NCBI GenBank assembly: GCA_003116975.1
Contig: BGKB01000012.1
Span: forward strand, 558,001-622,000
DNA: 64,000 nucleotides
DNA from: Aurantiochytrium sp. KH105
Lineage: Eukaryota; Sar; Bigyra; Thraustochytrida; Thraustochytriidae
Reading direction: 5' to 3'
Shown: piece after piece, positions 1-64,000 of the stretch
Position numbering within the stretch: the first letter of the stretch is position 1
Layout: every line of letters begins with the position of its first letter
Program-made: the position numbers and the translations under genes
Notes under the pieces: generated by a model
The model's input: the letters and a program-made list of their open reading frames with translations, nothing else
The model's database searches: none
Told to the model about the DNA's origin: nothing

Positions 1-2
1 AT

Positions 3-623
3 GCGATGGAACCCATTTTGCCACAACTCGTACAAATCATGACACGTTGCCTGATCGAGCCCGACGACGACATCATTTCCGTGCACGTTGTCAGCAATGC
101 ATTATGGGTCTTTGGTCACCTTGCGCTCCAGCTTGGAGCCAATGCGCGCACATTGGCGCAGGAGCCGGTGGCGCGAATGGCGCTGCTTTTGCAGGCTGAC
201 TCGCTGGAAGACCGCATTCGGATCAATGCCGCGATCACCCTCGGGCGTTTTGCGCTTCATTGCGCCGACGCTGTCGCTCCCCATCTCGACGGCTGTGCTC
301 GCGCTTGGTGCATTGCACTCAAGCGCATGAGCAAAGAAGAAGCCGAGATCCCGGACGACGAGCGTTGCGACTGTCTGTCTGGTTTTCTTGCCTGCGTGAG
401 GGCGAACCCTGCCGCCATGCGCGACGCTTTTTCTTATTTCGCAAATATGCTTGTGAGCTCGAGCACCGCTGACTCCGGACCCGAGCTGGCGCAGGCAAGC
501 GCCGAGGCCCTCGAAGCTTGCAAGCAAGCACTCAAGGCGAGCGGGCAGTGGGAAAGCGTCTACAATGCTCTTAATGTCTCTGTGGCTCGTGAATTACAAT
601 CGCGTCAGATGCTTGCTCCATGA
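3..623 (+). CDS. Transportin-1-like importin-beta family protein, 3' part
   Basis: This is the C-terminal ~206 residues of a karyopherin-beta2 (transportin) type nuclear import receptor, which carries PY-NLS cargo such as hnRNP proteins through the pore and releases it on RanGTP. The frame is open to the left edge, so the 5' part lies outside the window; the ATG at 6 is internal. The order of motifs follows the last HEAT repeats of transportin-1: a block ending NALWVFGHLALQLG (the family's NNATWAIGEI helix), then NAAITLGRFA, a conserved VAPHLDGCARAWC segment (VAPMLQQFIRPWC in animals), and CVRANPAAM followed by the terminal helices. It faces the VPS9-domain gene tail to tail. Identity at family level is confident; the exact paralogue (TNPO1/2 versus TNPO3) is from recall of the family sequence. 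Confidence 0.85.
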   Translation, partial: AMEPILPQLVQIMTRCLIEPDDDIISVHVVSNALWVFGHLALQLGANARTLAQEPVARMALLLQADSLEDRIRINAAITLGRFALHCADAVAPHLDGCARAWCIALKRMSKEEAEIPDDERCDCLSGFLACVRANPAAMRDAFSYFANMLVSSSTADSGPELAQASAEALEACKQALKASGQWESVYNALNVSVARELQSRQMLAP

Positions 624-921
624 AGGATCTTTGCATAGTAATTTCGTATAGAAGTATGGTACTAATTTTCTGATCCTTTGACCCTTGGTTTGTCTTTTCC
701 GTACTCCAAAAAAGAACAAAGGAAGTAGGCTAGGAGAGGAGACGTCTTTTTCGCCACTCTTGTCGTATTCAGCGATCAATTGTCCGGCACGAGGCAAGTC
801 TACGGCAGACCGTTTCTCTGTGCTCAGTGTTGAAGGGTAAGACTTGAGAAAGCACGGGAGGCTGTGGATCGGAAACGACTTTTTTTTTTTTGGTCAAAAG
901 CTTGTTTATACTAATAATCAC
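624..921. other. Convergent intergenic region
   Basis: About 300 bases between two convergent stop codons. It holds AT-richer 3' UTR-like sequence and a run of T near 880-891. I see no conserved coding stretch or RNA gene. Confidence 0.5.
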
Positions 922-2193
922 TCATTCTTCCCGCTGAAGATGCGTCGGCGACCCTGGGGAGTCCGTGCCTCCTAGCGATTCCCGCTCGAAGAATTTGATA
1001 GCGGCTTGCAAGGTTACAAAGCAGTAGCCTGCATGCGACATTTTGAGACACTGTGGACTCCGAAATTTGCGAATGAACTCGATGTTATTCCAAAGCAAAG
1101 GAAGGTCGGCATGTAGTACCGCATAAAAGAATGCTGGCATGAAGTCGTCGGCGCCAAGGCCCGGTCCTATGGGTGATGCTTTTTTTGTCGGCCGCGATCG
1201 TGTCCATAGCGCTGACGCACTTCTGCAACTTCGATCCAACGCAGTGGTGACAATCTTGCACGCGCGTACTACACAGCGAAGTTTGTCAGCCGGAGCTGGA
1301 TATTGCGACATTGCCTGCAACTCTTCCTGAACGAGTGTGAGCATCATTTCGCTACGACAGACCTTGGGGACCCCCAGGCTATCGGCAGTCACGGTATCTC
1401 GCAGACTTGCGAGTCTTGCGTGCAGATCGCGGGCCTGCCTCACCTCTTCTGGATCTTGTGCAAAGACTTGGTCATGGATTCTGCAGAGAGTGTACTTTTC
1501 CATACCATCGCGAAGCGCGGCGAGTGTCTCGTCGGAAGCGTTTACGTAGCAAGGATGCGCCGCAAATTGTTCGTCCATGCGCGTTAGAAAATCGACCGTG
1601 CGCGAGTCCAGCTGGCGGGTAAGGTCAATCCTTTCGGATGGCTGCGTGTGCGATACGTCGCGAGCCCATTCCGCACAGATGAGTTTGTGGCTCGCAAGGA
1701 AGAGCTTGACTTCTTTGTAGATGGCGCCTAGTGGCGGACTCTCGAGCGTGTGTACAAAATGTTCAAAGGCGCCAACTGCAGGCTCGCGCTCGATGACCCT
1801 CTCGTATTGCGTTTCTGGCGTCAAGGGCCGCGTGGCGAATCCGGCGGCGTTGAAGAGCTGGCTTGTTTCTTCGTCCTCCTCGGCGCCCTCGGCGCCCTCG
1901 GCGCCAATGATCTTGGCAATGAGAGCGGACCGTGTGGTTGTCGTTGTCGTTGCTGGTACCTCTGTTGAGATTCGGAGCTTGGCGCACTTTACGCCTTGGT
2001 TGTTCTCGCAGACGCTGTCAGTGTTGCTCTTGTCCTTGACCGACTTTATAGACTTGTGCCCCATGCTCGCGCCGGGCTCACGGTACGCGTGCAGCGGCGG
2101 CAAGGGAGGGGCGGGTGGCCTGAGCAGCGCCTTGCGACGCGAGGGCGGCGCTGCAAGCGCCGCGAAGGCCGCTTCCACGACCGGTTCTGTCAT
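922..2193 (-). CDS. VPS9-domain protein, probable Rab5-family GEF
   Basis: The 423-aa product ends in a VPS9 domain, the catalytic module that loads GTP on Rab5/Rab21-type GTPases on early endosomes. The diagnostic C-terminal block is visible: GADDFMPAFFYAVLHADLP, then the WNNIEFIRKFR helix, and an AGYCFVTLQAAIKFF helix (families usually show GADDLxPxLxYxxL and GYxxTxLExAxxFI). The conserved Asp is present in GADD and the Tyr in AGYCF. The domain occupies roughly residues 195-405. The first ~130 residues are low complexity (Pro/Ala-rich, a Thr run, a GAEGAEGAEE run) with no recognised domain. The start is an ATG. Compared with RABEX5 there is no visible zinc finger or UBD, so this is a minimal VPS9 protein. 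Confidence 0.82.
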   Translation of the reverse strand: MTEPVVEAAFAALAAPPSRRKALLRPPAPPLPPLHAYREPGASMGHKSIKSVKDKSNTDSVCENNQGVKCAKLRISTEVPATTTTTTRSALIAKIIGAEGAEGAEEDEETSQLFNAAGFATRPLTPETQYERVIEREPAVGAFEHFVHTLESPPLGAIYKEVKLFLASHKLICAEWARDVSHTQPSERIDLTRQLDSRTVDFLTRMDEQFAAHPCYVNASDETLAALRDGMEKYTLCRIHDQVFAQDPEEVRQARDLHARLASLRDTVTADSLGVPKVCRSEMMLTLVQEELQAMSQYPAPADKLRCVVRACKIVTTALDRSCRSASALWTRSRPTKKASPIGPGLGADDFMPAFFYAVLHADLPLLWNNIEFIRKFRSPQCLKMSHAGYCFVTLQAAIKFFERESLGGTDSPGSPTHLQREE

Positions 2194-2547
2194 ACTTTTT
2201 TACGAGGAATTGGCTCTTTGAAGTTCAAGTTGGTTCAAGGTCGAAGAAGTTCAATTTCCGTGTGCACTTCAACGCTACTCTTGCTTCATACTAGGCTAGC
2301 GTGAAGGAGATGGCAGCAAGAGCAATCAAGAGAAAGAAACTATGCGACCATGACGGAGGCCACAAGAGGCGGAGGGGAAAGACTGCCCAGAAACAGAGGC
2401 AAGAAACGTCGAAGAAGAAAAAGAAGAGTGAAAATAAATGTACAAACGACGCAAGCCTTTGATGATAGATAGGTAGTCGTGAAGGGACAACAGCTTGCAC
2501 GGGTGCTATTTTTAGAAAGGAATAAGCTAGCGGACTCTCGCACGCGC

Positions 2548-2585
<38 letters not shown>

Positions 2586-2615
2586 ATGAAGGACATTGTC
2601 GTAGCCTTGTTTTGG
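2194..2615. other. Intergenic region with a microsatellite
   Basis: This is the spacer between two minus-strand genes: 3' flank of the unknown acidic protein and 5' flank of the VPS9 gene. It contains an AG dinucleotide run. Open frames here translate the microsatellite (Leu-Ser repeats) and look spurious. Confidence 0.5.
2552..2582. repeat. (AG)n microsatellite
   Basis: An uninterrupted AG dinucleotide tract of about 15 units, directly 3' of the unknown acidic-protein gene. Confidence 0.95.
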
Positions 2616-3512
2616 CTATCGCTCGAGGATCCTACGTAGACGTTCATGTCTTCGCAAGACCTCGACTTCGAGCTGCAAAAGGTCCTCCTCGCTGATGGAA
2701 GCAAAGTCCAAATTGGAAAGAGGGATTTCATCGTCGAGACTGCGTCGGTTCGTAAGGCTTGCTGTTTTGTCCCTCTTTGATGCTGATCGACTGCGACGCG
2801 TGGCTTGCGAGCGCAATTTCTTCTGAGACCTTTTCACCACGGGCGATTCTGTAACGATGAGCGAGTTACTCCCTATTGAGGTGTCAGCGCCGCGTACGAC
2901 AATGTCGAGCGAGCCACTGGGCGATACTCGAAGATGTGTCACGTTATGACCAGCCTGGTGAAGCGTCAAAGTGCTGGTCTCGGGCAGTTGCATGGACTTG
3001 TTGTGCAGGCTCTCCGTTGTCCAGTGTGGAATTGTCCTTTGGGGCGTTAGAGGATCGAGGCGATCGTTTGGCGCGACGGGGCTGACTGCAGCATTTGAGA
3101 CGGGGTCTTTCTTGGGTTTTGAGCTCCTGTGCATGCCAACCTTGTCGCTATCTTGATTGTCGGGGCTCTCCACATTATCGTCATTGTCGTCATTGTCGCT
3201 GTCTTGGCTGCACGAGAGATTGTCGGCTGCTTGTCGAGGCTCCTCCTCCCATACAGGGACCGGGAAAGAGGCCGTTTGGGTGCCTTCTTCGACCCATGTC
3301 TGCGTGGCCGAGTCCTTGTGGGCCGATGCCTTGCAGCCGCAGTCGCAGTCGCACAGACATTGGCGCGGGGCCGGCATGGTTGCGAATGGCTGCTCAAACA
3401 CGCCATAGTTGGTCTCTGGCCGCTGCCAGTATGGCCGGAGCAGCGGCGACGCGCGTAACTCGCGGAGTCTGCGCGCCGTCTCTCGCGCGCGCTCGAGCGT
3501 CGCGGTCGACAT
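2616..3512 (-). CDS. Unknown protein, acidic/disordered with basic C-terminal helix
   Basis: I do not recognise this 298-aa protein. The longer open frame begins at a GTG; the first ATG is at 3512 and gives an N-terminus MSTATLERARETARRLRE. Visible parts: an N-terminal amphipathic helix; a Cys cluster CLCDCDCGCK near residues 52-61 that could bind metal; two short repeats ATQTWVEEGTQTASF; an Asp/Asn-rich stretch; a possible ordered segment with NVTHLRVSPSGSLDIVVRG; a Ser/Arg/Lys-rich region suggesting nuclear or phosphorylated character; and a C-terminal acidic-then-basic helix LLQLEVEVLRRHERLRRILE. No catalytic motif is visible. The coding pattern is convincing because the frame stays open through compositionally varied sequence. 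Confidence 0.6.
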   Translation of the reverse strand: MSTATLERARETARRLRELRASPLLRPYWQRPETNYGVFEQPFATMPAPRQCLCDCDCGCKASAHKDSATQTWVEEGTQTASFPVPVWEEEPRQAADNLSCSQDSDNDDNDDNVESPDNQDSDKVGMHRSSKPKKDPVSNAAVSPVAPNDRLDPLTPQRTIPHWTTESLHNKSMQLPETSTLTLHQAGHNVTHLRVSPSGSLDIVVRGADTSIGSNSLIVTESPVVKRSQKKLRSQATRRSRSASKRDKTASLTNRRSLDDEIPLSNLDFASISEEDLLQLEVEVLRRHERLRRILER

Positions 3513-5028
3513 GGCGGCGCCGCTCGCTCGCACGCTCGCGCGCTCGGCAGCTCGCTCCTCGCCCGCGTCTCACGAAACCGTTTAGGCTAGTAGGCTAGCA
3601 CGAAGAAATGTGTGTACTACCCCTGCGTGAGGTCAGGCTATAGATCTAAGTTTCGTGGCGCAACAGCGGGCTGCTTGAGTGAATAGGTTCCACGAAAAAG
3701 GAGACGGCCCGCCCGCTCGGCAGCATAAAAGGAGCGAACAATCCACGAGAGCTCCAACGGTTGTTATTTTCTATCTCGATACACAGTCATAACGTTCTCT
3801 TCGAAGCGACTCAAGTAAGGAACGAGCGCATTGGCGAACTTGCGCGTGGGTTCTCATTGTGCGCGTTGGAGTGCAAAGATAGTGGACCAAGGCCCTTGGC
3901 GTCGCTACAAATTGATTAAAAATCGAAGACCACCCAGCCACTTGCCTACTTTTCGGCTCTTTCGAACCAGGAGAGCACGTTCAGCATGCTCTGCACCTTG
4001 AACAACTAAAACTTCTGCATGTGGGTCTGTCTAGAGCTGCTGCCTCCTAAACATTGCAATCCAAAGGTCATGTTGTCGTTCGAAATTCCTATGGCATCTT
4101 CGAGAGCGAGAACGAATCACTGATCTGACTCGCAACGACTGGGTGGAATTCTTTAAATCTCTCGCCTCGGCGATCAAATGCGCATTGGCAAGGAGGCTGG
4201 TGAAAGATAAAGTCGGGCTGCAAATGATGCTTTTAGCGAAATGCTCGCTCAAAATCGCAGAATCATCTCTCTCGGCCCTCGTCTGCCCTTCGCGCATTCT
4301 TTTCTTCTTGTCTCGCCAAGGTTTTCCATCGCGCGCAAAAGACGTCTGTTCAATGGAGTAACTTTGTAAGCACCCGGAAAAGGATGCTCGAAGCATGTTG
4401 AAGGCCGTGATAGTGTTGTTCATTCACGTCATCATGGTCAACTTTTTTGCGGCCTGCTCTGAAACCTGGGCGTCTGACAGGCGTCTGAAACTGCGTCCAC
4501 TTGCTATTATTAGAATTTCCAGCCGTGAGACGCGGTGGCACTGACATCACCCCGGCGCGTGCTTCCCTCTCTGCAGGAACGTCCTCGTCCTTGACGTCGC
4601 CCGTCCTTGACGTCGTCCTTGCTCAGCGAGGGTCTGCTCGGTGCTGCTGCCTGCCCGCCTGCCATCATAATGGCGGGTCGACCTCCATATTGCCATCGCA
4701 CGCCACGCTGCAGCTGTTGCTGACACCGAAGCCTCGTGATCGACCTTTTAGAAGGCTCAACCCGAGAGCGTCTCAGCCAAGTCTGCCGCTTCCCGGGCGG
4801 GGTCATGTCATGGCTGCTCGCGCCGCGACGTTCATCCCAGACCTGTGTAGCAGCTTGGTAGAAGAACCTCGCCCGCTTGCCCGCTCGCTCGCTTGTTGCT
4901 GTTGCAGCTGCAGCTGCAGCTGCAGCTGCAGGAAGAGCGCTGGGGAGGAGGCCGTATCGGCGACGCGGCGACCATCTTTCTCGCGCAGGCGCCGTGCCCA
5001 GCCCTGACGTGCATGGCGTCAACAACTA

Positions 5029-5080
5029 GGCCAGGCCAGGCCAGGCCAAGGCAAGCCAAGGCAAGCCAGCCTTGGCCTGG
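5029..5080. repeat. AGGCC / AGGCAAGCC short tandem repeat
   Basis: A run of GGCCA units grading into GGCAAGCCAA units, upstream of the 5917 gene. Confidence 0.8.
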
Positions 5081-5559
5081 GAAGCAAAGCAGTCAGTCCC
5101 GGCCGGCGTCGCTCCCTCGCCCTCGCGCGCGCGTGCGAGAGCGACAGCGCGTGTGCGCTCCGCGAGCCTGCCTCTCCGTAACACGGTGACCCCGCTCGGA
5201 CGTATACGCATACACCAAACACATCCATACCTTCACACATACGTATACGTCCACGCCTCCCGAGCAACGCCTTCCCCACATCCCCGTGCGCGCGCGGGCA
5301 CGAAACGTACCGGCGCGCCCGCGACGTCTCACCGCCGGGTCGCGCTCGTGCCGGCGTCTGCAGCTGCAGCTGCTCCGGCGGCGCGGGGGCGAGGTCGAGC
5401 TGGAGCCTCATGTGCGCGTGTCCGTCTTCTCCGACATCCGCATCATCTCATCCCTCCTCCTCCTCTCCCCTTATTCCTCTGCTCCGAATTCTTCTTCTCC
5501 TGACATGCAAATTCTGCGTTGCCTGCGCTGAGCGTTCGCGCGAAGCCAGACCTCGAACG

Positions 5560-5632
5560 CGAGGCGACGCGAGGCGAGGCGACGCGAGGCGAGGCGACGC
5601 GAGGCGACGCGGGCGAGGCGACGCGAGGCGAG
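5560..5632. repeat. GAGGCGACGC tandem array
   Basis: Imperfect repeats of GAGGCGACGC just upstream of the coiled-coil gene. A very similar array lies at 62241-62279 in another 5' region, so this motif recurs in upstream regions of this genome. Confidence 0.85.
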
Positions 5633-5916
5633 CGCGGCGGCGCGAGCAGCTGCAGCAGCGGCGCGGGCGGCCTCGCGGGCGGGCACGGAGGAGCTCGGGC
5701 GCGAGCAGGACGACCTGCGCGGCGTGCACAACTTGCACGAAGGCGGGGCGCGCAGGGCGGACGGGAGCGGGAGCGAGCGCGGCGAGAAGGCCGCGGCCGC
5801 GGAGCGCGCCTGCGCAGGGCCGGCGAGCGCGGCGCAGCGCGGCGCGGCGCAGCGTGGAGCGGAGCGGAACGGAGGTGCGCAAAAGGCCTTTTACCTACCC
5901 ACCTTCCGGCGAGGCC

Positions 5917-8466
5917 ATGCTGACCGACGCCGACACCGAGACGCCGCAGGGCGAGAGGGTGGCCGTGTCGACGCAGAAGGAGAGCGAGGCCGCGCGCGAC
6001 GCGGCGCGCGACGCGGAGAAGTTCCAGCAGCAGCTGCAGCGCATCTTCGCCGCGCAGCAGGAGCAGCAGGAGCAGCAACAGCAGCAACAGCAGCCCTCGA
6101 CGGCCGGCGCGGCAGTCGCCACCGGCACGCTGACCGCGTCCGAGGCAAACGCGTCAGGAGTCGCCAATGCCGCGACGAGGCAGCGGCCGTCGTCCACGGG
6201 CACGGTGTGGAACATTCTCCCTGGCAAGCTTGGCGGCTTTCGCTCGAGGCCTCTGCAACGCAAAGCGCAGCAGCAGCCACAAGAGCACGCTCCGCATGCC
6301 CGGGGACCCTCGGAAGCAGCACCCTCGGACTACGCCAAGGCGCGTCGCGAGGCCGTGGAGATGCGACTTTCCAAATTGACGCTCGATGAAGAGAGTGGAA
6401 CGCTGTGCACCATCCTGGACGGCCAGCTGCTCGGCACCGTGGAAGACTCCGAGTTCATTCGTCTCCGCTGGTGGCGTCTTGATGCCTCTGGTGCACGTGC
6501 CAAGAAACTCGCCTCAACTTCGGCCGGATTCTATCAGCCCACCGCCTTGGATCTCGGCTGCCGCGTCCAGGTCGAGGCCTGGCCGCGTTTCGCGCCCGAG
6601 AAGCGGTTCTACGCGCAAAGCGGCCCGCTGCAGGCCAGCAAGTCTGTTGAGCGCGAACTCGAAAGCCAATTCGATGGCCCGCGTGCTGTCTGGCCAGCCC
6701 ATGTCGACGACGGGGGTTTCGTGGCTGACGGGGTAGTGCTCGACCTTGCGCCCTCTGCCGACGGCCAGATCGAGCGCATCACCGCTTTCTCAAGCGCGGG
6801 CGCAGGTGGTCTTCATCCGGTCTTCACGTACGAGCCCAGCGAGATCTCGCACCTTGAGGTGGTGCTAGACGATGCGCACCCACGCAGGCTACGTCTTGCC
6901 AAGGTGCTGCAGCAGGACGGCGCGGGCCAACAAGTCGACCTCACGCTCGGCGGCAGCCCCGACGCGCGCAATGTCCTCGTGCTCGGCCTCCAGCGCTATC
7001 TCGCGCCCACGGCCGATGTCAAGGTCCTCATGGCCAGTGACCTTGACGACGCCATCGAGGCGTCCACCTCGGACGAAGAAAGTGATGCCACTGTTGACGA
7101 TGACGTCCCGGAGCGCTCCCTCTCGTTGCCGGAGGTGCTTACCGCAGCAGCAGCAGCAGGAGGAGGAAAGTCTCCCGACTCCCCCGCCGATGATCAAGAG
7201 GGCGCCGAAGAAGAGGACACAGAGGCTGCAACTTCGGCTTCCTCGTCACAGTCATCGGGCACAGCTGTGGCCGCACGTTCAACGCGTGCCTTGCCTTCGT
7301 CTGCGCAGGGTCTGGCGGCAGAGATCTCGCGGCTCGACCGCGAGTCAGCGTACAAGGATGCTCTCATTCGTGATTTGCGCGAGCAAGTGGAGGACCTCAA
7401 GTCGAGCACGCAGCGTGAGAGCATGCGATACGTCGCCGAGACTGGCAAGTCTCTTGCGCAAGTGTCCGACCTGACGAAGGAGAGCGAGCGACTTCGTCAA
7501 GAGCTGGCACAGGCTCAGAAGCAGATTGCCGCGCTTACTGCACGCGAAGCCTCGGCGCAAGCTTCAATTGTTACATACCAGGAGCGCCTGGACAGCGCAA
7601 GTATCGCGGCCGACGTGACCCGCACGCACGCTGCCGAGCAGGCGCAGCGCATTGCTACGCTCGAGTACGACCTCAAGGACGCACAGCAGCGCGAAGAGAA
7701 ACAAGCCCAACGCATTCGCGACCTCGAGCTCATGGCCCGCAATACGGAGCAGCAGGCCTTTGACCTGCAATCTTCGCTGCAGGCGCAAATCAACCTTCGT
7801 GTCGAGTCCGAGGCTGTGGCGCGGGGCTTGCAAGATCGTGTCGAGGTCGGAACTGCGCGTAATAAGGCGATCAAGGCCAAGTTCGACAGTCTCGTCAAGG
7901 ATGTAAATAGAATCGTCCAGCTCGCCGGCCTCGATTCTCTCATGGACATGGAGGACTACATTCGGCATGCGGACGCCACGCGGACGCAGCTGCGCTCCCG
8001 CGAGGCGGAGAAACAGGATCTCTTGAGCGAAAACGCGAGTCTTCGCGCTGCCATGGATCATCATATGCACGGACCGGCACGAGGTGCGGCGGGGGGCACG
8101 GGAGCTTCGGCTGGTGGTTCCCACGAAACACCCGTGACACGCGCAAACAGCGAACCTGGCAAGGGGGGGTCTCTTTTCGGCCGCCGCGTTTCTTTTGCGG
8201 CGCGCGCCGCCAAGGACGGCATGTCGAAACCGATGGGATCCAGCGATGCTCTGGACGGCGCCATGAATGGCCCCTTTGATCTGAGCAAGCTTTCTCTCAA
8301 TCGTGCAGATCGCCGACAGCTCGCTCGTGTCTACCAGCTTGCGAACTCGCTCACAGAGCAGCTCACTGAAAAGGATGAGCATCTCGAGCAGCAACGTTTT
8401 GCTAACCGCAAGCTTGCGGAGCGCGTGCGCGAGCTCGAGATTGAGGCAACGCGTTGGCGTCGCTAG
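5917..8466 (+). CDS. Large coiled-coil protein with possible AIR9-like Ig domains
   Basis: Product of 849 aa from the ATG at 5917; the frame is open further upstream but only through the GAGGCGACGC array. Order: a charged N-terminus with a Gln-rich run (about residues 30-65); a basic linker; a beta-rich region at ~140-375 with a WWRLDASG element, then YQPTALDLGCRV. That pattern resembles the A9 repeats of AIR9 microtubule proteins (W.R..., Y..t..DvG..l). An acidic/Ser linker follows (~375-460). A long coiled coil runs from ~465 to 690, then a Gly/basic linker and a final coiled coil at ~790-849. It is probably a cytoskeletal or scaffold protein. The A9 assignment is my inference and weak; the coiled coil is clear. 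Confidence 0.7.
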   Translation: MLTDADTETPQGERVAVSTQKESEAARDAARDAEKFQQQLQRIFAAQQEQQEQQQQQQQPSTAGAAVATGTLTASEANASGVANAATRQRPSSTGTVWNILPGKLGGFRSRPLQRKAQQQPQEHAPHARGPSEAAPSDYAKARREAVEMRLSKLTLDEESGTLCTILDGQLLGTVEDSEFIRLRWWRLDASGARAKKLASTSAGFYQPTALDLGCRVQVEAWPRFAPEKRFYAQSGPLQASKSVERELESQFDGPRAVWPAHVDDGGFVADGVVLDLAPSADGQIERITAFSSAGAGGLHPVFTYEPSEISHLEVVLDDAHPRRLRLAKVLQQDGAGQQVDLTLGGSPDARNVLVLGLQRYLAPTADVKVLMASDLDDAIEASTSDEESDATVDDDVPERSLSLPEVLTAAAAAGGGKSPDSPADDQEGAEEEDTEAATSASSSQSSGTAVAARSTRALPSSAQGLAAEISRLDRESAYKDALIRDLREQVEDLKSSTQRESMRYVAETGKSLAQVSDLTKESERLRQELAQAQKQIAALTAREASAQASIVTYQERLDSASIAADVTRTHAAEQAQRIATLEYDLKDAQQREEKQAQRIRDLELMARNTEQQAFDLQSSLQAQINLRVESEAVARGLQDRVEVGTARNKAIKAKFDSLVKDVNRIVQLAGLDSLMDMEDYIRHADATRTQLRSREAEKQDLLSENASLRAAMDHHMHGPARGAAGGTGASAGGSHETPVTRANSEPGKGGSLFGRRVSFAARAAKDGMSKPMGSSDALDGAMNGPFDLSKLSLNRADRRQLARVYQLANSLTEQLTEKDEHLEQQRFANRKLAERVRELEIEATRWRR

Positions 8467-8969
8467 TCCTCCTCTTCTCAGCGTGACATTCTTCGCATTC
8501 TTTCTTTCCTATACTCGCAATACTCTAACGACGCGTCGCTTGCCAGTGGCGCTATTGTTTTCCTCGCGCGCGTGTTTTTCTCTTTGTACATGTGCACGAT
8601 GCGCGCGTGGTCACCAAATATACATCATTTTGTCCATTGTGTTGTTTTTCATTTTCGTTCTCCGGTGCCAGCGGTGCCCGGTGCCCGCTCCCCGCCCCAT
8701 CAAGGCTACCTGTTCTGTTTTCATCAACATGAGACCTCATGAAGACTGCTTTCTTTCTTTATTCGTGGTGAAGGTCCGGACTTACGGATTGGGAGAGCGC
8801 GTTTATGGTTTTCTTGAAGGAGCGATGAACCGCTTTCACGAATTTGCTTTTCCAAGCACACCCAACAAAGTAAAAATATTACAATAAGAACGAACGACGA
8901 CCTTTGTTCTGACCGTACCACACACAAAATTGCTTTGTCTTTTCTTCGTTACACAAAATGGAGAATTTG
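8467..8969. other. Convergent 3' flanks
   Basis: AT-richer 3' UTR-like sequence between the coiled-coil gene and the EF-hand/RGS gene. No coding or RNA signal seen. Confidence 0.5.
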
Positions 8970-10910
8970 TTAGAGCAAGAAATTCAATCTCGCCGAGCAG
9001 TTCCCTTCTGCGGATCTGTCAAGAACCTCTGCGCTGTCTTGAATACGATGCACACGCGTTTCCCGAAGCGGTGGCGTCGTTACGGGTTTACCCCCAAGGG
9101 CCCCTGGTGCAGACTCTGAATAAGATGGCACGACATGTCTTGGCGGCACCTCAGCATGATCCCCTTCGTTTGCAAACGCGCCGAGAGGGGACCCAGGCGG
9201 TGCAGGCGGCGGGGTGAATGGGGAACCGCCTTCACTGCGAGATGCGGCTCCAGAATCGACAGTGAAAACCCGCACCGTTCGGCCGTCACTGTCCATGGCA
9301 GTCCGCATCGAAACAAGAGACGTTCCATGCCGCTGATAGAGTCGTTTTGGCATGGCCACCGAACCTCCCTTACTGCCGATCGAAAGATTCGACGTCGAAC
9401 GCTTCATGCCCGTTTCGCCGCCGCCGCCGCCGACGCCGGCAAGAGGCTCCATCGACGTTTCAATAAAGAGAACTCCACCAGGGCTTGAGGCACCGAGTTC
9501 CTCGCCACCTGCGCTTCCTGCGCTAAGATCTTCGTCTTCTAGGTCGTATGTGTTTTCTGATCCGCGACTTATTCTGCGCGCGGTACTGTTCGTACTGCTT
9601 CGAGCGCGCAGAGTTCGAGACGAGAGCTTTTGCCCTGTGCTCGTCAAGGCAGGGTTCTCCTCGTTAGGCAAGAGTGCCCCGCCTTTCAGACTGCCCTGTT
9701 CTTCGCCCGCGCTGCCTTCCGGCATACTATGAAGCGACATGGCGGAGTCCATCACGTTTGCATCCGTAAACAGCGGCTGGAGAGCCTCGCGAATGTCTTC
9801 GAGGAAGTGAAAATACGTGGGGTTATCCTTTGCCCAAGCCCGAAACTGTTCGCGCGACATGAGATCGTCGGGCCCAAGTCCCAGTGCGTCCCACGCTTCT
9901 TCTGCATAGTTGACCTGCAAAATATCTCCCTGACGGTCGCGCTCCGTCTCGCTAGCAAGTTGATTTCTAAAGCGCTCAAAGTTGTCCATTTCCATAAGCT
10001 GCATGATTTCTTCAGCAGCTTGGCGAAAGACGTCGACTGGGACGGTAGGCTCGCCGCACTCTGCAGCCCGCTGAAGTTCCTCCACAATGGCTTGCTGCGT
10101 GATGCCGGCAATGTTAATTTGCTCGGGGGCATTTTCACAAATATACTGGTCAAAAAGCTGACGGGCAACGGAGACGGGAATGCCTCCGGACTTGCTTGAC
10201 GCAGCGCCCGAGCCCTCGGAAGATTCGCAATTACCATGGATGTCGCAAATGTGCGTGACTGTCTCCCAGAACTTGATGGACTCGAGTGACCACTCGTTTT
10301 CCATGTGCGTGCGAAAGGCGGCGCGCCCATACGGCGTGTCGAGCGCATGCTTGAGACGATTGCACATGATCGCTCGGATCATGGAATTGAACTCGGGCTT
10401 GCTCATTTCGCCGCTGGCGTCCACATCGAAGAGTCGAAAGGCCAAATCAACAGCGTTCCGTGCCGAACCCTGCTGCGAAAGAAAGGAAAGCGCCACGACA
10501 AAATCGTGCTTGTCGACTTGGTCGTTGCCATGCACGTCAAAGAGAGCAAAAATCTTGTCAAAGAGCATGGTTTCGATGCCGCCTACAGCCCGATTCAGCA
10601 TGGTCCGCACCTGCTCCTTGCTAAGCATGCCGTCGGCGGCATTCAGCTTTTTCAGGACTTGGGCGATGCGTGCTTTGTCTGACGAATCGTGCGGCTGGAT
10701 CATCGAGTCTTTGTGCTCGCCAGAGATCCACGCGCGTCTGTGCTTGAGCGCTTGTGAGTCGGCGGCGCTCTTCACGCTGTGCATGGACTCGTCTTTTCCT
10801 CCTGCGACGCTACCGTTCGCATCGCCCTGCAGCGACGAGCAGCCGGACGTCTGCGAGAGCGAGCCCTCAAGGCTCACCTTTTCGGAGGCCGAAGAGCACG
10901 CGCAGCCCAT
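8970..10910 (-). CDS. EF-hand and RGS domain protein with N-terminal dual-acylation signal
   Basis: A 646-aa signalling protein starting MGCACSSASEK. Gly2 fits N-myristoylation and Cys3/Cys5 fit palmitoylation, so it should sit on the plasma membrane. EF-hands follow: a degenerate loop DVHGNDQVDKHD (~125-136) and a canonical loop DVDASGEMSKPE (~162-173), in the arrangement of calcineurin-B/NCS proteins. An RGS domain runs from ~196 to ~330, seen in THMENEWSLESIKFWETV, then VARQLFDQYICENAPEQINI and NFERFRNQL. RGS domains accelerate GTP hydrolysis by G-alpha subunits. The rest (~370-646) is Ser/Gly-rich and probably disordered. Calcium input and G-protein deactivation in one membrane-anchored chain is the likely job. 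It is divergent from the bioA-like gene across a GC-rich 1.2-kb region. Confidence 0.85.
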   Translation of the reverse strand: MGCACSSASEKVSLEGSLSQTSGCSSLQGDANGSVAGGKDESMHSVKSAADSQALKHRRAWISGEHKDSMIQPHDSSDKARIAQVLKKLNAADGMLSKEQVRTMLNRAVGGIETMLFDKIFALFDVHGNDQVDKHDFVVALSFLSQQGSARNAVDLAFRLFDVDASGEMSKPEFNSMIRAIMCNRLKHALDTPYGRAAFRTHMENEWSLESIKFWETVTHICDIHGNCESSEGSGAASSKSGGIPVSVARQLFDQYICENAPEQINIAGITQQAIVEELQRAAECGEPTVPVDVFRQAAEEIMQLMEMDNFERFRNQLASETERDRQGDILQVNYAEEAWDALGLGPDDLMSREQFRAWAKDNPTYFHFLEDIREALQPLFTDANVMDSAMSLHSMPEGSAGEEQGSLKGGALLPNEENPALTSTGQKLSSRTLRARSSTNSTARRISRGSENTYDLEDEDLSAGSAGGEELGASSPGGVLFIETSMEPLAGVGGGGGETGMKRSTSNLSIGSKGGSVAMPKRLYQRHGTSLVSMRTAMDSDGRTVRVFTVDSGAASRSEGGSPFTPPPAPPGSPLGAFANEGDHAEVPPRHVVPSYSESAPGALGGKPVTTPPLRETRVHRIQDSAEVLDRSAEGNCSARLNFLL

Positions 10911-12085
10911 TCTGCGCCCGGTCTCGCCTCCCTCGTCTTGCCTGTGCCCGGGCCTGCGTTGTGTTTGTGTCGCGTCCCGTCGCGTCGCGCGTCACGATAT
11001 GGGCTTGGGAAGCGCGCCGCGCCGTTCTCCTCCGTGCTGGCCGCTGCTCGCTCGCGCCGGCCACGCGGCTCGCGGCTCGCGCGGCGCACGGCGCGGCTGC
11101 TGCGAGCCGGCGGGACTCGCCTCGGCGCGACGGGCGCCACGTCGTGCGGCGGGTCGGGTCGGGTCGGGTCGGGTCGGGTCGTGCGTGTGTGCAAGCGGCG
11201 TCTTGCCGCCGCGTTTCGCCGCGCCGCGCCGCTCTGCGCAGACGGAGCCGCGCTCGCGAGCGCCGGCCGGGACCAGTCGCGGCAGGAGCGGCCGCGGCCT
11301 CGAGCGCCGGCCGTGGCGGGCGCCGCGTTCGGGGTCTGCGAGACGGCCTCCCGCGCCTGCCCCTTCGGCCTCCTCGTTCATTACAAAAGTACCGCTCCAA
11401 ACGAACGGCGAAACAGACGGGGGTCGCGCCGCTGCGTGCTCGAGCGCCGCGCCGCGAGCGAGTCCGGCGCGACGAGCAGCGCGACTGGCCTGCGCAGCAC
11501 GCCTGCTCGCCGCGCGGGGAACGGCGGGGTATGGGCGCGGAAAGAATCGACCTCGGACGGGGCGGGCGAGCGAGCGAGCGAGCGAGCAAAGGGGAGACTC
11601 CAGCTCTGATGAGGAATCTCTCTCTGGCGCCCGCGCGTGCACGACCGAAGTCGACGAAACGAAACCTCTGCGTCAGGAGACGGGCGGCGTCTCGCGCTGG
11701 CGCGGGAAAGGACACGGAGAGCGCGCGGCAGGAGGCGGCGGCGGCCGGGTTCTGGCTCTCGCGCGGCAGGTCGTTCGTCGGTCGGTTTCTTGCGACGACG
11801 AGCAAGGTTGGTTGATCTCTTTACGGACTTGATTGTGCAGGTCTCTTCGTGACGCACAAGCCGCAGTGCGGGGACTAGTGGTGACTAGTGCGAGCGCCCT
11901 TTTTTTGGATCAGCTCGAGCAGCACAGCAGCAGCAGCAGATCAGCTTGGGGCGGACTCGACTTCGGAGGACAGGTCGAGGGCGACAGCGAGCGGGAGAGC
12001 AGAGGAGAAGACATCCGGCGCCAGCGGTAGCCACGGACAAGGACGACGTGCGTGTGGGAGCTCGCTTGACGAGGGGAAGAGCACC
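10911..12085. other. Divergent promoter region, GC-rich
   Basis: The shared 5' region of the RGS/EF-hand gene (minus) and the bioA-like gene (plus). It holds a GGGTC array and AGCG runs. Frames open on both strands translate as Arg/Ala-rich and are not supported. Confidence 0.5.
11151..11180. repeat. Six tandem GGGTC units, G-quadruplex-type sequence
   Basis: Six perfect GGGTC units on the plus strand give six G-triplets with two-base spacers, which meets the usual G-quadruplex pattern. It lies in the shared 5' region of two divergent genes. Confidence 0.85.
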
Positions 12086-13627
12086 ATGTTGCACAAGGCT
12101 GGCCTCCGATACCCGTGGCGTAGCGCTGTTGCTATCGCTGGTGCGACGACGAGAAGGGCCGCGTCCACGAGCTCGGCGTCGACGTCGACGTCGAGCGCGA
12201 AAAGACCTGGCGACACCCACAAAGAGGAACATGCACGCATGCGAGAGGAGACCGCCTATCTCAAATGGGACCGAGACTACGTGCTTCACCCGTACACGAG
12301 CATGACGGACCCGCTGCCAACTTATCCCGTTCGACGCGCTGCAGGCGTCGAGTTTGAGCTCGAAGACGGGAGAAAACTCGTCGACGGGATGAGCTCGTGG
12401 TGGGCCGCCGTGCATGGGTACAAGAATCCGGTCCTGGACGAAGCCCTGCGCAAACAGATTGATGAAATGTCGCACGTCATGTTTGGCGGTCTCACGCACG
12501 AGCCTGGTGCCACGCTTGGTAAACTGCTCGTCGATGTCACACCCGAGGGGCTCGACAAGGTTTTTCTGTGCGATTCTGGCTCAGTCGCCGCCGAAGTCTC
12601 CATGAAGATGGCCGTGCAGTATTGGTTCACGCTTGGACAGCCGCGCAAGACCAAGTTTCTCAGTCTGCGAAACGGGTACCACGGCGACACCTTTGGCGCC
12701 ATGAGCGTATGTGATCCCGTCAATGGAATGCACAGCATGTTTCAGGGTATGCTCGCGGAGAATGTGTTTGTTCCCTCGCCAGAGGGTGCCGGTGACGCGG
12801 CGACGCAGGCCTGCGTGGCTGGCGTCGCTGCGGCACTTGAATCACGAGGCGACGAAATCGCTGCCGTCATTCTCGAGCCCATTGTGCAGGGCGCGGGCGG
12901 AATGCGCGTTTATTCGCCTGCGGTGCTCAAGGCAATTCGTGACTTGTGCGATGCGCACGATGTTTTGCTTATCTTTGACGAAATTGCGACAGGCTTTGGT
13001 CGCACGGGCGCGCTCTTTGCCTGTGAGCACACAAAGTTTACCTTTGACCCTCTTATCTGCGACAAGTCTGCAGATGCTAGCAGAGAGTCCGCGACGGTGA
13101 CCACTCGGAATGACGCGAGCTGGCCCGAGGCCCCAGTTGTTCCGGACATCATGTGTCTTGGCAAGGCCCTCACGGGTGGCTATATGACCATGGGCGCCGC
13201 CGTGACGAACCGTCGCGTGTCGGAGGGCATTTCGGGTCAAGGCGGAGTCTTTATGCATGGACCGACCTTTATGGGCAATCCTCTTGCCAGCGCGGTGGCT
13301 TTGGCGTCAGTAAACCACTTGTTGGCGAGCCCATGGCAGGATCGGGTGGCGAAAACTTCGGCTGTGCTCAAGCGGGAGCTGGCCCCGCTCGCTGACATGC
13401 CCACCGTGCGCCAGGTCCGAGTCCTGGGCGCGATTGGCGTCGTTGAGCTTGCCGAGCCGGTTTCCGATATGTCTCGCATTCAGCACGCCTTTGTCGAGCG
13501 TGGCGTCTGGCTTCGGCCCTTTGGCAAACTCCTATATACCATGCCACCCTTTAACAGTGACGCGCTAGAGGAAGAGCATCTCGTGAAAATCGCGGGTGCC
13601 ATCGAAGACGTTTGTCGCGATCCCTGA
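12086..13627 (+). CDS. bioA: Adenosylmethionine-8-amino-7-oxononanoate aminotransferase, mitochondrial
   Basis: A 513-aa class-III PLP aminotransferase of biotin synthesis, converting KAPA to DAPA with S-adenosylmethionine as amino donor. The ATG at 12086 gives a Ser/Thr/Ala/Arg-rich leader without acidic residues (about residues 1-45), a typical mitochondrial presequence. Family signatures: WDRDYVLHPYTSM near 61-73, GMSSWWAAVHGY (101-112), the DEIATGFGRTG PLP-Asp motif, and CLGKALTGGY with the Schiff-base lysine at residue 360. The GPTFMGNPLASA block follows. Relative to bacterial BioA there is an insertion of about 30 residues just before the lysine (DPLICDKSADASRESATVTT and onward). No fused BioD (dethiobiotin synthase) is present, unlike plant and several fungal bifunctional versions. 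Confidence 0.93.
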   Translation: MLHKAGLRYPWRSAVAIAGATTRRAASTSSASTSTSSAKRPGDTHKEEHARMREETAYLKWDRDYVLHPYTSMTDPLPTYPVRRAAGVEFELEDGRKLVDGMSSWWAAVHGYKNPVLDEALRKQIDEMSHVMFGGLTHEPGATLGKLLVDVTPEGLDKVFLCDSGSVAAEVSMKMAVQYWFTLGQPRKTKFLSLRNGYHGDTFGAMSVCDPVNGMHSMFQGMLAENVFVPSPEGAGDAATQACVAGVAAALESRGDEIAAVILEPIVQGAGGMRVYSPAVLKAIRDLCDAHDVLLIFDEIATGFGRTGALFACEHTKFTFDPLICDKSADASRESATVTTRNDASWPEAPVVPDIMCLGKALTGGYMTMGAAVTNRRVSEGISGQGGVFMHGPTFMGNPLASAVALASVNHLLASPWQDRVAKTSAVLKRELAPLADMPTVRQVRVLGAIGVVELAEPVSDMSRIQHAFVERGVWLRPFGKLLYTMPPFNSDALEEEHLVKIAGAIEDVCRDP

Positions 13628-13932
13628 ATTTTTCATGCAAGTCATGCAATTGTCTCGCAATAGGAGAGACAACTTCAACAAGAACAAGGGCATCTCTGCA
13701 CTCCTTTTTCGAAAAAGCAAACGCATGATGAAAACAATCTTGGCTTTTCGTGCGACGATTTTTGATAAGTAAGGTCTGCAATTGGGAAGAACGTATCGGG
13801 AGTTATCTTCTCAGAGCAGGCCAGAACGGGCGGAGGGGAATGTAAGCGTTTAAAAAATAAATAGTTGAGAGGACCCTTCGAGCCAAGCAAAAAAAAGAAA
13901 AAAAGAAAAAAAGAACAGACAAAGATTCCATT
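13628..13932. other. Convergent 3' flanks
   Basis: Short A-rich 3' region between bioA and the ROCO-TIR gene, with an AAAAAGAAAAA run near 13888-13915. Nothing else seen. Confidence 0.5.
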
Positions 13933-16896
13933 TTATTGTTCAAAACATCGGCGCACCAGCTCGTTGTAAAAGGCTTCCTCCTCGTACCACTTGCGTCGCA
14001 CAGGCAGCGACTCCTCCTCGAGAAAGAATCCGTCGCAGAAATCCGGCGTTGATGCAATGTACTCGCCGAAGCTCGCGTAGCTCGCGCGATGTGTCTCAGC
14101 CTCATGAACCACAACAATGTGTTTTTTAGAATTGCGCGCGCATCGAAGCTCCTCGAGGACAGCGCTGCTGGCGAAAATTCCCTTGGTCAACACCAACACA
14201 TATGTATGTGTACGACGCACGCCGTCTAGCATCGCCTGCTGATTGAGATTGGCGCGATAGCCCTGATCAAACCAAACGTTGAGGCCGCGATTCTCGAGTT
14301 TCAAATACAGAACCTCGGCCAGGTCCCCGCCCGTCGACTGTACGTGGCTCAAAAACACGTGCGTGTCTTCGTTCGGACCAAGGGCGGGAACGTCAGGCAC
14401 CCGAGCAACATCAGCACCGTCCTCGTCCGTATCAAGGGCGCCGATTTGCTCCACGAAAAAAGGATCAAAGTCTGCGACATCAGCCACGTCATCTTCCTCA
14501 TCAACGGCCCAGAGCTCTTCCGACCCATTGTCGCGCGCACTTGTCAGCTCATGATATGACACACGAGCACCCGTCATTGGGCTGTGAAGCAGCAGACGCC
14601 ACTCAAGTCCGCAAAAGACGGTCTCGGCTTGCTCGCGGAACATGGAAACCAGCAACTTGATGACACGTGCCGGCCTTTTCGCAGTGGCACTCACGGTGAT
14701 CTGGACTGAATCGCCACGTACCTCCATGAGAAAGGAATCACGACCAAAAAAAATCTTGGCCGTTTGCGCATCGAGCTTGGGGGGTCTTGGAGCCAAGCTG
14801 CGTGATGTAGCAGCATCTGGTTGCGTCGCATAGGTGGCACATTGGGCAACGAGTCGGTGGAAAACACCATTCGGCAGGAAAAATGAAGAGAAATCGAGCT
14901 CACACGTCAAGCCACGCTTGAATCTACTCGTTTCGACCTGCTGAATCGAGTCCGACAGCGAGCCCGAGATGAGAAACTCGTCCTCGTCACGATGCTCGTC
15001 AAAGCTCCACGGACACAAGAGCATATTGGCTTCCATGAACTGCAGCAAATAGTCCACCTCCTGGTCGGCCCACAGCCACTCCAGAAGCGAACGCGTCGCA
15101 ATCATGTCTCTTCGCAACCGCTCGTATGCGGGTAAGAGCCCGGCACTCTCGAGGTCGGGATCAGAAAACAAGGTTTGCGCATGAAGGTCGTCTGCAATAA
15201 CGCGAGCAAGCTTCTTCAGCAGCCACTCAGCGTCAATCACCACAACGCGCTCCAAGGTTTGCGACCCACGCAAGTGAACAACGACGCCGAGGCCGTGAAA
15301 GTACTCGAGCATGTCATCCACATCGGCACGAGGTCGGCCATACTCGGCCGCGCGCTCAACAACTTCGTCATAAAGCATAAAGGGCTCGCGGCTCTGAAGC
15401 ATGTCTTCATGGAGTTTCAGCCAGGCGAGTGGGACCTGCTCGCGCACGTAGCGCTGCTCGGACGCTACTCTCGCGATCGCAGTCCGCAATTCTACTGCGC
15501 GGTTTTCGTCAATGCTGCTGTTGTCGATCGCGAAAAAGAGATGACCCCTCTTGGGAGGCTTCACGAGGTGCTTGAGCGAAGTCGCACTGACTTGTTCGCG
15601 AAGCACGCGATTCACCTCACGGAGCTGAGTGACCTGATCGAGGAAAGTGCCGATCATGAGCACTGGCGCCTCAGGCGCATGTAGTCTGATACTGTGGAGC
15701 CAGAAGCGGAGAAACTCGATGGCTTCAGCCTGCGTCGACAGCTTTTGATACTCCTCCAGAGTCAACGTGTCGCGGAAGTGCTTCTTGCCAACAATCTCGC
15801 GCATATCAAAGACCACCAGATACAGGCCCTTGTCTGTGAGAAAGATGTGATGCAGCGCGTAGAAGACCTTTTGTCCGCCATAGTCCCAGATCGTAAAGCT
15901 CACGTCACGCGCCTCAGCCTGAGCGGCACCTTGCAGCACCGCCTGGTCTTCGTCTCGAAGGGCAAACTTTCGCGTCAGCTCCTCCTCGTCGACTAGCGCT
16001 TTTGGAGAAGGCGATTCAGGGACCGCGGGAGCCGTGGCGGCAGCGGTTCGGAGCCGAACAGGAGACTTGGAGGCAGACAGACGGCCTCCCGTGGCAGCAG
16101 AAAGAAGGCTCTGCGCTGCCTCTGACACACGCCGGCCCAGAGACTTGCGCTTGAGACTCTTGCGCTCTGGAGCATTCTGAAGGCGACGCAGATCTTCTGA
16201 CACACGCCGGCCCAGAGACTTGCGCTTGAGACTCTCGCGCGCTGGAGCATCCTGAAGGCGACGAAGAGCTGCGTAGCGAGCTTGCGCGTCAAATTCGCCA
16301 TGGTCCGAAGACAGTGCCTGCCAATGCTGGGCACTGGTGCGGTGGAGATCGGCAACCTCGGTCGAATTGTGCTCCATTACAGGCGTTTGGCCCAACAGCG
16401 AGCGCACCGTAGACGTTTTGCCAGCTGCGCCACGCCCTACCACCATGAGTTTAGCGCGACCCCAAGCATGCTCGTCACCCTCGTCGATCGCTGCCTTGAT
16501 TGCCTCCAGCCACGCATCGTCGTGGCGCTGAGGTGGATTTGCCCTATTTCGAGCGAGCGCAGCGTCGATCTCCTTGAGGATACTGTCGCCGATGTTGTTG
16601 CCACTCAGACTGAGGATTTGTTGAGAAAGAAAGAATGAAAGACAGAAAGAGAGAAAGCAAGCAAGCAAGCGAGCGAGCCAAGTCAGGTCAAGACAACACA
16701 AGACAAGCCGTGCGTGCGTGCGTGCGTGCGTGTTAGTCAGCCACTTTGCTTTCGCCTGCCTGCCTTCCTTGCCAGCCTCAGTTACTGTCACTTACGAAAG
16801 CGTCTGCACCGTCTTGTTCTGCTTGAGCGCCTCGCCCAGCGCCTTGCTGCCCTCGACGCCGATGTCGTTCCCAGCAAGACTGCGCATTCGTTGACA

Positions 16897-16943
<47 letters not shown>

Positions 16944-17138
16944 CAAGCGAGCGAGCCAAGCCAGGTCAAGACAACACAAGACAAGCCGTGCGTGCGAGAT
17001 GCGTGCGAGCGTGCGAGCGTGCGAGCGTGCGTATGAATTAGTCGCCTTTTCCTCGTCTCCGCGGTCGCTCTTCTCAACAACGTACTAGAGCTCGGTAGCG
17101 CCGTTCTCCATTCTTTCGATCGCTCGGGCTGCGGCCAT
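13933..17138 (-). CDS. LRR-Roc-COR-TIR (ROCO family) protein, three exons
   Basis: I read this as complement(join(13933..16609,16796..16879,17086..17138)), 937 aa. Exon 1 begins at ATG 17138 and ends TA before GTACGT. Exon 2 is 84 nt, exactly one 28-residue leucine-rich repeat (LAGNDIGVEGSKALGEALK), with a GTAAGT donor. Exon 3 resumes LSGNNIGDSILKEIDAAL. Both introns (206 and 186 nt) interrupt the same codon phase. A Roc GTPase follows: P-loop GRGAAGKTS (~104-112) and G3 motif DYGGQ (~288-292). Between them sits an internal duplication around RRLQDAPARESLKRKSLGRR. A COR-like region runs to ~690. The C-terminus (~793-937) is a TIR domain starting DTHVFLSHVQSTGGD, with the Glu of SSAVLEELRCA where NADase TIRs carry their catalytic Glu. 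No protein kinase domain is present. It is likely an intracellular signalling or immune-type GTPase. Confidence 0.85.
16610..16795 (-). other. Intron 2 of the ROCO-TIR gene
   Basis: A 186-nt phase-2 intron with a GTAAGT donor and a CTCAG acceptor after a TTTC-rich tract. Much of it is near-identical to intron 1, including the CCAAGYCAGGTCAAGACAAC stretch (plus strand) and a CGTG run. Confidence 0.85.
16880..17085 (-). other. Intron 1 of the ROCO-TIR gene
   Basis: A 206-nt phase-2 intron, donor GTACGT, acceptor GCGCAG after a long TTTC microsatellite. It shares its middle part with intron 2, which suggests that an exon-intron LRR cassette was duplicated. Confidence 0.8.
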
Positions 17139-17964
17139 CTTCACTGCAGCAGCTCGAACCTTGCGAGCGCCTCACTCTTTTCGCGCGAGCTCGCCTCAGG
17201 CAGCCGGCTCCGTCCTTCTCGCGCGCGCTCTTGTGAGAGCCTGCCTTGCCTGCCAGGTGCGCGAACGAGCGAGCGATTGCGCGTTTGCTGCTGGCGCGGC
17301 GCGTGCGGCCCTGGAATTTCACTCGCGCTGGACACCTACTAGGCCTACGGCTATAGAACTTGTAGCGACTGGCCAGTGGAGGATTGTTGTGCGAGCAATG
17401 GCAAGTGGAGAATGGCGCTACGCAGTGAAGTATACTGCATTCACTTTCAGCCAGCCAGGCAGAAGAGTGTGCAACGCGTGTGCATCTGCCACTGGCCATG
17501 GTGGCTTTTGTGGTTGATTGTTTACAGTTAGCAAGTGCAGAATGGCGCCACGCAGTAAAGTATACTGCATTCACTGGCAGGAGACGTGTGCACGGCGTGT
17601 GCACCTGCCACTGGCTTTCGTGGCGGGTTGCTTGGCAAGTGCAGAATAGCTTTGGCGCAGTAAAGTATGTGGTTATAATGCATTTGCCTAGCTGCTGCAA
17701 GGCCTTAGTTAGGGCAAATTCTCGGGTTGGGTGATAGATTTCTACAATTGTGCGGGCAGTGGACCTCGTCTTACCGAACCGACAACAATGGCATGTGGGT
17801 TGAAGAAGGGAAGAACAGAAGGCTTAACACTCTTTTCTGTAACGGTACAAATGGACAATCGTTTGGGGATCATTTTCAACAAATGCCATTCAGAGTTGTT
17901 CAGCGATGATCAAAATTCAGATCATCGTCGTAATCATGCAAAGAAGGATTGATGAATCATGTCG
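17139..17964. other. 5' flank of the ROCO-TIR gene with diverged tandem repeat
   Basis: About 830 bases between the ROCO start and the 3' end of the next minus-strand gene. It contains a three-unit ~110-bp repeat (separate entry). Open frames here are formed by the repeat itself and are not supported as genes. Confidence 0.5.
17401..17690. repeat. Three-unit ~105-120-bp imperfect tandem repeat
   Basis: Units begin near 17401, 17531 and 17635 (the last one partial). Shared parts are GCAAGTGSAGAATGGCGC, CGCAGTRAAGTATACTGCAT and, in the first two units, a TGTGCAYCTGCCACTGGC block. It lies about 250-550 bp upstream of the ROCO-TIR start and could be regulatory. No protein is implied. Confidence 0.8.
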
Positions 17965-19413
17965 CTACAAAATGATGAAAAGGTAGGTGGCGACCAGTAC
18001 AAGGCAATCCATGGCAATCAGCAGACCATCAACGGTGACACCTTGATGCACGACTTGATCTTGGATAAAATCGATCACTTCATCCCAATACGTGGCATTG
18101 CTCACGAGCGAACGTTGCCGCTTGCCGCCCACATACCTGCAGCCTACCGTTGCAGGGTCTACTGGGCCCGTGAGCAGACGCGCGTTGACTGAATCGCTCA
18201 CAGAGCTATCTGTAAATTCGAGATTATACTGGTTGCCGAGCAAAAGACGCATCGCGAGTGATGGGCACCAGAGTGTGGACTCATCCGTCTCAACCTCGAT
18301 CACGTAGTCATACTCATACTTGACCGGGAACATGACGCCTTTCTTGGCAGTGACGGGCACGACATTGTCGCGGTCCCCTACGCGAGACACAAAGCCGATA
18401 GACTCATACTCGACCGGAACAGCAAGAGCAAGATATACGAGCACGCCGAGTAAGATTCCGGAAATGAGTACAAGGGAGGTTTCGAGAACCATCGCACTTT
18501 TACGACTCTTCTCGACGGTAATGGTGCGCCAACGTAAACATACGAGAAGACCAAAAGCCGAGAATGTGAGCGCGTCGATGGCGAGAGCAACGACAAGCAG
18601 CAGCATGAGAATGGGGTTGGTGCCCATGGGCGCGGCCACAAAGATGATCTCAAAGCTTCCATCCGTGTCGGCAGTATCAATGTAGTCCATGTCGACACAT
18701 GTGATCTCCGTGCAGCGATCTTGCACCCAGTCCACCCCATAAAGCTCAAAGGATGAATCATTGGCCACAACGTCAAAGTTTTCATGCATCACTTCTTCGA
18801 CCAGAGGACCGGGAATGAGGAAGTATTCGGTTTGGATTTGCCAACCAGTTGCCGAGGTATTTCCGCCTGCATCAAAACCAGCAATGCCAGCATCGCCGGA
18901 CGAGGCGTTGACGATGTCTACGAGATGGGTTTGTAGATATTTGTTGTCCTGCACGTAGCGGAGAAAGTTTGCAATGAGAATGCCAGAAATGACAATGCCC
19001 AAGGCGCCCCAGACGACGAGAAGGCCCTTGGTAAAGGTCCGAATCTTTTCTGGAGTTTGAGGGTTTTGCACAACTCGCGCGAGGGGCGGGGGCGTTTTCT
19101 TCAAGAGGGCTCGCACGCTCTTGAAAGATTTAGTCTCCGTTGAATCCTGGATTGCTGCCGATCGCATCTGCACCGCATCGTCCCTCGCCTCGTGAACTTC
19201 CTCGGCCTCTGGGTCCTTGTCGAGGCCGTCCTCGGCGGCTGCGCTGGCAGGTCCCGCAACGAAAGATTTCCATCCTGCGCCGTGGCCGCCGCACCGCTCA
19301 AAGAGGTCAATGGCCACCAAACTCGTCGTCGTCAGCACCAAAAAACAGATGAGCACGTACGTGAGGCCGTCCACCAGGATCTGGTCCTCGGCCCAGCCCT
19401 CGGACGCCGTCAT
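17965..19413 (-). CDS. Five-TM membrane protein of unknown family
   Basis: I do not recognise this 482-aa protein. Predicted membrane segments by hydrophobicity: ~15-36, ~128-150, ~265-295, ~308-333 and ~461-482. An acidic cytosolic-type loop (~62-80) sits between TM1 and TM2. Two larger hydrophilic loops follow, ~152-262 and ~335-460. The first carries Cys234 and Cys239 and the N-glycosylation-type sequons NAS, NTS and NDS, which fits an extracellular or lumenal position. The last helix ends almost at the C-terminus (CLVLVATYLFIIL). The start ATG is followed directly by the first helix, so there is no separate signal peptide. It could be a receptor-like or adhesion membrane protein; no transporter motif is visible. 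Confidence 0.7.
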   Translation of the reverse strand: MTASEGWAEDQILVDGLTYVLICFLVLTTTSLVAIDLFERCGGHGAGWKSFVAGPASAAAEDGLDKDPEAEEVHEARDDAVQMRSAAIQDSTETKSFKSVRALLKKTPPPLARVVQNPQTPEKIRTFTKGLLVVWGALGIVISGILIANFLRYVQDNKYLQTHLVDIVNASSGDAGIAGFDAGGNTSATGWQIQTEYFLIPGPLVEEVMHENFDVVANDSSFELYGVDWVQDRCTEITCVDMDYIDTADTDGSFEIIFVAAPMGTNPILMLLLVVALAIDALTFSAFGLLVCLRWRTITVEKSRKSAMVLETSLVLISGILLGVLVYLALAVPVEYESIGFVSRVGDRDNVVPVTAKKGVMFPVKYEYDYVIEVETDESTLWCPSLAMRLLLGNQYNLEFTDSSVSDSVNARLLTGPVDPATVGCRYVGGKRQRSLVSNATYWDEVIDFIQDQVVHQGVTVDGLLIAMDCLVLVATYLFIIL

Positions 19414-19482
19414 CGCTCTCGCTTGGTGTCCTCGTCAAGGTCCCGCACGCGCACCCTTTCTACCTTCTGCGCCGCGGCGCCG

Positions 19483-19512
19483 GCGAAAGCGAAAGCGAAA
19501 GCGAAAGCGAAG
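19483..19512. repeat. (GCGAAA)n short tandem repeat
   Basis: Five units of GCGAAA, the last one varied, in the 5' flank of the five-TM gene. Confidence 0.9.
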
Positions 19513-20420
19513 GCGGTCGCTCTCCCTCCCTCCCGCGCTTGCTCGCTCGCTCGCTGGCTGCCGGGCGGGCGAGCGCGCGAAAGGAATGTGGTTTGCGCCG
19601 CGGGTTGGTTTGCGCCGGCTTGCCTGGACGAGAAAGGGAAATGGAGAAAGGTGTCAACTTTATGGCGTCGCTCGGCACGTGCCAGCGAGGTGCGAAGGAC
19701 TCCGACACCCGCACAGCAGCGGAGGCCGCGGCTGCTCGACCGGGACGGGCGCGACGCAGAGCAGAGCGGAGCGGAGCGGCGGAGACCGCGAGATCGAGAC
19801 CGCGACGCCTGTCGCGAGGGCGTGAAGATGGCCGGGTGTGCGGCGACATTGCGGCGCTGGACATTTATTGCACATTTCGCGGCACACGTCCCATCGGCCG
19901 ACCTTGGCGGCGCTGGAAAACCGGGCGCGGCCCACGCAAGTCGGCGTCAGCGACTGCGAGCATGGCGAGCGAGGCACGCGAGACGCCGCGACGATGCCGC
20001 GCGGATGTGCGCGTGTTCGCGAGGTGATATCACCTGTTGTATCACTCCTCCGCTAGATTACACAGTACGAGGGTCGCCGCAGCTCCGCTCGCGACCTACC
20101 TCACGGCCAAACTAGCAACGCAACGCGCGAGGCGGCGCGGGAGATCTCGGCGCGCCCGGCCCCTGCCTTGCGGCGGGGCTTCTGGCCGCGCTGCTTCGTG
20201 CGGCCAGCTCTGGTTCGCCTTGTTATCGTCCGCATCTCATCTCCCTCTCCATCTCGCTTCATCCCATCGTCCTCGTCCCATCCCGAACAGCCGTCAAGCC
20301 CTGCTCGCCTCCGCGGGCCTCGCTTCCGCGCCCTCGGCGGGCGGCTTCTGAGGCTCATGGCGCGGCGCGGCGCGGCATGGTGCAACGCGAGGCCTGGGAT
20401 CAGAGAAGATGAGACGAGTT

Positions 20421-20456
20421 GAGATGAGAGATGAGATGAGATGAGATGAGATGAGA
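20421..20456. repeat. GATGA short tandem repeat
   Basis: Imperfect tandem GAGATGAGAT-type units upstream of the SCS-beta-like gene. Confidence 0.85.
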
Positions 20457-20608
20457 CCGAATAAGACGCAGCAAAGCGCGACCACGGATCCCTCGCGCGC
20501 AGGGCGAAGGAGCGCGGCAAGGCGCGGAGGCAGCGGCAGAGGTCGGTCGGCGCCTCGCGGAGCCGGCCGGCCGCGCGGCAAGGCGCGGCTCGAGCGGGAG
20601 CGGCGGCG

Positions 20609-21976
20609 ATGATGAAGATGGGCCTGGCCAGCGCCGTCGCCGCGGCCGGCAGAGGCCTGCGGCTGTCCGGGCGCGGCGCGAGGCAGGGGCGCGGCGCGGT
20701 TGCCGACGGCGGGGGCTCGCGCTCGCTGGCGCTCCAGGTGGGCGGCCACGCGAGCCGCGCCATCATGGAAAAGTTCTCGGTGAACGTGCCGAGGGTCGCG
20801 GAGCTCGCCGAAGCGCAGGACGTCGAGTCCTTCGTGGGCGAGGTGCGCGCGGAAAACTCGGGCGCCGTCTTCCGCGTCTCGGCGCCCGGCAGGGATGCCG
20901 TTGAGTCCACGGAGCCCGTGGAGATTGGCGAGGCTGTGCACACGTGGCTCCAAGGGAGCGCCGACGAGAGCCAAGCTGAATCCGTCACAATCGAGGAGGT
21001 CGTCGCGCCCTCGGTGCTCTTTATGCTGTCGATCGCGCTCGAGCCCGGCCACAACGGACCCGTGATCCGTGGTGCAAGAATACTTTCCGACGAGCCAGAA
21101 GAGGCTACTGCAGACGACGCAAGCGATGCCGAAAAGACCGGAAAACTCGAAAAGGAGGACACGCCGCGCCACAGCAAAGAGGTCACCGACACCGTCGATA
21201 TCATGTCGGGCCCTTCCGAGGCGCAAACCTACCATCTGGCCAAGGGAATGGGCTTCAAGGAGAAGAACATCCCCCTTGCGCAGGCTCAGATCGAATTCCT
21301 CTATTACATGTTCATCGGCTGCGATGCTGTTCGTCTGGAAACCCAAACGCTCGCCGAGGTGCAAGCGAGGTCGGCGAGCGACGCCGCACGAGGCGAGCAA
21401 GAAGTCGCCTGCCTCGACGTCACTCTCGAGCTCGACGAGGCGGCCATTTTTCGCCAGCGGGATCTATCGAATCGACTCCACGACACGGACGCCGCAATGT
21501 ATCCAGGCGCAGGAGACGCGCGCGAGGCGGGGCTTGGCTACATTCCCGGATCCGGCCCGGTGGGCATGATTGTGAACGGATCAGGACTCGCCATGGCCAC
21601 TTCAGACATGCTTGCGGCGCAGGAAATCACGACTGGGCCCGTGTTGACGGTCGGAAGACACGGTCATGCCGAGGATGTGTCCGAGGCTGTGGCCGCAGCA
21701 GTTCGCATTCTTCGCGCAGACCCCGCCGTCAAAGTCATCCTCGTCAACATTTTTGGTGGCGCGACGGCATGCGATGAGGTAGCGCGCGGCCTCATCATGG
21801 CCGACGACGAAGCCTACATTGATCTTCCTCTCGTCGTTCGCATCGACGGTTGCGGCGCGCCAGAGGCCGAGTCTGCGCTCGAGGCCAGTCCCGTCCCAGA
21901 GATTCCCGCTGATAACCTCATGGACGCCATTCTGCGCGTTCAAGAAGCCCTCACGGATGGTGGAAGCGCACCCTAG
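20609..21976 (+). CDS. Divergent succinyl-CoA synthetase beta-subunit-like protein
   Basis: A 455-aa protein with an Arg/Ala/Gly-rich, acid-free leader (first ~35 residues) that fits mitochondrial import. The C-terminal half follows succinate-CoA ligase beta: IFRQRDL, then GPVGMIVNGSGLAMATSDM (GCMVNGAGLAMATMD in the family) and VKVILVNIFGGATACDEVA (VKAILVNIFGGIMRCDVIA). The ATP-grasp half is badly worn. The glycine-rich GGRGK loop after the IMEKFSVNVPRVAEL start is missing. The EINPL metal-site motif reads RLETQTL, LDGKL reads LDVTL, and LDVGG reads LTVGR. A CoA/succinate-binding shell may survive, but ATP-grasp catalysis looks lost or altered. It could be a regulatory or inactive paralogue; a second true SCS-beta gene is expected elsewhere in the genome. 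Confidence 0.8.
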   Translation: MMKMGLASAVAAAGRGLRLSGRGARQGRGAVADGGGSRSLALQVGGHASRAIMEKFSVNVPRVAELAEAQDVESFVGEVRAENSGAVFRVSAPGRDAVESTEPVEIGEAVHTWLQGSADESQAESVTIEEVVAPSVLFMLSIALEPGHNGPVIRGARILSDEPEEATADDASDAEKTGKLEKEDTPRHSKEVTDTVDIMSGPSEAQTYHLAKGMGFKEKNIPLAQAQIEFLYYMFIGCDAVRLETQTLAEVQARSASDAARGEQEVACLDVTLELDEAAIFRQRDLSNRLHDTDAAMYPGAGDAREAGLGYIPGSGPVGMIVNGSGLAMATSDMLAAQEITTGPVLTVGRHGHAEDVSEAVAAAVRILRADPAVKVILVNIFGGATACDEVARGLIMADDEAYIDLPLVVRIDGCGAPEAESALEASPVPEIPADNLMDAILRVQEALTDGGSAP

Positions 21977-22820
21977 GTGACCACGCTTGCCACCGGATGT
22001 GGTTTTTCGTTCTTGTCCTTTTCTGCATCATTTTTACGAGACCATTTGCAAATGAAGCATTCCGGCATACCATGGAGAAATCTCGAGTATAGCATCCTCA
22101 AGACACACAGAAGGATATCGCATTTCCCGCTTGCTTCATTTTCCACAATTTCCCCCATCCTTTTTTTCCTCGTGCGATCGCGTGCGACCGAACAAAAGAT
22201 TGTGGCTGCAGCATTTTCAAAAGGCATCACTTTCTTTCACTTTCTTAAAAGTTGGATTCGCTTTGAGCGGGCCAAAGACTGAACGAGAGATGACTTTAAA
22301 GGCAAGACTTACAAGGGAAGGCATTTTATCTCTGGCATCTGTGTAGCAATGTCGGGAAGAACAGGAGATCTTTCGTATAATAATGTGACATCTTCTTTTG
22401 CTCCCTCCAAGAAGCTTTTTCGTTCGGTTTTCTTAACGAGATGCCTTGGTTTCACCAATGTCATGATCTCACCAATGCCTTGGCACACCGGCCTTTGCGT
22501 AAAGTAGGCACTGCATGATCAGCGGCAACCAGAAGTCGGCGTTAACGAATTTTTTTGGGGGGGTCTTGCTTTCGGGGTGTTGCCGAGTCTTGCCCTTTCC
22601 CTCCCCCACTCACTATCAGAGCACCATTGGCACGTCGGGAGAGAGCAGGCAAACCGAAGCGTGCGCGAGGGGTCTTGCGTCCTCTGCAACGCCGACACCT
22701 TTCTCACCGTCGCTCTCTTGCACGCACGCGCGCAAAAGGGTGGCAGATCTGATCTGATCTGATCCGCGGCGCGCAGCGCAAGGATCGTGGGGCGCTAACC
22801 ATTGCAACACTCGAGGGACC
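21977..22820. other. Intergenic region upstream of MLH1
   Basis: About 840 bases holding the 3' flank of the SCS-beta-like gene and the 5' flank of MLH1. On the minus strand there is a GTAAGT at about 22310 that could be a splice donor, but I found no coding partner for it. A GATCT repeat lies at ~22745-22762. Nothing else is supported. Confidence 0.45.
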
Positions 22821-25577
22821 ATGGCGTCGCAGGCGTCGCAGGCGGAAGGCACGACAATCGCGCGACTGAGCGAGGAGGTCGTGAACCGCATCGCCGCCGG
22901 CGAGGTGATCCACAGACCCGTGTCTGCGGTCAAGGAGCTCTTGGAAAACTCAATCGATGCCGGGGCATCCTCGGTCCGTGTCACGGCCAACGCGGGCGGG
23001 CTCAAGCAGCTCACCATCCAGGACAATGGCAAAGGCATTCGCCGCGCCGATCTCGACGTTGTGTGCGAACGATTTTACACGAGCAAGCTGAAAGAGTTTG
23101 AAGACCTCGAGCAAATCGGCACGTATGGCTTTCGTGGCGAGGCACTCGCAAGCATTTCGCATGTAGCCCGCGTCACCATCACATCCAAGACGGCCCAGCA
23201 ACCCGTGGCATTCCGCGCGAGCTACGCAGACGGGAAGCTTGTCGCGCCAGGTCCAGGAAAAAAGGCCGCGCCTCGTCCCATGGCCGGTGTTGTCGGCACC
23301 ACGATCGCCGTCGACGACCTCTTTTTCAATGTCCCGGCGCGAAAACGTGCCCTGCGAAATACTGCCGACGAGTATGCGCGCATTCTCGACGTCGTTTCCA
23401 AGTACGCCATACACCAGGGACTTTCCGAGGAAGAAAAGGAAGCAAATCGGCAAGAGGCATCCTCCTCGGCAACCGCAACGTCCCCTGCCAAACCGCTCTA
23501 CCATGGCGTTGGCTTTGTTTGCCGCAAATCAGCCAGCGCGACCCCGGATCTTCACACGCGCGAGACGGACTCGCGTCTCGATAACATTCGCACTGTCTTT
23601 GGTGCCTACGTGGCCCAGGAATGTGTTCATTTCGAGGGCGAGTGCGAAGGCGAAGCGCCTGCGCTTGCCGCAAACGACGCCCCGCGGAACGCAGGCGAAG
23701 AAAGCCCTACGGTAACTGCAGATGCCGCGCAAGCTTCTCTCGCGCCGCGTTGGTCCTTTTCTGGTTACATTTCGAATGCCAATTACAACCGGAAAAAGAG
23801 CACCTACATTTTCTTCATCAACCATCGTCTCGTGCAGTGCTCGAGTCTACGTCGCGCCATCGAGGGCGTCTATGCCGAGTATTTGCCCAAGGGCACCTTT
23901 CCCTTTGTGTATTTGTCGATTGAGCTGCCCCCTCAGCGCATCGATGTCAATGTGCACCCGACAAAGCGTGAGGTGCACTTCCTTGACGAGGATCTCGTCG
24001 TTGGACGTGTGGTGCAGGGTGTCCGGGACAAACTTGCCAATGCGAATAGCTCGCGCGTCTTTTACACGCAGCAAACATTGCGCGTAGCCTCGTCGCAGCC
24101 TTCCCAGTCTGTGGCGGGAGGAGACGAAATGGATCTCGATCAGCAATCTGTGGGTGCTCACGCCGACGCGGTCCAGAATGGCGAAGACGTTCGCTCAACA
24201 CGGGACACAACTGAGAGTCCTGAGGGCAAAGGCCGCCATGACGATGCTGTAAACGGCGACAAAAAGCGAGATAGGGATGGTGCCGACGCTGACGATGATA
24301 ATGACGACAATGACAACGAAGAAGAAGAAGATGAGGATCAGGACTTTGAAAAGACGCCTCCTCGTCGCACGCTTAAACGGACGCTCTCCGATGCGGCAAG
24401 TCAGGCCAGCGAAGTTTCTCGCGTCACCACTGCCACGAGTGCATCGCGGCGGAAACCTGCGTACCGCCCGGAAAAGCTCGTCCGAACAGACTACCGTTCC
24501 AGCGGGCTCGATGCCTTTCTTAGCCAGCAGGGAAGCGCTCGCAAATCGAAACAAACCAAGCTCACCGACATGACATCTACGTCATCTCCAGCACAGGTGG
24601 GTGCTTCATCGATGTCGTCCACCTCCACGTCGTCATCGTCGCTGCGCAAGCGTCCTGGTGTTGCCAAGCCGAACGCCAATGACGCCGTAGCGGACCCCGC
24701 CGAGACAGCGCACGATATTCCAGCAGATCGCATTCGCCCCGCTTTCAAATTCAATGATGACATGACTGAGGAAGCACTCACGCTTGCAAGCGTACGCAGT
24801 CTTGTGGAAGCCTTTGAAGCGCGGCGGCACGACGCCATGGCCAAAATGCTCCGGACGCTCGTCTTTGTTGGCTGGGTTGACGAATGTCTATGTCTCGTAC
24901 AGGTGAATACGGGACTGTACATTATGGACATTGCGCTTCTGTCCCAGGAGCTCTTCTACCAGCAAGCCTTGCGCAAGTTTGGCCGCTTTGAGCGCATTGT
25001 ACTGGACGAACCTGTCTCCATCGCCGACGCCGTAAAGACGGCGCTTGAGGCACGCAGCCTTGCGCGTGGTCGACCCGATACGACGCTTGCAGTAGATGGA
25101 ACCACTACTAAAGCGGATCCAGATCCTGCCACTGTAGCGACCTTCTTGGCTGAACGAGCGAGCATGTTGGATGAATACTTTCGCATCAACATTGATGTCC
25201 AAAGCAAGACGCTGCGCTCGTTGCCCGAGATTCTTCCCGGTCACGTTCCACGCGCTGTCTCGTTGCCGGTGTTTTTACTACGTCTCTTTGAGCGTGTCGA
25301 ATGGTATGATGAGCGCGGATGCTTCACCACCGTGGCAGAGGAGCTGGCTTTGTATTATAATGACATTGGGCCACTCACACCGGAGCAGCGCAAGACCTTT
25401 AACGAATCCGATGGGTGGCGTCATGATCGTGACGATCGCCGTTACATTTTTAAGAATGTCATCATGCCGCACATGAAGAAACTCGTGCCGAACAGTGATC
25501 ATGCACACCCGGATGCAGGCATTTTCCGCAAAGTTGCTGCGCTGGAAAAGCTCTACAGAATTTTTGAAAGATGTTAG
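22821..25577 (+). CDS. MLH1: DNA mismatch repair protein MLH1
   Basis: A 918-aa MutL homologue, the common subunit of the MutL-alpha/beta/gamma heterodimers in mismatch repair and meiosis. The GHKL ATPase is intact: NRIAAGEVIHRPVSAVKELL, ENSIDAG with the catalytic Glu, DNGKGI, then TYGFRGEALASI. The transducer domain follows with GYISNANYN and HPTKREVHFL. The linker (~430-640) is longer than in animals and carries an Asp/Asn/Glu run at ~485-510 and a Ser/Lys-rich part. The C-terminal dimerisation domain ends exactly in FERC, the conserved MLH1 terminus that completes the PMS2 endonuclease site. The ATG at 22821 comes a few residues before the conserved N-terminal helix. It is longer than human MLH1 (756 aa), mainly because of the linker. 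Confidence 0.96.
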   Translation: MASQASQAEGTTIARLSEEVVNRIAAGEVIHRPVSAVKELLENSIDAGASSVRVTANAGGLKQLTIQDNGKGIRRADLDVVCERFYTSKLKEFEDLEQIGTYGFRGEALASISHVARVTITSKTAQQPVAFRASYADGKLVAPGPGKKAAPRPMAGVVGTTIAVDDLFFNVPARKRALRNTADEYARILDVVSKYAIHQGLSEEEKEANRQEASSSATATSPAKPLYHGVGFVCRKSASATPDLHTRETDSRLDNIRTVFGAYVAQECVHFEGECEGEAPALAANDAPRNAGEESPTVTADAAQASLAPRWSFSGYISNANYNRKKSTYIFFINHRLVQCSSLRRAIEGVYAEYLPKGTFPFVYLSIELPPQRIDVNVHPTKREVHFLDEDLVVGRVVQGVRDKLANANSSRVFYTQQTLRVASSQPSQSVAGGDEMDLDQQSVGAHADAVQNGEDVRSTRDTTESPEGKGRHDDAVNGDKKRDRDGADADDDNDDNDNEEEEDEDQDFEKTPPRRTLKRTLSDAASQASEVSRVTTATSASRRKPAYRPEKLVRTDYRSSGLDAFLSQQGSARKSKQTKLTDMTSTSSPAQVGASSMSSTSTSSSSLRKRPGVAKPNANDAVADPAETAHDIPADRIRPAFKFNDDMTEEALTLASVRSLVEAFEARRHDAMAKMLRTLVFVGWVDECLCLVQVNTGLYIMDIALLSQELFYQQALRKFGRFERIVLDEPVSIADAVKTALEARSLARGRPDTTLAVDGTTTKADPDPATVATFLAERASMLDEYFRINIDVQSKTLRSLPEILPGHVPRAVSLPVFLLRLFERVEWYDERGCFTTVAEELALYYNDIGPLTPEQRKTFNESDGWRHDRDDRRYIFKNVIMPHMKKLVPNSDHAHPDAGIFRKVAALEKLYRIFERC

Positions 25578-26019
25578 TTCGATTTTCGTTGAGAAAAAAT
25601 AGTAGATGAGACACGGGATGTCGAAACGCATGCGTTTGTTTCATGGCGTGGGAAGGGATAGCAAAGAAGTGGTTGAATCATGTAGAACATCCATTCGAAC
25701 GGCAACGGCCCTTCAAAAGGTTCATGTTTTTCCAAAAAAGTTTAGAAGGGTCCGATCTTGAAATCTGCTTTCTTCTTTTTTCCAAAGGCAACACATCTTC
25801 CCTTTTTTCTTCTTCTCCTTTCAAGATTCTCTTTTTCATTTTCGATGCAGCAAAGAATTGTAAAATTCGTTTGTTCATGATAAAAGTGTACTGCGCGTTT
25901 GCTGGCAAGTGGAGCGGAAAAGGGAAATCGAATGAATGCCAAGGACCCAGGAACAACAAGACAATGTTTGCATCTTGGTCTCGCCATTGCATACGGAGCA
26001 AGAAGCGCGCCGTCCTCGT
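25578..26019. other. Convergent 3' flanks
   Basis: AT-richer sequence with pyrimidine runs between MLH1 and SRP54. No coding or RNA feature seen. Confidence 0.5.
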
Positions 26020-27618
26020 TTAGCGCCTTCGGCCGCCTCGACCGGCACCGGGCCCGCCCGGGAGACCGCCGCCAAGACCCATTTGCTTCATCATATCTGC
26101 CATGCCGCCTCCCTCGGTCATACCCTTGAACATCTCCATCATGTTGCCCATGCCACCCATTTGCTGAAGCATGCGCGGGTCCATCGAACTTTGAAGTTGC
26201 TGCATGAGCTGGTTTGGGTTGCGTTGCATCTGCTGCTGCATGCGCTGATCATTCATGAGACCCTTCTTGCCAAGTTTGCCGACCATGCCCTCAAACTGTT
26301 TGTGCTGCTGGATGAGAAGGTAGAGACGTTGCAAGGGGACCCCCGCACCCTTGGCAATGCGTCGCAACCGCGACTCCGAGATCTGCTTCTCGTAAACATA
26401 CGTGTACTTGCCCGGCAGTTTGGGATCCGGAATCCGCGTGCGGTAAATGCCATCGAGCTCGTCCTCGGTCATGGAGTCAAAGCAGTTCATAAACCCCTCA
26501 ATGTTCTTTTGCGCCGCGGTCGGGTCCTGGCCCTGCATCATTTGCGAGAGACCGGGAATCATGCTCACCAGCTGTCCAAGGCTACCCATGTTGAGAATCG
26601 TTTTGAACTGATCGCGCAAATCACGCAGCGTGAACTGACCCTTTTGCAAGCGCTCCATCATCTCGGGAGACTTTTCCAGGGCCTTGCTGTCCGCGAGCTT
26701 CTCCATGAAGCCACGCATATCACCAAGTCCCATGAGACGACTCACAAAGGACCGCGCGTCAAAGCGCTCCATCTCGTCAAAGTGCTCACCTGTACCGATA
26801 AAGGTAATGGGTGCGTTCGTCGCCGCTACGGCCGACAGCGCACCACCACCCTTGGCGTGACCGTCGAGCTTGGTAATGATGACCGAGCCGACTGGGACGC
26901 TCTTCTTGAAAGCGCTCGCCTGGTCGGCAACTGCCTGACCGATCGTAGAGTCCATGACAAAGATGACCTCGTCCGGCTCCACAACGTCCATGACCTGCTC
27001 CATTTCCTCAAAGAGCTCGGCCTCTTGCTGGTGCCGGCCCGAAGTATCGACGAGAATGATCTCGTACCCCTCATCGCGAAAATGCTTGGTACCTTCCTCG
27101 GCGAGCTTGACGGGATCTGCTTCGAGCGGGTTGCCAAAGTAGGGAATGCGCAGCTTGATGGCGTTTTGCTTCATTTGATCCAAGGCGCCTGCTCGAAAGG
27201 TGTCACAGCACACCATGGCTGTCTTCCAGCCTTTGCGTGCCCAATAGTTGGCAAACTTTGCAATCGAGGTCGTCTTACCGGAGCCCTGGAGACCGACAAA
27301 CATGAACACGTTGGCCTTGCCCTTGACTGGCCGGTACGCGTCGACATCGGGCGAAAGGAGGCGCACCAGCTCGTTGAACACAGCGTTTCGGATCTGCTTG
27401 GCCTTGCTCGTTGACCCGGCGCGGATGCTATCCTGCATGACCTCGCGCTTGATGTTGGTGCGCATTTCCGCTACGGTGCGCACGTTCACATCAGACATGA
27501 GCAGCGCGCCCGCGATCTCCTTGAGCACCGAGTCCACGGCGGCCTCGTCGACCACCGAGGCCGTGTTGAGCTTGCTGAGGGCCCCATTGATCTTGGACCC
27601 CAGCTCCTGGAGGACCAT
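26020..27618 (-). CDS. SRP54: Signal recognition particle 54 kDa protein
   Basis: A 532-aa GTPase subunit of the cytosolic SRP, which binds signal peptides on the ribosome and docks with the SRP receptor. The N domain starts [18 protein letters not shown]. The G domain has the P-loop [15 protein letters not shown] (~109-123), then [19 protein letters not shown] (G3) and [13 protein letters not shown] (G4/closing loop). The M domain (~330-532) is Met-rich, with TEDELDGIY, the PGLSQMM signal-binding finger area and the SRP RNA-binding [17 protein letters not shown]. The tail is Gly/Met/Arg-rich. Length and domain order match eukaryotic SRP54 (about 500-540 aa). Confidence 0.97.
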
Positions 27619-28141
27619 CTTGCCTCACCGCTGCGCGCGAGCGGTCGGGCGTTGCAGCCGCCCAGCCGCCCAGTCTTCGTCGCGGCGCGGCGCTGCGCTA
27701 CGCCACGCTGCGCGGCGCGGCTCGCCCGCTCTTCGCCTGGCGTGGCGCGGCGCGGCCTCGTGCCCGCGTGGCGCCGTTCGACGCGCGCCGGTCCTGGTCG
27801 CGGCCGGCGGCGGGCGCGCTCTGCGCGAGGGCGAGCGCGCGGGTGGCGGGCGGGGCGTCCCGAGCGCACGCGCGCGGAGTCTCGCTCGCGCGTGCAGGCC
27901 GGACGATCGGAGTCTGACTCTGACTCGGCCGCTCCGCTCGTTGCCGCGGCTAGTGCCCGCGCCTGCAAGTGCGCTATGGCAAGTGGACTATAGCGCGAAG
28001 GCAAGTCAGGAATGGAGGGCCTCGCCCTTGCGCGAGGCAGCGGCGCCAAGAGAGAGGCGAGGAGGACAAGGGCGGGGTGGATAAGTAAAGAGCTTTATTT
28101 GATGTGAGCGGGTCCGATGCAAGAGGGAGACTAGAGGAGGA
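27619..28141. other. GC-rich 5' flank of SRP54
   Basis: Very GC-rich sequence between SRP54 and the 3' end of the PDI-like gene. It holds a perfect 7-bp inverted repeat, GCGCTAT at 27971-27977 and ATAGCGC at 27990-27996, enclosing GGCAAGTGGACT. No gene seen. Confidence 0.5.
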
Positions 28142-28934
28142 TCAGGCGGCGGAGAGCTGGGTGAGGAGGCTGATGCGGGAGTTGAGCCACTCCTTGAGGT
28201 CGGCCTTCATGGTCTTGGAGGTCATGCCCTTGAGGCGCTCGATCTCCTTGGAGACGTCCTCGGCAGTCTTGGCAGCCCACTTGGTGTGGTAGTTCTGTTC
28301 CTTCTCCGAGCAGCTTTCGAGGTTCGAGATCTGGCAGCCCTTGTCGAGGTTCTCCTCGACGTGGGTACGCATCGCGTCCAGACTGCGTCCACTACCGTAC
28401 TTTTCGCCCTCCTTGGTTCCCATAAATGACTTGAGCGTCGGGAAGCCGGTCACGCCGTGCTCCGTGCAGAGGCTCTGGTGGGCCGTGCAGTCAACCTCGG
28501 CGATCGTCACCGAGCCCGAGTCCTTGTACTCGTTAGCGAGCGAGACATAGTCTGGCGCCATGCGCTTGCAGTGGCCGCTATCCATTGCCAACAGTTCAAG
28601 AAAAGATCGTCAAAGCGCAGAGATCAGCCAGCGTGTCAGTCTCGGTGTTTATCAAAAGAAGAAGAAATCATCGTCGACGTTTTTGTTGACGTTGGCATTC
28701 TCGTCATCCACGTTGTCATTCTCGTCATCCACGTTGTCGTCGTCTTCTGAGAGCGCTTCCGACTTACCACCACGGCGCAAAGAACTTCACAAAGGTGTTC
28801 TTGCCCGAGTTCACCACAATGTCGTCAAAGTTGCTCGGTGTCAGGGACACCACATCGTCCGCGCGCGCTGCGCCCGGGAGCGTCGTCGCGACCACCAGCA
28901 CGGCAGCGACGAGGGCAAGAGTCCGGCTCATCAT
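28142..28934 (-). CDS. Secreted/ER thioredoxin-domain protein (protein disulfide isomerase-like), two exons
   Basis: I read complement(join(28142..28577,28768..28934)), 200 aa. Exon 1 gives a signal peptide (MMSRTLALVAAVLVVATTL) then VVSLTPSNFDDIVVNS and FVKFFAPW. The GTAAGT donor falls inside the active-site Cys codon (TG/C), so splicing restores APWCGHCKRMAPDY, the PDI-type CGHC site. Unspliced frames wrongly show a broken site. The fold continues with VTIAEVDCTAHQSLC and GVTGFPTLKSF (cis-Pro). A helical C-terminal extension (~150-200) resembles the tails of small single-domain PDIs. It ends SAA with no KDEL-type signal, so ER retention is unproven. It likely catalyses disulfide exchange in the secretory pathway. 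Confidence 0.9.
28578..28767 (-). other. Intron of the PDI-like gene
   Basis: A 190-nt phase-2 intron, GTAAGT donor and ATAG acceptor. It contains direct repeats of TTCTCGTCATCCACGTTGTC (plus strand), seen at about 28699 and 28720. Confidence 0.88.
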
Positions 28935-29457
28935 GTTTCTCTTGTTGCGATGGATCACGACTCTGCGCTGCTCTGCTCTGCTGCTCTGCTTCACTCTGTG
29001 GTACGATCAGTCGAAATTTGAAGAAGCGACACGAGCTCGTCCTCGAGAGGTTAGCTTTCTGGCAATGGTCTCCTCCGTCCAAAAAAAAAGCGCAGCCGCG
29101 CCGTGCTGGAGCTCAAGCGAGTCGTACCCGTCGAATCCTTCTGCCAGACTGGCGAGAGAGAGAGAGAGTGAGTGAGAGAAAAGTCACGAGAAGAACTTGT
29201 AGAATGTTCAGAACGTTTGGCCTCACGATGAGGAGATGCCGTATTCCTGCGCGCACAACCCAGTCGGACACTACGTAGCGAGCATCCCCATTCAGTTTCG
29301 TTGAAAATCACTATTCCAAAGCAGGAGCCATACAGGCCTTTTCTTTTTTTGTGTCGTGACTCGGAGTCATTCATTGGACATGACGTAATTTTCCTTCCTA
29401 TTTTTCTGTTTCTATTCTTTTTACACAACAACCTTGATCAAAACACAGGCGCTCACA
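28935..29457. other. 5' flank of the PDI-like gene
   Basis: Spacer between the PDI-like start and the 3' end of the next minus-strand gene. It includes a GA run near 29152-29168 and T-rich sequence. No supported gene. Confidence 0.5.
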
Positions 29458-30630
29458 TTACCAATCCTGGAACGGTCGAGGTCGACCAAGGTTCCACCCA
29501 TTTTCTGTGAGAACACGCTGCTGCTCACGTAGCTTTTCGTCGAGTCGGTGGGTTTCTTCCAACACTGCGCAAAGCTCAATCGTGATGTTGTCCACTTCGG
29601 TGCGACGCGCGTCGTACCCAGACGCATCGGTCTCAGTGACACCCGAGAAACCTGGACTTCCACCGACACTTGATCTTCTGCGGCCCTGCACGCTTGCCCG
29701 ACGGTCACGGCCCATGTAAGTGTCTTCCTCTCGATTTGCGAGCAGACGAATAGTCTTGCGCGAAGCCCGCCTCTTGAGAGGCTGTGGCCCAGCCGCCGAT
29801 GAACCTCGACGGCCCCGTGTCCCGACGGGTGACGACCCCAAGGCCATAGAGGGTGAACCAGGTAATGCGTCACCGGATTCATATGTTGCTGAAGCGAGAG
29901 CGAGCGCGGTAGACGCTGCTGATGCCTGATCTTCCTCTCTGCGTTTGCGCTGGTATGCGGTCTTGAGGCGGTCAAATTCACGATCAAAGAGACTGCACGA
30001 AATAATGCGACTATGACTGTCCTCTTTGGCAACAACCTCGCAACGCAGCTCGCCCATGTGTCCAAAGGCCTTTCCGATGGCCCCTGGGGCCCCGCTTGTC
30101 TCATTGGCACGAATGTGAATCGGATTATAAATTTTCCGCAAACCAAGAAACTGCGCGAAACGTGTTGCCTCCCCCATGCGAAGCAAGCAGGCCTTTTCGT
30201 ACTGCTCCTGCGCTCGTTGCGTGTCCTCTAGCAGCTTTTCGTCTTGCTCGCGGCGTTTCGCGGCGCCTTCGCGCAGAAATTTGGCGGAAATGCTCTGCTC
30301 GGCTTCGCGCTCGGACGCGAGCGGCTCATCGAGGAGGCCGTGCCGCTTCAGAGCGGCGAGCCAGTCGTCCGGGTTCCCATCTCGCTTGCCACGCTTGCCG
30401 CGTACCGGTGCAGTCTGAGGCCGCCGCCGAGGTCTCCTTCGCGAGCGCACGGCCGCGGTGCCTCCTCCCGCAGCCACCTTGTTGTGCGCGCTCCTTGCGT
30501 CGCGCGCTGCAGAAGCGCTCTGCGGTCGCGCGCGCTTGCCGGAAGTAGCGGGCGGTCTGCGCACGAGGCCTGCGGAGCCCGGGCGCTGCCGCATCGCACG
30601 CACTGCGTCTACCGTGCCGTGCCTTCCCAT
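29458..30630 (-). CDS. Unknown basic coiled-coil protein
   Basis: A 390-aa product from the ATG at 30630. The frame continues upstream but would run into the coding start of the divergent neighbour, so I use this ATG. The N-terminal ~100 residues are Arg/Ala-rich with RPGSAG, RPQSASAA and RPQTAPV motifs, which are common in axonemal/ciliary proteins. A helical middle part contains DDWLAALKRHGLLDE, then EKLLEDTQRAQEQYEKACLLR and RFAQFLGLRKIYNPI. A Ser/Arg-rich linker follows, then a C-terminal helix ELCAVLEETHRLDEKLREQQ. I do not recognise a family; a flagellar or cytoskeletal role is only suggested by the motifs and by its partner gene. Confidence 0.6.
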   Translation of the reverse strand: MGRHGTVDAVRAMRQRPGSAGLVRRPPATSGKRARPQSASAARDARSAHNKVAAGGGTAAVRSRRRPRRRPQTAPVRGKRGKRDGNPDDWLAALKRHGLLDEPLASEREAEQSISAKFLREGAAKRREQDEKLLEDTQRAQEQYEKACLLRMGEATRFAQFLGLRKIYNPIHIRANETSGAPGAIGKAFGHMGELRCEVVAKEDSHSRIISCSLFDREFDRLKTAYQRKRREEDQASAASTALALASATYESGDALPGSPSMALGSSPVGTRGRRGSSAAGPQPLKRRASRKTIRLLANREEDTYMGRDRRASVQGRRRSSVGGSPGFSGVTETDASGYDARRTEVDNITIELCAVLEETHRLDEKLREQQRVLTENGWNLGRPRPFQDW

Positions 30631-30979
30631 CGCCGTCGCAAACCGACACTGTCGGTGAATCCCAGATTGGTCCAGAAGCAGTGAAACGATAGCCGTTACG
30701 ATCTCCTGGTCGGGCCCGGGCCATAAACAGTAAGCCTTGCCGAGCCGCCGTACGGCTCGGCAAGTAAAGAATTCGACTTGCCTACCAGGATTGTCAATTC
30801 GTTTCATCTGCTTTACGTCGTTCCGACAAAGTTGAACACAACGCGCTGAGCGAATTCGAGACCTTTGAAGGCAAGACGCGCTCACAGAAGGTATACCCTG
30901 ATCCATGGCGCTCGAGTTGACGCGATCAGAGTAGGATGCCATTGTGGTGACAACCGCACGCCGCGACGCGGGCACTACG
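30631..30979. promoter_or_regulatory. Head-to-head (bidirectional) promoter region
   Basis: About 350 bases separate the start codons of two divergent coiled-coil genes, short enough that transcription is probably initiated from one shared region. No TATA box is obvious. It contains an inverted repeat GCCGAGCCG and CGGCTCGGC at ~30737-30761. Confidence 0.5.
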
Positions 30980-33900
30980 ATGCACGCTGCGCGCTTCGAA
31001 AACGATGCGCAAGGCATGAAGAGCGCGTACTTATCCGAAGACGAAGCCATGCGTAAAGAAGCCATGTGCCTCAAAAGTGCATTACAGAGTCACAAGCTGG
31101 GAGCACTTGACGAGAACGATGGCTCTGAGAGTGAAGATGAGGGCTCGGCAAAGCGGGAGGACCTTCTCAAAGAAATCGTCGCCAAGGCTAATATGAGGAT
31201 CGCAAAGAGGTGCCGCGCAAGTCTTGATCGAGACTGGCACCGGCTCAAGAACGTTGATCCTGGACGTATCGGCCTTGCCTCTCAAAAAGCTGTACTTCTA
31301 AGACTAAAGCCTGAAAAGCTTGATCAAATCCATGGGTACTTTACGTCTCGAATTTGGGCCGTGAAAAAAGAAGGAGGCCGTCGAGAGGGCCTCGACAGGG
31401 TCGAGGTGGCCAGTATCGCATGGCAGGCACTCATGGAGAGTGCTCCTGCTGTCGCGCAAATCATGGGCTCCGTAAAGGCCGACTACGATCGTCGTGTGCT
31501 TGCTCACGTCATGGCACAGGAGCATGCTGCCATCGCACAGGCACGTTTAATTGCTGAACAGTATTCACGCACCGAAGACCAAGTACAGAAGATATCAGCA
31601 CAGCAATCACTACCATATCAAGAGCCCAAGAGCACACGAGCGAGGCTTCCAGAGTTGCCAAGCCTTGCACCAAGTAAAAGAGAGCAGTTATCGACACGAA
31701 TGCCAGGAATTGACGCCGAAAGAGATGGCCTCCCTGCTGGACTTTCCGCATGGTTGGAGACAGTGATGACTCGTCTACGCAGAGAGGGTCCGGCTCAGCT
31801 GGAATTTGGCGAGGTTCTCATGGTACTGACCCTGAGCATGGAAGACCTCGTGCAAAAGGCTCGAGCCGCAAGTCACCACATTGGAGATGTCTTTGCCAAC
31901 CTGTGGATGCTCGTCTTGCAGCTTTTGCGTGACCTGGGCACGCAGCGACGGACGCATCTTCGCAAATGTGCGCAACAAAAGGCAAAGCTGTCCGTGGCCA
32001 AGGAGAAACTCGACAAGGATCTCTGTGAAACACTCATTCAACATGATGCGCTCGTTTCGCATCAAAAGAAGGAGGCCCGCGGTGAGATTCTTCGACTGCA
32101 GGCCCGTCTGCGTACCACAGAGTCGCGCTTCAACTATCAAAAAATGAAGATGATGATCCGTGAGGGAGACATTCAAAAATTGCGCCAACAGGAAAATCGA
32201 CTCAAACGAAAAACCATTGCACTTGTCAATCGCCGCATGGTTCGCGAAATTGTTGACTTGGCCCACAGAGTTGAAGACGCTCACGGGCAGAAAAAGGAGA
32301 GTACCGATGATCACGAGCGCTTGCAAAAGGAGCTCGACGAGGCTCTCGATCGGCATCGCGAACTGCAGGAAGAGCTTGTGCGTGTATTTGCGCCACCCAA
32401 GGAAGACGATTTTGCGGGTTCCGCTTTGCGTACGAAAAAGAGCCGCGACAGAGGTCTTCAGTCCATGTCGCGCAAGCGAAAACAAAACTCGATCGCTGGA
32501 CACGCGGGGCTCATGAAGGTAAGCTCAAGACTGTCGCAGCGAATGTCCGCCGTGCACGGGCTTGCTTCTTCGCCAAGTAGCGCATCTCTAGCGTCGACGC
32601 AGCGCGATAAACGTCTCACGGTGCGAAAACGCCAGCAAAAGGAAGTCGAACGAAAGGAGAAAGAAGTGCGAAAAGCACTTCTCGGCGACTCGCAAAATGT
32701 TCTCGACGATCTCCTGGGCCGTCTTCAAGGTCTCGAGCACGACGTGAACCACGTGCGTCCACTCCGCGCAGATGTACGTACACGGAACGCCCGCGTTCAA
32801 GTGAGTGAAGCTGATCTCTACCTCCAAAAATCGGCCACAGGTGATTGCAAGCGACGGTGGGCTGTGTGCAAGGGCGGTTGGACAACAAAGCGCAAGCTCC
32901 CAAGCGAGCGCGGGAATCCATTTGTGCCTCCGGAATTTATGGCTCTCATGACCAACCTCCCAGTCGCTTACAAGGCCAAGCGCGCACCACTAAAGACGGT
33001 GCGACGTCTCATCTATCAAATGCTCGAGGAACGACCTGGCGCTGGAAGCGATGGCCATCAAGACGACGCCGGTGCAGTCATGCGAACATCGGAGGGCGCG
33101 CAGCTTTCGAGAGACGTCTACCGCAGTTTTGTTCGTAATTTCTTTGCGCGCAAGTACGGGCTTCCCCAGATCGCCGAGCCCAAACTCGTCGACTTTCTTG
33201 ATGCCCTGCGCAATGCCACTCGTGAAGAGTGCGCGCTCGCAGATCTCTTTTGCCGGATGATCGGTATCGAGCGCGTAGTCGCCGATGCCGAGGCGGATCA
33301 TGCCGATCTTGGTCTCGATGGAGTCGAAATGGCACCTCCAATTGAAGCTCTTGAAGCTACGGACATTGCATTCGTGGAACGGCTCATGGCTGTTCTGGTC
33401 GCGCCTGGGCCCGAAGGAACACCGCAAGGACCGATCGAGGAAAAAGAAACGGGTAGGCTCTATGTGGACCTTGTGAATCTGGAAGAGGCATTTCCTCGCG
33501 TCACAAAGGTGCTCTCCGGGGCAACGCGTAGCGCATTGTGGGAACATTTGCACTCGAGATTTGCAGAGTCTCTGCGTCTAAATCCCAAGGTCTTTGTCCT
33601 TCCCAAGGGCGCCAGGCGTGGGACATCCCTGGACGTTTTGCCCGTTGATGAGGTGCTCGAGACCGTCCTGAGCGCCTGGCAAACGGCCAAACAGCGCACG
33701 CGCGAGACGCTGCATGCCCTCTTTGTCGCCTCAGATGTGACTCACGATGGTATTCTTACCGACACGCAGTTTGCGCTCGTGACACGCGCAGTAAATCCGG
33801 GACTGAGCAAGCTTGCTGTCGAGGAACTTTTGAATGACGCTTTGCGCAGAGGTACTAATGCAGAGACTGTGCAACGCGAGGACTTTGTCGCGGCTTGCTT

Positions 33901-34840
33901 CGCACATGAGGTGTACTCTGCAAGCGACTGGGATCGGGCAGAAGGCGGTCTCGCGAAACTTGCCAGAAAAGATGGAGTACGAAGCGACCGGGACCTGACG
34001 CTTAGACGTTTGCGTGCCGTTTGGGAGGTTCAAGAAACTCAAGCGGAAGATGCCATGCGCGCGTTAGATGCCGAAGCGGTAACGTCTGCACTCGAGGCCC
34101 AGCTATCTGCGCATCACGAGCGAATCCGACACTTCAAGCACCTTGTGGCCCGCGCCGAGGAGAAGGAAGAGCACATGGAGAAGGCAGAAGAAAAGAAAAA
34201 GACTACGCAGGAGAGCGGCACATCCGAGATACTGGATGTGGAAGCGTGCTGGTTTGCGCTCTGGATATTGCGCTATGAGCTGGACAAGGTACGACGGGAG
34301 AAAGAGGTCTCGACGGCACTGGGATCTGTGCACTACCTTATGCGCTGGAAGCTGCGAATGCGCGAGATTCTCGGCTTGGACAATGATGCGCCCACATCGA
34401 GCATATTCCTTGCAAAGGGAAGACGCAAGAAAGAACTCGTCCATCCGGTGTTTTCGCGGTGTCGCTGGCACCGAACAGACGACTTTTTGGCCTTTTTGAA
34501 TGGAAACAAGGTCTTTCACTTTCCAGAAGATGGTGAAGGTAGTGGGACTGTTGAGACGATCGAAGATGAAACGCTGATTCCTCTCGAGATCAACACTGCC
34601 GACGATTGTGGTAACACGCTCTTGCACGTGGCCGTGCAAAATGGCCACGACGACTATGTGCAGGTTCTCCTGGATCGTGGTGTGAACGTCGACTGGCAGA
34701 ACATGACTGGACAAACAGCAATGCATTTCGCAAAGGCGTACGAGCACAAGCGTATTTTTTTCATGCTACGTCGAGCGGGAGCCAATGACAAGATCAAGAA
34801 CAACGCCGGTAAAACTTGTCATGAGATGGAAGATACATAA
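30980..34840 (+). CDS. 1286-aa coiled-coil protein with C-terminal ankyrin repeats
   Basis: The longest gene here. The first in-frame ATG is at 30980; the open frame reaches 30944 only through GTG. Order: a charged N-terminus; helical regions; a coiled coil from ~330 to 490; a basic linker; a second short coiled coil (~555-600); a globular middle part containing GGWTTKRKLPSERGNPFVPP; an EF-hand-like stretch around LFVASDVTHDGILTDTQF (loop DVTHDGILTDTQ, ~ residue 920); further coiled coil rich in Lys/Glu; and C-terminal ankyrin repeats (DDCGNTLLHVAVQNGHDDYV, then GQTAMHFAKAYEHKRIFFML). The EF-hand-like loop followed by ankyrin repeats recalls large flagellar-associated proteins of protists. 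That role and any link to the head-to-head partner are inference. No catalytic domain is seen. Confidence 0.75.
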   Translation: MHAARFENDAQGMKSAYLSEDEAMRKEAMCLKSALQSHKLGALDENDGSESEDEGSAKREDLLKEIVAKANMRIAKRCRASLDRDWHRLKNVDPGRIGLASQKAVLLRLKPEKLDQIHGYFTSRIWAVKKEGGRREGLDRVEVASIAWQALMESAPAVAQIMGSVKADYDRRVLAHVMAQEHAAIAQARLIAEQYSRTEDQVQKISAQQSLPYQEPKSTRARLPELPSLAPSKREQLSTRMPGIDAERDGLPAGLSAWLETVMTRLRREGPAQLEFGEVLMVLTLSMEDLVQKARAASHHIGDVFANLWMLVLQLLRDLGTQRRTHLRKCAQQKAKLSVAKEKLDKDLCETLIQHDALVSHQKKEARGEILRLQARLRTTESRFNYQKMKMMIREGDIQKLRQQENRLKRKTIALVNRRMVREIVDLAHRVEDAHGQKKESTDDHERLQKELDEALDRHRELQEELVRVFAPPKEDDFAGSALRTKKSRDRGLQSMSRKRKQNSIAGHAGLMKVSSRLSQRMSAVHGLASSPSSASLASTQRDKRLTVRKRQQKEVERKEKEVRKALLGDSQNVLDDLLGRLQGLEHDVNHVRPLRADVRTRNARVQVSEADLYLQKSATGDCKRRWAVCKGGWTTKRKLPSERGNPFVPPEFMALMTNLPVAYKAKRAPLKTVRRLIYQMLEERPGAGSDGHQDDAGAVMRTSEGAQLSRDVYRSFVRNFFARKYGLPQIAEPKLVDFLDALRNATREECALADLFCRMIGIERVVADAEADHADLGLDGVEMAPPIEALEATDIAFVERLMAVLVAPGPEGTPQGPIEEKETGRLYVDLVNLEEAFPRVTKVLSGATRSALWEHLHSRFAESLRLNPKVFVLPKGARRGTSLDVLPVDEVLETVLSAWQTAKQRTRETLHALFVASDVTHDGILTDTQFALVTRAVNPGLSKLAVEELLNDALRRGTNAETVQREDFVAACFAHEVYSASDWDRAEGGLAKLARKDGVRSDRDLTLRRLRAVWEVQETQAEDAMRALDAEAVTSALEAQLSAHHERIRHFKHLVARAEEKEEHMEKAEEKKKTTQESGTSEILDVEACWFALWILRYELDKVRREKEVSTALGSVHYLMRWKLRMREILGLDNDAPTSSIFLAKGRRKKELVHPVFSRCRWHRTDDFLAFLNGNKVFHFPEDGEGSGTVETIEDETLIPLEINTADDCGNTLLHVAVQNGHDDYVQVLLDRGVNVDWQNMTGQTAMHFAKAYEHKRIFFMLRRAGANDKIKNNAGKTCHEMEDT

Positions 34841-35098
34841 AATGGTGCTGGGCTAACGTGAACAACACCAAGATTCGTGAATGGCGTGGGTGAATTGTGG
34901 AGAATCTTACCGTTGCGGAACAAGGTCAATATTAGGTTACACCGCAGTGCAAATACATGACACGCCGTGCTCGCATTGACATGCTGTATACCCTTTGCGA
35001 AATTGAAAACCCTTGTGTGCAAAAAGTTCAGAGTTTAAGAACCTAACATAAGAATCGATTTCGAAGCTAGGCTTCGATCTTAACAATAGCTAAGCTTG
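34841..35098. other. Convergent 3' flanks
   Basis: AT-rich 3' region between the ankyrin-ended gene and the GMC oxidoreductase gene. Nothing else seen. Confidence 0.5.
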
Positions 35099-36895
35099 CT
35101 AGCGCTGCTTGGTTTCCCAGTCCGCAGGGACGTAGTATTCTTCGTGCTCCGGTGCAAGTTCATTGCCCGTGATATGCGCCGCAATTTTCTCGGCAACCAT
35201 GATCGTGGGGCTATTGAGGTTGCCACTCGTGATGCTGGGAAAGATGGATGCGTCGACGACCCGGAGATTCGAAGTGCCGTACACGGCGCCATAGGAGTCG
35301 ACGACTTTGCCCATGGCGCAAGTGCATGAAAGGTGATAGGCGCTGTGCGAAGATTGGCGAACCCATGTGTCGATGGCGTCGTCATTCTCTTTGGAAACGT
35401 TCTGTGTGTCAAGCTCAGGGTCTGGAGCGTGGCGCTTGCCCTTGTATGGCTGGAAAGCAGGCTGCTGAATAAGTTCGTCTGCCAGACGGACCGCCTTGCG
35501 CATGTCGTCGACATCCTGTTGCGTACCGAGAAAGTTAGGGTCAATAAGAGGAGCGGCTTTGGGATCAGAGCTCGCAAGGCGGATCGTGCCGCGCGAGGTA
35601 GGACGAAGCGTGCCCACATGAATCTGAAAGCCATGATGAGGTAATACCTCAAGCTGGCCAACGACACATCCGGGAATAAAATGGTACTGAATGTCAGGAT
35701 GCTTGTGACCCTTGTCGGTACGAATGAAGGCCCCGGTCTCGAACTGGTTCGAGGCGCACACACCCGTTCCACGAAGAAACCACTCGATGCCCACACCAAG
35801 GCGGTCGTGTAGGTGACGGACCGTCCAGGCGGCGACCGGATAGAGGCTCACGGGCAGATTACAGAGATATTGAAGATACACCTCAAGATGATCCTGGAGG
35901 TTTTTGCCCACCTCAGGATTGTGATGAACAATATCAGTAATGCCCTGTTCCGTGAGTTGGTCGCGATCTCCGATGCCAGAAAGCATGAGCGTCTGCGGAG
36001 AGCCGACAGCACCCATGCAGAGGATGACTTCCTTTTCTGCCATGACATGGAAAATCTCGCCAGTCTTGGTATCTTCGCATTCTACGCCAACGGCACGCGG
36101 GACAGCGCCGTCCTCCTTGTCGGTTTCGAAAATGACGCGATGTACAAGCGTCTCGAGAAAGATGTCGAGCTTGTCTTTGCGAGCGGGATCGGCCATTGCT
36201 GGGTGCAAGTATGCCGCTGCAGCAGAACAGCGCTTGCCTGTGTCCGGGTCGACGGTCATGTCAAAAGGCCCGAAGCCTTCCTGCATGAAGCCGTTGGTGT
36301 CCTTGGTCACAGGGTACCCCGCTTCGGCGCCAGCTTCTTCGAGTACGTTGAAGAGTACATTGGTGCGGGACTTGGGAGACTCGTAGTTTGTGACCTTGAG
36401 AGGGCCTTCGTAGCCCCGGTACGGACTCGGGTCCGTGTCGCTGTCCGAATCTCTACTTTTGAACGACTGCGCACGCTTAAAGTACGGGAGCACGTCAGCA
36501 TAGCCCCAGCCCGAGACGCCTTCACTCTCATTCCAGCGTTCAAAGTCGAGGGCATGGCCGCGCACGTAGACCATGGCGTTGATGCTAGAGGATCCGCCCA
36601 AGACCTTGCCACGCGGCTGGTGCACGCTCCGTCCATCAAGTCCCTTTTGTGGCGTGGTGTAATAGTTCCAGTTGTACCTTTCGTCGGCGACGCTGTACGT
36701 GAGCGCCGCGGGCATCTGGATCGTCCACGAGTCGATGCGGCCAATGTCGAACTTGCCAGCCTCGATCACGGCGACGCTACGTTTACCTCCTTCCGAGAGT
36801 CTGTTCGCCATGACGCAGCCCGCGGACCCTGCGCCCAAAACGACATAGTCTACGATTTTGCGGACCGTCGCCGCGGACCCTCGGCGCGCCGCCAT
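35099..36895 (-). CDS. GMC oxidoreductase, probable choline dehydrogenase
   Basis: A 598-aa flavoprotein of the glucose-methanol-choline family, closest in motif spacing to choline dehydrogenase (choline to betaine aldehyde, feeding glycine betaine synthesis). The FAD-binding motif is at the N-terminus (VVLGAGSAGCVMANRL, ~18-33), then HQPRGKVLGGSSSINAMVYV (PROSITE GMC-1 type) and GAVGSPQTLMLSGIGD (GMC-2). The C-terminus has SAYHLSCTCAMG with the active-site His and GNLNSPTIMVAEK with the partner Asn. Family members usually read SCKMG where this has CTCAMG. Length fits (about 550-600 aa). The N-terminus MAARRGSAATVRK is short and basic, so mitochondrial import is possible but not clear. An alcohol or other polyol substrate cannot be excluded. 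Confidence 0.88.
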   Translation of the reverse strand: MAARRGSAATVRKIVDYVVLGAGSAGCVMANRLSEGGKRSVAVIEAGKFDIGRIDSWTIQMPAALTYSVADERYNWNYYTTPQKGLDGRSVHQPRGKVLGGSSSINAMVYVRGHALDFERWNESEGVSGWGYADVLPYFKRAQSFKSRDSDSDTDPSPYRGYEGPLKVTNYESPKSRTNVLFNVLEEAGAEAGYPVTKDTNGFMQEGFGPFDMTVDPDTGKRCSAAAAYLHPAMADPARKDKLDIFLETLVHRVIFETDKEDGAVPRAVGVECEDTKTGEIFHVMAEKEVILCMGAVGSPQTLMLSGIGDRDQLTEQGITDIVHHNPEVGKNLQDHLEVYLQYLCNLPVSLYPVAAWTVRHLHDRLGVGIEWFLRGTGVCASNQFETGAFIRTDKGHKHPDIQYHFIPGCVVGQLEVLPHHGFQIHVGTLRPTSRGTIRLASSDPKAAPLIDPNFLGTQQDVDDMRKAVRLADELIQQPAFQPYKGKRHAPDPELDTQNVSKENDDAIDTWVRQSSHSAYHLSCTCAMGKVVDSYGAVYGTSNLRVVDASIFPSITSGNLNSPTIMVAEKIAAHITGNELAPEHEEYYVPADWETKQR

Positions 36896-37521
36896 GCTTC
36901 CCGCCGTTTACCCTTATTGTACAGCCCGACTCGCAGTCGCTCGCTCAGCTCGCCCAGGTCTCGCCAGCCTTCTGCACCGCGCTCCGCGGCTGCGAGCGCT
37001 GCTCCGCCCCGCCACGCCCTCCGAGCTTGCGCGTTTGGGTCGCCGCGCTCGCGTCTTGCCAAGATTGCGATTGCGTTGGCTCTTCTCCACGCCAAGATTC
37101 GCAATTACGCTTCCCGCTCTTCTGGCCTGCTTCCTTCTTTCCGTTGACGAGTATAGTGGCATACCACTGGTGCCCCCTGTTCGCAAGGCGCGTGCATGAG
37201 GACGCGTACGACGCGGGCAAGACGGAGAGGGCGAAGACGACGGCCAGGGCGAAATGGTGGAGCGAGAGGGAAAAAGGATTGCGGTGAAGGACGAAGGAGG
37301 GGATGTCATGAGCTTGGCACGATGGACCAAGGCCAGGGCAGGACCCGAGGGTGTCTTTGGGAAGACGGAGGTGTCAACGCAACGTCATCCACCATCGCCG
37401 TCAGGGAGAAGAAGCCTTTGCGCAAATGCGCGGAAGAGAGAAGTCGATGGGGGGCGAGTGAAGCGTGAAGAACGAGGTATCGCGAAAGGGAGGAGAAATT
37501 TAGGTTACTGATTCGTGCGTT
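36896..37521. other. Intergenic region
   Basis: The 5' flank of the GMC gene and 3' flank of the Wntless-like gene, both minus strand. GC-rich and purine-rich on the plus strand from 37200 on. No supported gene. Confidence 0.5.
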
Positions 37522-38973
37522 TTAGATTTCGGAAAGACGAACCTCTGTGGCGCCGTCGTCATGCGGAGTGTTGACGGGAATGACGGCAGCGCGGCCCGTT
37601 TCCGTAGACGTGACAGGGGGGTCCTTGACGAGCCCAAGGTCATAGTCCACCGGTTGGTAGAGTACCATGACTTCGAGGACATACAGAGTGAAGAGGAACT
37701 GGAAAAAGTAGTACACGTGTGTAAAGCGCACGTCTTGCTCGTTGACCAAGCCCAAGAAGATGCCGACGCAGGTCGCCAGGAGCCTCCAGACGTGGCCAAA
37801 GAGAACGAGTTTGAGGCTCCGTCCGCCAAACTGGCCAATGTGGGAAGCGGCGCGGAGGATGAAAAAGAGAGCCCAGCAAAGGTAGATGACTCCAAAGGCG
37901 ATGCAGGTGACCCGGACCGCCGTGATGAGGTCGTCATTCTCGGTCCAGTCGTAGACGTAGTTCGTGTTGGCAGTGTATGCAGTCATGCCATAGACGACGC
38001 ATCCTGTGATCCAAAACATGAGAGCAAAGCAGATCTTGAGGACGCGCGAGAGCATGCCGGGGCGCGTAGAACGATACATGGTCTCAAACACCTCGATCCA
38101 GAAGACGAGGAGGATGCTGAGAAAGGCCGTCTGCATCACTACCGAGGCAGCGATAAAGACATAGCGCAAGGTGGAGGCGCGAATATACTGGAAGCCCAAG
38201 AGAGGCTGATTGTACAGCGCAACGGCAATGCCGAGCGCGAGGATCCATTTTTGGGTGGGTGTCCGGTACGGGCAGCAGCACGACGTTGACGTGGCGTCGG
38301 CGTCAAATGTGTTGCGCGCGCGGGCGCGGAGTGCGTCGCGCCGGCAGGCGATTTGCCAAAAGATGAGGCCGATCACCGAGAGGCCAAAGCACAGATAGTT
38401 CATGCGGATCTGCCAGACGGCAAATTCGATGGTTTCGGCCCGAAAAAAGAAGTCGACGTCCTCGATCCAATCTGTTTCACCAACGGAGGAGTCCGCGGTG
38501 CTTACGACCCAGGAGTAGCGCTTGTACGAGACGAACTCGTCCCAAAAGACGAGCACGTCTTCGCAGTCGCCTCTGACGCACGACACGCGACGCGGAACGG
38601 TCGTGTTGACGAGATTGACGACCTTGCCATTGTACGTGACGCCGGAAAGAACGATGTCCAGATGGATGTCGCGCACGAAGCGTCTGTCTTCGAGGTAGCC
38701 GCTCTTGGGGTTGGGCGTAAAGTAGAGTCCGAGGTGATGGGAGTACTTGTTGTCCCCAAAGACCCATGCGTGCGCCCAGGGCTTGTTTGCGAGGTCGACG
38801 CCGTTGCCGAGCTCCCCAAAGGGCTCTTTCTCGTAGAACGCGTCAGGGCCGGTGAGCCCCGCCAACAGGCATGCGGCGATGCCCACCAGGGTCCACACCG
38901 CGTACACGACCCTCTGCTTCTTCGACATGACGTCGAGCCTCAGGGTTTCGTGCAGGCCCGGGTTCCTGTCCAT
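37522..38973 (-). CDS. Wntless/TMEM181-like GOST-family membrane protein
   Basis: A 483-aa protein from ATG 38973; the long upstream open frame is an unsupported Arg/Pro-rich extension. Layout: a short cytosolic N-terminus, TM1 (VVYAVWTLVGIAACLLAG), a lumenal domain of ~150 residues with Cys-x4-Cys (SCVRGDCEDV) and predicted beta strands, then seven TM helices from ~205 to ~430 and a cytosolic tail ending VRLSEI. This single TM, lumenal GOLD-like domain, seven-TM layout is that of the Wntless (MIG-14)/TMEM181 group of GOST proteins. The GOST proteins act in Golgi/endosome trafficking of membrane or lipidated cargo. HVYYFFQFLFTLYVLEVMVLYQP in the last helix is characteristic by recall. No Wnt ligand is expected in a protist, so the cargo is unknown. 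Confidence 0.78.
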   Translation of the reverse strand: MDRNPGLHETLRLDVMSKKQRVVYAVWTLVGIAACLLAGLTGPDAFYEKEPFGELGNGVDLANKPWAHAWVFGDNKYSHHLGLYFTPNPKSGYLEDRRFVRDIHLDIVLSGVTYNGKVVNLVNTTVPRRVSCVRGDCEDVLVFWDEFVSYKRYSWVVSTADSSVGETDWIEDVDFFFRAETIEFAVWQIRMNYLCFGLSVIGLIFWQIACRRDALRARARNTFDADATSTSCCCPYRTPTQKWILALGIAVALYNQPLLGFQYIRASTLRYVFIAASVVMQTAFLSILLVFWIEVFETMYRSTRPGMLSRVLKICFALMFWITGCVVYGMTAYTANTNYVYDWTENDDLITAVRVTCIAFGVIYLCWALFFILRAASHIGQFGGRSLKLVLFGHVWRLLATCVGIFLGLVNEQDVRFTHVYYFFQFLFTLYVLEVMVLYQPVDYDLGLVKDPPVTSTETGRAAVIPVNTPHDDGATEVRLSEI

Positions 38974-40717
38974 GGTGCCTTCCGCCCGCCGCGCCTCGCG
39001 TCGCGTCCCCTCCTCCCCGCCCCGGTCCCGAGCCTCCTGCGCCTGCGCCTGCGCCTCTCGCTGTGCCTCCTGTGCGTTGGGGTTCTGGTTCTGCAATTCC
39101 GCGTTTGCTTCATCCGTCGGTTCGCCGTGCCTAAGCGGGCCTGCTCTGGAGGAAAGCGAAGAAGATACTCGCTCGCGCCGCCCTCGAGCAGCTGCAGCTC
39201 GCAGTGCGGGTCGCCCCCGCCCGCGTCGTACCCGGCGAGCTGCCGCTGGCCGCGTCGCCCGAGCACGACGTGCACGACGCGCACGGCGCGCACGGGGACG
39301 GGCACGGCGAGCACGCGGGCATGAGCGCGTGCTGGGACGCGCGGCTGGGACGCGGAGGCGTGGACGGGATGGGATGGGAGGAGGCGTTGGAGGGGAGAGG
39401 ACAAGACGCGAGCGGGCGCGGCCTGCGCGGGGGCGAAGGGCCGGGCGAGCTGCGGCTGGCGGGGCGAGCGTGCCGCGCGCGGGGGAGGAGAAGCTGAGTT
39501 GGAGGAGAGGCGAGAGCGCAGAGCGCGGGCCTGCGAAAGCAGCAGCAGCTCGCGCCACGCGCCTCGGCCGGGCCGGAAATGGGTTGCGCAGAAGTGCGAG
39601 ACGACCGCAGCTGGGAGGAGGCTGTGTTGGTTGGGGTGTAGTGGCGGATGTGTCGCGGCGCCACTGGAATTCCTTGGTCCCGCATGGCGTGAGAAGGATG
39701 GGGTTGGTAGTGGAGATGCGGGGAAGATTGGTGCAGTGGAAGCGAGGGGGGTGCGACGCAACGGCTGCGGGAGGAGAAGATCGACTCGTCTTGCGGCCAT
39801 TGGCGGGTGCGATGAGTGAGTGAGCGGCGGTTGGGACTTTTGCGGTCAGTTTCTTTCGCTCTGGAGATCGGGACATCTCGCTGCCTCTGCAAGCGAGGTC
39901 TGGCACGGGTGGTGTATACAGGCTTTCTCGTAAGCTGTCTTGCCGTCCCATCCTTGTCTCCCGCCACCGCTGGCTTGGATCTGCCGAAGCTTGGCCGCGG
40001 AAAGCTTTTGGCCATCGTGAGAGCGAACTGAACCGTGCGGACCATCAATCACTTGCATGCCACACCGCAACTTCTTGTTCTTGAGCATGCGTCCCGAGTA
40101 TCTCTGTCTTGTTGATCGGAAGAGAAGGGGTGACCTATCCCATTCGATCGTGGCCTGTTTGCTGGCCGGTGGTCGAATGCAGGCCATCCAATACACAAAT
40201 TTCGCGCAACATCTAGACATGCCTAGCCTAGCCTAGCCTAGCCTAGCCTGGCTGGACCTGAGCCTGGACCTATGCTCCGCCAACGTCCGCGAAATGAGCG
40301 AATGAAAAAGTGACGAAAACATCGGACAAAGCGCAACGCGCGGCGCCTCGATATGGTGCACACCGGGTCCCCGGGGACCCGGGAGGTGTGCCAACCGAAC
40401 GTGCCGATGAGGGACAGACTTCAAGAACTGGGCGAAGCGAAGCCCGGGACGCGCACGCGCGGCGGGTCTCTGGCGCGGCCGGGAGCGAGCTGCGCAGCGA
40501 GAACTCTGGTCGGCTTGCCCAAAGAAACGACCCGCGAGTGAGCGCGCGAGTGAGCGCGCGAGCGAGCGGGCGGACGGCAGGACCGAGACGGCCTCGGGGC
40601 ACAAGGAGGAGATTTCCTCGCGCAGCCAAGCTTCACCCAAACTGCCCAGTTCGCAAGCCAGCTAGCCAGCTAGCAAACCTGCGGGCTCGGGCAGGCGACA
40701 ACAAAGCTGGTGGCGTC
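38974..40717. other. 1.7-kb region between divergent genes
   Basis: GC-rich low-complexity sequence upstream of the Wntless-like gene (minus) and the ankyrin gene (plus). It holds a GCCTA run and GAGCGAGTG-type repeats near 40540-40575. One open frame at 39846-40220 (minus) has mixed composition but no family resemblance, so I do not call it. Confidence 0.5.
40221..40250. repeat. (GCCTA)n short tandem repeat
   Basis: Five GCCTA units followed by a diverged GCCTGGCTGG, upstream of the ankyrin gene. Confidence 0.9.
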
Positions 40718-41590
40718 ATGCTGGCGACGGCCGCGAGAGGCTTTGGCAGAGGTGAACATGAGCAGACGAGCGCATCCGCTGTCTCACAGAGCCCAACTCG
40801 TCGTGCACGTTGCGATTCGCTAAGCCTCTTCGGCCTGGACGATGACCTGCACGATTTCATGCTCGCCGTACAGCATGGTGACATCATTGAAGTGCGCAAG
40901 CTACTTTCAGACTCTCCAGACTTGCTCAACCGCAATGACAACCTCGGCTGGACAGCGCTCATGCACGCAGCGGACAAGGGCCACACCGAGATGGCCTCGT
41001 TTCTCTTGCGGCAAGCGTGGATAGACGTTAACCTGTGCAGCACGGTCGGCAACGTCTCTGCTCTTCTGGCGGCATGCTCTCGTGGGCATGCGGATATTGT
41101 ATATATGCTAGTGAAACATCCCCAGATCCGCGTCAATCAGCCCAACACGCTCCAGTGGACTCCTCTCATGCTCAGTTCCTTCGAGGATCAGCGCGACTGC
41201 GTGGACGCGCTCTTGGCACATCGCGATATCGATGTGCTTGTCGATAATTGCAAGGGCGTCAATTCGCTCATCATGGCTTGTATGCGCGACAATCAAGAAG
41301 TCATTTGGGCGCACCTTCGCAAAACTTCCCGTCTTCACATTTGCGCGCACTGGTTTTCCAAATCTCAAGCAGCAACGCAGGGAGATATTTTGCGATCATG
41401 GGCCAGTCTTAGCGCACGAAACGCTTTGCTCGTCCTTCGCGGCCTCATCAAAGACAGCGCTCTGCCAACGGGCGTACTGACACATATTGTCATGCTGGCC
41501 TTTGGCAACGAGCTCGTCGTCTTTGGGCCTTCTCGCGGTCGCCTCCTCCACATACGGCACCTGCTGACGAAACTGAGCAACCCTACGTGA
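40718..41590 (+). CDS. Ankyrin-repeat protein
   Basis: A 290-aa product from the ATG at 40718; the frame is open further upstream through low-complexity GC-rich sequence. After a ~45-residue basic N-terminus come about four to five ankyrin repeats (~45-200), including DNLGWTALMHAADKGHTEMA, GNVSALLAACSRGHADIVYML and TLQWTPLMLSSFEDQRDCVDAL. The last ~90 residues form a helical C-terminal region (NALLVLRGLIKDSALPTGVL, then HIVMLAF) that resembles the capping segments of protist ankyrin families. Ankyrin repeats mediate protein-protein contacts; partner and role are unknown. It converges on the GCP3 gene. Confidence 0.82.
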   Translation: MLATAARGFGRGEHEQTSASAVSQSPTRRARCDSLSLFGLDDDLHDFMLAVQHGDIIEVRKLLSDSPDLLNRNDNLGWTALMHAADKGHTEMASFLLRQAWIDVNLCSTVGNVSALLAACSRGHADIVYMLVKHPQIRVNQPNTLQWTPLMLSSFEDQRDCVDALLAHRDIDVLVDNCKGVNSLIMACMRDNQEVIWAHLRKTSRLHICAHWFSKSQAATQGDILRSWASLSARNALLVLRGLIKDSALPTGVLTHIVMLAFGNELVVFGPSRGRLLHIRHLLTKLSNPT

Positions 41591-42033
41591 GCTGACTTTC
41601 TTTCTTTCCCCTAGTTTTCTTATCACAAACAAGGCGTGCGCTTCCTTCTGTTTGTCTGCTTTAGTTTCGCGTGCAAAAGAAGTTGGTTCTTCTCCACACA
41701 TTAGCCTCAGTACCCTAGGATTGATTTTGCGCAAAATAAGCAAACACTGGCTTCACAAAAGATGCTTTACAGAACTAATCCTTAAAGCCCAAGCGAAAAA
41801 AGCGCAAGAACATTGGACGTTGCTGGCTTGATACACTAACAACAAGAAGTTATGAGACCCTCGCGGCAAACCCGTGCTAATAGGCGCACAGCGGCGACGT
41901 CTTCGTGTGCAAGCTTGCGCTGGGCGTCCTTGATCTTGATTTTGAATCGAAGACATCAAGTCTTTGTCCAAGCGCATCCAGCACCTCCGGGGAAAAAAGA
42001 AGGGAAAAAAAAACAATTGGCAGCACAGAGAAA
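41591..42033. other. Convergent 3' region containing a gene-end remnant
   Basis: Between the ankyrin gene and GCP3. The right half is a decayed copy of the GCP3 3' end (separate entry). The left part is ordinary T-rich 3' flank. Confidence 0.6.
41770..41992 (-). pseudogene. Decayed tandem copy of the GCP3 3' end
   Basis: This stretch aligns with the last ~220 bases of the GCP3 coding region at about 42047-42260, in the same orientation and order. Shared pieces include AGAACT, GCTGGCTTGA (GCCGGCTTGA in GCP3), TATGAGACCCTCGCG (CATGAGACTCTCGCG), CGTGCTA, GCGCACA and AGCTTGCGCTGGGCGTCCT (AGCTTGCGCTGAGCGTCCT). It has several indels relative to GCP3 and its translation no longer follows the parent protein. 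It lies directly downstream of GCP3, which suggests a local tandem duplication of the gene's end followed by decay. The alignment is by eye; I judge it well above chance. Confidence 0.78.
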
Positions 42034-44841
42034 TCAAGATGATTCATAGAACTGATTAAAGTCCAGGCGAAAACGTAAGAACTTGAGATTCTCGGACGCT
42101 GCCGGCTTGAGACATTCCAAAAAGGCCATGAGACTCTCGCGATATTCACGTGCTAGCACGCGCACATTGGCATCATACTCTTGCGCGAGCTTGCGCTGAG
42201 CGTCCTCGATCTCGGCCGGATCGACAAAAGCGTCCCGCTCCATCGCAGCCTTGGCAGCCTCCGCAGAGTCCTTGTCGATGGCCCACTTTGCATTCCGCGT
42301 TCGCTCAACCATGTGAAAGTGAGTTCGCTTAAGTCTGTGCACTTGATCCATGACGACATTGTAGAGGCGGCGCTGCACGCTGCAAAAACGCAAAATCAAG
42401 TCGAAAAGGGTCTGCATTCCGTGTCGCAGCGCGTTACCATCCGCCTGAGCCTGCGGCGAAGCCGGCGAGGCATCGCCAGCGTCCGACTCAGCGCCAGCAT
42501 GAGGAAACGGGCTGGCGTCCGCTGCAGCGGCCTGGTCGTCCGAGGAAGGCAGCCCGATGAGAGCCTTGTCCAAAATGCTCGCCAGGTACAAGTCGTGGGC
42601 CTGAACGACCTGGTCAAGATCCACGGCAGCGTCTAAATCCTTGACAAGCGTATCCCACGAGGTCTCCAACACCTCAAACATGATGTAGCTGTGCAAGTTC
42701 GACGTAAAATGCACCATTTCGTTTCGCAGCACGTGGAATTTGTGCAAGGTGGCTCGCACGCCGTGCAGTTCGCGGACCACGTGCTCCGTGGTCATCTCCA
42801 TCTTCCACGCCGATGCCAAAGAGTACTCGACGCGCTTGAGGCGCCACAGAAAGGTGAAAATCTCGTAGTACCGGCCCATGGCGTCCGCCGTAATAACGCA
42901 GTTGAGAGGCATGTCCAGGTGGTAATCGAGAACGAATACGTCCCAGCCGCTATCACCGGGGCTTGCTTCCATGAGTCGCACATCGAGCCGTTCAAGCACA
43001 TCGTCCGAATCAAGATTCGCATTGGTGGCGCGGACCGCAGTCTCCAGTTGTGACACCAGCGCGTGCCGAAAGACTTGCGACGCCGGCAGCTCCAGTTGTG
43101 GGCCCAATAGATCCATGAGGTACTGAATTGTGTCGCCCTGACCAAGCATCAAGTACTGCTTGAGCGCCCGACAATGCCGCAAAAGATGAAACTGATCAAA
43201 GAGAATGGTGCGCAGACGCTTGTTTGTTGCGGCGGCCGCACGATCAACGGTGCGGAGGAGGGCTAGCGTGCGACGATCCGTCATGCTATCCTCCGCGGAG
43301 CCCAGGGCCCCTTGGGCTGGCCTTGCGGGTACACCATTTTGCCGGGCCTGAGATTGAGACGCCCCATCTTCGCCGTCAGCGTCCTCCGAGGTAGCGAGGC
43401 GCGCAAAGTCAGCGCCGACTTCCGTTGCCGCATCATGGTGGTCCTCGAGCGATCCGCGGCAGCACACGCGAATAAAGTTGATTGACTTGCCAATGAGCAA
43501 AATTTTGCGCGCCAACGAGCGTCCGATAAACCCAGGAATCATCGTAGCGTTCATCTTGTACTTGTCGAACCAGAGACGGTCGTTCGCCACGTCGAGGTCA
43601 TCCGATACAAAGAATTCACCGCATGCATCAGCGAGTTCGCCGTGCACCACCCACAACCGGATGCTCTCAAAGATGGGCGCCGACACTTTTTGCATAATGG
43701 AGTCCACAAATGTCGACACAAAGGGGTCTCCATGCATAGAGTACATGTGAATGGAGGAGGCCAGAGCGCCACCGTAGAGTCCGCGCGCACTGTCGGCCAT
43801 CTCTGCCATGAGCCGCAGTCGTCGCATCGGTTCCTGTGACCAGACATACAGTTGGCGCAAGGTCAGACCAGCCGCTCGACTCGTTTCGCTAACACTAGAG
43901 CTGCTGCCGGCATCGGCATCTGTTCGTCCCGAGCGTGTCGAGGACGAGGGGAGCTGCGCCTCCAGAATTGCAATGAGCCGAAAGTACTCTGTGAGCTCGC
44001 TCTGCAGCGCGCTTGAAAAGCTCTGTGAGACCAGCCCCAGCGAGTCCACATGCAGAGTTTGATTCACATAGCCAGAGATGCGCCGAAAGAGCCAACCAAG
44101 TTCGCACAGCTTTTGCGCCAGCTTGCGCTGCGCCTTGGGCAGCGTGACGAGCGGAGAGAGCGAATACGCGTCGTTCTCGGGACTAAACTTGATGAGATGG
44201 CCATCAATGCCCTGGAAAACGTACAAAACATCGCGCACCAGGAGCTCCTCCGTATCCCGTGCTTTGGCTCTGTTGGCGGTCGTCGTCATCGTCGACGTTG
44301 TCATGTTTTCACCAGCATCAGCGGCGCGGGAGTTTGTTGGCGGCTCAATCCACCGCCCCGAGGGCTTGACGAGCGATTCGATGGCAGAGGCATCGCTCGA
44401 CCCAGCCGCACCCTTCTGGAGAAGCGGTGCTAACGCAGTGACAAGGCCGTCTGCGCTCCCTTGCGCGGCGCCGGTCCCGCTCAGATCGCAAAGCAATTTC
44501 ACGATGCAATCGGGTCGCTGTAGCGCGCTCTGCTTGCGCAACAGCATCAAGATGAGCTCGTCGCACTGTTCCGCCACGGCAGGGTCCCTGCGAGCGATAT
44601 CAAGTCTGCGGACGACACGAAGGATTTCATCGTGGAGCCGCGCAGCCGCTCCCTGGCCGTCATCGTTTGGCGATTCTTGCTCCTTTCCGCGGCCCCTCGA
44701 GTTCCTCCCGAGTCTGCTGCCTGCAAGTCGTGCTGCGTACCGCAGGAGTTCTTCCCTCGTCGCTGCGTCCTCCTTGGCCGCAGGCACGACCCTCTCCACG
44801 AGCTCCCCGAGCAGCGCGGCCACGCGCACGCCCTCGGCCAT
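42034..44841 (-). CDS. TUBGCP3: Gamma-tubulin complex component 3 (GCP3/Spc98-type)
   Basis: A 935-aa subunit of the gamma-tubulin small complex, which nucleates microtubules at centrosomes, basal bodies or MTOCs. The start is ATG 44841; the frame upstream opens only with TTG and is Arg/Ala/Pro-rich. The GRIP1 half holds DVLYVFQGIDGHLIKF, the helix ending SELTEYFRLIAILEAQL and LYVWSQEPMRRLRLMAEMAD. Then come GGALASSIHMYSMHGDPFV, RLWVVHGELADACGEFFV, RLWFDKYKMNATMIPGFI and KILLIGKSINFIRVCC, all close to GCP3 rather than GCP2. GRIP2, the gamma-tubulin-binding half, follows with LDYHLDMPLNCVIT, FTFLWRLKRVEYSLASAW and VHFTSNLHSYIMFEVLETSW. Asp-rich inserts and a poly-Thr/Met stretch mark species-specific loops. 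Confidence 0.93.
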   Translation of the reverse strand: MAEGVRVAALLGELVERVVPAAKEDAATREELLRYAARLAGSRLGRNSRGRGKEQESPNDDGQGAAARLHDEILRVVRRLDIARRDPAVAEQCDELILMLLRKQSALQRPDCIVKLLCDLSGTGAAQGSADGLVTALAPLLQKGAAGSSDASAIESLVKPSGRWIEPPTNSRAADAGENMTTSTMTTTANRAKARDTEELLVRDVLYVFQGIDGHLIKFSPENDAYSLSPLVTLPKAQRKLAQKLCELGWLFRRISGYVNQTLHVDSLGLVSQSFSSALQSELTEYFRLIAILEAQLPSSSTRSGRTDADAGSSSSVSETSRAAGLTLRQLYVWSQEPMRRLRLMAEMADSARGLYGGALASSIHMYSMHGDPFVSTFVDSIMQKVSAPIFESIRLWVVHGELADACGEFFVSDDLDVANDRLWFDKYKMNATMIPGFIGRSLARKILLIGKSINFIRVCCRGSLEDHHDAATEVGADFARLATSEDADGEDGASQSQARQNGVPARPAQGALGSAEDSMTDRRTLALLRTVDRAAAATNKRLRTILFDQFHLLRHCRALKQYLMLGQGDTIQYLMDLLGPQLELPASQVFRHALVSQLETAVRATNANLDSDDVLERLDVRLMEASPGDSGWDVFVLDYHLDMPLNCVITADAMGRYYEIFTFLWRLKRVEYSLASAWKMEMTTEHVVRELHGVRATLHKFHVLRNEMVHFTSNLHSYIMFEVLETSWDTLVKDLDAAVDLDQVVQAHDLYLASILDKALIGLPSSDDQAAAADASPFPHAGAESDAGDASPASPQAQADGNALRHGMQTLFDLILRFCSVQRRLYNVVMDQVHRLKRTHFHMVERTRNAKWAIDKDSAEAAKAAMERDAFVDPAEIEDAQRKLAQEYDANVRVLAREYRESLMAFLECLKPAASENLKFLRFRLDFNQFYESS

Positions 44842-45377
44842 GGCGCTAACCGTCGCGCGCCGGGGCTCTGCGCGGCGCCCTCCGCCCGGCCTCTCCGGCG
44901 CCTCCTCCGGCGCTCCCGGCGCCGCTGCGCGCTCGCCTCGCGCCCGCGCCAAGCCGCAAGCCGCTCTGCGCCGCGCCGCGTGGCCCCGCTCGCCGCGCCC
45001 GCGCGTCTCGAGGATGCCGAGCTTGATGCGATTGATGCGCTTGATGCGCTTGATGTGATCGATCGATCGATCTTCGCAGACAGACAGTTAGCCGCCGTTA
45101 CGGACGGTTGGCGCAACTGCCCCGAGAGCGGTTTCGGGCGTTACGCGGGGCGGCAGGAAACCGCCCCGCGGGGGGCGGTTTCGAGGATGGAGGTCGTGCG
45201 GGCGGGCATAACGTTCATGCGGAGCGCGACCGGGCGAGCGCGTCGAGCGCGGGCGCAGGAAAGGGCGCGGAGAAGGGCGCGGGAAAAGGCCTTGGCGCGG
45301 AGACCGGGCGCAGACGCGGGAGCTGGCCGGCCTGCGCCAGGTTTGCTTGCGGAGCGAAAAGGGGCCGGAGGAGGAGG
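44842..45377. other. Divergent promoter region
   Basis: The shared 5' region of GCP3 (minus) and the C2-like/IQ coiled-coil gene (plus). It contains a short GATCGATCGATC palindromic run at ~45057-45070 and a GCGCTTGAT run at ~45030-45055. GC-rich, no supported gene. Confidence 0.5.
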
Positions 45378-47828
45378 ATGGAATGGAGGGTGGTGGGCGT
45401 CCTGGGCCGCGGGTTCGCGCCCGCGCAGCCGCCGAGGATACGCGTGAGCGTCGTGCGCGTGGGCAAGGATGCCAGCAGGGACGCGGGATTTGGAGGGTCC
45501 AAGCCGAGGGAAAATTTTGACGCCGTAGACCCCGTTCGTGAGCCCGTAGGCGACATTCGGTGGAGACTCGAGACCCACGTACCTTGGTGCGAAACTCCCG
45601 ATGCCACGCTCGCGGCCTCGCCCAGCGCGGGTGACAATGCGCGAACGCAAAGTGCACGCCAAGAAATCAGGATACGCGTGGCAGGTGTTGGGAGCGTTCG
45701 TATCGACATGAAAACTGGCAATGAGGACCAGGCGCAACGCTGGCACGAGGTTGGAGACCCATCCCAAGGTCTCCAGGTACGACTCGTGATGAAGCAGCAG
45801 GCGGGGCAGCAAGCCGAGAGGGAAAGGCTTGCGCGCCGCGAACGGATCCAACGTCGCCAGCTCGAGCTCGCAATGATGCGACAGCTACGGCCTGAAAAAC
45901 TTCTTGCATGGGAAGAACGCCGTGCCCAGCGCGCTGCACGCATTATCCAACGATCTTGGAAATCCTCTCGTCGGCATACTAAACCCCGAACGGAGACACA
46001 TGTGACTCGTAAACGTGCCGATGACCTTGCACTAGATGATTTGATCGCTGAGGGGGACGAAGACGACGATGAGGAGGAGGACAACGATGGCGAAGAAGAT
46101 GAGGACGAGGATGACGACGAGAATGACGACAATATTGACGTTGGGGGAAACAATGCTACAAAAGGTGATGGTCGAGACTCTGCTGAAGAGGACGCGACGG
46201 GAAAGGATGGTCGAACAAAGCAAGCGATTAAGAGAAGATCAAAGCGGGAGGGCGCAGACGGCAGCACATTCGTGTCCACCACAGACGAGGATTCCAGGCG
46301 TCTGCACCAGCTCTTTGACGATCTGTCTCGGGAGGCCCACGATCGGATGGTGAATTGCGGACGCTTTTCAACCCACGAGAAATTCCAAGCACTCATGGAA
46401 GGCTACCGAGAGTTGCAAACACAGTGGGCAAGCTTTCAAGGACAAGACGAAGACATGCGGGAACACGAAGAATCCAGGGAACGTCTCTTGCGTCGGAGCG
46501 ACAAACTCTGCCTTCGGCTCGAGGGTCTTCAGGTTCCTCTCGCATCCTATCCTGACACGAGTGTCTCCGAAAACCAAGAGACAGCGCTGCTTGCAGCGTC
46601 CGACGAAATTGAGGCCGCGCATCCTCGAGAAGCAGAAGAGACGCAGTCACCGGCGGCGCCGCCGCCGCGTTGGCCTCTTTCGCGCAATCGCGTCGTGCTT
46701 GAAGCGGCACGCAACGCACATGCCACTGCTCTGGAAAATGCCCAAGTGGGCAAAGAGTGGTGGCGTGTGCAAGTCGGCCACGAGGAGCGAGACATTCGGA
46801 CTGTCAAGATGGACAAGGCTCCCTGGCGGGTCGATACAAGCTCCTTGGGTTCGGCCAAGGCTCAAGATGGCGAAGATGAAGACGCTGACGCACAGGCGTC
46901 CAAATGGTGGGTTGCGTACGCAAGCAAGAGTGCGGCTCAAGCGGAAGCGCTCGCTATCAAGGCTTTTAATCGTGTGGCGCAGCTCGATGTTTTTGAGGAC
47001 AATGTAAAGCGGGACACGGAGCGTCTTGTTCGCGAAGCGGAAGCGCGTCTACACGCACAGGAAAGTCCGTTGTTGCGCACGGCTCTTACCTGCCCGCCTC
47101 ACCGCTTACCTCGTCTACACAAGCTCCTCAAAGCAGCGCAAGAGCAGTATCAAAACCACGAATCAAAACATGTAGCGGTGACGACGGTGCCCGCGTCGCA
47201 ACAAGAAAGCCCAACGCAATCGTTGCGACTCGCGTCTCCTACAGCTCTTTCGGGCCGTGGCTCGCCTGCGGGGCCTGCAAGTCTCAGCGTGTCAGTTGCA
47301 CCAACCCTCGGATCACCGCGAGCTGCACGTCGGGGCAAACGCAAGAAGCGAAGCCGTCGCAAAGAGGCAGCCATGCAGTCGCACATTGAGGCGCTCGAGG
47401 AGCAAGTGGCTGTTTTGCGCTCTCAAATGGCACATTCGCAGCTTGAAAAATTGCGCGCCAGCGCTGGGATAGGCGGTGGTGCGCGACCAGTGGAAGGCCA
47501 ACAGGCTGGGCCACAAGGGAGTCATGGTCAACAAGCGCGACATGAAAATGGTGATAACTATAGAATGCGTGTAGTCGCGTCCCTTGGGGAAAAAAGTGAC
47601 GAGAATAGACTCGATGCAAACATCGCTAGCAAGGGGGGAGAAGAGGAGGAGTCGAAAAAGAGTGCGCGCAGGCCTGAAGATCATCAGTCGATGCAAATGA
47701 CGTCATCATCGTCGCCGTCATCGTCGCCAGAAGCCTTGGCGCCGCCAGCCAGATCAATCTCGGATACGACTACGGCGGCAGCACCTTCGTCATCTGTTTT
47801 AGAACGCTTTGAGCCCTCTGATTCATGA
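45378..47828 (+). CDS. Coiled-coil protein with C2-like N-terminus and IQ motif, function unknown
   Basis: An 816-aa product from the ATG at 45378; upstream in-frame sequence is GC-rich and low complexity. Residues ~10-135 look like a divergent beta-sandwich (C2-like) with RIRVSVVRVGKD and QEIRIRVAGVGSVRIDM. Next are a Gln/Arg-rich helix, an IQ-type motif AARIIQRSWKSSRRH (a calmodulin-binding signature), a long acidic Asp/Glu run, and a helical middle with RFSTHEKFQALMEGYRELQ. A Trp-rich pair, EWWRVQVGH and KWWVAYASK, and a helix at ~500-580 follow. The C-terminal coiled coil is HIEALEEQVAVLRSQMAHSQ, with a Ser/Pro tail. The last 145 nt overlap the coding end of UBA2 on the other strand, so the tail may be shorter or alternatively ended in vivo. 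No family recognised. Confidence 0.68.
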   Translation: MEWRVVGVLGRGFAPAQPPRIRVSVVRVGKDASRDAGFGGSKPRENFDAVDPVREPVGDIRWRLETHVPWCETPDATLAASPSAGDNARTQSARQEIRIRVAGVGSVRIDMKTGNEDQAQRWHEVGDPSQGLQVRLVMKQQAGQQAERERLARRERIQRRQLELAMMRQLRPEKLLAWEERRAQRAARIIQRSWKSSRRHTKPRTETHVTRKRADDLALDDLIAEGDEDDDEEEDNDGEEDEDEDDDENDDNIDVGGNNATKGDGRDSAEEDATGKDGRTKQAIKRRSKREGADGSTFVSTTDEDSRRLHQLFDDLSREAHDRMVNCGRFSTHEKFQALMEGYRELQTQWASFQGQDEDMREHEESRERLLRRSDKLCLRLEGLQVPLASYPDTSVSENQETALLAASDEIEAAHPREAEETQSPAAPPPRWPLSRNRVVLEAARNAHATALENAQVGKEWWRVQVGHEERDIRTVKMDKAPWRVDTSSLGSAKAQDGEDEDADAQASKWWVAYASKSAAQAEALAIKAFNRVAQLDVFEDNVKRDTERLVREAEARLHAQESPLLRTALTCPPHRLPRLHKLLKAAQEQYQNHESKHVAVTTVPASQQESPTQSLRLASPTALSGRGSPAGPASLSVSVAPTLGSPRAARRGKRKKRSRRKEAAMQSHIEALEEQVAVLRSQMAHSQLEKLRASAGIGGGARPVEGQQAGPQGSHGQQARHENGDNYRMRVVASLGEKSDENRLDANIASKGGEEEESKKSARRPEDHQSMQMTSSSSPSSSPEALAPPARSISDTTTAAAPSSSVLERFEPSDS

Positions 47829-49879
47829 TCTTTCTCGCCATCCTCCCTTGGGCGTTTTGATGAGCTCACGACCGTACTAGCCACGGCCACCAGCTCCTCT
47901 CCATCTTTGCCAGTGGACATGATGGCTTCAACTTCTTGCGTCTGCACGGGCGCATCGGAGGAGGACTCGGCCTTGTCGGCAGAAGGCTTTTCTTCACTGT
48001 CTTCTTTGGCATCTGGCTTGGCGACGGGCTCCTCGCCGCCAACCTCGAATAAGTCCGGGTTTTCCTCGGCATCATAGACTTTTTGATGAACAAGCACCTT
48101 GAACTTCATATCCTGTGAAAAGTCTTCGACATCAACAATGGTGCCCTCCTTGATGCCTCCGGCCGGGCAGTCCGCGAGAGCTTTAGGCTTGTTTGCTTCG
48201 AAAAATTCCACCTCGTCCTCGTCGAGACCATCGCCCTCGGCATATAATTCCGAAGCGTCGAGCATGATGCTTGGCAAGTTGACGCCGAGACGACCCTTGA
48301 GCACGCGGTCAATGAGGTCGCCAAAGATGAACTTGCTCGTGTCTACGGACAAAGTGACCAGAGCGTTGCCACAGGAAAAGCACTTGGGGTTGGGCGGGGG
48401 AAGGCCCGTCGCCTGCAGCAGGTAGCCGCGACCCACAGGCTCGCGCGCGACCCAAACGGCGGTACTGTTTGTGGTGAGCGCCGGGCTCGCGGCGTCCGTG
48501 TCCTCCGCGGACGCACTCGGAGCGCGCCAGGTTGCATTCGCGACGGGCACGCGCTTGAGCGCAGCGAGGATCTTGATGGCTTCGAGGGTCTGGAGGCCCG
48601 CCACGATAGCGTTGGTAGTGGCGATGGCGTGGATGATGTTACCTGCGATGCCCTTGGTATCCCAAAGGCTCTTGCGCTCAATGTTGAAGCAATGGCAGCG
48701 CAAGTTGGATGCCGCCGTCACAAATCGCAATGTGAGTGCATCATCCTTGTCAAAGACCATGTCACCAAGCGACCCACGGCGCTCGGGCCCAAGCAAGGTG
48801 ACGACGCTATCGACGAACATATCCGTGCACTCCTTGAGACTCATGATGCGTTGGTCCTTGAGACCGCCAGCCTGCTGGCCGCTGGCGTCCTCGTCAGCCT
48901 TGGATGATGCTTCTTCAAAGGTGAGAGGAGTTGGCCGCTTGTTTGCGCCCTTGTATCCATTGCGAAGTTGCAACTTGAAGCGAATCTCATGGTCAAAGAC
49001 GGCGTCAAAGACGCGCCGTGCGTACGCGCGTACCGTCTCGTCCTTGTCGAGCTCGTCGCCTGATGGGCGGGAGGCGACGGCCTCGACAATTTGTGAACGA
49101 ATTTCCTTTTCCTTGTTTTGGTCCTCTTTGATCTCGGCAGATGATGGCGCATCCGCCTCCGCCTCCGCCTCCGTAGCCTTTGCGTCGGGATCAGCGGACT
49201 CTTCCTTGTTTGCATCGGCAATGTCCTCGTCAGGCTCCGTGCCGCTGAGCATGGATTCCTCGGCATTGCCAAACATGAGCTTGAAGAGCTCCTTGGCCCA
49301 GACGATGCAATGCACTGGCTTGTCGGGCGTGCTACGAATGGTGCAAATGGCAAAAGTGCGCTTGTTCTCCGTCTTGGGTTCGCAGTCGAAGCAGGCCGTT
49401 TCACGACCCACGTGAATGTTGGTTTGTCCCAAGTAGCCTTGAGTGCCGGCGTCGATGAGGGGTTTCTTGGCAGCTAGACAAAGACGATTCACGTGCTGCC
49501 GGGCGCCGACATTATCAAGAGCGTTGAGCACAATGTCAAACTTGGAGATGAACTGGACACCAAAGCGCTCCTCTTTGACGTTGCCATGATGAGCGACGAT
49601 TTTTGCGTCAGGGTTAAATTGAAGTGCGACCTCGCGTGCTACCTCACTCTTTGACATGCCCACGTGCTTGCTGCGAAAGAGGAACTGGCGATTCAGGTTC
49701 GAGACGTCGATGGTGTCCAGGTCAACGATCTCAATGTCTCCAAATCCGGACATGACGAGATTTTTCAGAATCTCGACGCCAATGCCGCCCGATCCAACGA
49801 CGAGCACCTTGCATGATCGCACCTGGGCAAACAAGTCAGCGCCGAGGCTTCGTTCGAGGTGCGCATATCGGGCCGTCAT
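47684..49879 (-). CDS. UBA2: SUMO-activating enzyme subunit 2
   Basis: A 731-aa catalytic half of the SUMO E1, which adenylates SUMO with SAE1/AOS1, carries it on a cysteine and passes it to UBC9. The start is ATG 49879 (MTARYAHLER); upstream is only a GTG. Adenylation domain: VLVVGSGGIGVEILKNLVMS, DLDTIDVSNLNRQFLFR and NALDNVGARQHVNRLC. The zinc site starts ACFDC (CFDC pair, ~163-166) and ends NPKCFSCGN. The catalytic Cys is in AICTIRSTP (~Cys180). An acidic insert in the Cys domain (~225-260) is longer than in animals. A ubiquitin-fold domain lies around ~500-610. The tail ends in acidic DDDDVICID, matching the conserved C-terminus of UBA2 orthologues and resembling a SUMO-interacting motif. 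Confidence 0.95.
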   Translation of the reverse strand: MTARYAHLERSLGADLFAQVRSCKVLVVGSGGIGVEILKNLVMSGFGDIEIVDLDTIDVSNLNRQFLFRSKHVGMSKSEVAREVALQFNPDAKIVAHHGNVKEERFGVQFISKFDIVLNALDNVGARQHVNRLCLAAKKPLIDAGTQGYLGQTNIHVGRETACFDCEPKTENKRTFAICTIRSTPDKPVHCIVWAKELFKLMFGNAEESMLSGTEPDEDIADANKEESADPDAKATEAEAEADAPSSAEIKEDQNKEKEIRSQIVEAVASRPSGDELDKDETVRAYARRVFDAVFDHEIRFKLQLRNGYKGANKRPTPLTFEEASSKADEDASGQQAGGLKDQRIMSLKECTDMFVDSVVTLLGPERRGSLGDMVFDKDDALTLRFVTAASNLRCHCFNIERKSLWDTKGIAGNIIHAIATTNAIVAGLQTLEAIKILAALKRVPVANATWRAPSASAEDTDAASPALTTNSTAVWVAREPVGRGYLLQATGLPPPNPKCFSCGNALVTLSVDTSKFIFGDLIDRVLKGRLGVNLPSIMLDASELYAEGDGLDEDEVEFFEANKPKALADCPAGGIKEGTIVDVEDFSQDMKFKVLVHQKVYDAEENPDLFEVGGEEPVAKPDAKEDSEEKPSADKAESSSDAPVQTQEVEAIMSTGKDGEELVAVASTVVSSSKRPREDGEKDHESEGSKRSKTDDEGAAAVVVSEIDLAGGAKASGDDDGDDDDVICID

Positions 49880-50484
49880 CCTGGATGATCGATCTCCCAC
49901 CCGCGCGCGAGGCTGGTTGCTGCAAAAGATGCTGGCTGCTTGCTGCTGCTCACGACGCCCGGCGCGGAGAGAGAAAGGAAGAGATCTCTAGCGGACGAGG
50001 AGGAGCAACGTAGAGACTTGACTCTCCCTCTCCCTGGTGCGCGCGTGCACACGACCGACGACGCGGCACGTCGAGCGAGGCGCGTTGGCTTTGCAGTTTG
50101 GTGGTTTGTCTGTCTGTTTGTCTTGCCACCAAATCAAATCAAATAAAGAAGATTTTTTATTTTTGGTTTTTGCGGGTTTTTGGTTTTGTCGTACCGCTTT
50201 CACCGCGAGTCGTGGAAACTGAAGAATGCCAAGCAACATTTCGATTAGACCTCGAAAGACCAAGCTATCTTTCAATTTACGGATTACGGATCGAAGACTT
50301 TCCACAATAACTTGGTGATCAGGGGCCCTGGGAGGCCTTCAAGAGAGACTTTGCAAGTCTTGCTCGTCTACATTTTTCAATGCCGTTGCACAACAGACAC
50401 AGAAGGGCCTAGGCCTCTATCTTTTTGTCGGCCTCGCAAAGAGAAAGTCGGAGAACGGGGGGTGCATATGAAAGAAAATAAGTT
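49880..50484. other. 5' flank of UBA2 and 3' flank of the fusion gene
   Basis: About 600 bases between two minus-strand genes. Mixed composition, with an AT-rich stretch at ~50130-50200. Nothing supported. Confidence 0.5.
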
Positions 50485-53436
50485 TTATTTGGAGGTGAGC
50501 TTCTCACGAGCAATAAGCGCGCCATGGGAAATCAATGCTGCGCCTTGGCCAGAGCCGTCCTTCGCAAGGATGACGTTGCACTGCACGGCAAGTTCGCCCA
50601 AACCGGCCGAAAGACGCTGACGAAAGGACGGATGATGCTCAAAGACGGAACCATCAATACCAACAACGAGGTCAGAGTCCTGCGAACCAATTTGGCGGAT
50701 GCAGGCGGCAATTGCGCAGGCCGTGAGGTTTGCGGCGCGCTGAATAATCATACCGCAAATCTCCTTGAGCTTGATGCGATCCTCGAGCGTGGAACCCTCG
50801 ACGCCAAAGGTTTTCTCGACACGGTGGACAATGTGCAGCTGCTCGGACATGTCGTACTCGATATCCGAAAGGTAGCGACTGAGGAAGGAGTTGGGCTTGC
50901 GAAGGTCGGCTTTGACCTCGACACCAGGCTCTGACCAAATCTCGCCCGAATCATACATGCGCACGAGGCAAAGGCGAACCATCTCACCCAAATACATGCC
51001 CGAGATCATCTTTTCCAAGAGCTGCTGGCCCTTGTTGCGCGAGTTGTCGTCGATTTCACGGTCGACATCCGTGCTTGGGAGCATTTTACCATTCGATCCG
51101 AAGTTACCCCACTCTGTGTTGATGATCATCTCGCCACCGCGGTCGCGGATCTCCTTGGGCAGCTTGAGGATGTTCTCGACCTTTTCACGGTAGGCGGCGT
51201 TGGTGCCTGTGCCGAGAATGACGCCAATGTGCGTGCGTGGGTCCGTGTAAGCGGCGCTAATGAGGGTACCGACCGTGTCGTTGACGAGGGCAGTAATGTC
51301 GCCCTCGAAGCCGCGACGCTTGAAGGCGTCGCGAAGGAGTTCTACAACATCGTGGTCGACGACACCCGTGGTGTTAAAGCCCTTGGTCCAGCTGATGAGC
51401 GTGCCGCGATCGATGGCGGTCTGCTGCGTAGGGAAGGAAAACGTAAACCCATAGAAGCGGCCGCCAGTGGTAGCGTCATCGGCGGACGTATCGAGCGATG
51501 CAACACACTCGGCCAGAAAGTCAAAGAGCTCTTCAGCCGTGCCGGTCATCTTGCTATCAGGCACGGTGTATTTCCGCTCATCCGTGATGGAGGCGGAGCC
51601 CATGCCGTCAAAGGTGAAGCGCGAGACGCGAAAGTTGGTACCACCCAGATCAAGCGCGTAAAAGACGCCCTTTTCGCGGCTTGTGGGAATCTCCGTCACA
51701 TAGCTGGGCAGCATGCGGATCGAGCTCTCGATACCCTGAAGACCACGACGCATTTCCATGAAGAAGTGAGTGGCGATTTCCTCCATTTGGGATCCAGTAA
51801 GGCTGAACTGAGACGTGAGGTCGGAAAAGACCGAACGAGGCTTGAAGCCGAGGAGTTCGGACTCGAGTTTGTAGCCCACGAATCCAGCGCTTGCCATGAG
51901 ATTGTACGCCGCCGAGGGTCCGCGGCTGCCCACAACGTAGCGATGGACCTCGACACCTTCAAGGTCATCGTCGCCTTCGATATCGCGGAGAAGGGGGTCG
52001 AAGATGTTCCAAATGGCGTCAACTTCATCGTCGCGGGAGAATGAGGAACGGTCGTTGCTGATGACATCGTAGATGAGACGCTCGTACGAGTCTGGCGTAT
52101 AGGCGTTGAGGAGCGGGTACTCGGCGAGCGCAGAGTTTTTGCGCGGCTTACCATCCACATCCGCGGCGAGACTCTGCGCAATGGGTGATTCAAAGCGCGA
52201 GGCCATCTTGTTGAGGTTCGTCTGACTGGTGACGTGCTGCATGGCAGGACGGTTGATGCTGTCGAGCAGCGTAGAGGGGTCGTTTCCGAGCAGGTCGAGC
52301 TTGGTGACCGCAACATTGAGCTTGAGGCCGGGCACCTTGCGCATCATCTTCATGTAAATATCGCTGTTGGGCTGAATGCGGATGACCAGCTCGTTAAGCG
52401 GGCCGCCGCCACGGTGCGCGGGGAAGAGCTTGTTGTGTGGCGGCTTGAATTGGACGCGCACATCGGTGCGGCGTTCGTACATGCCCTTTCCTGCCTTGAG
52501 GATGAAAGGAACGCCGTGCCAGCGAGGGTTGTTGATGTACAGCACGCAGAGCGCAAAGGTGGGCGTCGAGGAATCGGCGTTCACGCCCTCGGTGTCGGTG
52601 TAGCCGCGGTACTGGCCAAGCACAGTGTCCTCGAGCTTGGCGGGCTCGACGCAGCGGAGAACCTTGGCAACCTCGTCGCTGACGCTCTTGCCATCAGTGA
52701 GATCTACAGGGGTTTCCATGGCGACGAGCGCCATGATATGCATGAGATGGTCAATGATAAGGTCGCGAATGATGCCGTAGTCGTCAAAGACAGAGGCGAG
52801 CTCGCCAGAGGGCACGAGGATGCTCTCGCGGCAGCTGATCACGACTGCGTTGACGTTGCTCGAGTTCCAGGATGGTTCAAGGAAGCGGTTGGCAAAGCGG
52901 ACTGCGACGATGTTCTGCACCATTTCCTTGCCAACGAAATGGTCGAGGCGAAAGATGTTTTCCTCGCCATCAAAGGCCTTTTGCAGCTTGCGTGTGAGAT
53001 CTTTGGCAGAGCGCCCATCGTAATGGAGGGGCCTCTCGACGACGCAGCGCAGCCAGCCACCGGCCTTTTTGCACTGCACGCGGAGCTTGTTGGCGAGAGG
53101 CTCCGGGTCAGTCTCGGCAATATCAAGCAGCGGGTTGAGGTAGACGAGGACGCGAGAGTGGCCCTCGAGGCGCTTCGCCACGACGTCTGCGACTTCGGCC
53201 TTGAGGCAGTCTCCCTGAATAAAATGACACTTGTCGAGGAAGCCGTCGAGATCTCCTGCGCCGAGACGGGGGCGCAGGGACTTTCGAAAGGATGCATCGT
53301 TGAGATCATCCTCTGCGACGCAGATGACCGTCATCTCGCGCACGGTCTCGGTGCAAAAGAGCCTGAAGAGCGCCGGGAAGGTGTTCTTGAACGCCAGTTC
53401 GCCCGTGGCGTCCACGACAACGACGCCGACCGGCAT
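50485..53436 (-). CDS. Fused glucose-6-phosphate dehydrogenase and hexokinase
   Basis: One uninterrupted 983-codon frame encodes two enzymes. Residues 1-~500 follow glucose-6-phosphate dehydrogenase: GELAFKNTFPALFRLF (family GDLAKKKxxPALF), VVERPLHYD (EKPFGxD), FRLDHFVGKEMVQN with the active-site Asp-His and Lys (163-174), RVQFKPPHNKLF, and YERLIYDVISNDRSSF (451-466). The N-terminal Rossmann glycines are altered (VVVDATGEL for FGASGDL) and the EKP lysine is Arg136. Residues ~540-983 are a eukaryotic hexokinase with intact motifs: ALDLGGTNFRVSRFTF (~594-609), FSFPTQQTAIDRGTLISWTK (~666-685), ALVNDTVGTL with the catalytic Asp720, and LGTGTNAAY (741-749). Together they would turn glucose into glucose-6-phosphate and then 6-phosphogluconolactone. 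The start is ATG 53436. Confidence 0.93.
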   Translation of the reverse strand: MPVGVVVVDATGELAFKNTFPALFRLFCTETVREMTVICVAEDDLNDASFRKSLRPRLGAGDLDGFLDKCHFIQGDCLKAEVADVVAKRLEGHSRVLVYLNPLLDIAETDPEPLANKLRVQCKKAGGWLRCVVERPLHYDGRSAKDLTRKLQKAFDGEENIFRLDHFVGKEMVQNIVAVRFANRFLEPSWNSSNVNAVVISCRESILVPSGELASVFDDYGIIRDLIIDHLMHIMALVAMETPVDLTDGKSVSDEVAKVLRCVEPAKLEDTVLGQYRGYTDTEGVNADSSTPTFALCVLYINNPRWHGVPFILKAGKGMYERRTDVRVQFKPPHNKLFPAHRGGGPLNELVIRIQPNSDIYMKMMRKVPGLKLNVAVTKLDLLGNDPSTLLDSINRPAMQHVTSQTNLNKMASRFESPIAQSLAADVDGKPRKNSALAEYPLLNAYTPDSYERLIYDVISNDRSSFSRDDEVDAIWNIFDPLLRDIEGDDDLEGVEVHRYVVGSRGPSAAYNLMASAGFVGYKLESELLGFKPRSVFSDLTSQFSLTGSQMEEIATHFFMEMRRGLQGIESSIRMLPSYVTEIPTSREKGVFYALDLGGTNFRVSRFTFDGMGSASITDERKYTVPDSKMTGTAEELFDFLAECVASLDTSADDATTGGRFYGFTFSFPTQQTAIDRGTLISWTKGFNTTGVVDHDVVELLRDAFKRRGFEGDITALVNDTVGTLISAAYTDPRTHIGVILGTGTNAAYREKVENILKLPKEIRDRGGEMIINTEWGNFGSNGKMLPSTDVDREIDDNSRNKGQQLLEKMISGMYLGEMVRLCLVRMYDSGEIWSEPGVEVKADLRKPNSFLSRYLSDIEYDMSEQLHIVHRVEKTFGVEGSTLEDRIKLKEICGMIIQRAANLTACAIAACIRQIGSQDSDLVVGIDGSVFEHHPSFRQRLSAGLGELAVQCNVILAKDGSGQGAALISHGALIAREKLTSK

Positions 53437-54173
53437 CTTGCTTGAGGTGGGGTCAAAAGGTTGCTGTCTTGAGTGACGTGCTTGTCTTTTCCCTTGCGCG
53501 TACCCGCGGAGGCTTTGTTGGAGCGATGGCTACACGCGCGCGCCAAAGTTAGGGGACTGCAGCTTGTATCTTGTGGGCCTCGCCGAGACGGAGCTTCGGT
53601 TCGACTCGATGCAAGCAGAACAGAGGAGGCCAGAGCGGAGTGGCGCAGAGCAGAGGAGAGCAGAGTTGCTGTCTGCTCTCACTACGGCGGTAGGGTCTGC
53701 GCCGCTGTCGGGCGAGGCGAGTTTCTCCTCCTCAGCGCGGCACAAAGATGCCGCGAGGTCCCGTGTGGACGACGGTGCCAGTGAACCCACCCTCTGGTCT
53801 CCGCACGCGCGCCGGACTTGGCTCCGGCGCGCCGGCAAGAGCTCGAGCGCGGCGGTCTGCACAGCGAGCGAGCAAGCGAGCGCGCGCGCGGTCTCGCGAA
53901 GGCGGCGGGCTCCTGAGCTCTGGGTCTGTCGGGCTGGGCCACGTACGCCTCTCTGTCTGCCAGTGCCTTCTTCCTCTCTGATCAGAGAATCACCCGCTGA
54001 CAGCTGAGGCGCAGGCGGGCCTACCGCTCGAAGAGCAGCTGCAGACAGGGAGCGCAGCGGCGGCGGCGCGGACGCTCCTCGGGCCCGCGGGCGCTCGCCG
54101 TGGCCTCTGGCGCGGCGTCGGGAGTCTGTGCGCGCGGGCTTGGATCCAAGGCGGCCGCGCGTCCCGACGGAGA

Positions 54174-54226
54174 ATTCAAAACTTCAAACTTCAAATTCAA
54201 ATTCAAATTCAAATTCAAATTCAAAT
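54174..54226. repeat. (TTCAAA)n hexanucleotide array
   Basis: About eight TTCAAA units, slightly imperfect at the left end. Confidence 0.95.
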
Positions 54227-54510
54227 CGAGTTTCGATTCGAGAATTCAAATCGGCAGTCGGGATTCGAAAAGCAAACTCGAATCGTCGACCCGCCAACTT
54301 GAACCGGAGCGAAGAACACAAGCCGCGGCGCGGAACAAACGAGCTCGCGGCAGGAGAGGCCCGCCCCGGCCCCGAGGCAGCGCCCGCGCGCCCGACAGTG
54401 CGGTGCGGGATTCGCTTCGGCGTGCGCGGCAGCTTCCTGGTCCACACTCCCCCGCGAGCCGCAGCTTCGCTATAGCAGTAAAGTAAAGCTGAGAAGAAAA
54501 CAAGGTCTCG

Positions 54511-54550
54511 ATGCCATGCCATGCCATGCCATGCCATGCCGTGCCACGCC
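54511..54550. repeat. (ATGCC)n pentanucleotide array
   Basis: Six perfect ATGCC units then diverged GTGCCACGCC copies. Confidence 0.95.
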
Positions 54551-55042
54551 ACATGCCAACGCCGCATGCCAACGCCACATCCCAACGCGTGTCGGGCGGA
54601 GATCTACCATCGCTCCGCGCGCCGCCGTCGCGGCAGCCTGCAGCTGGCGGCAGCTCGCGGCAGCCTGCAGCTGGCGGCAGCTCGCGGCAGGCGCGGGCTA
54701 GGCCCGGATCGCGGACGCCGCGGGGCCCGACTTTGCGCCGGCAATCTGCGACGGGATGTTGTCGTGACTTATCGCGCTGCCGACGGCGACATGGAAGCTC
54801 CGGGGCCGACAATGCGCCAAGATGGATCTGCCCGTCGCACTCGCAGTTGTTGTCGGTCGCAGTCGCAGCCTCAGTCGCAGCCTCGGTCGCAGCGCTCGCT
54901 GTCGGCAGCGGCCGCAACCGGTCGACCGGAGCCAGGGACGTGAGGTGGAGAGCAAGCCGCGGCCTGTAGCGGCCTTGACAAGGAGTGGGCGAGAGAGACT
55001 TTGATTGGCTCGTGTGGCCCCGACTGCGACTGCGGCTGAAAG

Positions 55043-55211
55043 AAAGCCCCCGGGGGAAAATTTCGGGCTCGCAGGACATGGCAGCAGCGGTGGTAATGCG
55101 GGACAAACAGAATACACGCCTGGGCCTACTTCACTTGGCATTCTGGTGATGATTCTACTCGCGGCAGCGGCTGTGCAGTTTATTTATCTCTGGCCATGCT
55201 GCTTGGTCTAA
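55043..55211 (+). CDS. Possible terminal exon of a small tail-anchored ER protein (SERP1/RAMP4-like)
   Basis: A short frame ending at 55211 codes for KPPGENFGLAGHG, a Gly-rich linker, then EYTPGP followed by a clean single membrane helix (SLGILVMILLAAAAVQFIYL) and WPCCLV. RAMP4/SERP1 proteins have the same plan: a ~35-residue basic head, Y-x-x-GP, and one C-terminal helix with VQFI/FQII at its end. There is no in-frame ATG; the frame is closed by a stop at 55002-55004, and the first AG that could serve as acceptor is at 55041-55042. An upstream exon would be needed, and I could not identify one with confidence. Sec61-beta is the other candidate family. Treat as tentative. Confidence 0.3.
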
Positions 55212-55805
55212 AGTTTGACGGGAGTAAAGGTTGCATTGCTGTCGAACTAGAAGACGCCGTGACATCGATAATAGTCCAGCACCGCGCGCGGCAGTGGACA
55301 GTGATCACCCACAGAAGGTGCTCAGAACTCCCAGAAGAGACGAATCGTGAAAGATGCGGTCTTCTTCTGTAAACAGGCGTATACGATGTAGTAAACAGGT
55401 GTATACGCTGAGAATTGCCTTCTCCTTTCCTCCTCTCTCCTCTTCTCCTCTTCTTATAACAGCGCCATTCAAACAAGCATGCGACTGAGATGGAAAGTTG
55501 TGTACGCTGGAAAGAACAATCACGCTCTCTCCACTAAACCTCCGCACTGTGCACAATGCGCGTTGTACGATGCTGGACTGAACGATGCGCAAGTGAAAAT
55601 GTGTAATTGCTGAGTTGCTAAGATAGAGCCAAAGCTGATTAGGGCGGTCACCGCCACGACGCGCTCGCGGCCTCCACTGGAAAGAGAACAAGGCATATAT
55701 GTGAGTCCTCAGTAGGCTCCTGGCAAGAAGTCTCGTCGTCAAGGGGCGAGCGGACAGACCGACGTGGGGTGGGATGAGTGGCCGCATATAATTTTTAGTT
55801 TGAGA
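55212..55805. other. 3' flank of the PP2A-A gene
   Basis: About 590 bases with a small direct repeat (AAACAGGYGTATACG at ~55370 and ~55395). No coding feature seen. Confidence 0.5.
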
Positions 55806-57656
55806 TCAGAGATGCAGTTGCGCGGCACAGCGCTTGGCCTCGGCGGCAACATCGGCATCCGGGTCCGCGGCGAGAGCAGACACCTTTTTGGAGATGCGCG
55901 CCTTGAGCGCCGGATCCGTCACGTCGCACAATGCAGCAAGCGTGGCCAAGCGGACGTTGGGGACCTTGTCATCGAGGCACTTGTCGAGGTGAGCGTAGCA
56001 AGGCTCGGCGAGACCAGGGAAGCGACCCAGCTGAGCGACGGCGTGCGCAAAAATGATGCGATGCGCGTAGCGAGCCTTGGCGTGCTTGAAGAAATCAATG
56101 AGACGGGGAATGAAGACCGAGGTCACGGTGCTGGGGCCAACTTTGCTGTCTGACTCGCAAAAGGAAGCAAGGAGGCAAGCTGCCGAATAGCGTACCTCAA
56201 AGACCTCGTCAGCGAGACTCGCGGACCAAATGTCAAGCACGAGCTTCTCGACAGTGGCGTCGCTGGCGGCGCTGCTGGCCAAGTTTCCGATAATGTTCAG
56301 AATGGCTTTGCGCATGCGCCAGTGCGGGTACTCGATATCCTCGCTTGTGGGCATACCCCCCATGCCTTGGGCCAGCATGTTGCCCGAGCCGGTGCCATCT
56401 CCGCTATTGTGCAGCTTTGACGACTCGAAGAGATTCCAAAGCATGGTGCCCCACTCGCTGGCCACGGTCTCAGCGCCGAGCGTCTCAATGATAGCCGCGA
56501 GGTTGTTGAGGACAACCAGGCGCATTTCGGGCGCGCAGACGCCGTTGGCGTCCTTGAGAAAGACCTCCCACATGGGCAAAAGGTGCTCGCTGACTCGTGC
56601 ACGACCGAGAGCCTTAAGCAGACCGTCATCCACAGCAGCCTTGCTAATGTTGAGTCGCACAGGCCGCTGAATATCCATTTCAACGAGGCCGCTCATGACA
56701 GGAATGACCTCGGCGCAAAAGTCGTCCGGGGAGACGGCGAGACCAATGGTGACAAGGTGCTCTGACGCCACGTTGCGCACCTCGCCCTCGGGGTCGCGCA
56801 AGAGTTCACAAAAGAGCGGCAGGAGGACCTCGCTGACGACGGCAGGGCTGAAGCTTGCACAAAGCTTGTCAAAGCACTGCCCCACCGTGTAGCGAATGCG
56901 CCAGGACCTATCGGTGCAATATTGCTTGATGAGGGGCAGGCAATGCCCTTCGCCCAGCTCCGGTCCCAGTCGCGCCGCGAGTTCACCAATGTTGGCGATC
57001 CAATTCATCGAGACGGACTCTTGTGGATCCGTGACTAATTTCTGATAGATGGGCATCACCTCGGTGACCACTTCGGATGGCTCGAGCGACGCGATCACGC
57101 TCGGCAGCTCCCGCGCCGCGGAGCGACGCACCATGGGCGTCTCATCCTTACATAAGCTAAAGTAAAGCTCTTTGAGCTGGGCCTGTTCGTCGGCGCCCAG
57201 GTTGGCTTTCATCATGGCGCCGCACAGCGAGCACGCCGACATGCGTGAGGTGAACCACTCGCCCTTGCCGAGCCGTAAGAGCGATTCCAGGACCTTTCCC
57301 TTGGGTCCAGGGCCCTTGAGGCCGGCCACCAGTTGTCGTCCGCACTCGCTCGCGGCCTCGCGGACAAAGGTCTCCTCCACGCCCAGAAGCGCCTCCACGA
57401 GGGGCACCATGCACTCGGCATCGTCGGCGCTGCCGACCAGGTCGCGCAGCTCACAGCTCTTTTTCGCAAAAATATACAGAATCTCGTCCTCCTGCTGCTG
57501 CAGATTGTCTTGCATCCACGGGATCAGCTCTGATCTTGTGCGGTCCGGGCCGAGGGCCTTGGCCACAATGTCAAGCTTTTCGGCGGCTCTGCGCTTTGCG
57601 CCCAGGTCTTCGTCCAGGAATTCATCCTGGAGCAGCGAGAGCGCCGAGACGCTCAT
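55806..57656 (-). CDS. PPP2R1A: Protein phosphatase 2A 65 kDa regulatory (scaffold) subunit A
   Basis: A 616-aa protein built wholly of HEAT repeats, the scaffold that joins the PP2A catalytic subunit to its B-type regulatory subunits. Family features: the N-terminal DEDLGAKRRAAEKLDIVAKA and RSELIPWMQD (DEDVQLRLNSIKKLSTIALA and RSELLPFLTD in animals), PLVEALLGVEETFVREAA, MVRRSAARELPSV, DRSWRIRYTVGQCFDKLCAS and NVRLATLAALCDVTD. Repeats run through to the C-terminus (KRCAAQLHL). It is slightly longer than human PR65 (589 aa); the extra residues sit around the GNMLAQGMGGMPTSED loop. The start ATG lies just before the first helix. Confidence 0.95.
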   Translation of the reverse strand: MSVSALSLLQDEFLDEDLGAKRRAAEKLDIVAKALGPDRTRSELIPWMQDNLQQQEDEILYIFAKKSCELRDLVGSADDAECMVPLVEALLGVEETFVREAASECGRQLVAGLKGPGPKGKVLESLLRLGKGEWFTSRMSACSLCGAMMKANLGADEQAQLKELYFSLCKDETPMVRRSAARELPSVIASLEPSEVVTEVMPIYQKLVTDPQESVSMNWIANIGELAARLGPELGEGHCLPLIKQYCTDRSWRIRYTVGQCFDKLCASFSPAVVSEVLLPLFCELLRDPEGEVRNVASEHLVTIGLAVSPDDFCAEVIPVMSGLVEMDIQRPVRLNISKAAVDDGLLKALGRARVSEHLLPMWEVFLKDANGVCAPEMRLVVLNNLAAIIETLGAETVASEWGTMLWNLFESSKLHNSGDGTGSGNMLAQGMGGMPTSEDIEYPHWRMRKAILNIIGNLASSAASDATVEKLVLDIWSASLADEVFEVRYSAACLLASFCESDSKVGPSTVTSVFIPRLIDFFKHAKARYAHRIIFAHAVAQLGRFPGLAEPCYAHLDKCLDDKVPNVRLATLAALCDVTDPALKARISKKVSALAADPDADVAAEAKRCAAQLHL

Positions 57657-58805
57657 GATGCAAGGGAGCAGTTCGCGAGCTCTTGTTTATGCGTCTTTTC
57701 TTATCTTGACGCGAGAGCGAGTTTGCGAGACCAACAGTAGGCTGCGGTCTGGAGCAAGCAAAGGACACTGGTCTCTTTCGCGCGAGCGGACGCCTCGCGC
57801 TTTTGCTCGGGGTTGGCGTTTGCGTGGCGTGGCTTGGCTTGGCTCCGGATCTGCGCGATCGAAGCGGCCGCTTCCCCGTAGTTGGCACCTAGGACCTCCT
57901 ACGTTCGCTGGCGAGGGTGCCCGGTTGCCCTGGCAAGCGGTCGCCTCTCCAACTCCTGCCGCGACGCGCGTCCCGGCCCGGCGCGCGCGAGGGGGCGCGG
58001 GGCCTCCGCCGAGGGTGCCGCCGCGTCTCAGGCTCGGGATCGCGGGCTCCGCAGCGCAGCGGCTCGGCAACGCGCGCGTGGAGCGTCCAATCGGATGCGG
58101 GTTTGCTCGCCAAGCCAAGTCAGACTCGCGATCATGAAACTTGTAGGATCCTGAAAACGGTCAGCCCGGCATTGCCCGCCGTGCTCTCGTTTCCTATTCT
58201 AGTAAGTTGGAGCGAGATGCGTCGTACAAGACAAGACGGAAGACGAAGGGGGATGAGATCATGATGGAGGGGGTGGGTGCTCAAAGATAAGGAGCCAGGT
58301 TGATCGTGCATACATGTGGATGCATGTGCGTGCAGACGCGAGTTTTGCGGAATTGCGAAAAGGAAAACGGTGAGTCAAGGAGTTTTGGGGGTCGACCGGC
58401 ACTCAGCAAACGGGATGAGGGGAAGAAAAGTATAACCCGATAGTTTGTTGATTTATGTTTGGACATTTGACGGGATAGATGGGCTGCATCTTTGGATACA
58501 GGCACTGCAAGAGCGTCACATTCAATTTCTTCTAACAAAAAAATCACAGGCTTTACCCTGCACGGTTGACAAGACAAATGTATCGGTTCTAAATTTACGC
58601 CAAATCGAGAAAGCTTGCAAGGTCGCGTCAGCTCTGCAAGAGAGAGAGCAACGGAGTCAAGTGGTGCACCGTCACGCAAAGTCTTCGTTTTCAAAGTAGG
58701 TGGCAGTTCGGCACGCACAGAAGAGTGAACCTTGCTCTCTGTCTTGTTTTGACGAATTTCTCACTGGCGGGTCTGGTTCTACGACGTCTGCCGAGCAAGT
58801 TATAT
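57657..58805. other. Intergenic region, PP2A-A 5' flank and SDHAF3 3' flank
   Basis: About 1.15 kb. The left part is GC-rich promoter-like sequence. A GTAAGTTGG at ~58202 on the plus strand resembles a splice donor but has no convincing exon. Nothing else supported. Confidence 0.5.
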
Positions 58806-59411
58806 TTATGTAGACGGCTTGAAGTTGGTGGCCTCTTGGCGCAGACGCTCGAGGCTTGCCCTTTGGTCTGCGTTCATGTTTGCAATTGTTTCCTCGTCCA
58901 AGTCCATGCCAAACTTTGCATGCATGCATGCAACAAAAGGTCAGTCTTTCCATGCGTCCATTCATGAAGAAGCGAAAACGCACGCACGACAGGATACGCT
59001 TTGTCCTCGTAGACTTACTCTTGTGTCTCCATCGCTGCGCTGCGCAGCGAGACCTTCCGCATACTTTTGCCATTCGCTCATGAAGAGAGGAATAAAGTTT
59101 GCCTTGGCATTTTTGTGATCTTTGAACTCTTTTCTGCGCACATGTGCCCCCGCGTTAGTGTCGTGCGTCTTGATGGGAGTCGAAAGAAGTTGAATTTGCG
59201 ACGAGCGATGGTGCATCGCGTCGTGTTGTCTTGTGTTACGCCGTGCCGTGCCTCGTTGAGGTAATGAAGCGCCGAAGGCTTGAGCAAGAGAGATGACTTA
59301 CTTGACGTAGGAGTCTCCGAGTTCGCGCAACCTGTGCGGCAGCTTCTGCCTGTGCAGGCGCAGGATGGTCCTATAGAGCTGGAGCGCTGCAGGGTTTGCT
59401 GGCGAGGCCAT
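58806..59411 (-). CDS. SDHAF3: Succinate dehydrogenase assembly factor 3 (SDHAF3/ACN9), three exons
   Basis: Complement(join(58806..58913,59019..59133,59302..59411)), 110 aa, too fragmented to stand out as an open frame. Exon 1 from ATG 59411 gives ALQLYRTILRLHRQKLP with the LYR motif, then LRELGDSYV; the donor is GTAAGT in phase 2. Exon 2 (acceptor GCGCAG) continues KKEFKDHKNAKANFIPLFMS and EWQKYAEGL; the donor is GTAAGT in phase 0. Exon 3 gives FGMDLDEETIANMNADQRAS then LERLRQEATNFKPST. This follows human SDHAF3 along its length (LGDQYVKDEFRRHK, FLQEWEVYA, EEKLNDFRDEQ, LQELMQEA). It is a mitochondrial matrix LYR protein needed to mature the iron-sulfur subunit of complex II. All three splice junctions restore frame and homology. 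Confidence 0.9.
58914..59018 (-). other. Intron 2 of SDHAF3
   Basis: A 105-nt phase-0 intron, GTAAGT donor, CAAAG acceptor preceded by GCATGCATGCATG. The join puts FGMDLDEE directly after the exon 2 helix, as in the family. Confidence 0.8.
59134..59301 (-). other. Intron 1 of SDHAF3
   Basis: A 168-nt phase-2 intron, GTAAGT donor, GCGCAG acceptor. Confidence 0.88.
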
Positions 59412-59958
59412 GGTGTATGTACCCTTCCTTGCCTTGCCGCTGCTTGCGCCGTTGCTTTCCTACTGCTACGAACGATGCTGCTAGCGCTGCCCGCGTTGCC
59501 ACTGCTGCTGCCGCTGCCGCGTTGTCGCTGCGACTCTTATAGTTACGACTGCAGTACTGCGCTTTGTTCGCGAGTGGCAGTGGCTGGGCTTCGAACGTAG
59601 TAGAAAAAGTCGAGAAAAAGGCGAAGAAAAAGCGACACGAAAAAGGAAAAAAAATGTTTATGAGCGACAGCGACCAGCAAGTAAGTCACCCACCAAAGAT
59701 CTTCCACTTACTACAACCATTGACAATGGAACTGACTGTGAGGCGAGGCATTTCGTACTGCCATGCCATAGCGTGCACCGTGGCTTGACGAGATGGCACC
59801 AATACGAATTTCCGCGGCCAGTAGCTGCAGGAACAATACAAGCGAAGAGGATTTTCTCGTCTTTTGTTTTGCGTTGAATTTTTGTTTTCTTTTTTTGCAG
59901 ATAATACTACTACATTGCATTGCTTGACGGTCGAGGCCCCCGAGCATAGAGAACACGA
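59412..59958. other. Intergenic region with a possible spliced plus-strand transcript
   Basis: Between SDHAF3 and the AVT1-type gene. On the plus strand, a GTAAGT at 59681 follows a Lys-rich frame (EKKAKKKRHEKGKKMF), and a long T-rich tract ending TTGCAG at 59900 would close a 220-nt intron. The downstream frame stops after nine codons. It could be a short ORF or non-coding transcript; not called as a gene. Confidence 0.35.
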
Positions 59959-61374
59959 TCATTTTGGGTCGGGTGGCGGCGGGAAAAACACAGCCACGGT
60001 GCCGACGATGCAAAGCGTGATGTTGACCGCATTGAGTCCATAGAGAAAAGCGCGGTGGGCGCCCTTGATGTCAAAGAGTCGCATAAAGCAAATGACGGGG
60101 AAAATAAGTGACACGACCATGGAGCAAAAGGCGCCCACAAAGGCACAGATGCTAGCAAAGGAAGGCAAACCGACGGCGAGGAGCAGCGCAACGATGGCCA
60201 AGATGCTGCGGACCACGAGACGCTTCCAGGTCGGGACTTCAGCGCCAGCGGCAAAGAGTTTCTGCTCAGTGATGGTGGTGAGAGGATTCAGGGTCAGGGC
60301 AAATTTTGTGAACGGATTCACAATGATGCCAACGACGGTGAGCAGTACCATAATGTCGGACGAGCGCACGTCGACGAGGTTGAGCGTGAGCTCCTCCTGG
60401 GTGTGCGTGGTGAAGAGCAGGTAGCCAAGGAGCGCCATGGCTGCATAAATAAATGTCGCACACAAGTAGGTCTGGTTGATGACGCGAGGAAACTGCGACT
60501 TGTCCTCGAGGGAGTCATAGATGGAGGGGAAGACAGCGTGGCCAGCAAAGCCGACGGTCTGCAGACCAATGGCGTATGGGAAGCGCGCCAGATCCTCAAA
60601 GGCCCGAAACTCGGCCCAGTGAATGTCCCGAAAGCTGCCTCCCTGCTCGAGACTTCGCGGCGTCGAAAAGCCGACCTCGACGACTGCAATGAGAAGCAGC
60701 ATCGTGCTGAGGATGCCGAGCACGCTCAGGGCGGAGAGGAGATCCAGGCGCGAGGTCCAGCAAGTGGGCAGCACGATGAGGGCGCAGATGGTGTAGAGAA
60801 CGTCCTTTTCGCCATGACCGAGCAGCTTGTGCAGGTTGTCGCCCATGAGCGTGATGAACATGGACAAGGCCGCGAGCAGCTCGAGGCAAAAGATGACTGT
60901 GATAAAGCTGCGGCCTCGTTTGCCAAAGGCGGCGTAGCCAATGTCGCCGTAGGTGTGAATGTTCGGGTCTTTGCTCATGCAGCGGCCGATGAGCTTGCCG
61001 GTGAAGTTGGTCATGGCGCACAGGTACAGCAAGAAACCGAGACCGAGCGCCCAGCCTGTCTGGCGAAAAGCAAAGGGCAAGGAGAGCGTGCCCACGCCTG
61101 CGAGTACGTTGACGCCGTTAAAGGTGGCCTGGGCCACGGTGGACTTGTTGTCCGAGGGGAACTCTGACTCCCTCCTCTCGAGGGGCTCCCCAAGGAAGCT
61201 GTCGCGCAGCCCGCTCTCGCTGCGCGAGTCCCCTGTCCACGAGCGGTGCAGCCTCCTGGCCACGCCGAGCCCGGGCGACGCCTGGTGCAGCGTCTGCGAG
61301 TACAGCGATAGCGCGTCGCGTTCGCTCCTGGGCGACCGCACCCAGGCATCGTCCGGCGTCGCGTCGCCGTCCAT
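59959..61374 (-). CDS. Vacuolar-type amino acid transporter (AAAP family, AVT1-like)
   Basis: A 471-aa amino acid/auxin permease family member (SLC32/SLC36 kin), a proton-coupled carrier commonly found on vacuole or lysosome membranes. The start is ATG 61374; the longer frame upstream has no other ATG until 61647 and is Arg/Ser-rich. A ~80-residue hydrophilic Ser-rich N-terminus precedes the first helix. The family's opening motif is clear: STVAQATFNGVNVLAGVGTL, then SLPFAFRQTGWALGLGF. Further on are TYGDIGYAAFGKRGR, GLQTVGFAGHAVFPSIYDSL and TYLCATFIYAAMALLGYLLF. About eleven membrane helices are visible, ending in AFLYGLNAVNITLCIVGTVA. AVT1-type proteins import neutral amino acids into vacuoles in yeast. 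Substrate and direction here are not shown by sequence. Confidence 0.92.
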   Translation of the reverse strand: MDGDATPDDAWVRSPRSERDALSLYSQTLHQASPGLGVARRLHRSWTGDSRSESGLRDSFLGEPLERRESEFPSDNKSTVAQATFNGVNVLAGVGTLSLPFAFRQTGWALGLGFLLYLCAMTNFTGKLIGRCMSKDPNIHTYGDIGYAAFGKRGRSFITVIFCLELLAALSMFITLMGDNLHKLLGHGEKDVLYTICALIVLPTCWTSRLDLLSALSVLGILSTMLLLIAVVEVGFSTPRSLEQGGSFRDIHWAEFRAFEDLARFPYAIGLQTVGFAGHAVFPSIYDSLEDKSQFPRVINQTYLCATFIYAAMALLGYLLFTTHTQEELTLNLVDVRSSDIMVLLTVVGIIVNPFTKFALTLNPLTTITEQKLFAAGAEVPTWKRLVVRSILAIVALLLAVGLPSFASICAFVGAFCSMVVSLIFPVICFMRLFDIKGAHRAFLYGLNAVNITLCIVGTVAVFFPPPPDPK

Positions 61375-62647
61375 CCTCCTCGCCTCTCCTCCTCCTCCTC
61401 GTCCCCTTCGTCGGCCTCGGCCTCGAGCGCCAGGCCAACAAACGCTCTTGCAGGTTTGCGAGCACTGCTCGAGTGCACCTCGAGCGAGCCCGAAAACTAC
61501 AGGCCCAGAGAGCCTGGTGCTGCTGCTGGTGCTGCTGCTGCTGGCGCGTGCAGCGTCGTGAGCACTGCCGGCCTGCCAAGGGTCGCGGCGTGCTCGGCGC
61601 TGCCCGTGTCGTCGCGCTCTGGCGGTCTCCGTTGCGCTCACAGTCAATCAATGGATCGATTGATCGAGGATTGCTCTGTGTCTGCTCTGCTGCTCGTCCT
61701 CGTGCAAACTTTGCAAGCCAAGCAAGTGTGTGCTCTTCTTCAAGTTACTACTTTGCTTTTCAGCTGGCACACAACCAAGTCCAAGTTGTTTGTCTTGCCC
61801 GCTCGCTCGCTCGCTCGCCGAATGTTGCCCCACGCGCACGCGCGCTGCTGCGCCTTCCTTCCATGCTGCGGATCGGTCGCTGCAGCGCAGACGAGGAGCC
61901 AGGTGGAATGGCTCGTCGAGGTGAAGCAGTTTGGGAAAAGAAGAAAGGAAAGGAAAGGCACAAAGGCGCACAAAGGGGCCCCGGAGACCGGGACGTCAGC
62001 GGCGACCAACCACCGCGCCGGGCAGGCCAGCCAACCACTCGGCCGCGGCCACGCGGGCGGAGTCTGGCCGCTCGGAGGCGTCCTTGGCACGGACGGACGC
62101 ACGTGGCGGGAGGGCCCCCGGGTCAAGAACAAGCCCGCCGCGCGGTCGAGAACGCTCCGGCGGGATCTTTTGCCGCCACCGATCGCCTAAGCGCAAAAGG
62201 GACGTGTGGACAGGGACAAGAAAGCAGCAGGCAGGCAGGCCGCGACGCGAGGCGAGGGCGACGCGAGGCGACGCGAGGGAAGACGCCGTGGCCGGCTTCG
62301 AAGACGGCGGCATTGACAGTGAGTCGAGGAAGAAAAAGGCACGTGCTCGCAGTTTATTTTGTTTTGTTTGTTTGTAGCGCGAACTGGCAGCGCAGCCACA
62401 CCACCCACTGCAGTGGCAGGTGTGGCGAGCACATCTTCCCACGCGAGCCAATCTTGAGCAGCCGCGTAGGAGTAGTATATTACAACACCTCGCCGTCGCG
62501 CTCGCATTCTCCTGCCCGAATTCCATTCCGAATTCGATCGCATCCTCATACCCGCGGCTCGCGAACCTTGCACAGCCAAACAAACGCCAAGAAACTCACA
62601 AAGACTCCTCCCACCCTACCCTGGCCGCGTCGTGGTTGGCGCGGAGG
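61375..62647. other. Divergent promoter region with simple repeats
   Basis: The shared 5' region of the AVT1-like gene (minus) and the macro-domain gene (plus). It contains a GCTCGCTCGC run at ~61801-61815 and a GCGACGCGAG array. Frames on both strands are low complexity. No gene supported. Confidence 0.5.
62241..62279. repeat. GCGACGCGAG tandem array
   Basis: Imperfect repeats of GCGACGCGAG, the same unit seen at 5560-5632. Confidence 0.8.
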
Positions 62648-63376
62648 ATGGCTGCCGGGTGGCGCCGCGTGCGACGCGTGGCGGCGGGCCTCGAGATCTG
62701 GCGCGTCCGGGACGTTGTGAGCCCGGGCCCAAGCTCTCACGCGCACGAGCACGTGCAGCGCGTGCTCGTGAACCCGGCGAACGAACGGTTGGAGGGCACG
62801 AAATGCCCATACTTTCCGCGCGGAGGGCCTCTGCCCGTGGCCGAGCAGCACGGCTGGACCTCGGGATGGGGCGGCATGGAGGCCGGGCCCAACATGCTGT
62901 ACCCAGCGCAAACCATTGACGGCCGCGTGCATGCCGAGGGCGGCGCTGCGCTCCGCGAGGACCTGCGGAATTTGCAGGCGAAAGCGAATGGTGCGCCGCT
63001 GGAGCTAGGATCGGCTGTGCGATCGAGTGCTCCCGAGCGTCTGGCCGACCTTGGCTTCGACGCAATTGTGCACGTTGCGGTGCCTTTTTGTGACGAGCCC
63101 GAGGCCGAAACGTTGCTCCAAGCTTCGTTCTTTAATGGTCTCGCTTGCGCTTTCGGGACCTTTTCCGACGCGAGTGAAATTCGCATCGTTGACCTGCCCT
63201 TGCTTGGAAGCGGCGCACGCGGGTTCAGTCGTCAAGCATCCGTCATGGCTCTGTCTCGTGCGCTTGGAGAGACCAAGGTGCCGACGTCTGTACGTCTCCG
63301 TCTTGTTGTTGCGGACGAAGGTTCTCATGACGCGGCAACTGTGGACGCTCTCGCGAACCTTATCGATCCTGCTTGA
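62648..63376 (+). CDS. Macro-domain-like protein
   Basis: A 242-aa product from ATG 62648. It follows the macro (ADP-ribose-binding) fold: RVLVNPANERLEG (~38-50, family IVNAANxxLxGG), then ELGSAVRSSAPERLADLGFD and AIVHVAVPF (family GxAVxTxGxxL, xVIHTVGP). Next are LLQASFFNGLACAF (the family's helix after the strand) and IRIVDLPLLGSGARGFSRQA (family SIAFPxISTGxxGFP). Between VNPAN and the later part there is a ~50-residue stretch with GWTSGWGGMEAGPNMLYPAQ in place of the glycine-rich loop that normally begins GGGVDGAIH. Macro domains bind or hydrolyse ADP-ribose and its derivatives. With the changed loop and GS for STG in the second loop, binding mode and activity are uncertain. It has no targeting signal apart from a basic N-terminus. 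Confidence 0.75.
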   Translation: MAAGWRRVRRVAAGLEIWRVRDVVSPGPSSHAHEHVQRVLVNPANERLEGTKCPYFPRGGPLPVAEQHGWTSGWGGMEAGPNMLYPAQTIDGRVHAEGGAALREDLRNLQAKANGAPLELGSAVRSSAPERLADLGFDAIVHVAVPFCDEPEAETLLQASFFNGLACAFGTFSDASEIRIVDLPLLGSGARGFSRQASVMALSRALGETKVPTSVRLRLVVADEGSHDAATVDALANLIDPA

Positions 63377-63538
63377 TCAAAAACAAAAAAGAGAAAAAGA
63401 AACAGGTGGTGGCGTGTGTGTAAATAAACAGTGATAGATACAAACGAACATAAATTGTTGACGAAGCGGTGGAAGCAACAGCTCTGTTGAGCTTGTATTT
63501 ACGTACAAAGGGTCGCGCCTCTGAAGAGAGGCGCGGGC
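63377..63538. other. Short convergent intergenic region
   Basis: A and T runs, likely 3' UTR sequence of both neighbours. Confidence 0.5.
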
Positions 63539-64000
63539 TCACTTGTCCTGAATAGAGCCAATGCGCCACCAGGCCTTCATGTTGTTGAGCAGTTTGTCTG
63601 AATACGAAAGGTCGCTCTCGACCTGGTTGACCTTGTTCGAAGCCGACTGAATGGTTTCCTTTTGCTTGGCGAGCGAATACATTATGCTCGATGCCTGGTC
63701 CTCAGTCTCGCGCATGGTACGTACAGAGTCTGCGAGGGTGGTCGTCTGCTGATCCATGCGCTCGGTGACGCCAAGTTGTCGCTCTCGGAAAGCCTTGTTC
63801 GCGGTGCTGGGTTTGTTCGCCCCACTTGCTCCACCGCTGAGCAGGACCTCGCGCTGCGCGTTCTGCTGGCGCGCCTTGATGCCGCGGAGCCACGTACGGG
63901 CTTTTGTTTTGGTTTCCTGCGCTAATGACGTGGTACGAACCTCGATTTCTGCGCCCTTGAGCGCAGTCTCGATTTCCTTGACGAGCTTTCGCGCCTCCTC
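63539..64000 (-). CDS. Qb-type SNARE (Vti1/NPSN-like), 3' part
   Basis: The last 153 residues of a SNARE; the frame is open to the window edge, so the N-terminus is missing. The left-hand part (EEARKLVKEIETALKGAEIE, then LRGIKARQQNAQREVLLSGG) fits the end of the Vti1/NPSN N-terminal helical bundle. The SNARE motif spans about the last 65 residues: MDQQTTTLADSVRTMRETED, then IMYSLAKQKETIQSASNKV with a zero-layer Gln, then ESDLSYSDKLLNNMKAWWRI. It stops at GSIQDK with no membrane helix, unlike Vti1, so it either lost its anchor or relies on another attachment. SNAP-25/SNAP29-type Qb helices also end ...KLLNN without an anchor and are an alternative. SNAREs drive membrane fusion on endosomal/Golgi routes. 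Confidence 0.75.
   Translation of the reverse strand, partial: EEARKLVKEIETALKGAEIEVRTTSLAQETKTKARTWLRGIKARQQNAQREVLLSGGASGANKPSTANKAFRERQLGVTERMDQQTTTLADSVRTMRETEDQASSIMYSLAKQKETIQSASNKVNQVESDLSYSDKLLNNMKAWWRIGSIQDK

Follow-up and report, generated by a model that had tools for sequence, protein, structure and literature searches.

A single-frame fusion of a hexokinase with a G6PD-derived, possibly regulatory domain in Aurantiochytrium sp. KH105

The feedback that glucose-6-phosphate (G6P) exerts on hexokinase holds a central place in sugar metabolism and has been described mainly for the tandem hexokinases of mammals. Hexokinase I consists of two hexokinase halves, of which the N-terminal half is regulatory. 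The glucokinase regulatory protein is a sugar-phosphate-binding regulator of a hexokinase-family enzyme; it is a separate protein and has another fold. Glucose-6-phosphate dehydrogenase (G6PD) is found in natural fusions with its pathway neighbours, namely G6PD-6PGL fusions in apicomplexans, excavates and animals (H6PD) and a G6PD-6PGD fusion in Phaeodactylum which newer genome annotation has split (PMC3148214). In Arabidopsis, the G6PD isoform G6PD4 (P0 class) is reported to lack catalytic activity and to interact with G6PD1 (PMC12125578). Fused enzymes and hexokinases under product control are both known, but a natural fusion of G6PD with hexokinase was not found in the open-access literature among the matches listed. 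The fusion survey covers 10 stramenopiles, and the word hexokinase occurs in it once, in the introduction (PMC3148214).

We analysed a 64-kb stretch of DNA from Aurantiochytrium sp. KH105 (the window) which contains such a fusion gene on the minus strand. The frame is open from the ATG (53436-53434) to the TAA (50487-50485), and an in-frame stop is found 5' of the ATG. The Pfam domains G6PD_N, G6PD_C, Hexokinase_1 and Hexokinase_2 follow each other in this order in one protein (Table 1), and by Pfam and phmmer the G6PD part comprises residues 6-519 and the hexokinase residues 539-969. Head-to-tail matches of such strength in a single frame are not a chance event, and the fusion put forward in the original prediction, in which the strand was not given, is present in the sequence. 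The junction had been placed at 51900-52000, a region that still encodes the tail of the G6PD part; from the Pfam domain matches and the phmmer stretch at residues 444-519, it lies at residues 520-538, at about 51823-51879 of the window.

The protein resembles mammalian hexokinase I in that a presumably catalytic C-terminal hexokinase stands behind an enzyme-derived N-terminal half; unlike in hexokinase I, this half derives from G6PD rather than from hexokinase, and regulation by it is suggested by analogy. With the G6PD-6PGL fusions and the Phaeodactylum G6PD-6PGD fusion it shares a G6PD naturally joined to a pathway neighbour. It differs from these in that they join later steps, whereas here the preceding step is joined and residues for cofactor binding are changed. 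Arabidopsis G6PD4 is comparable as an inactive G6PD isoform with a partner role, and is set apart by its description, as no hexokinase part is mentioned in the passages of PMC12125578 used here.

Table 1. Coordinates in the window of the G6PD-hexokinase fusion gene and its parts. Replaced residues are numbered as in the fusion protein, their counterparts as in human G6PD.
Feature	Position	Strand	Basis
Fusion reading frame	50485..53436	-	Single frame, 983 codons
G6PD_N (Rossmann, catalytic-cofactor domain), residues 6-175; diverged	52912..53421	-	PF00479, 4.5e-26
Asp9 replacing Gly38 of the GxxGDL fingerprint	53410..53412	-	Gly in 69/69 (second panel) and 86/86 (first panel)
Glu42 replacing Arg72	53311..53313	-	Panel of 69: Arg 65/69, Lys 3, Ile 1
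Arg135 replacing Lys171 of EKPxG; His138 at the position of Gly174	53032..53034 (Arg135)	-	Lys 69/69, Gly 69/69
G6PD_C, residues 178-383	52288..52905	-	PF02781, 1.3e-76, two stretches
His230, equivalent of catalytic base His263	52747..52749	-	Alignment; role from PMC11448927
Insertion of 60 residues, 384-443; predicted poorly ordered, coding-like	52108..52287	-	Alignment, GC periodicity, models
G6PD part, C-terminal end (residues 444-519)	51880..52107	-	Second phmmer stretch, human G6PD (PDB)
Linker, residues 520-538	51823..51879	-	Gap between G6PD and hexokinase domain matches
Hexokinase, residues 539-969	50530..51822	-	Pfam PF00349 and PF03727; residues; Foldseek matches to hexokinases

Both hexokinase domains are complete and score far above their cut-offs. 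Hexokinase_1 (residues 539-730, 1.7e-64, 217.8 bits with a cut-off of 24.3) covers profile positions 4-201 of 201, and Hexokinase_2 (residues 737-969, 1.7e-73, 247.4 bits with a cut-off of 24) covers positions 2-239 of 242. PDB hexokinases match this half with E-values down to 8e-174, and its identity to human HK1 is 43% for the C-half and 40% for the N-half of that enzyme. When 22 glucose-binding, ATP-binding and catalytic residues of the HK1 C-half were compared in HK1 numbering, 20 were identical and the remaining two were T to S replacements, which bears out the earlier claim that the hexokinase motifs are intact. The catalytic aspartate, equivalent to HK1 Asp657, is Asp720 (51279-51277). 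In the AlphaFold model of the full-length protein the mean pLDDT is at least 90 in most ten-residue blocks of the hexokinase half, and the 50 listed Foldseek matches are all hexokinases or glucokinases (yeast, plant, animal and human); one of these, to judge by its title, is a PDB structure that contains HK1 together with glucose-6-phosphate. From these residues and matches we infer that the C-terminal half is a working hexokinase.

The N-terminal half belongs to the G6PD family by sequence, with both Pfam domains above their cut-offs (G6PD_N 93.1 bits with a cut-off of 22.1; G6PD_C 257.9 bits with a cut-off of 27). Modelled alone, this half has human G6PD as its top Foldseek match (7ual_A, TM 0.82 by target length), with a mean pLDDT of 73.2 and a pTM of 0.75. 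The full-length model has a mean pLDDT of 79.3, and its pTM of 0.61 means that the placement of the two halves relative to each other cannot be read from it. The insertion at residues 384-443 is poorly ordered in both models, as are residues 489-526 in the full-length model.

The residues of this half were compared with those of two panels of G6PDs. The first panel contained 86 sequences (human, four from plasmids, one from a phage and 80 kept of 551 from IMG/VR). Because it was mostly viral, a second panel of 69 sequences was built from human G6PD, 45 GTDB G6PD loci, the same five loci from plasmids and phage, and 18 representatives of the 80 viral sequences, picked at 80% identity. Selection of the GTDB loci was not random, as a larger phylum search provided the loci of the best-scoring matches only and a smaller search provided all of its 13. 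The second panel is bacterial and viral with human as its sole eukaryote, which limits the identity ratio given below; the same limit holds for the zwf score.

In place of the GxxGDL fingerprint and the EKPxG motif the fusion has DATGEL and ERPLH; the first Rossmann glycine is altered and EKP has become ERP, both as originally predicted. Gly38, Lys171 and Gly174, which the fusion replaces by Asp, Arg and His, are invariant in the first panel (86/86), and D42, replaced by Glu, is conserved in 68 of the 69 sequences of the second. Nine positions of the catalytic NADP site are named in the passages of PMC11448927 used here, among them Arg72, which lies near the 2'-phosphate of the catalytic NADP. 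Five of the nine are changed in the fusion (G38D, D42E, R72E, K171R and G174H), while in the second panel 63 sequences differ at none, six at one and none at more. The divergence of this site weakens the suggestion, made in the original prediction, that the fusion channels glucose into NADPH production.

The G6P site is preserved much better. Its residues in the fusion include Asp165, His166 and Lys170, directly ahead of the G6PD_C match, and Glu204, Asp225, His230, Lys317, Arg322 and Gln355 within it. For nine published positions (D200, H201, Y202, K205, D258, H263, K360, R365 and Q395; PMC11448927), eight are kept and one is changed (Y202F), and in the second panel 28 sequences differ at none of these positions, 32 at one, seven at two and two at three. 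By this set the G6P site is thus no less conserved than in the panel sequences, whereas the cofactor site lies outside the range of the panel. The catalytic dyad Asp200/His263 is retained as Asp165/His230. The C1 hydroxyl of G6P gives up its proton to His263 (PMC11448927), a residue that stands at the sugar in any case, which limits the weight of the kept dyad. K171 and Y202, both changed in the fusion, contact G6P too (PMC11448927), so G6P binding may be weaker. R246, which is Leu in the fusion, is not named in the passages used from PMC11448927 and is therefore outside the nine positions.

At the second, structural NADP site of human G6PD, the residues R370, R393, Y401, K403, D421, R487 and G488 are kept. 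Seven others are changed (K238R, K366R, R357K, N363Y, E416A, E417V and E419K), and Y503 and W509 are unaligned. E416, E417 and E419 can attract the oxidised nicotinamide, and NADPH is poorly bound there (PMC11448927), so that with these three residues changed the nucleotide preference of the structural site may differ. Lys407, at the subunit interface, is kept.

Both nine-position sets were drawn from published passages, but after the alignment had been seen, and the contrast of 5/9 with 1/9 alone gives p = 0.066. The proline motif LPP was left out of the cofactor set because two alignments disagree on its placement. With wider sets, eight of 13 cofactor positions (panel maximum three) and two of 12 positions for G6P and catalysis (panel maximum two) are changed in the fusion (Fisher p = 0.029). 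The wider cofactor set adds LPP, L140 and Y147 to the nine, and Y147, where the panel majority is Phe, differs in the fusion. The wider G6P/catalysis set adds R198, G204, E239 and R246, of which R246 differs; Q395 is part of the nine only.

Identity to human G6PD is 35/152 (23%) in the N domain and 131/292 (45%) in the C-terminal part, and the resulting N/C ratio of 0.51 is below that of all 68 non-human members of the second panel (minimum 0.65, mean 0.84). The NCBIfam zwf equivalog model, which was made for prokaryote annotation, gives the full fusion protein 349.5 bits (303.7 bits for residues 1-423), under its cut-off of 400.6, while the six controls, five plasmid or phage G6PDs (445.6-664.6 bits) and a human fragment comprising residues 35-423 (550.4 bits), all pass. 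Among columns that are at least 95% conserved, the fusion is changed in 5/15 in the N domain and in 9/43 in the C domain. When panel members were left out one at a time and scored likewise, the maximum in the N domain was four, for a locus annotated as zwf (L001), and in the C domain five among the ten sequences listed; human G6PD had two and four, respectively. By this measure the N-domain excess of the fusion, five compared with a maximum of four, is small.

Taken together, the changed NADP site, the kept G6P site, the low zwf score and the divergence of the N domain cast doubt on a simple channelling enzyme. The explanation we favour, with a confidence that stays somewhat short of even, is a hexokinase joined to a G6PD-derived, probably non-catalytic regulatory domain that responds to G6P. 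That the G6PD part may be regulatory had been raised as a possibility in the original prediction, and it is by reasoning from the sequence that this reading has now come to the front. The C-terminal hexokinase would be active and make G6P, and the N-terminal half, which probably descends from a eukaryotic-type G6PD, would no longer catalyse the usual NADP+ reaction at a rate that is of use. This half would bind the G6P that the attached hexokinase makes, possibly along with NADP(H) at what was once the structural site, and would relay its ligand state to the hexokinase as an allosteric, probably inhibitory, feedback. In this the protein would parallel mammalian hexokinase I with its regulatory N-half, except that the regulator would be made from the enzyme that acts next in the pathway. 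We put forward more tentatively that the fused pseudo-G6PD is a sensor of G6P, and perhaps of NADP(H) via the former structural site, which sets glucose entry according to the pools of product and reducing power. If true, the problem of hexokinase control would have found a separate solution in a sensor built out of a downstream enzyme, and this would caution against equating every G6PD match with a capacity to produce NADPH. Similarity to the glucokinase regulatory protein would lie in the binding of sugar phosphates by a regulator of a hexokinase-family enzyme.

An unlikely explanation, which nevertheless deserves to be considered first among the alternatives, is a true bifunctional enzyme in which the attached G6PD oxidises the G6P made by the hexokinase, perhaps with another cofactor preference. 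The retained dyad and the eight kept G6P positions are consistent with it, and a Rossmann fold is still predicted, with pLDDT values of 84-92 for the blocks of residues 1-100; since the model alignments consist of G6PDs and hexokinases of other loci, the predicted fold is no evidence of cofactor binding. Glu42 instead of Arg72 would favour NAD+ over NADP+, since in NAD-binding Rossmann folds the second strand typically ends in an acidic residue. Against a bifunctional enzyme stand the changes of Gly38, Asp42, Lys171, Gly174 and Arg246, residues that 68 or more of the 69 panel sequences share at each position, the fact that it is exactly the N domain which diverged faster relative to human G6PD, and the failure to reach the zwf cut-off that all six controls pass.

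We also doubt that the G6PD half serves in docking, as an inactive scaffold that oligomerises with a separate, active G6PD and so brings the hexokinase alongside. The pairing of the inactive plant isoform G6PD4 with G6PD1 is a published precedent (PMC12125578), G6PD works as a dimer and tetramer (PMC11448927), and the interface residue Lys407 is kept, but docking leaves the retention of the G6P contacts unexplained. It is improbable that the G6PD half is simply decaying while carried along by the hexokinase: conserved positions are changed in both of its domains, as decay would predict, but all 983 codons are open, the C-terminal part is 45% identical to human G6PD, and eight of nine G6P positions and Lys407 are kept.

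Relatives of the fusion were searched for in prokaryotic, viral and plasmid collections, which contain no eukaryotes, so that absence there is uninformative on relatives of the fusion. No match to the full-length protein was found in IMG/VR with short peptide patterns. With the hexokinase alignment, such patterns gave 23 stretches and no hexokinase relatives in IMG/VR, and 76 stretches and ten hexokinase relatives in GTDB genomes. G6PD and hexokinase occurred together, in one frame or locus, in none of 95 loci (85 G6PD and ten hexokinase), and a hexokinase domain was present in none of the five long bacterial G6PD open frames examined. None of the 92 matching phage records matched across more than 80% of the fusion. 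Among plasmid records, 263 match the G6PD half and four the hexokinase half.

That the fusion is an artefact of an assembly join, a hidden intron or separate transcripts is very improbable. A single GTAAGC site at residue 429, near the end of the insertion, speaks for it, but codon bias is even, codon periodicity is continuous across the join, the window contains no N runs, and the other eukaryotic genes of the window are single open frames as well. GC content by codon position is coding-like, as elsewhere in the gene, in the insertion (0.60/0.45/0.75) and at residues 520-545 (0.54/0.38/0.77); with periodicity coding throughout, a hidden intron in the insertion is unlikely. Relative synonymous codon usage (RSCU) is correlated between the halves (0.90) and also between each half and five further frames of the window (0.87 and 0.90). 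The window yielded neither a tRNA nor an Rfam match at gathering score, and a scan for bacterial promoters and terminators, which has no meaning for a eukaryote, gave counts within those of shuffled sequence (1 vs 1.1 and 4 vs 4.9). Eight of the 29 ATG frames of at least 300 residues, the fusion gene apart, were scanned. They include genes for ubiquitin/SUMO-activating-enzyme-like, PP2A-scaffold-like HEAT and gamma-tubulin-complex proteins and a homologue of MLH1, each in one open frame, and the window therefore resembles an intron-poor eukaryotic nuclear region.

Among the loci gathered for comparison, a bacterial one (L143) from the GTDB phylum search for G6PD relatives was found to carry G6PD and 6PGD domains in a single open frame, and its source genome is a member of the same phylum as Opitutaceae bacterium EW11. 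Since the match to the 6PGD C-domain spans only 116 of the 290 profile positions, this fusion may be truncated. Assemblies under names such as Omnitrophota, Lentisphaerae, Deltaproteobacteria and Cloacimonadota carry eukaryotic-type hexokinases (L086-L095; best-segment identity 34-41%).

The window also contains a frame encoding a GMC oxidoreductase and an 837-residue protein which unites Roc, COR-A and TIR_2 domains. PADLOC yielded a single match in this protein, a weak one to TIR (3.7e-05).

Coordinates of the G6PD-6PGD frame and of two window features
Feature	Location	Strand
G6PD-6PGD frame	L143:1719-4196	
Roc/COR-A/TIR_2 protein	window 13936-16446	minus
GMC oxidoreductase frame	window 35102-36895	minus
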